The position numbers and the translations under genes are program-made. A stretch of DNA of 37,573 nucleotides from a virus: IMG/VR virus record IMGVR_UViG_3300037247_000622, positions 1 through 37,573 of that record; one strand, 5' to 3'. Within the stretch, counting starts at the first letter, position 1. Every line of letters starts with the position of its first letter. Of this stretch, positions 1 through 37,573 are shown in pieces. The notes under the pieces are model-generated. The model did not search any database and was not told the DNA's origin. It saw only the letters and a program-made list of their open reading frames with translations.

Positions 1-541
1 GGCTAGCCCGTCTTGTGGTGTGCTAGCTAGACATGGGGAATTAGGTGGGGTCAGGGTGGGGCCAGAGTGAGCAAGCGTCCCATCGCTTGATGTACTGTAT
101 CTCGTACCGTGTGAGGATGAGGCAATCTCACTATAGCAAGCTGGCTCGTCCGGTCAATGTCCCTATGCACTAACGCGCCCATCACACTAGCTTAGCTTGG
201 TGGAGTAGGGTAGCTAGATTGCCTGCTAGAGTACGACTAGCGTGCCGGTGTCTGTGGCAGTAGGGCTAGGTCATTAGCCTAGCTTACGGTAGCCCGCTAT
301 CTCTCTACGCGCCTGCCAGATGTTTCCGGTTATGGCCCTATCTCTCTCGTCGAGTTTTCTCTCTCGACTTTTTCGACTTTACCACAAAAATCCCCGATGT
401 CAAGCACATTATAAAATTATAATGGGCCATCGGCGTGCTTGGCAAGCATTTTGGTGGCCGTTTGTGGTTTGGCAGGGCAAATGCTTGGACAAGCAATTCA
501 ATGGCCGTAGTGGGTGGGGCAAATGACTCATGCGAAATAGC
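1..541. other. Non-coding left-end control region, CTAG-rich
   Basis: I see no convincing gene in this stretch. The tetramer CTAG occurs nine times in the first 300 bases (near 3, 23, 27, 187, 213, 225, 237, 265 and 279), where about one is expected by chance. G-tracts at 35-38, 47-50, 54-56 and 58-61 are close together. A leftward promoter candidate lies at 376-403. An open frame at 320-526 has no ribosome-binding site and an unremarkable product, so I do not call it. The region probably holds control sites between divergent early and late transcription. Confidence 0.5.
376..403 (-). promoter_or_regulatory. Leftward promoter candidate, TGTGG-type
   Basis: On the minus strand there is TTGACA (403-398), a 16-base spacer ending in TGTGG, and TAAAGT as -10 (381-376). 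The same TGTGG-TA block is found in three other promoter candidates here, which makes this more than a chance match. It fires left, out of the window. Confidence 0.45.
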
Positions 542-569
542 TTGACTCGGCGGTTTGCTGTGGTAGTCT
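542..569 (+). promoter_or_regulatory. Rightward promoter candidate, TGTGG-type
   Basis: TTGACT at 542-547, a 16-base spacer ending in TGTGG, then TAGTCT at 564-569. The -10 is weak, but the TG extension is present. It would start transcription about 50 bases before the winged-helix-like gene at 623. Confidence 0.4.
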
Positions 570-622
570 ATGGGTGGCGCATCGAACAGATGCGACTACG
601 TTGGAAACGGAAGGTGACGAAG

Positions 623-940
623 ATGGGACAGAAAGCACAGAAAGAAATGGAGTTGTTTGCGTTTGTGAAGCGTGCGATTCTGGCGCTTCGGGACACAAGC
701 AAGAGCAAGGGAATACACGTGGTGTTCAGCGGTTTCAATGGCGCGCTACGCAAGCAATACGGCTGGGACAAAGCGCAGGCCATCGAAGCTATGAACGCGT
801 TGGCGGAGTCAGGCGAAATCGTGCTCATACCTAGACGGTATGGGCCTATGATTTACTTGCCTGCCGATGCGCCGACTGGTTCGAGCGCGGCCAGCCAAGA
901 GAAGCAAGCACAAGCTACCCTGGAGAAGATTCTAGGCTAG
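623..940 (+). CDS. Small winged-helix-like protein
   Basis: A 105-residue protein. I chose the ATG at 623 because AAGG lies a suitable distance upstream; the frame is open back to 530, but that start has no clear binding site. Residues about 10-70 read as helix, helix, helix and then a beta hairpin: an FSGFNGALR stretch, an AIEAMNALAESGEI helix, and a wing ending in MIYLP. This order suits a winged helix-turn-helix DNA-binding fold. The C-terminal 25 residues are Ala/Gln-rich. It sits behind its own promoter candidate in the control region, so a regulatory role is plausible. The fold is inferred from sequence pattern only. Confidence 0.6.
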   Translation: MGQKAQKEMELFAFVKRAILALRDTSKSKGIHVVFSGFNGALRKQYGWDKAQAIEAMNALAESGEIVLIPRRYGPMIYLPADAPTGSSAASQEKQAQATLEKILG

Positions 941-993
941 TGCGGCATCCGGCCTACTCTATGGAGCGGGTCGGCTGATGTGCTAGAGGTGAT

Positions 994-1161
994 ATGATGG
1001 AGAACGAAACGAAATTGCGGTTGCTGTGTTGGATTCACCAGATGCAAGCGGTTGTCAGGCGTGCGGTCAAGGGTAAGCACGCGGGTGAGTATAAGCTGGC
1101 GTGCGGTTGCTGGCGCGGCGCGACCATGCCGGACAGTCGGCTAACAGAACTTCCTACCTAA
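994..1161 (+). CDS. Small Cys/His protein, 55 residues
   Basis: A short gene with a good ribosome-binding site (GAGGTG just before ATGATG). Cys and His residues near 12-16 (CWIH) and 37-39 (CGC) could bind a metal. The rest is basic in the middle. It lies 53 bases after the winged-helix-like gene and is followed at once by a hairpin terminator, so the two probably form one small operon. I do not recognise a family. Confidence 0.55.
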   Translation: MMENETKLRLLCWIHQMQAVVRRAVKGKHAGEYKLACGCWRGATMPDSRLTELPT

Positions 1162-1165
1162 TCAC

Positions 1166-1200
1166 TAGGCGCGTGCTCGTATAGGCGCGCCTATTCTTTT
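1166..1200 (+). terminator. Rho-independent terminator
   Basis: A perfect 8-bp stem (TAGGCGCG at 1166-1173 with CGCGCCTA at 1186-1193), a 12-base loop and a T-rich tail (TTCTTTT) start five bases after the stop codon of the 55-residue gene. This is a textbook intrinsic terminator closing the small left-end operon. Confidence 0.8.
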
Positions 1201-1211
1201 GCCTGCCCCTA

Positions 1212-1228
1212 TTTAGAATTATTCTAAA
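1212..1228. repeat. Perfect inverted repeat, 8-bp arms
   Basis: TTTAGAAT and ATTCTAAA are separated by one T. The shape suits a dimeric repressor site or a cruciform. It lies just past the terminator and before the TTAGA repeats. Confidence 0.6.
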
Positions 1229-1367
1229 ACCAATTCCATTGTACGCAATTTAGATTTAGACTTAGACTAATTCCAAATAAGCGTTAATTAGAATGAGACT
1301 AAGGTGCAACAAGGCGTTTTGAGCGTGCTAGTTAAGTTTCATCGAATCATATACTTAGGGGGCCAGA

Positions 1368-1382
1368 TGCAACTGAGTTGCA
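1368..1382. repeat. Perfect inverted repeat, 7-bp arms
   Basis: TGCAACT and AGTTGCA flank a single G. It sits directly beside the G-run and about 85 bases before the late promoter, a position suited to a regulator of that promoter. Confidence 0.55.
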
Positions 1383-1387
1383 ACTAC

Positions 1388-1406
1388 GGGGGGGTGGGCG
1401 GGGGGG
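1388..1406 (+). other. G-quadruplex-capable G-run
   Basis: Seven G, T, three G, C, seven G. The two 7-G tracts can each be split into two G triplets, so four stacked triplets with one-base loops are possible. A further GGGG follows at 1415-1418. Folding is predicted from sequence only. Confidence 0.55.
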
Positions 1407-1466
1407 TGATGTAAGGGGCCCTTTGCAGGCAGTCTCCAGTGAGTCTCATGACAGTCTCCTAGCCCC

Positions 1467-1496
1467 TTGACAGCCCCTCCCCGGATATGCTATACT
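1467..1496 (+). promoter_or_regulatory. Strong rightward promoter of the late operon
   Basis: TTGACA at 1467-1472, an 18-base spacer and TATACT at 1491-1496, with TG one base before the -10 (extended -10). This is the best sigma70-type match in the window. It lies upstream of the leader and the zinc-ribbon gene that open the rightward block. Confidence 0.7.
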
Positions 1497-1538
1497 ACTC
1501 ATAGGCGCTTGACAGGCGTACTCACCTACTTGGAGTTT

Positions 1539-1664
1539 GGGCTGTTGCTCCCGCCTACTGCGCCGCGCTGGGTACGACACCACCCGTGAGTGGTTCCTCT
1601 CTGCGTCCAGCTATATGCGTAAGCCGACAGCCGTTGGTGAAATAGCGTAGTCAAGCAGCAGCCC
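1539..1664 (+). ncRNA. Structured leader RNA candidate
   Basis: The transcript from the promoter at 1467-1496 has a long leader. Bases 1539-1549 can pair with 1654-1664 over 11 base pairs (one G-U), enclosing about 100 bases. Inside are smaller stems: GCTGG with CCAGC, ACCAC with GTGGT, and CCGAC with GTTGG. The layout is a closed multi-branch fold. It could be a leader element or a separate small RNA. I do not recognise a known RNA family, and the pairing could still be chance. Confidence 0.3.
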
Positions 1665-1693
1665 ATGCTTTCCACGATTCACAAGGAGCGATA

Positions 1694-1864
1694 ATGATTG
1701 TTCATCGAGGATGTGGTGGCCTGGTCACAACAGGCGCTTCAGAGACTATACGTTGCCTGTACTGTGAAACAGTGATAACTGACTCAGTCCTAGAGGGAAC
1801 TCAACTGACAATAAGTAGTGCATTCATCTCTCCAAAAGCAAATCCTAAATTCAAGGAGGAGTAA
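1694..1864 (+). CDS. Small zinc-ribbon protein, 56 residues
   Basis: A short gene with an excellent binding site (AAGGAG, then ATG at 1694). Residues 4-8 read HRGCG and residues 21-24 read CLYC, the two knuckles of a small zinc ribbon. The tail, from about residue 45, is Lys-rich and ends KFKEE. Its last codons (AAG GAG GAG TAA) double as the ribosome-binding site of the virion gene at 1869. It is the first gene after the structured leader. The function is unknown; small phage zinc ribbons often bind nucleic acid or host proteins. Confidence 0.6.
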   Translation: MIVHRGCGGLVTTGASETIRCLYCETVITDSVLEGTQLTISSAFISPKANPKFKEE

Positions 1865-1868
1865 TACT

Positions 1869-2147
1869 ATGAGCGACGTAACAGTCAATCCAATGGTCGT
1901 CGATGGCGTCCTAACCGTGACCTCCCTCGACCACCCCATCCGAGTGAAGAAGGTCTACTGGTTCAACCCCACCACCTCTGGTGACGACTTCGTAATCACT
2001 GACGGCACGTCTGCCGCCGAAGTTCTACTGGAAGGTCAGGCCGAAGCCAACAACCAATCACAGAACTTCGACTTCGACTCGCCCCAGGTCTGGAAGCAGT
2101 TTGCCGTACCAACCCTGACTAGCGGCACCCTCTACATCTACCACTAA
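1869..2147 (+). CDS. Small virion-type beta protein
   Basis: A 92-residue protein. The ATG at 1869 is preceded by AAGGAGGAG, which makes it a far better start than the upstream in-frame ATG at 1818. The sequence alternates hydrophobic and polar residues throughout (VYWFNP, DDFVITDG, GTLYIYH), which points to an all-beta fold. It lacks Cys. Ten bases separate it from another predicted beta virion protein. I read it as a minor structural or decoration protein; no specific family is recognised. Confidence 0.55.
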   Translation: MSDVTVNPMVVDGVLTVTSLDHPIRVKKVYWFNPTTSGDDFVITDGTSAAEVLLEGQAEANNQSQNFDFDSPQVWKQFAVPTLTSGTLYIYH

Positions 2148-2156
2148 GGAGAACCA

Positions 2157-2651
2157 ATGGCTTCTGGTGATACCCTTCTAATTTTCCGCCCCCAAGACAA
2201 CGAACCCGTCGCGTCTGACTTCGCAACGCTCGACACTCGAAATCTCCATCCAGTCTTAGACTTTGATGCCTCCACCAACGAGAGTGCTGTGTTCAGTGCC
2301 GTCATGCCCCGGTCTTATGCCGGGACTACTGGCCTGACGATCTTTCTCCACTATGCTTTGACTTCAGCCACAACCGGAAATACTGATTGGGATGTAGCCT
2401 TCGAGCGCATCGGCGACCAGCAGCAGGACATGGACTCAGATGGGTTCGCTGCTGTCAATAGTGTGGATAACACTACCGTCCCAGGTACTGCCGGACTTGT
2501 AGATATCGTCAGTATCACCTTTACTGATGGGGCCGACATGGATTCGATAGCTGTTGGCGAGGGTTTCCGTATGAAGGTCACACGGGATGCCGCCGCCGAT
2601 ACTGCCACCGGCGATGCCGAACTTCGCTTCGTGGAAATAAAGGAAACCTAG
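2157..2651 (+). CDS. Phage beta-sandwich virion protein
   Basis: A 164-residue protein with a TAAGGAG site. It shows a pattern I recognise from many tailed-phage structural proteins: an N-terminal P-x-N-E-P motif followed by LDTRNLHPVLDFD (residues 15-40), MPRSYAGTTGLTI (50-63), a W-x-V-x-FER segment, and a GDAELRFVEI C-terminus. The fold is probably a jelly-roll-like sandwich. It likely belongs to tail fibres or capsid decoration. The call rests on memory of the sequence pattern, not on a search. Confidence 0.6.
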   Translation: MASGDTLLIFRPQDNEPVASDFATLDTRNLHPVLDFDASTNESAVFSAVMPRSYAGTTGLTIFLHYALTSATTGNTDWDVAFERIGDQQQDMDSDGFAAVNSVDNTTVPGTAGLVDIVSITFTDGADMDSIAVGEGFRMKVTRDAAADTATGDAELRFVEIKET

Positions 2652-3385
2652 TGGCCCAAGAATTTGTTGACAATGACTTCCTCGATTGGGGTAACGCCTT
2701 TGAAGACCACAACATTGACCTTAGTTTTTCGATACATGTTTTCCCAGACGGGTCAACAAATACCGGATATATAGTATCAAAATGGGCATCTAGTGTTGGT
2801 TTCGCACTGCGCCGTTCCACCACCCCATCCCAATATACTCTCTTTCTCAACAGCGGCTCAGGCGGAAATATTGCAGACACCAGCCCAGGAGTTGTAGGAG
2901 AAGACCAATGGCAAAATCTAATCGGTACATATGACGACTCTGGCTCTGACGGCAGTTGCGTGATGACATTATATAAGAACAACTCTTCCGTTGCTTCGAG
3001 TTCAACCGCAGACAGAATTGATGCGAACGCCATTACCTTCGGCATCGGCAACCGAGCTGACCTCCTGAGAGACTTTGACGGCAAGTTGGCGGAGTTCGCC
3101 GTGTGGCGCAATCATCTTCTTACAGCAACCCAAAGACAGATGTTATCCGATGGTTTCAGCCCACTTCTCATCCGCCCGTTACCAACTCTTTACGTCCCGC
3201 TAGTCCGAGAGATTAATGACATTACTGGTGGGATTGTCGGTACAAACACAGGGGCGGTCGCAGCCTCTTCTCATCCCCGCGTTATCTATCCCACCCAGCC
3301 AATCCCAGGATTTGATACGGCGGCAGCACCTCCCGCTGGGATTTCCATTCCAGTTGTTTATCATCATAGACAGAGGAACTTCTAA
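2651..3385 (+). CDS. LamG/concanavalin-like virion protein
   Basis: A 244-residue protein starting at GTG, which overlaps the previous TAG by one base (AAAGGAAA upstream). Residues about 25-160 have the layout of a LamG or concanavalin-like jelly roll: LSFSIHV, a long strand-rich middle, QWQNLIGTYDD, then FDGKLAEFAVWRNHLLT, and a TLYVPLV strand afterwards. Such domains bind sugars in fibre and adhesin proteins. It sits between two other surface-type proteins, so a role in host recognition is plausible. Confidence 0.65.
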   Translation: MAQEFVDNDFLDWGNAFEDHNIDLSFSIHVFPDGSTNTGYIVSKWASSVGFALRRSTTPSQYTLFLNSGSGGNIADTSPGVVGEDQWQNLIGTYDDSGSDGSCVMTLYKNNSSVASSSTADRIDANAITFGIGNRADLLRDFDGKLAEFAVWRNHLLTATQRQMLSDGFSPLLIRPLPTLYVPLVREINDITGGIVGTNTGAVAASSHPRVIYPTQPIPGFDTAAAPPAGISIPVVYHHRQRNF

Positions 3386-5014
3386 ATGGGTTTCGGCGGA
3401 ATACTAAGACAATCAACGGCAGTTGATGTGCTAATCGGCCCTTTTGTAGATTCTACGGACGGTGACACAGAAGAAGCCGCTCTGACTATCAACCGAGCCG
3501 ATGTGTTGCTCTCAAAGAATGGGCAAGGAGCCGTGCAGAAGACTGATGTCACCGCTGCTGCTTCTGATGCTGATGGATTCTACAACTGCGAACTCGACGC
3601 AACCGACACGGGTACTGTAGGCCAACTTGTGTTATACGTCCATGTGGCCGGAGCCTTAGCTGTCCGCCATGATTTCCAGATAGTAGAAGAGGAACCCTAC
3701 GACGACATCTTCGCTGCTTCAGCCGTGGGCTACCTCAAGCCCACCACAGCGGGCCGTGACCTCGACGTGACCGCAGCAGGTGAGGCAGGACTTGACCTTG
3801 ACAATACCTCCGGCACTATTGCCGCCGCACAGATTGCTACGGACGCCATCACTGCTGCCAAGATTGCCTCCGATGCTGGTGTGGAAATTGCTCAGGCCGT
3901 CTGGGATAGAGTCCTGACTGGAGCCACCCATAACATCGCTACCTCTGCTGGCCGTCGTCTGCGAGGAATTCAAGAGTTCCAAGGTTACGAGAACGGTGCA
4001 ATCTGGATTGACACAGTTGATGGCACGGCAGGGACGACCGATTTCGAGAACGGAACGGTTGAAAAGCCCGTGAATAGTATCGCCGATGCGAATACACTGG
4101 CCACTTCACTCAAAATCGAGCGGTTCGAAATCGCACCTGGTAGTTCCATCACGCTTGGAGCTGCACAGAACAACCAGTCATTCAACGGACGGAACTGGAC
4201 TCTTGTACTAAACGGTAAAGACATCGCAGGAAGTGTCTTCATAGGTGCGAGCGTCTCTGGCGTAGCCTCCGGCACTGGTACTATCCAAATCTTCGATAAG
4301 TGTATCCTGAACGCCGTGTCACATATCAAAGACACTCATCTTATGGAGTGCGGCATCGCAGGGACACAAACAATCGTCGAAGCAGGGGATTTCTTCGCAG
4401 ACCGCTGTCACTCCGCAATCGCGGGAACCGCCACACCTGTATGGGACTTTGGCGGTGCATTAGCCGCTTCCAACCTCAGCTTTAGAAACTACAGCGGCGG
4501 AGTCGAGATTCAGAATATGGGCGCGGGGGCTGGCTCCTACACGATGTCCCTTGAAGGACGTGGGCAACTCATCATTAACGCGAACTGCTCTGCAACCTCC
4601 ACCGTAGCGATTCGTGGCCTCTTCACCGTCACCGACAATGCTAGTGGGGCGGTCACATTGTCCGACGTAGCACGGTTTGCAGAAGACCAAAACATCACAG
4701 ACGTTACAGGTAACGTCGATGGCTCAGTTGCCACTATCGGTACGGGTGGAGTCATCGACGGCGCAATAGCCGCTGCTGAACTCCTCAACATCGCCGATGC
4801 CTGCCTAGACCGCCGCCTCGACCTCGGCACAGACACTGGCGGCAACACCACCACCAGCCGTACATGGCGCGACGCTCTCCGAGTTCTTCGCAATCGGGCT
4901 GACATCTCAGGTGGTACTCTAACTATCTATGAAGAGGACGACACTACAGCAGCTTTCACCGCCGCCATATCGACAGCAGCAGGCGACCCCATCGCACAGG
5001 TGAACCCGACCTAA
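3386..5014 (+). CDS. Tail fibre-like beta-helix protein
   Basis: A 542-residue protein starting directly after the previous stop. Residues 10-100 form an N-terminal beta domain (GPFVDSTDG, LVLYVHVAG). Residues about 140-175 carry short alanine- and isoleucine-rich repeats of the AAAQIATDAITAAKIA kind, typical of trimeric phage fibres. Residues about 200-460 look like a right-handed parallel beta helix (IWIDTVDG, then many short strand-turn repeats). The order suggests an attachment head, a trimer shaft and a receptor-binding or sugar-cleaving part. I see no definite catalytic residues. Confidence 0.65.
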   Translation: MGFGGILRQSTAVDVLIGPFVDSTDGDTEEAALTINRADVLLSKNGQGAVQKTDVTAAASDADGFYNCELDATDTGTVGQLVLYVHVAGALAVRHDFQIVEEEPYDDIFAASAVGYLKPTTAGRDLDVTAAGEAGLDLDNTSGTIAAAQIATDAITAAKIASDAGVEIAQAVWDRVLTGATHNIATSAGRRLRGIQEFQGYENGAIWIDTVDGTAGTTDFENGTVEKPVNSIADANTLATSLKIERFEIAPGSSITLGAAQNNQSFNGRNWTLVLNGKDIAGSVFIGASVSGVASGTGTIQIFDKCILNAVSHIKDTHLMECGIAGTQTIVEAGDFFADRCHSAIAGTATPVWDFGGALAASNLSFRNYSGGVEIQNMGAGAGSYTMSLEGRGQLIINANCSATSTVAIRGLFTVTDNASGAVTLSDVARFAEDQNITDVTGNVDGSVATIGTGGVIDGAIAAAELLNIADACLDRRLDLGTDTGGNTTTSRTWRDALRVLRNRADISGGTLTIYEEDDTTAAFTAAISTAAGDPIAQVNPT

Positions 5015-5256
5015 TGAGGAAACGACTCTCCAATCTGTTGCTCACTCTAGTCAAGTGGTTGGGCTATTCTCCTTACGGCCTCTCGTTCTCCATCTTAGCC
5101 GCTGCTCGTCAAGCTACTGCTGAAGCAGAACGAAAGGGCGGCGAGAAGTCCGGCGAAGCTAAACGCGCCCAAGCTCTGCGAATGATGATGAACCTTGTTC
5201 CTGAAGCAAGCCACCGCGAGATAGGATTGGCCATCGAACTATGCCTGCCCCGATAG
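5014..5256 (+). CDS. Small basic/amphipathic protein, holin-like C-terminus
   Basis: An 80-residue protein whose ATG overlaps the previous TAA. A hydrophobic N-terminal stretch (residues 6-33) with a Trp-Leu-Gly-Tyr centre is followed by a charged helix rich in Ala, Glu, Lys and Arg. The C-terminal pattern SGEAKRAQALRMM then EIGLAIEL resembles the end of LL-H-type holins. Membrane insertion is not certain, and another phage function is possible. Confidence 0.4.
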   Translation: MRKRLSNLLLTLVKWLGYSPYGLSFSILAAARQATAEAERKGGEKSGEAKRAQALRMMMNLVPEASHREIGLAIELCLPR

Positions 5257-5390
5257 CTCATATCTGGAGTTGGAGTGAAGGCCCAGCCGCTGCTCCCGTC
5301 ACTGCTAGTTGGGTCAGTGTGTTAGTGCGGGATTCTCTGAGGGCGCTCCCTCTATGGTTGACTACATTCTATGACTCTTGGCGAACTTAA
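5241..5390 (+). CDS. Possible short ORF bridging two genes
   Basis: A 49-residue frame fills an otherwise empty gap. Its ATG overlaps the end of the preceding gene by 16 bases and its stop lies 20 bases inside the small terminase gene. The product is Trp-rich with a hydrophobic middle. I see no good Shine-Dalgarno site, so it may not be translated. The tight tiling of all neighbouring genes is the main reason to list it. Confidence 0.35.
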   Translation: MPAPIAHIWSWSEGPAAAPVTASWVSVLVRDSLRALPLWLTTFYDSWRT

Positions 5391-5772
5391 ACTAGAACCA
5401 GAATACAAGGCTTGCACGAAGCGAGAGCAGGTCTTCCTCGATAGCTACTTAGAGAATGGCCGCAATCCCATCGCGGCTGCCACCGAAGCCTACGACTGCA
5501 AGGATGAGAAGTCTGCCGTCAGCATAGGCCGCCGCAACCTGACCCGTGCTTCCATCGTCGCAGCCATCAGTAAATTCGATGGCGCCAAGCCTGTCACCCT
5601 TCCAGAGATATGGCTGGCCATCCGCGAGAGTATGAAGGAGACTGGCAGCGTGCGTTTCCAAGCCACCAAGTTAGCCGCCCAAATGCTGGGCATGATAGAC
5701 AAGCGCGACGGCGGCGTAGACAAAGCAGATATAACAGCCCTACAGGAATTATCGGAGAGAGAAGATGCCTAG
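5371..5772 (+). CDS. terS: Terminase small subunit
   Basis: A 133-residue protein matching the small-terminase layout. Residues about 16-70 include T-x-REQVFLDSYLENGRN, then AATEAYDCKDEKSAVSIGRRNL (the DNA-binding helix-turn-helix region) and a SIVAAI helix. The C-terminal half (RFQATKLAAQMLGMIDKRDG) suits the oligomer core. Small subunits recognise the phage DNA and hand it to the large subunit, found here 0.9 kb downstream with only three short genes between. I recognise the family by pattern. Confidence 0.75.
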   Translation: MTLGELKLEPEYKACTKREQVFLDSYLENGRNPIAAATEAYDCKDEKSAVSIGRRNLTRASIVAAISKFDGAKPVTLPEIWLAIRESMKETGSVRFQATKLAAQMLGMIDKRDGGVDKADITALQELSEREDA

Positions 5773-5965
5773 CCATACAGTGGGTGAACGTCGCAAGCGC
5801 GCCGGAGTACGCCGCATCCTAAGTTCGCCGCGTGCCAAGCGCAAGGTTGCCCGAACTCTCGGTGAGTTCAAGCGCCGTACCCTCAAGTCAAGTTCCGGTC
5901 GTAAGGTGACTGGCCGTAAGCAGGCCGTCGCTATAGCGCTCAGTCAAGCGCGAAGGAGACGCTAG
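5765..5965 (+). CDS. DUF6496-like small basic protein
   Basis: A 66-residue, strongly basic protein overlapping the small terminase end by 8 bases. Residues about 42-63 read SSGRKVTGRKQAVAIALSQA, the signature I associate with DUF6496, found in many phages and bacteria. The rest is rich in Arg and Lys, so DNA or RNA binding is likely. The position between the terminase subunits suggests a packaging or virion role. The exact function of this family is not known to me. Confidence 0.6.
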   Translation: MPSHTVGERRKRAGVRRILSSPRAKRKVARTLGEFKRRTLKSSSGRKVTGRKQAVAIALSQARRRR

Positions 5966-6396
5966 TGGCTATCTGGGGTTTCATTAGTAGCCTCTTGGGG
6001 CCAGTCTCCAAGATAGTCGATGACCTGCACACGAGCGCCGAAGAGAAGCTACTCATCAAGGCTGAGCTGGCGCGTATCCAGACCGAGTTCGCCTCCAAGT
6101 CCTTGGACTATGAAGGCAAGCTGTTTGAGGCTCGTGCCGCCATCATCGGCAAGGAGGCGACCAGCGAGAGCGGCCTCACCAGAATGTGGCGGCCCATCAC
6201 CATGTTGACCTTCCTGGGCATCGTGGTCTGGTTCGTAGTAGGTAAGGCTGCCGATTGGCCTCTCCCCGACGAAGCCTTCGTAAACAATGTCTTCGGGCTA
6301 ATCAAGTTAGGCCTAGGCGGCTACGTCATTGGACGCTCAGCTGAGAAGGTTGTGCCTACGGTTATTGCTGCACTCAAGAAGAAAGAGAGCATCTAA
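5965..6396 (+). CDS. Holin, 3TM (GTA-type) family
   Basis: A 143-residue membrane protein starting at GTG, which overlaps the previous TAG. An N-terminal amphipathic segment and a soluble helix (HTSAEEKLLIKAELARIQTE, residues about 22-41) precede WRPITMLTFLGIVVWFVVG (about 75-93) and a second hydrophobic stretch (IKLGLGGYVIGRS, about 112-124). The SAEEK start and WRP-initiated membrane helix match Holin_3TMs (PF11351). It would permeabilise the inner membrane for lysis. A second membrane protein follows with an ATG overlapping its stop. Confidence 0.75.
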   Translation: MAIWGFISSLLGPVSKIVDDLHTSAEEKLLIKAELARIQTEFASKSLDYEGKLFEARAAIIGKEATSESGLTRMWRPITMLTFLGIVVWFVVGKAADWPLPDEAFVNNVFGLIKLGLGGYVIGRSAEKVVPTVIAALKKKESI

Positions 6397-6707
6397 TGCT
6401 TGAACATATCCTAGAGCGCTCGCTCGTCCACCTAGCATGGGCGCCCTGGATGTATGGCCTCTCGAAGTATGGTTTCTGGCTACTCGAACGCTACCAACCC
6501 AAGTGGTTCCTTACCGGCCCCTATGGATGGGTAGTGCCAGGATTAGTGGCCCTTTTCACAGTATTTCTGAGGGAGCCTATGGATGTTGCCCACGGCGGTT
6601 GGATAGGAAAGTCCTATATCGACTTGGCAGTGTGGGCCGTGGCACTGACACTTGCTGGTTTAGGACTCCGCTGGTTTGTGAGACACTTTGACGAAAGAGC
6701 AGACTAG
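6396..6707 (+). CDS. Phage membrane protein next to holin
   Basis: A 103-residue protein; its ATG overlaps the holin TAA. Two membrane segments are visible: residues about 45-60 (YGWVVPGLVALFTVFL) and 76-95 (IDLAVWAVALTLAGLGLRWF), joined by REPMDVAHGGWIGKS. I recall the RE-P-x-DVxHGG pattern from other phage membrane proteins. It may act with the holin in lysis. It is not a recognisable spanin, as it has no periplasmic coiled coil or lipobox. Confidence 0.55.
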   Translation: MLEHILERSLVHLAWAPWMYGLSKYGFWLLERYQPKWFLTGPYGWVVPGLVALFTVFLREPMDVAHGGWIGKSYIDLAVWAVALTLAGLGLRWFVRHFDERAD

Positions 6708-8235
6708 ACTTGAACAGAAACGACAGGCGTGGCGCAAGCGCGCTCAGACCGACCTTTATTGGCTCGCCAAGGAGATACTCGGCTATGACCTCGTGCCCCA
6801 CGTCCACAAGCCCGTGTGCGACCTATTTGTTCAGAAAGACCCATCCAAGAGCTTCGAGGAGCAAGACGATGTCAAGCAACGACTGCTACTCGACCCTAGA
6901 GGACACTTCAAGACGACCATCGACATCTGCGACATTGTTCAGTGGATTCTTTGTTTCCCTAATACTCGTATCCTCGTTATGTCTGGCACTCGTGAGTTGG
7001 CTCAGCGGATGAACAAAGAGATTAAGTATCACTTCCAGTACAACCAGCTCTTCCGCGAGCTGTTTCCCGAACACTGCCCCAAGCGCAAGGTCACTGACTT
7101 CGGCACTGCCGACGGCATGACTACCTTGGCCCGCACCCATCTCCGCCTCCGCGAACCGACCGTCTCCATCTCCACCATCGACTCAGTCAAGGCGGGCAGC
7201 CACTATGACATCATCAAGTGCGACGATTTGGTGAATGAGACCAACGTTGCCACCAAAGACCAGATAGAGAAGACCATCCAAGCCTACCACTACACCACGC
7301 CTATCTTAGAGCCGCACGGTTACCGCGACGTGATAGGCACCCGCTACGACTTCAGCGACCTCTACGGCCACATCCTTGACAGCGACCCGGACTCCTGGCG
7401 CACATTCATGCGTCCAGCCTGGCGCAAGACCAAGCTGACCGGAGCAGAGGTCGAGTATGACATCCTGTTCCCTGAACGCTTCACCCTGGCCAAACTCAAG
7501 ACTATCCAGAAGGAAAACCCCTATCTGTTCAACTGCCAGTACCTCAACAACCCCATCCCTGGCGAGTCTCACCAGTTCCCTGAGAAGCTGATGCGCGACC
7601 ACTTCATGCCCTTTGCTGGTATGCCCAAGCCTGATAAGGAGAAAGACTTGGACTTCCGCACCTTCGTCTGTTGGGACTTAGGCTTCTCTACCGGCATCCG
7701 CGCCGACTACACAGTCGGGGCCGTAGGAGCCTTTGATTGGGAAGGCCGTCTCTTCGTCCTTGACATCGTGCGTGGCCGCTACCTGCCCCACGAGCTGGTC
7801 AATGCAATCATCGCTACAGCCCGCAAATACAAGCCCGTGTTCATCGGCATCGAAGAGGCGGGCGGCGCTCGGCTCCTCTTGCCTGCCTTGGAGGCAAAGG
7901 CTCGTGAGCTTCGCATCCACCTGCCCATCCAATGGCTCAAGCTGAGCTATAAGAAGAACTCCAAAGAGTCCCGCATCGGCGCGCTCGAAGGCTTGCTACG
8001 GCAGAACAAACTCTATTTTATCAATGGCATGACCCACCAGGACGCCCTCATCGAGGAGTTCGCCCGCTTCCCTAAGTTCGTCCATGACGACATCCCTGAC
8101 GCCATCGCCATGCTGGTCGAGAATTACCGCTCCAAGGTCGAAGTCCCTTATCGTGACGAAGAGGTCGAGGTCATCTCCACGCCCCACTACTCGTGGGAGC
8201 TAGGTTCTGAACTCGGCGGAGGACTAATAGGCTAA
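6688..8235 (+). CDS. terL: Terminase large subunit
   Basis: A 515-residue packaging motor. It starts at TTG, overlapping the previous gene by 20 bases. A Walker A-like DPRGHFKTT lies at residues 69-77 and a Walker B region YDIIKCDDLVNE at about 173-184. The GTRYDFSD coupling region comes at about 217-224. The C-terminal nuclease has the acidic residues of the RNase H fold: D330 in CWDLG, E389/E390 in IGIEE, and D467/D468/D471 in HDDIPDAIAM. Both engine and nuclease thus look intact. It cleaves concatemers and drives DNA into the prohead through the portal. Confidence 0.95.
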   Translation: MTKEQTRLEQKRQAWRKRAQTDLYWLAKEILGYDLVPHVHKPVCDLFVQKDPSKSFEEQDDVKQRLLLDPRGHFKTTIDICDIVQWILCFPNTRILVMSGTRELAQRMNKEIKYHFQYNQLFRELFPEHCPKRKVTDFGTADGMTTLARTHLRLREPTVSISTIDSVKAGSHYDIIKCDDLVNETNVATKDQIEKTIQAYHYTTPILEPHGYRDVIGTRYDFSDLYGHILDSDPDSWRTFMRPAWRKTKLTGAEVEYDILFPERFTLAKLKTIQKENPYLFNCQYLNNPIPGESHQFPEKLMRDHFMPFAGMPKPDKEKDLDFRTFVCWDLGFSTGIRADYTVGAVGAFDWEGRLFVLDIVRGRYLPHELVNAIIATARKYKPVFIGIEEAGGARLLLPALEAKARELRIHLPIQWLKLSYKKNSKESRIGALEGLLRQNKLYFINGMTHQDALIEEFARFPKFVHDDIPDAIAMLVENYRSKVEVPYRDEEVEVISTPHYSWELGSELGGGLIG

Positions 8236-8236
8236 C

Positions 8237-8518
8237 ATGAGAAAAACTATTCTTGTTGTATTGCTCCTGACGTTTGTGTTTGCCATGACTTTAACTGGCG
8301 GGCAAATCAAGAAGCCGGATAGCTACCGCCATGCCCGCTTGAAAGTTAAAAAGGTTCGATACGAATTGATTTGGGACTGCCAAGAGAAAGGGACAACCCA
8401 TCTAGTAATACATGTGTTCGATGAGTACGGGGCAGAACACATAGTTTACCTAGACACTCCTGGCGTCATCTTTGGTCGTCACGCCATCACCCCAATGGAT
8501 TGCCAAGGCAACAGATAA
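8237..8518 (+). CDS. Small secreted or membrane-anchored protein
   Basis: A 93-residue protein with a clear N-terminal signal sequence: M-R-K, then a hydrophobic run to about residue 20, ending near GGQ. The mature part has two Cys (near 47 and 89) and strand-forming segments such as LVIHVFDEYG. The first base after the terminase stop begins the ATG. An exported phage protein here could act in lysis or block superinfection, but nothing in the sequence decides. Confidence 0.5.
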   Translation: MRKTILVVLLLTFVFAMTLTGGQIKKPDSYRHARLKVKKVRYELIWDCQEKGTTHLVIHVFDEYGAEHIVYLDTPGVIFGRHAITPMDCQGNR

Positions 8519-8519
8519 G

Positions 8520-10535
8520 ATGGCATTCCTACAAGAACAACCCGAAGCCCTACGCGACATCCAGCCGGTCGAAGCCCAAAGCCTCTTCCCACGCCAGATA
8601 CCAGAAGACCTGACTGCTCTCAGGTTAGTAGTGGGGGATATGAAGAAGGCCGAGGCGTGGGCCAATATGTTCATGTGGCGCTTCAACCGCTATGACGACC
8701 TCTACCTCTTCCGAGTGCCGATGGCTTTCTGGGAAGGCACCACCGTGCCCCGCGCCCACCTGGGCGTCCCCCTGGTCTACGAGCACATTGAGTCGCTGCT
8801 GCCTCAGGTCATCAACACGCTCTTCCTCCAGCTTCCTCCCTTTATGAGTCGCCCCCGGCCCGGCACCAGTATGCAGGTAGCACGCGCTAATGACGGCGTC
8901 TTGGGTTGGGAGTTGGAGCAGACTTTCTTCCGCGAGCAAATCCGCCTGTTGGCCAAGAGCGCCCTCCTCTACGGCACCGGCATCGGCAAGTGGGGCTGGC
9001 TCACCGAGACTAAATCCAAAGTTCGTGTCCGTAGAGTGAAGGAACCACCCTCCATCGCAGACCCTATCACTGGCCGTCTACAGCAAGTCGAGACTCCCGA
9101 CACTGACGACCTAGAGGTCGTCGTCGAGGACGAGGTAATCAACCGCCCGACCTTTGAGGCTCTCGACCTCCGCCACGTATTCGTTGACCCCGGCCTGCGT
9201 CTGCCAGACGTTCGCAAGGCCAAGTACGTCATCCACCAAGCCTATATGACCATTCGGCAACTTGACGCCCTGCGCGATGTGGAAGGCTACGACATCCCTG
9301 ACCAGAGGCGGCTAGTTAGCTTTTTCTTTCCTCCGAAAGAGGAAGCTATCCACTCCTTGGCGAGTCAGACTACTGGGGGCTCTCTGGCTTCCTTCACCAA
9401 GGAGTTCGAGCCCGCCAAGGTTGAGGAAGACACGTCAGTCAACCCGCTGGAGCATCCCCTGGAGGTGCTGGAGTACTGGTCGAAAGACCGCATCGTCACC
9501 GTCCTTCAGCGCAAGCTGGTGCTCCGGTCAGAACGCAATGAGTTCAACGTCATCCCCTTCGTCTCCACCGTCTACAGCGACGTGCCTAACCAGTTCTATG
9601 GCATCGGCGTCACCCAACTGATTGGCCCCGAACAGAGGCTCCAACAGGGCGTCATCAATGCTCGTCTTGATGACTTGTCCCTGATGCTGAACGGCATGTT
9701 CATCCGCGTCCGTGGAGCCAACACTCCTACTCAGCAAATCCGCGTCCGTCCCGGCGGAGTCATCGACAGCGACTCGAAGGACGGCGTGACTCCCATCGAC
9801 CGCAAGCCCGCCGTTCCTGAGTCCTTCGCTGAGATAGACGCCAGCGACAAACGGGCCCAGCGACGCACCGGAGCCAACGAGCTAGTCGTGCAAGGCACAA
9901 TCCCCTCCAGCGGCTCTACCTTCGGGCGCACAGCTACCGGCATCAACGCACTCTCCGCTGGGGCAGGCACTCGCATTCAATACTTCATCGAGAACCTGGC
10001 CGACCAGGTCTATGTGCCCGTCCTTCGCGCCTTCACGGAGATGAACCGCACTCGTCTGATGCCGAGCCAAATCCAGCGCGTCCTTAGCGAAGAGTTGGCT
10101 ATCCAGTACGAGGGCGATGCTCTTGACATTCTGAATGGCCGGTTTGAGTTCGAGATACTGGCGGCGGGCAAACTTCAGGCCCGCTCCAGCATGGCTCAGT
10201 CCCTACCCCTGCTATTCCAGTTCATCACCAACGAGCCGGTCATCGCCGCCCTGGCTGAACAGGGCCGCAAGGTGAACTTCGCTGAGCTGGTCAATATGGT
10301 CTTTGATGTGAGCGGCTGGCCCAACAAGACCGACGTGATAGTGGCCATGACTCCGCAGGAGCAACAGCGACGGCTGATGAACAATCCCGCTGTGGCTGCA
10401 CAGGCACTGGCGGCACAGAAGTCAGAGCAGAAGAGCCGTGAGGCAGAACAGAAACTCGAAGGGCAGGCTGGTAGGGACATCCTGAAAGCCAGACTAGAGG
10501 AGGTGGTAGGTGGAACCGAACAACCAGCAGGATAA
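8520..10535 (+). CDS. Portal protein
   Basis: A 671-residue protein, the size of podoviral portals. I place the start at the ATG at 8520, just after the previous stop; an in-frame GTG at 8472 lies deep in that gene. Features include an N-terminal aromatic-rich region, a long alpha/beta core with VIPFVSTVYSDVPNQFYGIGV (followed by EQRLQQGVINARLDDLSLMLNG) in the middle, and a C-terminal helical, Gln/Ala-rich tail. This middle segment is typical of portals that dock DNA at the vertex. Gene order (terminase, portal, scaffold, capsid) supports the call. One 12-mer repeat lies near its start. Confidence 0.85.
   Translation: MAFLQEQPEALRDIQPVEAQSLFPRQIPEDLTALRLVVGDMKKAEAWANMFMWRFNRYDDLYLFRVPMAFWEGTTVPRAHLGVPLVYEHIESLLPQVINTLFLQLPPFMSRPRPGTSMQVARANDGVLGWELEQTFFREQIRLLAKSALLYGTGIGKWGWLTETKSKVRVRRVKEPPSIADPITGRLQQVETPDTDDLEVVVEDEVINRPTFEALDLRHVFVDPGLRLPDVRKAKYVIHQAYMTIRQLDALRDVEGYDIPDQRRLVSFFFPPKEEAIHSLASQTTGGSLASFTKEFEPAKVEEDTSVNPLEHPLEVLEYWSKDRIVTVLQRKLVLRSERNEFNVIPFVSTVYSDVPNQFYGIGVTQLIGPEQRLQQGVINARLDDLSLMLNGMFIRVRGANTPTQQIRVRPGGVIDSDSKDGVTPIDRKPAVPESFAEIDASDKRAQRRTGANELVVQGTIPSSGSTFGRTATGINALSAGAGTRIQYFIENLADQVYVPVLRAFTEMNRTRLMPSQIQRVLSEELAIQYEGDALDILNGRFEFEILAAGKLQARSSMAQSLPLLFQFITNEPVIAALAEQGRKVNFAELVNMVFDVSGWPNKTDVIVAMTPQEQQRRLMNNPAVAAQALAAQKSEQKSREAEQKLEGQAGRDILKARLEEVVGGTEQPAG
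8614..8625 (+). repeat. Repeated 12-mer, copy 1
   Basis: CTGCTCTCAGGT, inside the portal gene. Here the flanks extend it to ACCTGACTGCTCTCAGGT (8608-8625), an inverted repeat with 6-base arms. The 16 bases 8610-8625 are identical to copy 4. Confidence 0.75.
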
Positions 10536-10857
10536 AGAGCTAATCAAGCTGTTCGAGCGCGGCAAGTATCTCTACGACTTGACGTTCTCGCCGGGCTGGG
10601 GTGTCCTGCTCGACATGATGGAGTCCATCGTAGCCGAGTCAGAAGCCAACCTCTTCAACTCCATCAGCACCGACCCTCAGGTCATCGTGGCCTACCAGAA
10701 GCGAGCCAACGCCTATCGGGCTTTCTTTCACCGCTTCCAACTCGATGTAAATGAAGCAATTAGGGTCGCCCGTGAAGTCCCACTGGCAGCCACTCAGAAC
10801 CCACTGCCTGGCGCTGACGAAGGGCTTGACACAGGCCCCAAAAATGTGGTATACTAA
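10510..10857 (+). CDS. Small protein between portal and scaffold
   Basis: A 115-residue protein starting at GTG with a good GAGGAGG site, overlapping the portal end by 26 bases. It is predicted to be mostly helical and acidic, with a central segment (IVAESEANLFNSISTDPQ) and an aromatic-rich helix (YQKRANAYRAFFHRF). A promoter lies in its last codons. Its place suggests a packaging or prohead assembly role, but I do not recognise the family. Confidence 0.6.
   Translation: MEPNNQQDKELIKLFERGKYLYDLTFSPGWGVLLDMMESIVAESEANLFNSISTDPQVIVAYQKRANAYRAFFHRFQLDVNEAIRVAREVPLAATQNPLPGADEGLDTGPKNVVY
10826..10855 (+). promoter_or_regulatory. Promoter for scaffold and capsid genes
   Basis: TTGACA at 10826-10831, an 18-base spacer ending in TGTGG, and TATACT at 10850-10855, with TG extension. 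It lies in the last codons of the gene at 10510, directly before the scaffold. It shares its -35, spacing and -10 with the promoter at 1467-1496. A local promoter would raise scaffold and capsid output. Confidence 0.65.
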
Positions 10858-10886
10858 CTTAGGGCGTATTGCCTATAGGAGATAAA

Positions 10887-11735
10887 ATGTCAGATTTCGG
10901 ATTGGCGTCTGAATTGGACGTGTTTGAGGCACAGGCAGTGGAACCTGCGAAGGAACCTGCCGCTGGCGAGCCTAAGAAGTTCGTCAAAGAGATTGACCTA
11001 GGCGACGGTAGCGGCACTCAGAAGTTTGAAGCCGACACCGAAGCTGAGTTGATTGACAAGTTGGTCGAGGCTCAGACCAACGCCACCAAAGAGATTAGGA
11101 AGCTGCAACGAGCCAAGCCCCGCGTTCGACCGCAGAAGCGGGAGCGCGTGAACGAGCCTGAGCGACCCTTCGCCGAGCCCATCCAGGTTTCGGTACAGGA
11201 TGACCTTGATTTTGCAGCAGGGTTGAGCGTTAATCCCAGCAAGGTGTTTGGTCGCTTATTCGAGGCCAGCACAGGAATCAAACTCGCTGGCCTGAGAGCA
11301 ACCTCGGAGAAGGTTGGGCAGATGGTCTCGCAGATGGAGGAGCAGCAAGCAGCACAGACCTTCATCAATGCGACGCCGGAGTTCAAGCCATCGAAGGCGA
11401 ACTCGGATGCTCTACTTGGAATTTTGGAAGATGAGGAACTGCCGGTAACACAGCAGAACCTCTCCTACGCATATCAGCAGGCAATGGAGGGCGCATTGCT
11501 TGAGCTGCCTGCTGCCCCTAAACCGGAACCTAAGCCGCAAGCTGAGGGGACGGTTACTAAGGTGAAACGCACACAAACCGGCTTGTCCGGCGCTGATGCA
11601 GGTCAAAAGCCTGTGCCAGAAGCCGAACAAACGGGGGCGTTGCCTGACGTGAATAAGTTGCTCGAAGGCGACTTGGAAACCTCTCGTGAACGCATTGTCC
11701 GAGAGATGCACCGGCTTCGCCCGCCCGCCGCTTAA
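10887..11735 (+). CDS. Scaffolding protein
   Basis: A 282-residue, highly charged, low-complexity protein, just before the major capsid gene. The ATG at 10887 has TAGGAG upstream. It has an acidic Glu/Ala/Pro-rich N-terminus, a helical middle with coiled-coil character (EAELIDKLVEAQTNATKEI; SEKVGQMVSQMEEQQAAQ) and a basic C-terminus ending RERIVREMHRLRPP. Scaffolds commonly have a basic C-terminus that contacts the capsid. Sequence identity between scaffolds is low, so position and composition carry the call. Confidence 0.75.
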   Translation: MSDFGLASELDVFEAQAVEPAKEPAAGEPKKFVKEIDLGDGSGTQKFEADTEAELIDKLVEAQTNATKEIRKLQRAKPRVRPQKRERVNEPERPFAEPIQVSVQDDLDFAAGLSVNPSKVFGRLFEASTGIKLAGLRATSEKVGQMVSQMEEQQAAQTFINATPEFKPSKANSDALLGILEDEELPVTQQNLSYAYQQAMEGALLELPAAPKPEPKPQAEGTVTKVKRTQTGLSGADAGQKPVPEAEQTGALPDVNKLLEGDLETSRERIVREMHRLRPPAA

Positions 11736-11763
11736 ACCTAGCTATTACTCTATCATAGAGGTT
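11735..11763 (+). promoter_or_regulatory. Hairpin covering the capsid ribosome-binding site
   Basis: AACCT (11735-11739) can pair with AGGTT (11759-11763), and CTAT (11742-11745) with ATAG (11755-11758), leaving a 9-base loop. The 3' arm holds the AGAGG that precedes the TTG start at 11771. The fold would hide the binding site, so capsid translation may be controlled, or opened by ribosomes ending the scaffold gene. Predicted by eye only. Confidence 0.4.
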
Positions 11764-11770
11764 CAATACC

Positions 11771-12751
11771 TTGGCTTATCAACCCGCTTCTGTTCAAACT
11801 AGTACTGCTAGCCTGACTCATCTGGCTACGGTATGGTATGACAAAGTCGCAGTTGAAAACCTGAAGGCTAACCTGCCCTTCGTTGCCGCCTCTGCCCGTC
11901 GTAAGCTGCCTAACCGCAGCGGCAAGACCATTCAGATGTTCTCATACAGTCTGTTGGCTGCCAACACTACGCCTGGTTCTGAAGGCACCGTCGGAACAGG
12001 TATCGCTCCTACCACCGTCAACCGCTCCGCGACGGTCGAACAGTACTTTGACTTTATGTCCTTCTCGGACATTCTAGAAGAGACTGCCATCGACCCCATC
12101 GTAGAGAACTCGGCTGCCGAGATGGGTTATCGCGCCGCTCTCACGGCCAATACCCTGGCTCGGTCAGAGTTCGAGACCACCGCCTCCCAAACTGGCGGGC
12201 AGATTGACCTGTCTGACAACGAGTTCATGTCTGGCTCGATTGTTCGTCAGGCCGAGATGGACTTGCGCTCAGACGATGTTCGTCCGGCTGCGGGTGGGCT
12301 CTTCATGGGAATCATCCATCCTTTCGCCGCCTTTGACCTGTTGAATGACAATACCGCTGGTAGTGTCTCAGACGTGTTGAAGCGCAGCGAGTCGGGTGCC
12401 CGTGAGTTGCAGCGTGGCATTCAGGGCTTTCGTGTGACTGAGTTTGCTGGTGTTCGTTTCATCGAGACCACCACCACAGGCTCAACCGCAACCTTCCCCT
12501 CCGGGGCGAAAGTCGGCTACCATACCTACGTCATCGGTCAGGACGCTGTCTTCACCGTTTCGCTCGGCTCGACTGAGATTCCGCAAGACCGGAACTTCCG
12601 TCTGTCCGTCAAGCGGTGGTCGCCATCCGTCGCCGACCCTGCTGGTGTCATCGGTGCGTCAGTCGCATACAACTTCCGGTTCGCCGCTCTCAGAGCGCCG
12701 GGCTCGACGATTCGTCTGCGTCAGATTCGTTCCGAAACCAGCATTACCTAG
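11771..12751 (+). CDS. Major capsid protein, N4-gp56-like
   Basis: A 326-residue protein. The start is TTG with AGAGG eight bases upstream; no downstream start would keep the conserved N-terminus. Residues 15-60 read LTHLATVWYDKVAVENLKANLPF...RKLPNRSGKTIQMFSY, followed by a G-rich loop (TPGSEGTVGTG) and TVNRSATVEQYFDFMSFSDI, which matches the N4-gp56 capsid family (an HK97-type fold). FMGIIHPFAAFDL and a strand-rich C-terminal third complete the pattern. It forms the icosahedral shell after the scaffold leaves. Confidence 0.85.
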   Translation: MAYQPASVQTSTASLTHLATVWYDKVAVENLKANLPFVAASARRKLPNRSGKTIQMFSYSLLAANTTPGSEGTVGTGIAPTTVNRSATVEQYFDFMSFSDILEETAIDPIVENSAAEMGYRAALTANTLARSEFETTASQTGGQIDLSDNEFMSGSIVRQAEMDLRSDDVRPAAGGLFMGIIHPFAAFDLLNDNTAGSVSDVLKRSESGARELQRGIQGFRVTEFAGVRFIETTTTGSTATFPSGAKVGYHTYVIGQDAVFTVSLGSTEIPQDRNFRLSVKRWSPSVADPAGVIGASVAYNFRFAALRAPGSTIRLRQIRSETSIT

Positions 12752-12757
12752 TCTGCT

Positions 12758-12928
12758 ATGAAATTTGTCTTTGGTCAAGACATGATATTCGAGGCTTCCG
12801 AATGGGCTTGCCCCCATCAGGCCGCTCTTGAAATCATCGCCCACGATTGGAGACTCCACCAGGAGCCTCCTCTTACGCTGGTCTTGGACAAATCATATAA
12901 CGTACTAGATTGCATTCCATGCTCGTAG
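12758..12928 (+). CDS. Possible short Cys/His protein after capsid
   Basis: A 56-residue frame in the gap after the capsid gene. It includes WACPHQA (residues 17-23) and DCIPCS at the C-terminus, which could bind a metal. I see no clear Shine-Dalgarno site. Its end overlaps the next ATG (12919) by ten bases, as expected of coupled genes. Support is moderate; codon use looks like that of the neighbours. Confidence 0.4.
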   Translation: MKFVFGQDMIFEASEWACPHQAALEIIAHDWRLHQEPPLTLVLDKSYNVLDCIPCS

Positions 12929-13419
12929 GCACTACTGAGCACGTTAAGCGTGTCCGTGGACGAGAGGCTCTCGCAAGGAGCTTCGAGGACACCGACCGCC
13001 AGCTTGCTCCGCAGCGCTTTCCTGAGCAGGACAGTTGGAAAGAGAGCGAGCGTCGCCTGGGTCGTGGCATGACGCACATAGCTCTTTTCAATTATGTCCG
13101 CAAATACATCCACAGTGTGGTTATGGAGACCAGCTTCAATGACCCAGCAGTGGCTGGTTTCTATTCACACGACACTCGCGGCAAACACTATCTAGTCGCT
13201 TTCGACAAGGGGTTCTTGCCGGAGTGGAGCATCATTGAGACTGACCGAGCCGACCTCCCCGTCAAGGAGCGTCGCGGTTGGCGCACGGTTCTTCTGCATC
13301 TACTGAAGCGGAAGGCCATCACCTTCAACCAAGTGAGTGAGATAGTGCGTTGTCACTATGGCTACTCGCCGGTTGAATGGAATCGTTACTGGCATCTACA
13401 TGTCAGCGACTTTAAATAG
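12919..13419 (+). CDS. Unknown conserved-type protein downstream of capsid
   Basis: About 166 residues. I prefer the ATG at 12919; a TTG nine bases upstream (12910) is also in frame. A charged N-terminal third precedes an alpha/beta region with YSHDTRGKHYLVAFDKGFLPEW and a basic helix LLHLLKRKAITFNQV. Trp and Tyr are frequent near the C-terminus (YGYSPVEWNRYWHLH). No family is recognised. Late position suggests a virion or assembly role. Confidence 0.5.
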   Translation: MLVGTTEHVKRVRGREALARSFEDTDRQLAPQRFPEQDSWKESERRLGRGMTHIALFNYVRKYIHSVVMETSFNDPAVAGFYSHDTRGKHYLVAFDKGFLPEWSIIETDRADLPVKERRGWRTVLLHLLKRKAITFNQVSEIVRCHYGYSPVEWNRYWHLHVSDFK

Positions 13420-13430
13420 GAGAAACATAA

Positions 13431-13955
13431 ATGCCTAATGCTAACACATTTGCAAAAGCGGCCTTCGCGCCTGGAGCAAACGGTGGTGTGAGTACGGGAG
13501 CGGACTTCCAGTTTGCTGGAACAGACGGGAACCGCCTTCGCTTGCGCCTACCACCTGCTTCCGTCGATGGCAGCCGTTCGTTCCGCGTCAAGGCTGGTGG
13601 CCGTGTAACCACGCCCGCCTCCGCCGGGACGCTGCTCATCACGCTCTACCACGGCGACTCAGCCACGATTGGTTCCAATACCATTATCGAGGCTAGCACC
13701 GCGAGAGAGATTGCCACTGGCGACGCTGCCTGGTATATTGAAGCGACTCTTCAGACTGACGCCAGTGAGCAAGACCTGCACGGCGTAGGCTGGAGCATCG
13801 TCAATTCACTGTTGGACGCCGAAGCTGTCATCGACAACTTCCCGTCCAGCGTTGACCCCACCGCCGAGATTGCCTTCACTCTCGTTGGCAACTTCGAGGA
13901 ATCGGACGCCGACCAGTTCGCTATCTGTGATTACTTCGAAGCAGAAGCCCTGTAG
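13431..13955 (+). CDS. Beta-rich virion protein, possible decoration protein
   Basis: A 174-residue protein with an AGGAG site. Strand-forming segments dominate (FRVKAGGRV, GTLLITLYHGDS, AWYIEATLQTD, EIAFTLVGNF), with a hydrophobic, Gly-rich N-terminus. It lacks Cys until the last residues (FAICDYFEAEAL). The composition and the place after the capsid gene suit a head decoration or minor virion protein. Confidence 0.5.
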   Translation: MPNANTFAKAAFAPGANGGVSTGADFQFAGTDGNRLRLRLPPASVDGSRSFRVKAGGRVTTPASAGTLLITLYHGDSATIGSNTIIEASTAREIATGDAAWYIEATLQTDASEQDLHGVGWSIVNSLLDAEAVIDNFPSSVDPTAEIAFTLVGNFEESDADQFAICDYFEAEAL

Positions 13956-14014
13956 TCTGTAGCACCCATACCAACACAGCCGTTCTTTGCCTGAATGGCT
14001 AAGGAGAATATGCA

Positions 14015-14593
14015 ATGGCAAGTACATTTGTAACAAAAGGTAGGCACTTCAAATTCAAGTTGCCGGATGAAGGAGTCCGCATCGAGGCAGGCCACGTCGC
14101 CCAAGTCCCCTTGGTCGTCGAGGGCGTGCTTGGTTCTGCTCAGACTGGAGACCTCATACAGGGGTTGGATGGCAATACCACCAGCCAGGATGTAGTCTTT
14201 AACGTCAACCAGGACGGCCAGATTGAAGCTGGCGCTCGCTTCACCGTCACCTACCACATCGTTACGGCGTCTGTCGATGCTCATATTTGGACGTGCCCCG
14301 TAGGTCGAACTGCTCGTGTCCTTGGTATCAGTGAAATCCATGTTACCACCGACGCTGGCGAGACTCTTATGGTCACAAAGGCGGAAGGCACTGAAGCCCC
14401 CACCTCCGGTCAGGACTTGCTCACTGGCACCTTCGATTTGTCCTCAACGGCCAATACCGTCGTCAATGGTACTCTGACTGCCACCGACGCAGACCGTGTG
14501 TTTGCGGCAGGAGACCGTCTTGCTCTGGACTTCGGAGGCTCACTCGACTCCGCCGACGGTGCTGTGACGATTGACATGGTGTATGAATCCTAA
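14015..14593 (+). CDS. Virion protein with conserved phage beta domain
   Basis: A 192-residue protein with a TAAGGAG site. The N-terminal 90 residues are a strand-rich domain. The C-terminal half carries a pattern I know from many tailed phages: ETLMVTKAEGTEAP, then DLLTGTFDLSSTANTVVNGTLT, then FAAGDRLALDFGGSL. This domain is common in head-decoration or tail-associated proteins. It lies in the decoration-like cluster after the capsid gene. Confidence 0.6.
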   Translation: MASTFVTKGRHFKFKLPDEGVRIEAGHVAQVPLVVEGVLGSAQTGDLIQGLDGNTTSQDVVFNVNQDGQIEAGARFTVTYHIVTASVDAHIWTCPVGRTARVLGISEIHVTTDAGETLMVTKAEGTEAPTSGQDLLTGTFDLSSTANTVVNGTLTATDADRVFAAGDRLALDFGGSLDSADGAVTIDMVYES

Positions 14594-14610
14594 CTAAGAA
14601 GGAGAATTAA

Positions 14611-14952
14611 ATGGCTGATGAAAGAGCCGTTGTAATGACCCCCGACCAGCTTGAATCGCTGGTCAAAGCTGCCCGCTCACCCATCGTGGACGAGGCTGCT
14701 CTCAGGTCGAAAGAAGAATCCCGCCTACGAATGCGAGAGAAGATTGCTCAGAAGCGCCGCAATGACGAAAGGAAATATGCTGCTTGTGGGCATTTGCGCG
14801 AGGACAATACAAGTCGTATGGCGTGGATGTTCAACAGCGATGGTGTCCGCCGTGGTGTATGTCAGTTCTGCGGCATGACCTGTGCGCCCGACCATCCTGA
14901 GTACGACCGCCTCATTCGCATTCCTACACGTGCGCCCCACATCGTAGGGTAA
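14611..14952 (+). CDS. Zinc-binding late protein
   Basis: A 113-residue protein with an AAGGAG site. A charged helical N-terminal half (residues about 10-55) is followed by ACGH (about 58-61) and RGVCQFCGM (80-88), which together could hold one zinc ion. A 12-mer repeat copy lies in its middle. Late position and helix-plus-zinc layout suggest a small assembly factor. No family is recognised. Confidence 0.5.
   Translation: MADERAVVMTPDQLESLVKAARSPIVDEAALRSKEESRLRMREKIAQKRRNDERKYAACGHLREDNTSRMAWMFNSDGVRRGVCQFCGMTCAPDHPEYDRLIRIPTRAPHIVG
14696..14707 (+). repeat. Repeated 12-mer, copy 2
   Basis: CTGCTCTCAGGT inside the zinc-binding late gene, same strand as the gene, followed by C as in three other copies. 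No inverted arms are kept here. Confidence 0.7.
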
Positions 14953-14962
14953 GAGGTAGTCG

Positions 14963-15880
14963 ATGGCGACTACCAAGACCCTACAGGAGACAGTGGATTG
15001 GGCACGGACGTTCACTAAGCTAGTCCCTATCGTTGGGATAGGTGGGTTCTCTAATGAGCCTGCCTTGACCATCTGCAACAGTGTCATTCAGGAGATACTG
15101 TCCCCGCCCCATAAGTGGAAATTCAACCGCGCCGAACTTACCTCCTTTATCACCATAGACGGTCAGCAGGACTATACCCAGGTGGCCACTGACGATTTGT
15201 CATGGCTGGAGTCGTGCGTCATGGAGGATGAGGATAACACATCCACCTCGCCTGACCTCAAGCCCACCCGCGAGATTGAGGCTGTCCAAGACCTGCCTAA
15301 AGAAAGCCTCAAAGACAATCCAGAGAAAGTCTGTATGCTAAGCCAGGACGAGCGAACTCAGGCTGCCGTGATGGACGACCCAAGTGGGATTGATGCGGTC
15401 GAGACAACTGTCATTGTAGATAGTACCAGTGGTTTCTCTTCGACAGGAATCATCTTGATTGAGTCGGAGATGATGACCTATAGTGGAACGACCACTACTA
15501 CCTTTACAGGGCTGGTGCGTGGAGTATTGGGAACAACTGCTGCAAGCCACGCTGACACAACTGCTGTTGCTGCCGCCAGCACGTCTACTCTTCGCTTCTG
15601 GAAAGTGCCGTCTACTGTGGTGTGGCGGGCCTATGTAGTCTATCAGTTAAAGCCGCCCATTAAGACGGCTCTCACCGCTAATTGGTCACCTATACCGGAT
15701 GACCTGGCATGGGTCTACCAACAGGGCTTTCTGGCGATGGCGTACAAGATGGCTGATGATACGCGGGCCGAGACGGAGTATCGAAAGTTCCTCAGAGATA
15801 TAGGACGGGCGACTGCCAAGGACGAAGCCGAGTTACAGCATGAAGGGTTCTTCCCTGGCCGTCCCATAATGATAGGATAA
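14963..15880 (+). CDS. Neck/tail adaptor-like protein with inserted domain
   Basis: A 305-residue protein. The N-terminal part has ICNSVIQEILSPPHKWKFNRAEL (residues about 38-60), a pattern seen in head-tail connector proteins. Residues about 150-200 hold an insert domain, TTVIVDSTSGFSSTGIILIESEMMTYSG, then TFTGLVRGVLGTTAASH, which I recognise from phage tail proteins. The C-terminus returns to a helical adaptor pattern (WVYQQGFLAMAYKMADDTRAE). It probably joins portal and tail. Confidence 0.65.
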   Translation: MATTKTLQETVDWARTFTKLVPIVGIGGFSNEPALTICNSVIQEILSPPHKWKFNRAELTSFITIDGQQDYTQVATDDLSWLESCVMEDEDNTSTSPDLKPTREIEAVQDLPKESLKDNPEKVCMLSQDERTQAAVMDDPSGIDAVETTVIVDSTSGFSSTGIILIESEMMTYSGTTTTTFTGLVRGVLGTTAASHADTTAVAAASTSTLRFWKVPSTVVWRAYVVYQLKPPIKTALTANWSPIPDDLAWVYQQGFLAMAYKMADDTRAETEYRKFLRDIGRATAKDEAELQHEGFFPGRPIMIG

Positions 15881-15884
15881 TGCT

Positions 15885-16022
15885 ATGTTCCTTCAAATCA
15901 TGCTTGCAATCCTTGGCGCGCTCTGGATATTGCTAATCCTGGCGATTATCCGAGGCGGTTACGAGGACTTGAAGTGGGAACACGACAAACTAGAACGAAT
16001 GAAGAAGGCTAAGCGTGAGTAA
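15885..16022 (+). CDS. Small membrane protein, 45 residues
   Basis: A short gene in the gap between two large ones. Residues 2-22 form one hydrophobic helix rich in Leu, Ile and Ala, followed by a charged, helical C-terminus (EDLKWEHDKLERMKK). The last eight bases overlap the GTG start of the tailspike gene (GTGAGTAA), which supports translation. Topology resembles small holins or virion membrane proteins; function is unknown. Confidence 0.6.
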   Translation: MFLQIMLAILGALWILLILAIIRGGYEDLKWEHDKLERMKKAKRE

Positions 16023-18006
16023 GACCCTAGAGAATGGCTCGTTCCAAGACGCCGTAGGCACGGTCGTCAATGGCGGTACGATAGAGTTTGTGTTGTCGCA
16101 TGACGCGATGATAATTGCAGGCGGGCAGGTAGCCCCTACGCGAGTGACTGCCACTCTAAGTTCCACTGGAGATATGCCTGCCAACTTCACCATACTGGCC
16201 AATGACGAACTGACTCCCAGCGGCACATTCTATTTGACCACCGTGCTCGATTCGAATGGAGCTAGAGTATTTGGGCCTGAGCGTTGGGTGTTCAGTGGCG
16301 CGTCGCCTATTGACCTCGACACCCTGACACCTACCATCGTAGACCCCGCCTTCGCCAACCCCATCCTCAGCAATCCTGTAGCCGCACAAGCTATCAAAGA
16401 CTTCAATCTTACACTACCCTTATTCAACAACGTGCGGATAGTCGATGGTGTGAAGTTCACTACGATTCAAGCGGCGATTGACGACCTAACTTCTGGAAAC
16501 ACGCCCGGCACAGTTTTTGTCCCCGCCGGAACTTACTCAGTCTCCGCGAGTCTGTTAATCAATGAGAGCAGCATGACTCTGATTGGCGAGGGGCGAAATA
16601 ATACCATCATCAACTGTTCAAATGCGGCAGTCGATGCTGTGATAATCTCTGGACAGAAGGTTCGGGTAAGAGGGATTGACATTCGCTACTCGGTTGCCGC
16701 CGACGCCAGTACTTATGCCCTTCGTATTACTGACCTCGCAGAGAGTATCTTCGACGACATTACAATCCCCACTGGAAATGTACGTAATGGGATACTGGTA
16801 GAAGCAACATCCAGTGCCCCATCTACTGGAACCTGGCGCAATAAATTCAGCAATATCACAGTCCAGGGTTGTGCAGGAAATGGATGGGAGTTCCGTGGTT
16901 CAGGGACAGGAAGCCAAAGAGTTCTTGACCAGAACATTGACCAAAGTGTTGTTAGTGGTTGTGATGGAGATGGAGTACTAATCGTCGATTATGTCGAGGC
17001 GGTTCGATTGCTTAGTGGCGTAACTCTTTCCACCAACGCATTAAATTACCACATAGCCCCCACTGCTACGGGCCGGACAATAAATTGTGTGATTGAAGAC
17101 TCGGTTCTCGATAACCCAGACACAAGCGAGAACATCAATATCGACAAGACTGACCGGGTTCGTATCGTGGGGAACTGGATTGCCACCACTCCCAGCGGAA
17201 AATTCAACGTGGTGTTGGGTGCGGATGCAGATTCCTGCATGTTGGAGTCGAACCTAATTAGCTTTGCGCTAGGCGGAGAGGTTCAGGTAAAGGGGGATAA
17301 CAACACCATTAGGGGTAATCAAATCCACGCAAGTGGTACTCCCCCAACCAACGCAGTTCAGATAGATGGCAGTGCGAGCGGCACTCATGTGGCCATGAAC
17401 TCATTTCGAGGCGGCTATACGAATGACATTAGCGATTCAGGAACTAGCTCCATCCTTGGGCCGAACTTTACTGATGATAATGCCGGGTCGATAACTCTCG
17501 CCAGCCCGCTCATCACGACAATCATCAACCCTCTTGAGGGGGAAATTTCCAACGTCCCACGCTGGATTTTCAAGCAAGTTGATTTTGGCGACATGACAGC
17601 CGGGGCTACGGCTGATACTTTCACTCTCTGGACGTTGCCCACCAATACTGTGATTCACGATATTATGGGGACGGTAAGCACCGCGTGGGCAGGAGGTTCC
17701 ATCTCGGCAGCGGTTGCCTCAGTTGGCACCAACGCGGGCGCGGCCAACGACCTAACACTGGATGATAACTTCTTCGCCGCCGCCAAGGTATACGAGCTGC
17801 ATGATGCCACAGCAAACGGCGGGAAGGGAGCCCTACTTTTCGACACTACGGACAAGTTTGCCCCTTATATGTTTCTCGCTGGCGGGGTGATTGAACTCCA
17901 GATGGACTTGACAGGCGACAACCACGCGAATGCTACAGCAGGTCGAGCCAAGATTTATGCCCTTGTCTCTCAGCCGCTAGGGAACACTACCGATGAGGCG
18001 AACTAA
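16015..18006 (+). CDS. Tailspike-like beta-helix protein
   Basis: A 663-residue protein starting at GTG with AAGAAGG upstream. Residues 1-110 form a small head-binding-like domain. From about residue 135 the pattern is a right-handed parallel beta helix of the pectate lyase type: FTTIQAAIDDLTSGNTPG, VFVPAGTYSVSASLLI, then many repeated short strands (RVRGIDIRYS, NKFSNITVQGC, NTIRGNQIHASG). The C-terminal about 130 residues are a separate beta domain. Such proteins bind, and often cut, surface sugars of the host. Catalytic residues cannot be assigned by eye. Confidence 0.75.
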   Translation: MSKTLENGSFQDAVGTVVNGGTIEFVLSHDAMIIAGGQVAPTRVTATLSSTGDMPANFTILANDELTPSGTFYLTTVLDSNGARVFGPERWVFSGASPIDLDTLTPTIVDPAFANPILSNPVAAQAIKDFNLTLPLFNNVRIVDGVKFTTIQAAIDDLTSGNTPGTVFVPAGTYSVSASLLINESSMTLIGEGRNNTIINCSNAAVDAVIISGQKVRVRGIDIRYSVAADASTYALRITDLAESIFDDITIPTGNVRNGILVEATSSAPSTGTWRNKFSNITVQGCAGNGWEFRGSGTGSQRVLDQNIDQSVVSGCDGDGVLIVDYVEAVRLLSGVTLSTNALNYHIAPTATGRTINCVIEDSVLDNPDTSENINIDKTDRVRIVGNWIATTPSGKFNVVLGADADSCMLESNLISFALGGEVQVKGDNNTIRGNQIHASGTPPTNAVQIDGSASGTHVAMNSFRGGYTNDISDSGTSSILGPNFTDDNAGSITLASPLITTIINPLEGEISNVPRWIFKQVDFGDMTAGATADTFTLWTLPTNTVIHDIMGTVSTAWAGGSISAAVASVGTNAGAANDLTLDDNFFAAAKVYELHDATANGGKGALLFDTTDKFAPYMFLAGGVIELQMDLTGDNHANATAGRAKIYALVSQPLGNTTDEAN

Positions 18007-19785
18007 ATGCCTCCGATAGTCCCTATTGAGCCCATCTACATTAGTAACTTCTCGATTGGGCTATGGTCGAATCGTTCGCCATTCTCACTGCCGGGCGGCA
18101 ATCCCTCCGCTCTGCTAGACGGTCTCAACTGCGAGATTACCCCGCAACACACCGTCAAGCGGAGGGCGGGTTACAATGCTCTACTCAGTACGGCATTGGC
18201 GGGCGGAGAAAGTGCACAACGGTTCTTCTCATTCCGCCAGTTGGACGACACCCTCTTGCTAGTAGCAGATGCGACTACTGCTCTCAGGTCGGTTGCCGTG
18301 GCCGGAAATACCATCACCACTTTCTATACGCCCACCAATAGTAGCACTCCATACTCATTTGCGCCTGTCGGCAGCATGCTCTACTTTGCCAATGGCAAGA
18401 CAGGCGAGGAACAGAAGTGGGACGGCACTAATCAGACTCGTTGGGGCATAGTGGCTCCAACGGACACGCCAACCACGGCTCAAACTGCGGGTTCTTTAAC
18501 AGCAGCTCGTGGTTATGACTATCGCTTCGTCTATAAGAACTCTAGCACAGGGCACATCAGCACGGCTTCTCCGGTGTCTGCTTGCACCAACCCATTCACT
18601 AGCAAGAAGATTACAGTGACTGGTAATTTTGGTTCCGATAGTCAAGTAGATTTGATTGAGGTCTATCGCAATGCAGATGGGGGAGGTATTTTCTTCCTGC
18701 TCGGTACAGTCACTAATCCAGGTAGCGGCACATGGGACTTCGAGGATGAGATAGCCGACTCGGCCCTTGGCACACTAAAGGCTCCGCTGGCCGGACTCAA
18801 TGACCCTCCTACCGATGGTATAAATAACGTTGTGTTCCACAGTGGGCGTATGTGGGGCTCAGTAGACAACATCGTCTACTACAGCGGGGGCGGTGAGATA
18901 CTCAATGGGGTGCCAGAGGAAGCATGGTCGGCCCTCAACTTCTTTAACTTTCCTGGCAAAGTGACGGCTCTCTTCCCTTTCGCAGTGGGGCTTCTAGTAT
19001 TCACTGAGAGCGATTTGTTCGTGATTCGCGGTATCGACCAGACATCCTTCTTCGCCATGCCTTGGCAGAAACGGCTTGGCATCAGCAGCAACCGAGCCAT
19101 AGCGGGCACAGAAGACCGGGCATTTATCTTCACGTCTTCCCGCGAGTTGCTGTCCATTGCACCGGAAGAGATTAGGGAAGTTGGTTTCCCCATCGCCGAT
19201 CGGCTTGCCACCATTGCCCCCTCGTCAGTTGAACTCACTCTGCATCGGGATGAAGCAACAGACAATAACCTCTACGTGAGTGATGGTAATAGTTTCTTCT
19301 ATAAGATGGCTTTGGTGGACGAAGTGTGGAGCCCACGAGCCAATATCATAGGCGGCCTGAAAACTCTAGGCTCAGTTGAGACATCAGCAGGGAATTTTGA
19401 CTTGGTGTTGGGCCGGTCTACCACTATCCTGAAGCGTAGCAGCACTGTATTCACTGACGACGGCACCGCCTACGCCATGAATATGAGCTTCGGTTCATTC
19501 GTTATCGCACCCCCCGCTGTACTACGCGAGGTGGAGGCCATCATCTTGGAGCGGAGTTCAGGCAACACAGACTATGCAGTTGGCGTCCGTCTCAATGAGG
19601 TCGGCTTGGAGTACAAACTCATACTCGACAAGGTGAATGACCCACCGTTGCTCGGCGCATCAGACACCGCCCGGTCTCTCCGTTACTACATCCGGGAGAT
19701 GGCTCGGCACTTGCAGGTGCAGTTGTCACTGCCTGCCGAGGATAATGGAACACAACTCTACTCCCTAACATTGGTGGCCAAGTAA
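18007..19785 (+). CDS. Tail nozzle-like beta-propeller protein
   Basis: A 592-residue protein beginning right after the previous stop. The N-terminus (NFSIGLWSNRSPFSLPGG, LDGLNCEITPQHTVKRRAGY) is typical of phage nozzle/stabilisation proteins of the T7 gp12 kind. Repeated blade-like strands follow (QLDDTLLLVADA; GSMLYFANGK; RMWGSVDNIVYYSGGG; GLLVFTESDLFVIRG). No tape-measure gene is present, in line with a short tail closed by a nozzle. A 12-mer repeat lies inside the first quarter. Confidence 0.65.
   Translation: MPPIVPIEPIYISNFSIGLWSNRSPFSLPGGNPSALLDGLNCEITPQHTVKRRAGYNALLSTALAGGESAQRFFSFRQLDDTLLLVADATTALRSVAVAGNTITTFYTPTNSSTPYSFAPVGSMLYFANGKTGEEQKWDGTNQTRWGIVAPTDTPTTAQTAGSLTAARGYDYRFVYKNSSTGHISTASPVSACTNPFTSKKITVTGNFGSDSQVDLIEVYRNADGGGIFFLLGTVTNPGSGTWDFEDEIADSALGTLKAPLAGLNDPPTDGINNVVFHSGRMWGSVDNIVYYSGGGEILNGVPEEAWSALNFFNFPGKVTALFPFAVGLLVFTESDLFVIRGIDQTSFFAMPWQKRLGISSNRAIAGTEDRAFIFTSSRELLSIAPEEIREVGFPIADRLATIAPSSVELTLHRDEATDNNLYVSDGNSFFYKMALVDEVWSPRANIIGGLKTLGSVETSAGNFDLVLGRSTTILKRSSTVFTDDGTAYAMNMSFGSFVIAPPAVLREVEAIILERSSGNTDYAVGVRLNEVGLEYKLILDKVNDPPLLGASDTARSLRYYIREMARHLQVQLSLPAEDNGTQLYSLTLVAK
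18278..18289 (+). repeat. Repeated 12-mer, copy 3
   Basis: CTGCTCTCAGGT inside the nozzle-like gene, preceded by A and followed by CGG. It is in the same frame as copies 1 and 2 (coding Ala-Leu-Arg), but copies 4 and 5 are not in + strand genes. Confidence 0.7.
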
Positions 19786-19786
19786 G

Positions 19787-20317
19787 ATGCCTCTCGAACT
19801 GACCCAAAGCCGGGAGATAGCTCGGCTCGACCAATTCATCACACCTGATGGCCGGGGAGAGTTCCCAACGTCGAACTTCCAGCAGTTGCTCGACGACGCA
19901 ATCACTACTCAGCTAACCGACCGAAGCTATGTCATCCAGCCATCGCAACTTCTAACAGCGCGTGACGATGGGTCTGTGGCTGCCATCGACGTGGCTACTT
20001 TTGTGGTGCATTGGCCCGACATCCCGAAGGTTTCATATCAGGCAGCTACTATCGGCAATCTCTCATTCTCGACTGCCTACACCATCTACTTTCTAGACAG
20101 TGATAGAGATGGCACGCCGGACTCTTGCTTTTTCGCTACCACGGACGCGCTCAATCTACTGGAGGCTTCCGGCATTCTCGTCCTTGGTACTATTACGACG
20201 CCTGCTGATGGTGGTGGTGACGTGACGGTGGTTGATAGCATCGGAGGCGGTGGGGTCGGCGGCGGCGATAGTACAGGAGACTTAAACTCAGCCTTACTTG
20301 AGGTAGAAAACAGTTAA
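19787..20317 (+). CDS. Virion protein with Gly-rich tail
   Basis: A 176-residue protein one base after the nozzle-like gene. Residues about 70-110 read ATFVVHWPDIPKVSYQAATI then FSTAYTIYFLDSDRDG, a beta-sandwich pattern seen in phage tail proteins. The end is a flexible Gly/Asp-rich stretch (DGGGDV, GGGGVGGGDS) and a short acidic tail. It probably belongs to the tail; the partner is unknown. Confidence 0.55.
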   Translation: MPLELTQSREIARLDQFITPDGRGEFPTSNFQQLLDDAITTQLTDRSYVIQPSQLLTARDDGSVAAIDVATFVVHWPDIPKVSYQAATIGNLSFSTAYTIYFLDSDRDGTPDSCFFATTDALNLLEASGILVLGTITTPADGGGDVTVVDSIGGGGVGGGDSTGDLNSALLEVENS

Positions 20318-20319
20318 TT

Positions 20320-21051
20320 ATGGGAAAATCAGCACGCAGAGCACTCGAAGCACTCTCCAAGCAGCTCTTTGGCATTATGCAGCAGCAACTCGCTGGCCAA
20401 CGCGACTTACTAAGTTTCTTAAAGCAGCGCCTAGCCTTCGTATTCGACCCTGACTTCACCGGCTTCCTGCCTGGTGAAGAGGCAGCTCTCCGCACCCAAG
20501 CCTTCGAGGAAACTACAGGCCGCTTCGACGTAGCCCGCCAACAGATACAGTCACGCGCCGCCATTCTCGGTGGCCGTCAACTGCCAGGCGGAGCAACCAT
20601 TGCCCTCCTCGGTGGTGTAGAGTCAGCGGAAGCAGAAGCCCTAGCCGGAGCCCAACGACAAATCAGCATAGCCGGTGGCGAACGCAGACTGGCCAGTATC
20701 TTCAATGCGGGTTCCATTCTTCAAGGCAATGCTGCGCTCTTGAACCCTGCTGCCTTCAGCGGCCAAGCCATCGGTGGGCTGAGCGGTTTCGTCGGCGGGC
20801 AACCTAGCGGGGTCCTCAACTCCCTGATTGGTGCTGGCGCAGCAGTAGGTGTCGGCGCGCTGGCGGCATGTTGGGTCGCCTATACTCTCTACGACAGCTA
20901 CACTGCGCGCTACATCCAGACCCGCCTTCACCAGCATCCTCAATTCGCGGCTGTCTACCAGCGTGAAGGACGCGAGTGGGCCACCATGATTCACCAGTCC
21001 TTCCTAGCCCACATCATGCTGCGGCAGCTATTCGACACCCTACGGAGCTAG
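20320..21051 (+). CDS. Internal virion (ejection) protein with membrane segment
   Basis: A 243-residue protein. A helical N-terminal half rich in Gln and Arg carries LPGEEAALRTQAFEETTGRF and RAAILGGRQLPGG. A Gly/Ala-rich hydrophobic stretch follows (about residues 145-185, ending GVGALAACWVAYTLYDSY). The C-terminal helix is charged (RLHQHPQFAAVYQREGREW). Soluble helix, hydrophobic segment and amphipathic tail suit a protein ejected with DNA. Three further genes of this type follow. Confidence 0.6.
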   Translation: MGKSARRALEALSKQLFGIMQQQLAGQRDLLSFLKQRLAFVFDPDFTGFLPGEEAALRTQAFEETTGRFDVARQQIQSRAAILGGRQLPGGATIALLGGVESAEAEALAGAQRQISIAGGERRLASIFNAGSILQGNAALLNPAAFSGQAIGGLSGFVGGQPSGVLNSLIGAGAAVGVGALAACWVAYTLYDSYTARYIQTRLHQHPQFAAVYQREGREWATMIHQSFLAHIMLRQLFDTLRS

Positions 21052-21052
21052 T

Positions 21053-21427
21053 ATGCGCCGCTTAGAGGCACTAGCAGACGCCATAGCCAAGCACACGGGC
21101 TACCACAGTCCAGACAGTGAAGCATATCAGACACGCAATCCGGGCTTGCTCAAAGCATGGTCAGTTCGCCATCCGCGCACTGACAGCGGGATTCGTGTGT
21201 TCGATAGTCACATTGACGGTTATCAGGCGCTTCTGTTTGACCTCAAAATCAAGGCTCTGGGTAAGTCTCGCTATCATCTCTCTGGTGACAGCACACTACT
21301 TGACCTTATGCGCGCTTACCAGTTCCCTCCCACAATGGCAGCCTTCCTAGTGAAGTTCCTCCGCCAAGCTCTACCTGACGACGAGACCGCAGAGACCAGT
21401 ACCCTAAGTTTCTTCATGGAGTTCTAA
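21053..21427 (+). CDS. Muramidase-like virion protein, possibly degenerate
   Basis: A 124-residue protein with GGAG upstream. Its layout (LADAIAKHTGY, then a YQTRNPGLLKAW loop, RVFDSHIDGYQALLFDL, and a C-terminal helical part with LMRAYQFPPT) resembles a phage lysozyme-like domain found in tail-associated wall-degrading proteins. In those I recall a catalytic Glu at the position held here by Thr in KHTGY. The enzyme may therefore be inactive or use another residue. Position within the ejection cluster supports a wall-penetration role. Confidence 0.5.
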   Translation: MRRLEALADAIAKHTGYHSPDSEAYQTRNPGLLKAWSVRHPRTDSGIRVFDSHIDGYQALLFDLKIKALGKSRYHLSGDSTLLDLMRAYQFPPTMAAFLVKFLRQALPDDETAETSTLSFFMEF

Positions 21428-21428
21428 T

Positions 21429-22784
21429 ATGGTTCACAATCCCGAACACATTCTGGCAGGCGCTCAGACACCCCCGACCCAGCCGCCCGGCCTGACAATC
21501 TCTGCGGGTGCTGAGCCCCTCTCCCAACAGCCCGGCGTCTTTGGCGGCAAGCTCCTGCCCGAACGTGGCCTACTCGCCAACGTCCTACTGGCCGGTCTGC
21601 TAGGGCTAGGGGCCGGTGCCCGCGCACAGAATCCACTAGAGGCCGTGGCTGCGGGCGGCTTCGCGCCCTTCCAGTTCAAACTCCAACAGCGCCAGCGTGA
21701 GGAACAGGAAGAAGAGCGTGCTGCTCGCTTAGCTAATCTTCGTGGGCAGACTGAAGCCCGAGCAGCCAGCGAACTCCGGCAAGAGGACTTATTAGAGATG
21801 GCCAAAGTGGACGCTGCCGCAAAAGTGATTCAGCGCGAGCGAGACGCACAGACTTTCCCGCTTAAAATCAGAGCCCTCGAGGCTGGCATCACCAGAGACG
21901 TGGCCGCCACACTAAAGTCGCGTGGCTACACCGAGTCAAGCGTAGAGGAATTTGATGAAGCAGAACGAAAGGGTCTGCCTGCAATAACACAAATCTTAGA
22001 GGACAAGATTCGGTTCTTTACAATCGACGACCCCCTCAAGATACTCCCCGCCTACACCATTCCTGTAAAAGGGTTCCCTCCGCTCAAAGTGGCGAGCGGC
22101 CCGGCGGGAGTCCAGGATAGGCTCCTTGCTGCTGAACTTGCAAAGTCTCACGCCCGCTTTCAGGCCACAATACAAAGTGATACAGCATTACGAGCGGAGG
22201 CCCTTCAACTAAAATTCCAGGAACTGATGGAGCTAAGCGACGGCGACCCCACCCGCTTCCGACAGATGCTAGAGGCAGGACAGCGGGATGGCAGCATCCC
22301 ATTCAACCAGGCAAAGCAGCTCCAATCCTTTCTCTCTCTTAGCATCAGCAACAAGCTGGCAACTAAGAAGTCCGGTGTTCGTCTAGGAGAGGGCACTACA
22401 CCACAAGCTCTCCTTGGGGCAACCGCCCTCCCTATCGAGAAGCCGACAGAGGAGCAACTAAACGACCCCAAGTTCAAAGGGACACTACGCTCCGACAACC
22501 AGGGGAACTTCACGCTCGACCTCGATGTCCCACTCGCAACACCAGGAGACGTTGAGGAAGCCTTGCTGTTTCTAGCCAAGCGTGGGCTGCAACTACGCTC
22601 CCCCGCCGCTGGCGAAGGCCTGCCTCCCGCCCCTTCCCCCACACCCACCACACCGCCCGCCACAATCCCAACCGCTCCTAAAGAGGATGCGGAAGCGAAA
22701 CGTAGCAAAGCCGCCGCTGAAAACCTAGAGAAACTCTTAGACCTACTTGACAAACTTGGTATCCGCAAGCGGAAACTACAATAG
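21429..22784 (+). CDS. Internal virion protein with coiled coil and Pro-rich linker
   Basis: A 451-residue protein, one base after the previous gene, with GGAG upstream. A Gly/Leu-rich hydrophobic stretch at about residues 46-64 precedes a long coiled coil (QQRQREEQEEERAARL, then Arg/Glu repeats to about 145). A middle region has mixed structure. Residues about 395-420 are a Pro/Thr linker, and the C-terminus is a basic helix (LEKLLDLLDKLGIRKRKLQ). It looks like an ejection or scaffold-like internal protein. No enzyme motif is seen. Confidence 0.55.
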   Translation: MVHNPEHILAGAQTPPTQPPGLTISAGAEPLSQQPGVFGGKLLPERGLLANVLLAGLLGLGAGARAQNPLEAVAAGGFAPFQFKLQQRQREEQEEERAARLANLRGQTEARAASELRQEDLLEMAKVDAAAKVIQRERDAQTFPLKIRALEAGITRDVAATLKSRGYTESSVEEFDEAERKGLPAITQILEDKIRFFTIDDPLKILPAYTIPVKGFPPLKVASGPAGVQDRLLAAELAKSHARFQATIQSDTALRAEALQLKFQELMELSDGDPTRFRQMLEAGQRDGSIPFNQAKQLQSFLSLSISNKLATKKSGVRLGEGTTPQALLGATALPIEKPTEEQLNDPKFKGTLRSDNQGNFTLDLDVPLATPGDVEEALLFLAKRGLQLRSPAAGEGLPPAPSPTPTTPPATIPTAPKEDAEAKRSKAAAENLEKLLDLLDKLGIRKRKLQ

Positions 22785-22799
22785 TCTGACCGGAGCAAC

Positions 22800-25757
22800 G
22801 TGCCTACGTTAGCTGAACTTATAGAAGAATTCAAAGATACCCCGCCCGTCGCGGATTTTGACCAACGAATCGCCATCATCCGGGGAGCGGGAGGGCCGTT
22901 CCCCAAACGACGAGACCTCGTCACCATCCAAGACCTCATTGCGGGCTTTGACGAAGATGACCCTGGCCCTGTCGAGAAATTCATCCTCGCTCTAGGTGAG
23001 GGTGTGGTAGAGGTTGGCAAAGATATCCTCGACTTCCCGGCCCGCACCTTCCGTGGCATGCAGGCTCTTGGCGAGGGTATAGCCGTTGGTGTGGGATTGG
23101 GGAAGGAGAAGCTCGGCCTCATACCAGAGGGCGCAGGCTTCCAACCTACCATATCCCCCGAAGAGGCTGAGAGCCGATTGACTGCCTCTGCTTTCGATGC
23201 TGTCTTCCAGCTAGGAGGGTTTGGGCTCGGACGCTTCGGCAAGTCCATCATCCTCAGACAACTGCCCAAGGCCGCCAGCCGTGCAGGCACCGCCGCGACC
23301 CAAGCAGTCGAGGGAGCAGTCGAGGGCGTGACTGCCGGGCTCTCGCCCTTCTTCGTAGACCGCAACGACCCTGTCTCCATCGCCAGCCGCCTCGCTACAG
23401 CCGCAGAGTTCGGTGTGTTTGGTGCTGTCACCCGCCCCGCCATAGCCGGGCTCACCAAAGTCTTCACTCCCGATGCCTCCAAGTTCAGAAAGACAATAAC
23501 CGCAGGGCTTAACAAACTTGACCGCGGCCAGTTCCTCCGCAACATCGTCCCACAGGCCCGTCGCCGCCTAGCCAAGACCGCCGACACCTTCAATGCGGCT
23601 GCCGACGACATCATGGTGCGTGTGGATGCCCGTATAGTGGCGCGAGAAGCTGAGTTGGGATTAAAAGGCCAGCGACTGTCCGGGGCCGCCCGTAACTCTT
23701 TTCAGAATAAGACCATCGGAGTGGAGATGGAGACTGTGGGGCCAGAACTCAAGCAGGTTCTGTTGGAAGAGCTGGAGTATGTGGCGGCAGTTGACCGGCG
23801 CTTCATCCAACTGTTGGCGGGGCCGCTTAAGGGCAAAGCTCGACAGTTCAAGCGTCAGGAGTTGTCGCGTCAACTGAAGAAGCCCATCTCTCAAATCAAG
23901 CTGGGCTTTGAAGGCTTCAACATCGAGACCTTTCGGCGTCTAGTGGCCAACAATAACCGACTCCGCGACGCCCTAAAGGATGGCCACCTCCGCTTTGACT
24001 CCTTCAACCATATCCGAGGCGTGGCGAATGAGCTGAATGCTTTTGCCTTGGAGTCTATCCAAGCCTTGGCGAGCCTCACATCGCCGAGCCCCCTGCGGAC
24101 TTTACAAACAGCCTTCTCGCGTCCCTTCACTTTCAAGAAGAATGCCCGTCCCATCATACTCAGTCTGCGGAACAACCTCTTCGGCTATCTCTCCTTTTTC
24201 CAAGACAGTATCGGGAACACGGCCCACCTCACACTCGACACCGCCTCACGTGGGTTAGCCGATGCTACGGACGTGCTCCTTGGTCGGGCCGCGAATGCCA
24301 CCAGACTTGCGTCAGTCTACAATTCCATACGGAACCGAAAGTTGGTAGACACCTTTGCCAAAGCCAACACCAAAGGCATATTCGTATCAGGTGAAGCGAT
24401 TGGCCGCGACCCCACTCTCTCTCTGGGAGGCCGTGTACTAGAGAATGTGCTGTTCGGCGGGCTAAAGGGCAAGGGGGTAGCAGACACCATCTTCCGGCGT
24501 CAGGCCGTTCGCACTTTCCTATTCGACGAGGCTTTCAAAGCGTCACGAAAGGCAGGCGTCGGTGGGGTAGAACGAGAATTATTTGTTCGCAACTTCCTAG
24601 CCAATCTTCCAGCCTCTACCCAATCTAAAGCTATCGAGTTTGGCAATCGAGCTGCCTTCATCGTCCCTCGCAGCGCGACGTTCACTCAAATTGCCGACCA
24701 TCCCGCCATCCAACTATTCGCCTCCCCCTTCGTGCGCTTCGGGGCGGCCTGGGCTGAGTTCCTCGCGGAGTTCGTTCCCATCTTTGGGACGATTCAAACA
24801 GCCCGACGTGGGGCTGCCCTTGGTCTGTCACAACTCGATGTACTGACGCAAGCCGTTACCCGGCAGTTGGCGGGGGCCGGTACTGTTCTCGCCGTCGATA
24901 GACTCCTCTACGATAACCTCGACTTCACAGGCTTCGGCATCAAATACGTTGACCCCGCCAGTGGGCGTCAGTCAATCCTCCCTTCTCCTCTCACGGACGC
25001 CATTCTCCTGACTGCCCTAGTCAAAGGAGACTTCGAGAAGGCATCGGCTGCTCTCGAAGTGAGCGGCTTGACCTTCTTAGGCGGCGGCTTGCTTGGCCCA
25101 CTACCGCTGGCGCTATTCCAGCCGACCCGAATTACCGGGCAGCGCCTCACACGCGAGAGTGAACGAGTCTTTCAAAATCTCTTTCCCGGCAAAGCTATGT
25201 TTGCCATTATCAATGACTTGATGACTGACCACAGAGAGGAGCCCTTCACAGAAGAAGGCACGTTCATGCCTGGCTTGACCTTATTCCCCGGCATCACAGG
25301 CCGAGCCAGGTTGCGGCCAGGTGGCGAAGAGTCCTCCCTCAAGAAGCTCATGTTCACCGACCTCAACGTGCCCCGTTCCTTCGGCAGCATTGTGACAGTC
25401 AAAGACCTCAACGCCACGGAACGCTTCCTCGAATTTGTGCGTCGCCGCACAGACCGTGCGCCCCGCCTTACCCAATTCCCAGAGAGCATCGAACTCCGAA
25501 CTCGCGGGGGTGATGGTGTCGTGGTGGACAACGACCTGCTCGACGATAGGGTTAAGCGGTTCTATATCCGAAAGCGCGGCGAATACTTCGCTCTGATGGT
25601 TGCGGGACTCGACAACGACCCCTTCTTCCGCGCCCTAAGCCCCGCACTAATTGAAGAGAGACTAGACTACTACCTCGGCATGGCCAGCAGCAGCGCAAAG
25701 GGCAAGACGGAGACCACGTTCGCTCGTACCCTGAACGCGGTCGGAGAGATACAATGA
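22800..25757 (+). CDS. Large internal virion (ejection) protein
   Basis: A 985-residue protein, the largest in the window, starting at GTG with CGGAG upstream. Several Gly/Ala-rich hydrophobic helices appear near residues 60-110, 205-220 and 680-715. Between them lie basic, helical stretches (ARQFKRQELSRQLKK; RRQAVRTFLFDEAFKASRKAG). The C-terminus is charged and alpha/beta (VKRFYIRKRGEYFALMVAG). Size, composition and place after other ejection-type genes match podoviral inner-core proteins. I see no transglycosylase or protease site. Confidence 0.65.
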   Translation: MPTLAELIEEFKDTPPVADFDQRIAIIRGAGGPFPKRRDLVTIQDLIAGFDEDDPGPVEKFILALGEGVVEVGKDILDFPARTFRGMQALGEGIAVGVGLGKEKLGLIPEGAGFQPTISPEEAESRLTASAFDAVFQLGGFGLGRFGKSIILRQLPKAASRAGTAATQAVEGAVEGVTAGLSPFFVDRNDPVSIASRLATAAEFGVFGAVTRPAIAGLTKVFTPDASKFRKTITAGLNKLDRGQFLRNIVPQARRRLAKTADTFNAAADDIMVRVDARIVAREAELGLKGQRLSGAARNSFQNKTIGVEMETVGPELKQVLLEELEYVAAVDRRFIQLLAGPLKGKARQFKRQELSRQLKKPISQIKLGFEGFNIETFRRLVANNNRLRDALKDGHLRFDSFNHIRGVANELNAFALESIQALASLTSPSPLRTLQTAFSRPFTFKKNARPIILSLRNNLFGYLSFFQDSIGNTAHLTLDTASRGLADATDVLLGRAANATRLASVYNSIRNRKLVDTFAKANTKGIFVSGEAIGRDPTLSLGGRVLENVLFGGLKGKGVADTIFRRQAVRTFLFDEAFKASRKAGVGGVERELFVRNFLANLPASTQSKAIEFGNRAAFIVPRSATFTQIADHPAIQLFASPFVRFGAAWAEFLAEFVPIFGTIQTARRGAALGLSQLDVLTQAVTRQLAGAGTVLAVDRLLYDNLDFTGFGIKYVDPASGRQSILPSPLTDAILLTALVKGDFEKASAALEVSGLTFLGGGLLGPLPLALFQPTRITGQRLTRESERVFQNLFPGKAMFAIINDLMTDHREEPFTEEGTFMPGLTLFPGITGRARLRPGGEESSLKKLMFTDLNVPRSFGSIVTVKDLNATERFLEFVRRRTDRAPRLTQFPESIELRTRGGDGVVVDNDLLDDRVKRFYIRKRGEYFALMVAGLDNDPFFRALSPALIEERLDYYLGMASSSAKGKTETTFARTLNAVGEIQ

Positions 25758-25966
25758 GCATCGAAGCCATAGTCATCGCCGTCGGGCTCGGCGTCAACCT
25801 TCTCACAGTGGTAGGCGTAGCCATGAAGCTCTCCGCACGCTTCACCAAAGTAGAAGTCCTCTGCAACCACGTCATCAAGAACCACATCCCCCACATCTAC
25901 TCCGAGATAAGCGACCTCCGCGAACTCATCATCGACCACATCACCAGACAAGACCCAAAGCCCTAG
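25754..25966 (+). CDS. Small membrane protein ending the late block
   Basis: A 70-residue protein whose ATG overlaps the previous stop (ATGA). Residues 2-24 are one hydrophobic helix; the rest is a charged helix with EVLCNHVIKNHIPHIYSEISDLREL. The layout (N-terminal membrane helix, then coiled coil) is like small hemolysin/holin accessory proteins. Its last 26 bases overlap, tail to tail, the last gene of the leftward block. Confidence 0.55.
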   Translation: MSIEAIVIAVGLGVNLLTVVGVAMKLSARFTKVEVLCNHVIKNHIPHIYSEISDLRELIIDHITRQDPKP

Positions 25967-26123
25967 CACACTCCTCACAGCAATCTCTAGTCAACCTAAT
26001 CCTGCCCTTTCCCGGAGGCTCTATCTGCTTTATGTGGTAGTAGGGCACACCGGCGACCCCGCATAAAAAGCAGGGGCCAGAGCAAGCCTGCTTCTCCGCA
26101 TGCAGGAGTTTGTAAGTCACCAT
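25941..26123 (-). CDS. Zinc finger-like protein, Gly-x-x-Trp tail family (member 1)
   Basis: A 60-residue protein. The ATG (26123) sits inside the Trp-stop of the gene before it, a seven-base overlap. CFLC (about residues 19-22) and CEEC (50-53) form the two metal knuckles, and the end is ARALGLVW. It is the last gene of the leftward operon, so its final Trp is not needed to start any other gene. It overlaps the converging late gene by 26 bases. The family has no function known to me. Confidence 0.65.
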   Translation of the reverse strand: MVTYKLLHAEKQACSGPCFLCGVAGVPYYHIKQIEPPGKGRIRLTRDCCEECARALGLVW

Positions 26124-26278
26124 AGTAGGCCCTTCCCTCTCAGACAGTCGGCGCACACTGACCCGTCAGTTGTATATGTCGCGTTATCCTCCATTTCATG
26201 GTAAATCTCCCTGCTCGGTTCGTCGCACCAGCTACACTTAGCCCCCGTGCAGATGTCACAAAACACAAAGGTTACCAT
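26117..26278 (-). CDS. Zinc finger-like protein, Gly-x-x-Trp tail family (member 2)
   Basis: A 53-residue protein. The start at 26278 has AGGAG in front and lies inside the end of the polymerase gene in another frame. It has CDIC at residues 7-10, an extra CSWC at 15-18, and CADC near the end, followed by LRGKGLLW. The last two codons overlap the next start (CTATGGTGA). Three Cys pairs make it the most Cys-rich member. Confidence 0.65.
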   Translation of the reverse strand: MVTFVFCDICTGAKCSWCDEPSREIYHEMEDNATYTTDGSVCADCLRGKGLLW

Positions 26279-28466
26279 AATCTCCTCCGACCTTCGCCGT
26301 GACTGGAACCACCAACCCACCCATCTCCTTGACCGGCCGTGTCATAATATCTTTGAGACGTGTGATTGTAGCTGTTGCCGTACCAACAGGTAGGCAATAC
26401 ACAAGTTCGTCATGTACGATAAGGATAGGAATGAGCGCTTCTTCTTGCCATATATCCAGAGCCCGCTGATTGACAATGTCAGCAGCACTAGAGCACCCAT
26501 AGTAGTGACAACCCTTCTTCTTCCTCGTATGTGCGTCTTGCCCATAGATGTACCTCACCCGCCCAAACGGATTAACTAGCGTAATCTCACCGCCTTCGAG
26601 AAGACACGAGACCTTACTTTGCCATTCCCTGACAGCTGGATACGCATTGAAATATGCAGCTTGGAGTCCAGCAGCTCGTCCAAGTGAGCCACGCTTACGG
26701 TCTCCAAACAATCGCTCAGCAAGACTCGCAGGCAACTCACCATAATTGCTCGCGTGAATAGTCTTCTTTCCCTCAAATCTCTCTTTGTCAGTGACATCCT
26801 CATACCTCTTGTTATAGATTCGGCTTGCCGACAGCCGGTGAAAATCCATGCCCGATGCGAAGTCAGACAACATCTGCTTGTCGCCAGCCAGCCACGCTAC
26901 GCATCTGTTCTCAATCTGCGAGAAGTCCAGCCCCACTATGACCATGCCTTCAGGTGCCACTATCATCCGTCTCAGTGACGGCGGGATGTTCTGGAAGTTC
27001 GGCTCCGACGAGCTGAAGCGCGCCACGTCCGTACCCGTCACATTGAAGGTCGGATGCACTTTGCTCTTGCCCAATGGGAACCACGTCGTGATGGGCTTGA
27101 CACCCAGCTCCTTGTAGTCGGCCAACTGCTCCATCAGCGGGTGCCGGTCAGCCTGCCGCTTGATAGTCACTTCCTTGGTGTCTCGCAGGGTGATGCCTTC
27201 ACTGTCGAAGAACTCTATCACCTGCTTGGGCGAGTTGGGATTGAACGGGAAGTCATCCTTCAACAACTGCTTGTTGCCCTGCCACTCACGGTGATACCGC
27301 CTGACTGCTCTCAGGTCTATGTCAACTCCTCGCTCCCTCATCAGCACAGCCAGCCTAGCTAGGCGTTGCTGCTTCTCGACTAGGTGCCATTGGTCGGTGG
27401 TGGTGAGGTCGGCTTTGAGCTGCTCGTAGAGGTAGTAGTTGTAGGCACAGTCTCGTCCGTTGTACTCAAGTAAATCGCCTTTATCCTCTTTCCAACCAGT
27501 TGCCGGTCGGTAGTAAGAAACGAGGGAGCGGAGTCCGAGGAGTCCAAGGTTGGCGAGGTGGGCGTGGATGAGATGAGCCACCACCTTAGTATCGAATATG
27601 CAATCGGGATGGTAGCTAGTTGGATGATGACTAAGAGTGTTGAAATCGGCATCAATGACATTGTGACCAATGAGTAACTTATGGTTATCAAGGCGGTTGG
27701 CCAACAGATGCCTACCATCTGCCACATCGTAGGTCGAGTATGCTTTGTCAGCTTCATATGCTACTCCTATACAAGAGATTTCTTTCGTCTTTCTATCCCA
27801 CTCTAGGTCGAACACCATTGGCCCAGGCTGGTCAGGCAACATGCCCTTGACCACCGTGGGATACTTCAGGATGGATGGATTGGCATGGGCGGTGAGCAGG
27901 TTGTAGTGCTCACGTATGGCGACGGGCAATAGGTTGGGCTGACGCATCACCGCCGATGGGTGAAACGTACAACCAACCAACTGTCCGCCTTGGAAGGTGA
28001 CGTGGCCATGCCAATCCGAGATGCCTCTTAGTCCAAGTTTTTGTCCAAGCGCCTTGCCTCCAACCAGCATGATAGGCACGGAGGCGGGGATGGTTTTATC
28101 ATACTGTCGGCAATGCATTTCAGCCTGAGCTTTATCAACTCCCACAGGGTACGCTTCACCTTGCTTGTTCTTAGGGGGCAAGCATCGCAGAGTATTGTCA
28201 AGATAGACCTCCTTTCGGCTGAGCCCAACCGGGTTTAGAATGTTGCGGAGCAGCCACCAACCAGCCTTGCCAACGAATGGCTTGCCTTGCAGCACCTCGT
28301 TGATGCCTGGGGCCTCGCCTATAATAGCCATCTTTATCCGCGACCAGACCGGAGCAGGCTCTAGCACAAAGCCCTTGCCCACGCCATACAGCGGACAGCC
28401 CTTGCACGTGTCTGGCTGGCCTGTGCCCCCCGCTTTACCGGCCAGCGGCATGACTAGGGCTACCAT
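26256..28466 (-). CDS. Uracil-DNA glycosylase/family A DNA polymerase fusion
   Basis: A 736-residue fusion. The ATG at 28466 lies within the Trp-stop of the small gene before it. Residues 1-200 are a family 4-type glycosylase: Cys 21, 24, 95 and 119 match the iron-sulphur ligands, GEAPG (50-54) is the first active-site motif, and FHPSA the second. A 3'-5' exonuclease follows (FDLEWD, IGHNVIDADF, YNGRDCAYNYYL). The polymerase has motif A (DFSQIENR), motif B (RFEGKKTIHASNYG) and motif C (VHDELV). In motif B a His takes the place of E. coli Phe762. SPO1 polymerase also carries a glycosylase-like N-terminus. It would copy the genome and could remove or sense uracil. Confidence 0.92.
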   Translation of the reverse strand: MVALVMPLAGKAGGTGQPDTCKGCPLYGVGKGFVLEPAPVWSRIKMAIIGEAPGINEVLQGKPFVGKAGWWLLRNILNPVGLSRKEVYLDNTLRCLPPKNKQGEAYPVGVDKAQAEMHCRQYDKTIPASVPIMLVGGKALGQKLGLRGISDWHGHVTFQGGQLVGCTFHPSAVMRQPNLLPVAIREHYNLLTAHANPSILKYPTVVKGMLPDQPGPMVFDLEWDRKTKEISCIGVAYEADKAYSTYDVADGRHLLANRLDNHKLLIGHNVIDADFNTLSHHPTSYHPDCIFDTKVVAHLIHAHLANLGLLGLRSLVSYYRPATGWKEDKGDLLEYNGRDCAYNYYLYEQLKADLTTTDQWHLVEKQQRLARLAVLMRERGVDIDLRAVRRYHREWQGNKQLLKDDFPFNPNSPKQVIEFFDSEGITLRDTKEVTIKRQADRHPLMEQLADYKELGVKPITTWFPLGKSKVHPTFNVTGTDVARFSSSEPNFQNIPPSLRRMIVAPEGMVIVGLDFSQIENRCVAWLAGDKQMLSDFASGMDFHRLSASRIYNKRYEDVTDKERFEGKKTIHASNYGELPASLAERLFGDRKRGSLGRAAGLQAAYFNAYPAVREWQSKVSCLLEGGEITLVNPFGRVRYIYGQDAHTRKKKGCHYYGCSSAADIVNQRALDIWQEEALIPILIVHDELVYCLPVGTATATITRLKDIMTRPVKEMGGLVVPVTAKVGGDYGNLCVL
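27305..27316 (+). repeat. Repeated 12-mer, copy 4
   Basis: CTGCTCTCAGGT on the + strand, antisense within the polymerase gene. The 16 bases 27301-27316 equal those of copy 1. The flanks keep a 5-base inverted pair (CCTGA/TCAGG). Confidence 0.75.
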
Positions 28467-28603
28467 ATCCAACCTCGCTTGCGAGCACAATCTAAGCAAA
28501 TCCAATGCCACCCAAGTTCCGTCGCCGTCTTCCGCCAAGCACACATGTCTCGCTTGCGGATAGCGCCACGACAATCAGAGCAAAGAGTCTCGATTAGACT
28601 CAT
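28460..28603 (-). CDS. Zinc finger-like protein, Gly-x-x-Trp tail family (member 3)
   Basis: A 47-residue gene, the shortest member, just ahead of the polymerase. CSDC (residues 8-11) and CLDC (36-39) form the knuckles; the end is ARKRGWIW. Its ATA TGG TAG supplies the ATG of the polymerase, so the two are probably translated together. The binding site before its own ATG is weak (AAGAG). Confidence 0.65.
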   Translation of the reverse strand: MSLIETLCSDCRGAIRKRDMCAWRKTATELGWHWICLDCARKRGWIW

Positions 28604-28625
28604 CTCTTGTTTGTAGAACTCTAAC

Positions 28626-29369
28626 TTAGACACGTTTGAATGTACCTTCCTTCTTTTGGAATTCCAGCTTTAGAAAGTCTTGGTCGATGGGCGAGCGCGT
28701 GGCGAAGCGTAGGCTAATGTCGTTTGTCTTGCGAAAGTCCGGCTTCCAGATGACGGCCAGGGTATCTACGTCAGCGAACAGCACACCAGCCCCGCGCAGG
28801 CGCTCCGGTGACGATAGGGTGCGGTGCTCGCTAGTCTTGCCCATGTGGTGGATGATGATGGAGGCGAAGTCGTAGGTCTCCTGCATTTGGGTCAGCTCCG
28901 ATAGGAGGACTTTCATCTCTGAGTTGGAGTTCTCGTCGATGTGGTGGAAGTTGGCTAGTGGGTCGAAGATGACCACGTGAGGCTTGGCTTCCTCGATGTG
29001 ACTGGCTATTAGGCCGCGACCATCCTTAGTGTCGAGTCTACAGCCGAGGTCTTTGCTGACGAACCAGAAAGAATCCTGCACTAGAGTTCCTTTTCGTGCG
29101 CCGTGTATGTCTTTGAGGCGCTTGACCAGGCGTTCAGGGCCGACCTCCTGCTCTATCAGCAGCGCCCTCTTCGGGCCACTGACGGGAAAGGTACCCATCA
29201 CTAGGGAGCCTTCGCAGAGAGAGTACGCAATGTTGAGGGCGAGCATGGACTTGAAGGCTTTGGGGTCAGCAGCCAGGAGGAGTTTGCCTTTGCGCGGCAA
29301 TAGGGGCTTGATGTAGAAGTAGCCGGGCTTGATGACCTGGGTGATGAACGATTTGAAGACCGTCGCCAT
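28626..29369 (-). CDS. RepA/AAA_25-like ATPase (putative helicase)
   Basis: A 247-residue protein; its ATG follows the previous stop directly. A Walker A-like loop, LLAADPKAFKSMLAL (residues about 31-45), keeps Lys-Ser but lacks the usual Gly residues, as in some RepA-like ATPases. HVVIFDPLANF (about 130-140) is the Walker B. IIIHHMGK and ERLRGAGVLFADVDT are typical of the RecA-fold RepA/AAA_25 group. The likely job is DNA unwinding or loading next to the polymerase. A separate primase is not seen. Confidence 0.75.
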   Translation of the reverse strand: MATVFKSFITQVIKPGYFYIKPLLPRKGKLLLAADPKAFKSMLALNIAYSLCEGSLVMGTFPVSGPKRALLIEQEVGPERLVKRLKDIHGARKGTLVQDSFWFVSKDLGCRLDTKDGRGLIASHIEEAKPHVVIFDPLANFHHIDENSNSEMKVLLSELTQMQETYDFASIIIHHMGKTSEHRTLSSPERLRGAGVLFADVDTLAVIWKPDFRKTNDISLRFATRSPIDQDFLKLEFQKKEGTFKRV

Positions 29370-29585
29370 CTACCACGACAACCCATAGTGACGGGCACAA
29401 TCAGGGCAGAAAAAGGGTCTGGCCCCACGCGGAGCTATACTAATCCACCTCTCAATAGAGAGCTTTCGGAGCGGGTCGTCACAGAGGGTTCCACATCGGT
29501 CGCAGTCCTCTTTGATATCGTACCAGTCACCATCATAGGCAGCTAGATACTTCAGCAGAATCGTATCATCTCTATACATTACCAT
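29370..29585 (-). CDS. Zinc finger-like protein, Gly-x-x-Trp tail family (member 4)
   Basis: A 71-residue protein. Its ATG overlaps the Trp-stop of the gene before it. CDRC (residues 28-31) and CPDC (60-63) form the knuckles, and the end is ARHYGLSW. The stop is followed directly by the ATG of the RepA-like gene, so the Trp codon here does not overlap a start. That argues that Trp is kept for the protein's sake. Confidence 0.65.
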   Translation of the reverse strand: MVMYRDDTILLKYLAAYDGDWYDIKEDCDRCGTLCDDPLRKLSIERWISIAPRGARPFFCPDCARHYGLSW

Positions 29586-29839
29586 TCCAACCCTACCTTT
29601 TGGAGAAAGTCCTTCTTGTCCATCTCCACTCGCTTGCCATCTTGGAGGATGACGATGATGTCGGCTTGAGAGACATCCATCTCATACCAAGTCTTGCCTT
29701 CTATATCATTGACGGATTTGCGAAACTCCGGTGCTGTTGTAGTCCATGCGACGCCGCTTGGGATGGTGGTAATTGGGTGGCCTGGGATGGTGAACGTACC
29801 CCCATTGGTGGGGACTGTGGTGCTGTCGGTGTTTGTCAT
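29579..29839 (-). CDS. Small acidic protein with Gly-x-x-Trp tail but no zinc site
   Basis: An 86-residue protein whose ATG overlaps the ClpP-like stop. It begins with a Thr/Pro/Gly-rich segment, then an ordinary alpha/beta stretch (TWYEMDVSQADIIVILQDGKRVEMD) and ends DFLQKVGLEW. There are no Cys. It shares only the Gly-x-x-Trp end with the zinc finger proteins, which suggests the tail can be used apart from the finger. The function is unknown. Confidence 0.55.
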   Translation of the reverse strand: MTNTDSTTVPTNGGTFTIPGHPITTIPSGVAWTTTAPEFRKSVNDIEGKTWYEMDVSQADIIVILQDGKRVEMDKKDFLQKVGLEW

Positions 29840-30426
29840 TACTCTATTACCCCGTCGATGAGATTCAACTCAAGGGCTTCTTCGGGCGTGAACACCTGGT
29901 TACGCCGAGCGATAAGTCCTTGCAGCTTCTTCTTAGTCATGCCAGTACGAGCTGTGATAATGTCGTTGAGGGTGCCTTGAGTTCTCCGAATCTCTTTCTG
30001 GGTATCTTCCGTGCTAGAGAACGAGCCGACGTTTGCAGCCGAGAGTTCGTGCAGACCGAGCGAGCAGTGGGCTGTGGCGAATCGCTTGGTGGCGGCCTGG
30101 AGGATGATGGCCCCCATGCTCATGCACTGACCAGTGGCGACGATGTTGATGGGCGTCTTACGGGCTCCGGTTATGGACTTGAGTAGGTCATAGATAGCCA
30201 GCCCATCAGCCACTAGTCCGCCTGGAGTGTTGAGGATGATGTTGATGGGCTTATTCGAGTCCTCTGACAAGAAAGAGAGGATGCGAGTCAGGTAGTACTG
30301 GACTTCGGAGTTGATGACTCCGGTGATGTAGACTTCACGGCGGTCAATGGCCGAGCGGTCTATCATCTCGTGAATAGGCATCGAGGGGTTGGTCGGGCGT
30401 CTGCTACGACGTTTATATCTCGGCAT
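29839..30426 (-). CDS. ClpP-like serine protease
   Basis: A 195-residue protein. I place the start at 30426 because AAAGGAG precedes it; the frame is open further upstream. A basic N-terminal 15 residues precede the ClpP fold: GQCMSMGA with catalytic Ser103, and RFATAHCSLGLHEL with His127 at the expected distance. The PEEALELNLIDGVI end is also typical. By eye, the position of the third catalytic residue (Asp) holds Ile, so activity is not certain. Phage ClpP-like enzymes are usually prohead proteases; this one lies among early genes. Confidence 0.8.
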   Translation of the reverse strand: MPRYKRRSRRPTNPSMPIHEMIDRSAIDRREVYITGVINSEVQYYLTRILSFLSEDSNKPINIILNTPGGLVADGLAIYDLLKSITGARKTPINIVATGQCMSMGAIILQAATKRFATAHCSLGLHELSAANVGSFSSTEDTQKEIRRTQGTLNDIITARTGMTKKKLQGLIARRNQVFTPEEALELNLIDGVIE

Positions 30427-30736
30427 TCTTATCTCCTTTAGGTCTGTCATCCAGCTCTGGATGGGTCTCTTCAAATTCCATCAGTGTGAGCGCGCACCAG
30501 GCTACGCTGGCTAGGTGGTGCTGTCCATCTTCAGGGTCTAGCCTCTCGCCGCCCCACCAAGCCCAGCCATGACGCATCATGGCACCGAAGATGCGCCACC
30601 ACGGGATACCTTCCTCCCAATTCCTGTCACTGTACTTCTTGGCCCCTAGCGTATAGACCTCAACCAGCTTGAATAGCGGCTTGACAGGCAGCAGGTCGAA
30701 GCGTGCCTTACCAGAGTCGTGTTTAATCCCAGCCAT
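30413..30736 (-). CDS. dATP/dGTP diphosphohydrolase N-terminal-like protein
   Basis: A 107-residue protein. KHDSGKARFDLLPVKPL (residues about 5-21), TLGAKKYSDRNWEEGIPW (29-46), then RHGWAWWGGERLDPEDGQHHLASVAWCALTL match the family PF18909 (DUF5664), described as dATP/dGTP diphosphohydrolase, N-terminal. It would change the dNTP pool during replication. It overlaps the ClpP-like gene, for which its AAAGGAG is the binding site. Confidence 0.7.
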   Translation of the reverse strand: MAGIKHDSGKARFDLLPVKPLFKLVEVYTLGAKKYSDRNWEEGIPWWRIFGAMMRHGWAWWGGERLDPEDGQHHLASVAWCALTLMEFEETHPELDDRPKGDKNAEI

Positions 30737-30938
30737 TGACTAGACTCGCTATGGCGTATCCGCTATCCCCTTTGGGCTGACGCTCACTTATGTAACTCTC
30801 CATCCTACAGAGCTCATCAACTGTCACGGTGCCCCACGGCATGTAATACTCGGTGCGTTGCATCGGCTGACGTAGCCAAGAGCCTAAAAACATATTTTTT
30901 ATCTCATGATTATAACGCAACCATGTGACTCTACGCAT
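30723..30938 (-). CDS. Small hypothetical protein
   Basis: A 71-residue protein with GGGAGG before its ATG. The ATG overlaps the end of the deoxyribosyltransferase gene and its own end overlaps the next start. It is rich in aromatic residues and Met (residues 1-45) and ends LVNGWD. No family is recognised. Confidence 0.5.
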   Translation of the reverse strand: MRRVTWLRYNHEIKNMFLGSWLRQPMQRTEYYMPWGTVTVDELCRMESYISERQPKGDSGYAIASLVNGWD

Positions 30939-31371
30939 AGTACCTCCCGATAAACTCTATTGCTTCCTCCACTGTCTCGCAGTAGTGCGACACACACTCG
31001 TTGATGAAGGGATGGTTCCTCATGAACGTGTCCTCTTTATGGCACACGGCAACGACAGGCATCTTCATCTGCCATGCCCATCCTAGCTCCATGAGTGTGC
31101 CAGTGAGGGGGCGCGTGCTGCCCCACAGGTCAAAGTTGGCCAGCATCACATCGGCCTGAATGATGTCATTGTAGTCTCGTAGGATGATTGACTTGCTGTT
31201 TTGGTCGGGTGTACTGATGCCCCCATCCCTGCTCGTAGTCATGTCCTTACCGCGCAAGGGAGAGAGGCTGTCAATCCCCCAGCCCGCATCGAGCTTGAAT
31301 GCGGCATCCTCACGCCACTCCAGTGACTGTGGATGGTCGGTGCTAATCAGACCTGCTAGATAGACAATCAT
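30931..31371 (-). CDS. Nucleoside 2-deoxyribosyltransferase-like protein
   Basis: A 146-residue protein with a GGAGG site. VYLAGLIS at the N-terminus, DYNDIIQADVMLANF in the middle and RPLTGTLMELGWAWQMKMPVVAV in the second half match the deoxyribosyltransferase fold; the Glu in TLMELGWA is the expected nucleophile. The enzyme moves deoxyribose between bases. With the diphosphohydrolase-like gene next to it, it points to phage control of the nucleotide pool. Confidence 0.75.
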   Translation of the reverse strand: MIVYLAGLISTDHPQSLEWREDAAFKLDAGWGIDSLSPLRGKDMTTSRDGGISTPDQNSKSIILRDYNDIIQADVMLANFDLWGSTRPLTGTLMELGWAWQMKMPVVAVCHKEDTFMRNHPFINECVSHYCETVEEAIEFIGRYYA

Positions 31372-31601
31372 TATTCGCCTCCTTCCATCTGAGCGTCCAG
31401 CTTGTCGTCCAACTTACGCTGGTGTAGCTGGTCGCCTAATGTCAGCTTCATGTGGTCGTGCTTCTTCAGGTAGAGGATAGCCGAGTCGGCCATCAGGGAG
31501 TAGAAGTCCCGGCAACCTTGAACGCAGGAGTCCCATGCCTGAACAGGATGGTGCCTGTCATGCAGATACCGGGCTAACTTGAGCGTGATAGACTCTACCA
31601 T
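31371..31601 (-). CDS. Small helical protein
   Basis: A 76-residue protein whose ATG lies in the Trp-stop of the gene before it (ATATGGTAG). It is His- and Leu-rich, largely helical (ITLKLARYLHDRHHPVQAW; LGDQLHQRKLDDKLDAQ), with two Cys at about residues 26 and 30. Its stop overlaps the next ATG (TAATG). No family is recognised. Confidence 0.5.
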   Translation of the reverse strand: MVESITLKLARYLHDRHHPVQAWDSCVQGCRDFYSLMADSAILYLKKHDHMKLTLGDQLHQRKLDDKLDAQMEGGE

Positions 31602-31804
31602 ATTACCCCCAACTCCCGCCCATGATACTCACAGACGATCCAAGAATCCAGGTAGTGAGTATCAAGCATTTTTCTTGTTAGTCTTGAACAAATATCACAT
31701 TCACCTTTATCCCATTCCATGGTGTCTGCGACTGTAACCCCGACGGACGTTTCCGCTATCCGCTCCTGAATTCTCTTGTAAGTGGACGGAGCTAAATCTA
31801 CCAT
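31595..31804 (-). CDS. Zinc finger-like protein, Gly-x-x-Trp tail family (member 5)
   Basis: A 69-residue protein. CDIC (about residues 36-39) and CEYH (58-61) form a Cys3-His knuckle pair, and the end is GRELGVIW. Both its start and its end lie in Trp-stop overlaps, so it is coupled on both sides. The N-terminal 34 residues are helical and unlike other members. Confidence 0.65.
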   Translation of the reverse strand: MVDLAPSTYKRIQERIAETSVGVTVADTMEWDKGECDICSRLTRKMLDTHYLDSWIVCEYHGRELGVIW

Positions 31805-32118
31805 AGCCAGCCGTCCTTGCGTGCGTGGTCAATGCATAGCCGCACGTGCTCGACCTTTCGGGCATCCCACAACGCGTGGTGCAGCGTGTTGTAGAGACAG
31901 TTCATCGGATACAGCAAGTCACTCACATGGCCCGTAGTGACCTTCATAATCTCAAGGAGGAGCTTTTTATTTTTTGCGTAATCGCCAGTCTGTTCATCGG
32001 AGATAATACGTTCGCCGGTCATCTGATTGTTCACCAGCAGGATACGGCCCTGTTCCTGGCACCGCTTGTCGCCTAGGGCTTCCCACTCCTTGATGCGGTC
32101 ATGCCACGCTACTGCCAT
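31798..32118 (-). CDS. Gly-x-x-Trp tail protein with larger N-terminal domain (member 6)
   Basis: A 106-residue protein with AAGGAG before its ATG. The end (LCIDHARKDGWLW) matches the family, with Cys-x2-His in place. The usual first CxxC is absent; single Cys residues occur at about 20 and 74. The N-terminal 80 residues are helical (KNKKLLLEIMKVTTGHVSDLL). It may be a fusion of the tail with another domain. The function is unknown. Confidence 0.6.
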   Translation of the reverse strand: MAVAWHDRIKEWEALGDKRCQEQGRILLVNNQMTGERIISDEQTGDYAKNKKLLLEIMKVTTGHVSDLLYPMNCLYNTLHHALWDARKVEHVRLCIDHARKDGWLW

Positions 32119-32128
32119 GTCTGTCTCC

Positions 32129-32335
32129 TTACCATAACAGTCCTAACTCCCTAGCATGTTCCAAGCACAACCAGGATTCCCGGAGCCCACAAAAACTGCT
32201 GTTCCAATCACAAGCGTCACACATAGGGCCTTCACTTACAAGGAATAAAGGTTTCACCTTATAGTCAATCGGCAATTTCGATGTGCCAATGTGGTGCCTT
32301 GTCACGGTTTCTTTCGTCGAAGATTGCAAGGTCAT
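32129..32335 (-). CDS. Zinc finger-like protein, Gly-x-x-Trp tail family (member 7)
   Basis: Up to 68 residues. MCDAC and a later WLCLEHARELGLLW give the finger. It is close to member 8, sharing LP, KP and the WLC-x2-HARELG block. The start is uncertain: ATG 32335 has AAGGAG only one base away, and GTG 32305 lacks a site. Either way it begins inside the M15 peptidase gene. The end TGGTAAGGAG makes the ribosome-binding site of the gene at 32118. Confidence 0.6.
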   Translation of the reverse strand: MTLQSSTKETVTRHHIGTSKLPIDYKVKPLFLVSEGPMCDACDWNSSFCGLRESWLCLEHARELGLLW

Positions 32336-32588
32336 ACTCCTTTGCCAGATGCGCTAGTATCACATGGAACGTCAACTGGCCTAGCTCGGACTTGTCCCAC
32401 GAGCGGATGTCGATGGCCATGTTACGGTAGTGTCGGCTGGTGCGGCTGTGTCTACCGTCGTTGGCGCTCGTGACGACGAGAGGCTTGCCGAACAGCAGGT
32501 CATGGAACGACCCGGCCTTCTCCAACGCTAGTGCCAACTGAGGGTATAGCTTGTCAAGGTTCACACGGTCGCTCTTCTTACGCCACAT
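32265..32588 (-). CDS. M15-like peptidase (endolysin candidate)
   Basis: A 107-residue protein with GAGGAG upstream. VVTSANDGRHSRTSRHYRNMAIDI carries the first two zinc ligands (His53, Asp60) and PHWHIEI the third (His102, with His100). This HxxxxxxD ... HxH layout matches M15 peptidases, which cut cell-wall stem peptides. No signal peptide is seen, so release would need the holin at 5965. An endolysin inside the early leftward block, far from the holin, is unusual. Confidence 0.7.
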   Translation of the reverse strand: MWRKKSDRVNLDKLYPQLALALEKAGSFHDLLFGKPLVVTSANDGRHSRTSRHYRNMAIDIRSWDKSELGQLTFHVILAHLAKEYDLAIFDERNRDKAPHWHIEIAD

Positions 32589-32751
32589 GACTTATTCTCC
32601 TCTTCCTCGCTAGAGTCAGACGCCTTTCTACAGCGAGTATAGCAGCCAGAAGTGAGGCTTCCACTTCATAATACTTTTTCTGGGCTGCTTGGGCTCGGAG
32701 ATACTCTAACTGACGTGCCATAAGTCCTAAGCCTATAACTAGCTTCCTCAT
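32578..32751 (-). CDS. Small helical protein before the M15 peptidase
   Basis: A 57-residue protein with AGGAAAGG upstream; its ATG overlaps the previous TAA (TAATG). It is a long Ala/Leu/Arg-rich helix (MARQLEYLRAQAAQKKYYEVEASLLAAI) with a hydrophobic N-terminus. It overlaps the M15 gene by 11 bases. A role as a lysis partner or small membrane protein is possible but not supported by a motif. Confidence 0.5.
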   Translation of the reverse strand: MRKLVIGLGLMARQLEYLRAQAAQKKYYEVEASLLAAILAVERRLTLARKRRISHVA

Positions 32752-32975
32752 TAGCCTTTCCTCTCGATGGTGGCCTTCATAGCCACGTCGCCTACTTCCT
32801 TCAAGCACTTGCCGGAGCACACTAGGTAAGTCTCCGGCCCCTGCTCCGTGTCAGTGACGATGTTATACCAGCCCACCATCTGCTCTTTGACCTCCTGCTC
32901 CTGACCCGTCAGCTCTACCTGCTTCTTGGTCGTGCAGATGTCACACACCAGCTCTAACCACCTCTTCAACGCCAT
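32751..32975 (-). CDS. Zinc finger-like protein related to the Trp-tail group
   Basis: A 74-residue protein; ATG at 32975 follows AAGGAG. CDIC (residues 11-14) and CSGKC (about 54-58) form the knuckles, and the sequence ends GDVAMKATIERKG, without the Gly-x-x-Trp tail. The N-terminal knuckle is like that of the Trp-tail members, so it may be a relative that lost or never had the tail. Confidence 0.6.
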   Translation of the reverse strand: MALKRWLELVCDICTTKKQVELTGQEQEVKEQMVGWYNIVTDTEQGPETYLVCSGKCLKEVGDVAMKATIERKG

Positions 32976-32985
32976 GTTAATCTCC

Positions 32986-33168
32986 TTACCAGTCATATAT
33001 CTTGTACGCCTTGCTGCACTTTGGACAAGTAACTACGATTCCACCATGCGTTCCGCAGGATTCACAATCACTGGATGAAGCTGACATACCGTAGAGCAGG
33101 TTCACTTCCCCCCAGCCACATTTAGGGCACTTCATCCTCAGTCGAACTTCCTTTGGTTTCTTCGCCAT
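32986..33168 (-). CDS. Double zinc-ribbon protein
   Basis: A 60-residue protein. CPKC (residues 14-17), CESC (35-38) and CPKC (49-52) give three Cys pairs, with GW and SKAYKIYDW afterwards. It ends in Trp, and TGGTAAGGAG again forms the next ribosome-binding site, but the Gly four from the end is absent. A nucleic-acid-binding ribbon is likely. Confidence 0.6.
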   Translation of the reverse strand: MAKKPKEVRLRMKCPKCGWGEVNLLYGMSASSSDCESCGTHGGIVVTCPKCSKAYKIYDW

Positions 33169-33183
33169 AAGTCACCCCGATGG

Positions 33184-33786
33184 TTACTTGCTACCATACT
33201 CGTCGATGCGCGGGATGAACTTGCGTAGCTTGCCGACCAACTGTTCGAGTTTGACTACGTCTACGATGCAGTGCTCCACCACTTCGTCCATCGCCCTGCG
33301 CTGTTCTTTGCCCGTGGCCAGCAGGGCACGCAGCCACATGTGCCCCTCCACACTGGACTTGGAACCCAAGCCGAAGTGTTGGAGGATGCGAGCGAGGCTG
33401 TTCCATGAGAAGCGCAGGTGCTTGCGCGCTATCGTCACGGGGTCAATCATCTTGCAGCGCGGGTTGACTATCACCCCACCAGTACCACCCGACAGCCCAC
33501 TGAAGGCGCGGGTGTTGAGGAAGGGCCGGTCGAACCGCAGCCCGTTATGGGCTATAAGCACATCATGCTTGTTCAGCTCGACGATGATGTCCTTCACCAG
33601 CCCAGAGTCATCATACTTATTGCCCTTCTTCCATGCCGCGTAGTTGTCGCCCCTGAAGATGATGGGCTTCTTGCCTACCTGCTTCACCACCGCGCAGAGT
33701 ACCCGACCGAAGTCGGCACTGAGGTTTGAGGTCTCAATGTCAAATGTGGCGATAGAAATTACTTCTTCTTGCTGTCGCTTTGCCAT
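33184..33786 (-). CDS. DnaQ/RNase H-fold 3'-5' exonuclease
   Basis: A 200-residue protein with TAAGGAG in front. ATFDIETSNL holds Asp16 and Glu18, IAHNGLRFDRPFL holds Asp86, and HCIVDVVKL holds Asp176. These are the acidic residues of DEDD exonucleases of the RNase_H_2 type. The polymerase fusion has its own exonuclease domain, so this may act in recombination, DNA turnover or processing of ends. It lies in the early block between zinc finger-like genes. Confidence 0.75.
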   Translation of the reverse strand: MAKRQQEEVISIATFDIETSNLSADFGRVLCAVVKQVGKKPIIFRGDNYAAWKKGNKYDDSGLVKDIIVELNKHDVLIAHNGLRFDRPFLNTRAFSGLSGGTGGVIVNPRCKMIDPVTIARKHLRFSWNSLARILQHFGLGSKSSVEGHMWLRALLATGKEQRRAMDEVVEHCIVDVVKLEQLVGKLRKFIPRIDEYGSK

Positions 33787-33795
33787 GTTATCTCC

Positions 33796-33969
33796 TTACC
33801 ATAAGTGGCCTAACTCTCTTGCGTGCTTCTCGCACAACCAGATATTCGCATTCTTTCTAAAGTTCCCATACCAGTTGCAGATGTCACAATAACTCTCATC
33901 CTCTGCGGCGGTGTAAGGTTTCTCAAGATGGCCCGCCGGTAAATCTACAATGGCGATGGGGCTCATCAT
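33796..33969 (-). CDS. Zinc finger-like protein, Gly-x-x-Trp tail family (member 8)
   Basis: A 57-residue protein, below usual gene-finder size. ATG 33969 (or the next codon) follows AAGGTAGAG. CDIC (residues 28-31) and WLCEKHARELGHLW at the end give a full member, closest to member 7. TTA TGG TAA GGA G ends the gene and forms the binding site of the exonuclease gene. Confidence 0.65.
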   Translation of the reverse strand: MMSPIAIVDLPAGHLEKPYTAAEDESYCDICNWYGNFRKNANIWLCEKHARELGHLW

Positions 33970-33971
33970 CT

Positions 33972-34124
33972 CTACCTTCCTAATGCTTTGTTTGCTTGCT
34001 GCTTAGTAAGTCCCGTCCGCATGAGTGCCTTCTCCATGTAGTCTCTACCCATGCAGTCGGCCTCCATCGTCTGGACTAGAATCTGTACGAGCACGGACTC
34101 CAGCAGTGTCAGTGGTTTAGCCAT
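33972..34124 (-). CDS. Small helical protein, 50 residues
   Basis: A short gene with GAAGGAG before its ATG, overlapping the previous stop by eight bases (ATGGCTAA). It is predicted to be two helices: LTLLESVLVQILVQTMEA and then YMEKALMRTGLTKQQANKAL, with one Cys. The second half could be a small helix-turn-helix. No family is recognised. Confidence 0.5.
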   Translation of the reverse strand: MAKPLTLLESVLVQILVQTMEADCMGRDYMEKALMRTGLTKQQANKALGR

Positions 34125-34386
34125 CTTCGTCTCCTTCCAACTGGTCTAGTATCTTGTCAAGGTTCTGATGAGAGCGGAGGATGCGGAGGGCCGACTTGGC
34201 TCGCCTCGCAGTCAGTTGGGCTGCCACTTTGGGACTTACGCCAGACCAACGACTGATGTTCTGGAAGTCCCGCGACGCTATCCATGTGCTCCGGTCAGGT
34301 TCATGGAGATGCGCGAGACTATCCAACAGCACTACCAGCCACAGTCTCTGTTCATTACCTGCCACTCCGCGTCCTCTCTCTCTCAA
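34117..34386 (-). CDS. Basic helical protein, possible DNA binder
   Basis: Up to 89 residues with a TTG start at 34386. A good AAAGGAG lies 16 to 22 bases upstream, before a five-codon ATG frame (M-L-V-R-V) whose stop overlaps the TTG. That small frame may couple translation. Residues about 35-80 (WIASRDFQNISRWSGVSPKVAAQLTARRAKSAL) resemble a helix-turn-helix. The end is acidic (EGDEDG). Confidence 0.45.
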   Translation of the reverse strand: MRERGRGVAGNEQRLWLVVLLDSLAHLHEPDRSTWIASRDFQNISRWSGVSPKVAAQLTARRAKSALRILRSHQNLDKILDQLEGDEDG

Positions 34387-34442
34387 ACTCTGACTAGCAT
34401 TTTACTCCTTTATCCTGTCCGGCCAGGGGGCATTGCTTCCGT

Positions 34443-34458
34443 CTCAGTGGCCACTGAG
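34443..34458. repeat. Perfect 16-bp palindrome
   Basis: CTCAGTGG joined directly to CCACTGAG. A dimeric protein site is the usual reading. It lies 57 bases before the coding start at 34386. Confidence 0.7.
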
Positions 34459-34492
34459 GGAGTTACCCTGCTAGTCATAACTATAATAGCGA

Positions 34493-34525
34493 GCCCCTGC
34501 CTGCTCTCAGGTCATTGACAGGGGC
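34493..34525. repeat. Inverted repeat with 12-mer in loop
   Basis: GCCCCTG (34493-34499) and CAGGGGC (34519-34525) enclose 19 bases that contain copy 5 of the 12-mer. The only intergenic copy thus sits at the tip of a possible hairpin or cruciform. Confidence 0.55.
34501..34512 (+). repeat. Repeated 12-mer, copy 5
   Basis: CTGCTCTCAGGT in a non-coding stretch, on the + strand although all nearby genes run left. Its presence outside genes rules out a protein-level explanation for the repeat. Confidence 0.75.
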
Positions 34526-34567
34526 CAGTTGGGTTGGTTCCGGGTAAACCATAACCTCCCAACTACC

Positions 34568-34611
34568 CTCACACCTATACTGCCTCAATCAAGAGTGTAG
34601 TTAGGTGCGAG
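34568..34611 (-). terminator. Long hairpin at the 3' end of the ssDNA-binding gene
   Basis: CTCACACCTA (34568-34577) pairs with TAGGTGCGAG (34602-34611) over ten base pairs (one mismatch or wobble, depending on strand), and after a one-base bulge five more pairs can form. The stop codon at 34601-34603 lies in the stem. No T-run follows on the minus strand, so it may protect or process the message, or act with Rho, rather than end it alone. Confidence 0.4.
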
Positions 34612-35029
34612 GGGTGAAGAAGTAACTGACTTCGAGTCGTGACGCATCGTCCTTCTGGAGCTTCGTACCGAAACCGACCATGCGGCCAGTCAAGGCGTTG
34701 AAGTCCATGTCGCCTTCGGTGATGCCAGCGCCAGTGAACAGACCGCGCATCAACTTACGGACGTTGATGTTATAGCTTATCTGTTCGTTGGTGGTGGTGG
34801 CGGTGAAACCGGGCTGGAGCCACTCAGGCTTGATGTTGATACGTGCGTAGAAGGTGCGGTCAGACTGGTCAGTATCCTTCAACCGATAGGCTAGAGGGAT
34901 AGTTACCTGTGTGTAGCCGTTCCTGACTTCGCGGGATTCGACCTCGCCTATCCTGCCGAGCGCCTTAAATGCGAAGGCTTCCGGCTTGGGCACATCCTCG
35001 ACTCTGATATTGCTGACTAGCGTGTTCAT
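34601..35029 (-). CDS. ssDNA-binding protein candidate
   Basis: A 142-residue protein with GAGGAG before its ATG and a strong promoter just upstream. Strand-rich segments (GYTQVTIPLAYRL; RTFYARINIKPEWL) and a C-terminal LTGRMVGFGTKLQKDD...LEVSYFFTPR suit an OB-fold ssDNA-binding protein of phage type. It has its own promoter and a 3' hairpin, in line with high output during replication. I infer the function from pattern and context. Confidence 0.6.
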   Translation of the reverse strand: MNTLVSNIRVEDVPKPEAFAFKALGRIGEVESREVRNGYTQVTIPLAYRLKDTDQSDRTFYARINIKPEWLQPGFTATTTNEQISYNINVRKLMRGLFTGAGITEGDMDFNALTGRMVGFGTKLQKDDASRLEVSYFFTPRT

Positions 35030-35069
35030 GTGTTGTTGTCTCCTCGTTTTGTATTCGACTTACGAGGGC

Positions 35070-35098
35070 ATTTTACCACACGCCGTGCTGAAAGTCAA
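35070..35098 (-). promoter_or_regulatory. Promoter of the ssDNA-binding gene
   Basis: On the minus strand: TTGACT (35098-35093), a 17-base spacer ending in TGTGG, and TAAAAT (35075-35070). It shares the TGTGG-TA block with three other promoters. It lies between the stop of the gene at 35109 and the ssDNA-binding gene. Confidence 0.65.
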
Positions 35099-35108
35099 GT
35101 TCTTTCGC

Positions 35109-35318
35109 TCACCACAAAACCCCCGCCTCCCTAGCATGAGCCTCGCAGAGATAGGGTTGCTGTTTATCTCGTGTCCACCCTTTGATTAGTCTGCCTAATT
35201 GCTTAGGTTTTGTCGCATTATCGCCACAAATATCACACAGGAAACCTGTTTCGGCAAGGAAGCTACCATTGAAGCTCATAAGGTAGCCTTTTATTAAAAT
35301 CATCTGTCGCTTGGTCAT
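35109..35318 (-). CDS. Zinc finger-like protein, Gly-x-x-Trp tail family (member 9)
   Basis: A 69-residue protein; ATG 35318 overlaps the previous stop (ATGA). CDIC (about residues 28-31) and CEAH (57-60) form the knuckles, and the end is AREAGVLW. After its TGG TGA comes a promoter, not a coupled gene, and no ATG is hidden in its end. The conserved Trp is therefore not a by-product of gene overlap. Confidence 0.65.
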   Translation of the reverse strand: MTKRQMILIKGYLMSFNGSFLAETGFLCDICGDNATKPKQLGRLIKGWTRDKQQPYLCEAHAREAGVLW

Positions 35319-35575
35319 GGTAGTCTCTCGATGCGCTTGATGCAGACGCGAGGGATGAACATACACCCTCCGTACTGCTGACCGTCAGTGGACTTGCTGC
35401 TATAGAGAAGGACGCCTGCCTTGACTCGCTTGTAGACTAGGGCTTCGGTGATGACTAAGGAGTTGAGGCCAAGGGCCTCCAACTCTTCAGGAGCATGCCA
35501 GTCTGCTCGGTTCTGTGCGTCTATCCATGTGACACGGACGCGCATGGTTGGTTCTAGCTCTTTGTACTTTACCAT
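35315..35575 (-). CDS. Small SH3-like/beta-barrel protein
   Basis: An 86-residue protein; ATG 35575 lies in the Trp-stop of the gene before it. MRVRVTWIDAQNRADWHAPEELEALGLN, then SLVITEALVYKR, GVLLYSSKS and MFIPRVCIKRIERL follow the strand pattern of small phage barrel proteins often called SH3-like. Its partner is unknown. Confidence 0.55.
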   Translation of the reverse strand: MVKYKELEPTMRVRVTWIDAQNRADWHAPEELEALGLNSLVITEALVYKRVKAGVLLYSSKSTDGQQYGGCMFIPRVCIKRIERLP

Positions 35576-35775
35576 AGCAACCCCTCCCGGTGACAGCACT
35601 CTCGACACCAAGCCTCGCCAGGCGCGCCCATGCCCTTGCCTAGAATCCACCAACGCGGCTCCTCGAATTGCGTGTCACATTGGTCGCAGGCTTTGTTCCT
35701 CAATTCCAGGCGACCCTTTATTCGTAGACCTCTAGGCGTATCTGGACTACCTTGTTCTTGATGCGAAATTGGCAT
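35569..35775 (-). CDS. Zinc finger-like protein, Gly-x-x-Trp tail family (member 10)
   Basis: Up to 68 residues. CDQC (about residues 30-33) and CRECC (56-60) form the knuckles; the end is HREGLLW. The ATG at 35775 lies 58 bases inside the preceding gene and has only a distant GGAG, so a shorter start such as TTG just before NKACDQC is possible. The Trp-stop provides the ATG of the gene at 35575. Confidence 0.55.
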   Translation of the reverse strand: MPISHQEQGSPDTPRGLRIKGRLELRNKACDQCDTQFEEPRWWILGKGMGAPGEAWCRECCHREGLLW

Positions 35776-36125
35776 TTGTATTTACTCACTCCGTTAATGC
35801 CCATCCAATACTTTGGGCGCTCTTCTCTCCAAGTTAGCATGAAGGAGATGCGGATAGGACTAAAGATGTTTGAGGGGGGAATCATAATCTTGAGAACAGG
35901 ATGGGGGTCGGCCATGAGGTTCCAGTCTAGTATCTGACAGGCATACTCATGCACGCCATCGTCGCGCCAGATGCCGATGTTCTTTAGTACTGTATCGAAG
36001 GGCACCCACTTCCTGTGGCTCTTCCCTGTGTCTTGCATGTGGCTCTCTTTCGGCTCGTCCTGCGCCGCCACACCCATAGCTAGGACTAGACAACTAATCA
36101 ACGTCAAGTATTTCAAGCGATACAT
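35718..36125 (-). CDS. Exported protein with signal peptide
   Basis: A 135-residue protein with AAGGAG before its ATG. Residues 1-22 form a signal peptide (basic start, YLTLISCLVLAMGVAAQ). The mature part is alpha/beta with Trp-rich stretches (LTWREERPKYWMGINGV) and basic ends. It overlaps the RlpA-like gene, which is also exported, so both may act in the envelope. Confidence 0.55.
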   Translation of the reverse strand: MYRLKYLTLISCLVLAMGVAAQDEPKESHMQDTGKSHRKWVPFDTVLKNIGIWRDDGVHEYACQILDWNLMADPHPVLKIMIPPSNIFSPIRISFMLTWREERPKYWMGINGVSKYKCQFRIKNKVVQIRLEVYE

Positions 36126-36507
36126 AGGTCACTCCTTGTTCTTTGAAGCCTAACTCCTCAGCCACTCTCTCACTCACATCCACTATGCGCCGCTGCTTAC
36201 ATGAGTAGTAGTACGAGCCGACGTACTCACAGTATGGCCCTCGGTCTGTTACGCGGACGGTAACACGTCGTTGAGTATCACGGCGAGTAAGGCGAAGAAG
36301 ACTATTAAAGGGAAGAGTAGGATGGGCCACGGTGAAGTCACGGCCAGTGAAAATGTCACCCCCAGCAGTAAGCCTTCCAACATACCACGTACCATACCAC
36401 GATGCCAAGCCATGTTCAATCTCCTTCCACTTAGGTTCTTCGATAGGCGGTAGTGTGCCGCCTGTGTGAGGCAGCAACATGAGTAGCAGTACCAAGCGCC
36501 TTACCAT
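36094..36507 (-). CDS. RlpA-like lytic transglycosylase/DPBB protein
   Basis: A 137-residue protein; ATG 36507 lies in the Trp-stop of the gene before it. A signal-like hydrophobic N-terminus (RRLVLLLMLLPHTGG) precedes the double-psi barrel: GLASWYG (residues 33-39), GRLTAGGDIFTG, TVAHPTLPFNSLLRL, VRVTDRGPY (84-92) and VDVSERVAEELGF. DRGPY holds the Asp essential in bacterial RlpA. The usual Glu of TASGE is Asp here. Bacterial RlpA cuts bare glycan strands in the wall; a phage copy may help lysis or remodel the host wall. Confidence 0.75.
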   Translation of the reverse strand: MVRRLVLLLMLLPHTGGTLPPIEEPKWKEIEHGLASWYGTWYVGRLTAGGDIFTGRDFTVAHPTLPFNSLLRLTRRDTQRRVTVRVTDRGPYCEYVGSYYYSCKQRRIVDVSERVAEELGFKEQGVTYVSLEILDVD

Positions 36508-36749
36508 AGCAGCCCCATCTCTTGCACACAGTCTCGACAAGCTCTTACACAATTAGTGCGGCTCCACGGCTCTCCCCCAAAGCTCATGCGCATTGAGCTA
36601 AGGTTTATAGCCGGGTCTTGCGTAATCCAATAGCACCACTGTCCGGGCCTATCACAGAACCCACAGTAGGTTGGGGTCGAACGAAAAGCACGTAATAACT
36701 TAACGTATGGCTTGCTGGAACTTGGCCCAGAGCTGGTCACTTTTACCAT
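36501..36749 (-). CDS. Zinc finger-like protein, Gly-x-x-Trp tail family (member 11)
   Basis: An 82-residue protein; ATG 36749 lies in the Trp-stop of member 12. CGFC (residues 29-32) and CRDC (about 71-74) form the knuckles; the end is VQEMGLLW. The N-terminus (TSSGPSSSKPYVKLLRAF) is clearly related to that of member 12, so the two come from a duplication. A longer insert lies between the knuckles. Confidence 0.65.
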   Translation of the reverse strand: MVKVTSSGPSSSKPYVKLLRAFRSTPTYCGFCDRPGQWCYWITQDPAINLSSMRMSFGGEPWSRTNCVRACRDCVQEMGLLW

Positions 36750-36958
36750 AGCACGCCCGCCTGACGTAGACAGTCGTCGCACATTAGACTATACTGACCT
36801 GACCCCATACTCACAAATGAGACGAGTTCATTCTTAGTCGAGCAGAAGGAACAGCTAGTACGATTGTGGCGAAATTTGCGTAACACCTCAACGAATGGCG
36901 GCTTGGTACTTGGCCCACAACCGCTTGAGGTCGGAGGTCTCTTCGTCTGAGAAGGCAT
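36743..36958 (-). CDS. Zinc finger-like protein, Gly-x-x-Trp tail family (member 12)
   Basis: About 71 residues from ATG 36958. CSFC (about residues 37-40) and CDDC (61-64) form the knuckles; the end is LRQAGVLW. Its N-terminus (TSSGCGPSTKPPFVEVLRKF) matches member 11, which supports this start even though it overlaps the ATPase end by 71 bases in another frame. Upstream starts would overlap still more. Confidence 0.6.
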   Translation of the reverse strand: MPSQTKRPPTSSGCGPSTKPPFVEVLRKFRHNRTSCSFCSTKNELVSFVSMGSGQYSLMCDDCLRQAGVLW

Positions 36959-37573
36959 TGGTCTTGTCCTTTGGCAGTCTGTTGCCTGCGAAGATACGAC
37001 GTGATGTGTCACGGCGGGTGCGGAGCTTGAAGTTAGGTGAGCCAAGACAGTAGAAGATGAACGAGAACTTGCTTGTTATGAGAGACATAGTGGAGGGGGG
37101 GAGGTCGGGCTTAATCCACGGCAACTTGAAGTCATCTTCGAGTGAGCGTTCGAGGGCAGTCACTATCAGGTGGTAGTCGCCTTCGAGCAGAGCTTCGAGT
37201 GAGTTCCTCGCGTGGTCTTTGATAGCCTTGTAGACTTGACGGCCATCCTTTATCTCCTCACGGAAGCGAGTCTCATAGAAGTTGATTAGCTCTGTGTAGT
37301 CATCTATGATGAGGGTGTTCCACTGGCCGGAGAAGAACCGCCGGGGAGCATCGAGCACGTGGTCTACTTCTCTTGCTGTCCGAACCCTCACGTAGTCTAT
37401 GCCTAGCCTCTTGAGGTGGGCCAGTTGCTCTTCAGGTTGGGTGCTAACTACTCGGATTAGTTCTGGCTCGACTATGCTGGTGGCACAGGTGGTCTTGCCG
37501 CTCTTAGTCTCTCCGAACAAGAGAATGTGCGCGTGAGCCTGGTCTAGCTCACGGGTGTTCTTGATAGCCAGTG
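36888..37573 (-). CDS. Phage AAA-type ATPase (partial, runs off the right edge)
   Basis: The frame is open to the window edge, so the true start is outside; the TTG at 37520 is too short an N-terminus. HILLFGETKSGKTTCATSI is a full Walker A, and NTLIIDDYTELIN is the Walker B. A YHLIVTALER segment and a polar C-terminal part follow. The layout matches AAA_24/Sak4-like phage ATPases, which support recombination or replication. About 227 residues are visible. Confidence 0.75.
   Translation of the reverse strand, partial: LAIKNTRELDQAHAHILLFGETKSGKTTCATSIVEPELIRVVSTQPEEQLAHLKRLGIDYVRVRTAREVDHVLDAPRRFFSGQWNTLIIDDYTELINFYETRFREEIKDGRQVYKAIKDHARNSLEALLEGDYHLIVTALERSLEDDFKLPWIKPDLPPSTMSLITSKFSFIFYCLGSPNFKLRTRRDTSRRIFAGNRLPKDKTNAFSDEETSDLKRLWAKYQAAIR

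Follow-up and report, generated by a model that had tools for sequence, protein, structure and literature searches.

A 33-bp inverted repeat in the largest gap of the early gene block is nearly identical in four lineages of one phage group, and the 12-mer within its loop recurs in exact copies on a single strand of the genome. The window (W), i.e., the whole stretch of DNA that was analysed, is the 37,573-base virus record IMGVR_UViG_3300037247_000622. In IMG/VR, both the repeat and the extended form of its core are restricted to this group. The 12-17-bp sites look like recognition sites of a phage-encoded sequence-specific DNA-binding or DNA-nicking protein, and we infer such a recognising protein, a nick and promoter activity at the gap copy. 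The gap is best read as the boundary between operons behind an SSB-like gene, where a hairpin is followed by a putative strand-specific protein site that overlaps a probable promoter. The most valuable part of the stretch is this central element together with its genome-wide family, named in the initial annotation only as "the 12-mer", and comparison with relatives separates functional from chance repeats in an intergenic gap of this kind.

The gap, its neighbouring genes and the stop-codon hairpin

The early block is encoded on the minus strand, and the interval 34387-34600 (214 bases), described in the initial annotation as the only large gap of that block, is indeed the largest between its ORFs, the runners-up having 79 and 51 bases. 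The start of the downstream gene is most likely the GTG at 34365 rather than 34386, as placed by the ORFs of relatives, and the gap therefore becomes 34366-34600. This downstream gene (34117..34365, minus strand) encodes a small all-helical protein, which we do not call DNA-binding because a fold search with it gave no significant match. The upstream gene (34601..35029, minus strand) encodes a protein of 142 aa with a predicted OB fold that is SSB-like (AlphaFold model pLDDT 72; the top Foldseek match is PrgE of pCF10, E 3.4e-4, and bacterial SSBs come after it at weaker E; searches of Pfam and PHROG gave no match). Its predicted sigma70-type promoter, TTGACT-17-TGnTAAAAT (35070..35098, minus strand), was located by promoter scan and conservation; both boxes are invariant in W and in the relatives G002, G003, G004 and G005, and the upstream half of the spacer is variable. 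Replication genes are found near the gap (SSB-like, Sak4-like, exonuclease and polymerase). Elsewhere in the window, a uracil-DNA glycosylase domain is joined to a family A DNA polymerase (26256-28574), an early-block gene encodes a ClpP-like protease (29839-30474), late-strand promoter-like pairs TTGACA-18-TGnTATACT are present at 1467 and 10826 (also two each in G002, G003 and G005), and the terminase-portal interval contains a stretch of about 285 bases (8236-8519), including a 93-aa ORF, that is absent from G001, G002, G003 and G005.

Relatives were collected from IMG/VR with the SSB-like protein, which returned five contigs (L001-L005), and the terminase added two contigs. In the gap, W and L001-L005 amount to four independent lineages, L001 being equal to W there and L005 to L004. 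Near-complete relatives measure 45-47 kb, and W is short of that by about 8.4 kb. Among annotated phages, neither a DNA search with 33800-35200 nor a protein search with the SSB-like protein gave a match, and the closest by terminase is Tunturiibacter phage Tunturi_3 (28.5% identity); in genome_contigs, 42 stretches fitted a pattern of the SSB-like protein and 0 were relatives. L001, which is also G001 (IMGVR_UViG_3300043220_000028), has 8,507 bases identical to W and, in the late region, the same BLAST figures against W as G002; it is either recombinant or assembled as a chimera. The invariant-run, k-mer, nick-motif, promoter-pair and gap-size comparisons did not include G001 and G004, and G005, dropped by a length filter from the gap row of the conservation table, was restored in the later invariant-run comparison. 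For the k-mer counts the first 2,202 bases of G003 were removed as a terminal duplicate. Both ends of G003 (L017 and L019) match window 13-15 kb, and because their site contexts differ they are not a simple exact terminal repeat.

All three inverted repeats listed in the initial annotation are present in the gap. The one next to the SSB-like gene is a long hairpin over its stop codon (about 34564..34615, minus strand), identified by folding and covariation as an RNA structure that is conserved. For the 76 bases 34550-34625 the folding energy is -34.3 kcal/mol (z -5.3; matched by 0 of 200 shuffles), and a hairpin forms in all four lineages, including L002, which has an insertion in the loop, was therefore excluded from the pair count and, folded separately, forms one at the same place. 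In an alignment of W, L003 and L004 with a hand-placed gap, all three sequences have standard pairing at 17 of 19 pairs, and five pairs have changed on both sides. In the unmodified alignment of the same sequences, pairing across the 13 inner pairs is 100%, and three of these pairs show double changes. A control in which the partner was moved by 1 to 3 columns was clear (26-39% paired, 0 double changes); because only three sequences entered it, the shuffle control is weak, the covariation score being reached in 22 of 500 shuffles. The 5' arm codes for protein and its amino acids differ, and it is therefore the 3' arm that follows it. Searches of the whole window against Rfam gave 0 matches at gathering cut-offs and, below threshold, only three weak ones; those that fall in the gap look fortuitous.

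An intrinsic terminator was considered and rejected: as the initial annotation had remarked, no T-run follows any of the repeats, and 0 terminator-like sites (a GC-rich hairpin with a T-run) were found in 34100-35200. The hairpin most likely protects, processes or helps end the transcript of the SSB-like gene. In T7, early mRNAs contain intergenic hairpins that are cut by RNase III. The hairpin described here is likewise long, irregular and placed between early genes; unlike those of T7, it covers the stop codon, and its cleavage is putative.

The palindrome CTCAGTGGCCACTGAG (34443..34458), perfect over 16 bp, is by inverted-repeat count the window's only loop-free perfect palindrome with 8-base arms, a kind of which chance predicts about 0.6 in the window and, for 225 bases, about 0.003 (from 4^-8). 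In the relatives it is replaced by imperfect dyads (CTCAAGTGGCCACTGAG in L002, CTCAAGTGGCCATTGAG in L003), and in L004/L005 the segment is missing with the flanking genes retained, which is in part the pattern that the initial annotation had named as speaking against a function. The proposed transcript would carry the palindrome in its leader, and the palindrome may be an operator or a leader hairpin of minor importance.

The conserved inverted repeat and the promoter-like boxes

The third repeat, GCCCCTG-N19-CAGGGGC (34493..34525, minus strand), holds the 12-mer CTGCTCTCAGGT (34501..34512, plus strand) in its loop. Judged by arm length alone it is not remarkable, since repeats with 7-base arms and loops of up to 20 bases number 48 in the window, as chance predicts. 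This number is what favours the reading that the repeats arose by chance and have no function; the reading is contradicted by conservation and by the copy number of the 12-mer (see below), and we regard it as very improbable. Arms and loop are the same in the four lineages except for one A/G position, and the remaining gap sequence diverges. The minus-strand sequence GCCCCTGTCARTGACCTGAGAGCAGGCAGGGGCTYGCWATWATAG is common to the four lineages; at R and Y, W has A and C and the others have G and T. In IMG/VR the exact repeat pattern was found in 5 contigs, all of them members of this group. The sister phages G007 and G009 encode the SSB-like gene (34% and 50% identity) and behind it have no perfect inverted repeat with at least 7 arm bases, so the gap element looks specific to this phage group. 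A DNA-binding site would fit the element, because it is invariant and because its core recurs elsewhere.

A promoter scan of the minus strand gave the boxes CTGAGA-16-TATTAT (34483..34510; 9 of 12 positions), of which the -35-like box lies within the 12-mer. CTGAGA scores 4 of 6 as a -35 box and stands 16 bases from a -10 box that fits TATWAT in three of the four lineages (TATTAT in W, TATAAT in L002 and TATTAT in L003, compared with AATTAT in L004). The -10 box is weak in L004/L005, and TG precedes it in L002, L003 and L004.

This arrangement is what a regulator acting without nicking would leave behind: the repeat would serve a middle-type promoter as its operator or activator box, with a factor at the -35 region and an extended -10, and the other copies would bind the same regulator. 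The position of the -35-like box inside the 12-mer, its spacing to the -10 box, the TG in three lineages and the lack of a canonical -35 in the gap pair, unlike the other early promoter-like pairs of the group with their TTGACW boxes, all agree with such a regulator; however, a -10-like box is found at the gap copy only, and the other 12-mers lie inside genes in both senses. We consider a regulator alone a serious contender, if on balance unlikely. In T4 middle promoters, a box bound by the activator MotA takes the place of the -35. The gap copy resembles them in having a conserved box at the -35 position together with an extended -10-like box; unlike in T4, the other copies are without a -10, and no MotA-like protein was detected among the proteins scanned.

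The initial annotation had proposed for the whole stack of repeats an operator, an origin or an RNA-processing site; the proposal is borne out in part, and the parts of the stack now separate. Compensatory changes speak for an RNA role of the hairpin and the evidence above for a DNA-binding site at the 7-arm element, whereas an origin is disfavoured because the GC skew has no switch at the gap. The reading as a replication element, i.e., a (single-strand) origin or primosome site with a hairpin formed by one strand, would account for the one-strand motif, the conserved hairpin-forming repeat and the replication genes nearby. Cumulative GC skew falls along the whole genome, across both gene blocks, and the four other copies of the 12-mer lie in genes and have no arms; we therefore think such an element improbable.

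The dispersed 12-mer and 17-mer sites

CTGCTCTCAGGT occurs in W in 5 copies on the plus strand and 0 on the minus strand, spread over both gene blocks. In addition to the gap copy, the k-mer count places it in the portal gene (8614..8625, sense), in ORF 14611-14952 (14696..14707, sense), in ORF 18007-19785 (18278..18289, sense, not conserved) and in the DNA polymerase gene (27305..27316, antisense). No 12-mer exceeded 3 copies in Markov-shuffled windows (20 shuffles of order 3 and 100 each of orders 4 and 5). The strand counts in relatives are 3-0 in G002, 4-0 in G003 with the terminal duplicate dropped and 4-0 in G005; counted in full, G003 has 5 (two in the duplicated ends), and G004 and G001 have 2 each, always on the same genomic strand. 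With five independent sites the one-strand polarity by itself has p about 0.06 (arithmetic), and copies with one mismatch occur on both strands. A blind k-mer count ranks CTGCTCTCAGGT first in W only, and a two-stranded second 12-mer tops the other group members. This second dispersed 12-mer, TGCTCCGGTCAG, has 4 copies in W (7436, 9520, 22787 and 34287, on both strands), and G002, G003 and G005 contain 6-7 exact copies, again on both strands; written as GACC-GG-AGCAG it resembles the first motif written as GACC-TGAG-AGCAG.

The sites at 8614, 27305 and 34501 share a longer 17-mer, CCTGMCTGCTCTCAGGT (8609-8625 in the portal gene, 27300-27316 in the polymerase gene). In IMG/VR it has 15 matches in 7 contigs, every one of this group, and it is present wherever the site is covered (gap 5/5, portal 6/6 and polymerase 4/4 other contigs; the last two portal contigs were assigned to the site by position next to the terminase). 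The portal copy lies within a 21-base run that is invariant in W, G002, G003 and G005, and the polymerase copy within a 20-base invariant run; these runs are long and not extreme, since 3.4% and 7.9% of positions, respectively, are in runs that long or longer. Site 14696 is exact in W, G003 and G005 and has one mismatch in G001 and G002, and site 18278 is exact in W, has one mismatch in G003 and is lost in G002, G004 and G005. Three of the five site positions are thus kept in every covering contig and two are not. Ten related contigs from outside the group all lack the 11-mer core (0/10), and in the nearer sister phages G007, G009 and G010 no 12-mer reaches 4 copies. Multi-copy words alone are not unusual, because the more distant G012, G013 and G015 do have multi-copy 12-mers, mostly overlapping-word sets.

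The polarity of the sites tracks the DNA strand and not transcription: the late-gene copies are sense, and the copy in the polymerase gene is antisense. This bears on two further readings. An early leader RNA containing ACCUGAGAGCAG might pair with its complement in late mRNAs, since it has at least 12 perfectly complementary bases to three late-gene sites, one of them about 94 bases into the portal gene. The polymerase copy, however, has the same sense as the leader and cannot pair with it, yet is among the best conserved, and pairing therefore seems quite improbable. Short, asymmetric, dispersed sites would also be expected of stoperators of the Cluster A mycobacteriophage type, to which an immunity repressor binds. 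According to PMC6550527, stoperators mostly hold one orientation relative to transcription; the sites described here resemble them as asymmetric short sites over the genome and differ in an orientation independent of transcription, sense in the late block and antisense in the early block. No repressor was detected among the proteins scanned, and we give stoperator-like sites hardly any credence.

A putative nicking system and its counterparts

The best explanation of the gap and the motif set that we can offer, held with somewhat less than even confidence, would be an operon boundary that contains one of the dispersed sites of a phage-encoded strand-specific nickase. Nicking is the likeliest single mechanism, well short of proof, closely followed by a regulator for which the site would take the place of a -35 box. 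The gap in the early block would be the boundary between operons, and the mRNA of the SSB-like gene would finish in the conserved hairpin without a T-run, so that the transcript is protected, processed or ended there. Just behind this hairpin would come the almost invariant 33-bp DNA element, whose core would be one of a few 12-17-bp one-strand sites around the genome recognised by a phage-encoded protein. This protein would most likely be a nickase specific for one strand, comparable to those at work in tf, Rembedalsseter, phiKMV and T5, and the joining of the gap site to a -10 box would let binding or nicking act also on the promoter for the next early genes. That the group has a further, independent strand-specific genome-nicking system, which recognises a 12-17-bp sequence of its own and has one site within the early promoter behind the SSB gene, we think conceivable and rather doubtful. 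If true, the unexplained nicks would be linked to replication or to early transcriptional control.

No nickase gene was identified. The published nick consensus sequences of tf, Rembedalsseter, phiKMV and T5 gave no match to the sites, and in this group the tf and phiKMV motifs are either lacking or no more than single-copy, and that of T5 is not confined to one strand. We would not file the motif set as a member of the phage nick-site class; published motifs differ between groups, and the mismatch to their consensus would be no defining failure. The same k-mer count, run blind on phage tf, ranks the proven nick motif first (11 to 0). In tf, the mapped nick sci11 lies just behind an OB-fold gene, after a GC-rich repeat (one case of 14); the parallel to the gap behind the SSB-like gene is suggestive and was drawn post hoc.

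Site-specific nicks in phage genomes are described in PMC11780129 as known for some 50 years, with their function not known. As reported in PMC3517423, tf has 14 nicks, all in the top strand; for Rembedalsseter, PMC11780129 gives 13 motif copies, all on one strand and coinciding with breaks, and an enrichment of the motif in 60 related phages. Both sources describe nick motifs on one strand, inside and outside genes and at positions common to relatives (PMC3517423, PMC11780129). The sites in this group are like those of tf (TACT/RTGMC) and Rembedalsseter (WACTRTGAC) in being a short motif repeated on one strand whatever the gene direction, and three of the five positions are kept in every covering contig; tf, in addition, is likewise about 46 kb long, with convergent gene blocks and a nick behind an OB-fold gene. 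They differ from both in sequence, in greater length (12-17 bp), in fewer exact copies (4-5 compared with 13-14), and in having one copy in an inverted repeat at a promoter-like site, and nicks at these sites are putative. With sites that are few, long and highly conserved, and with one of these placed in a promoter-like element, such a group would make the function of the nicks testable.
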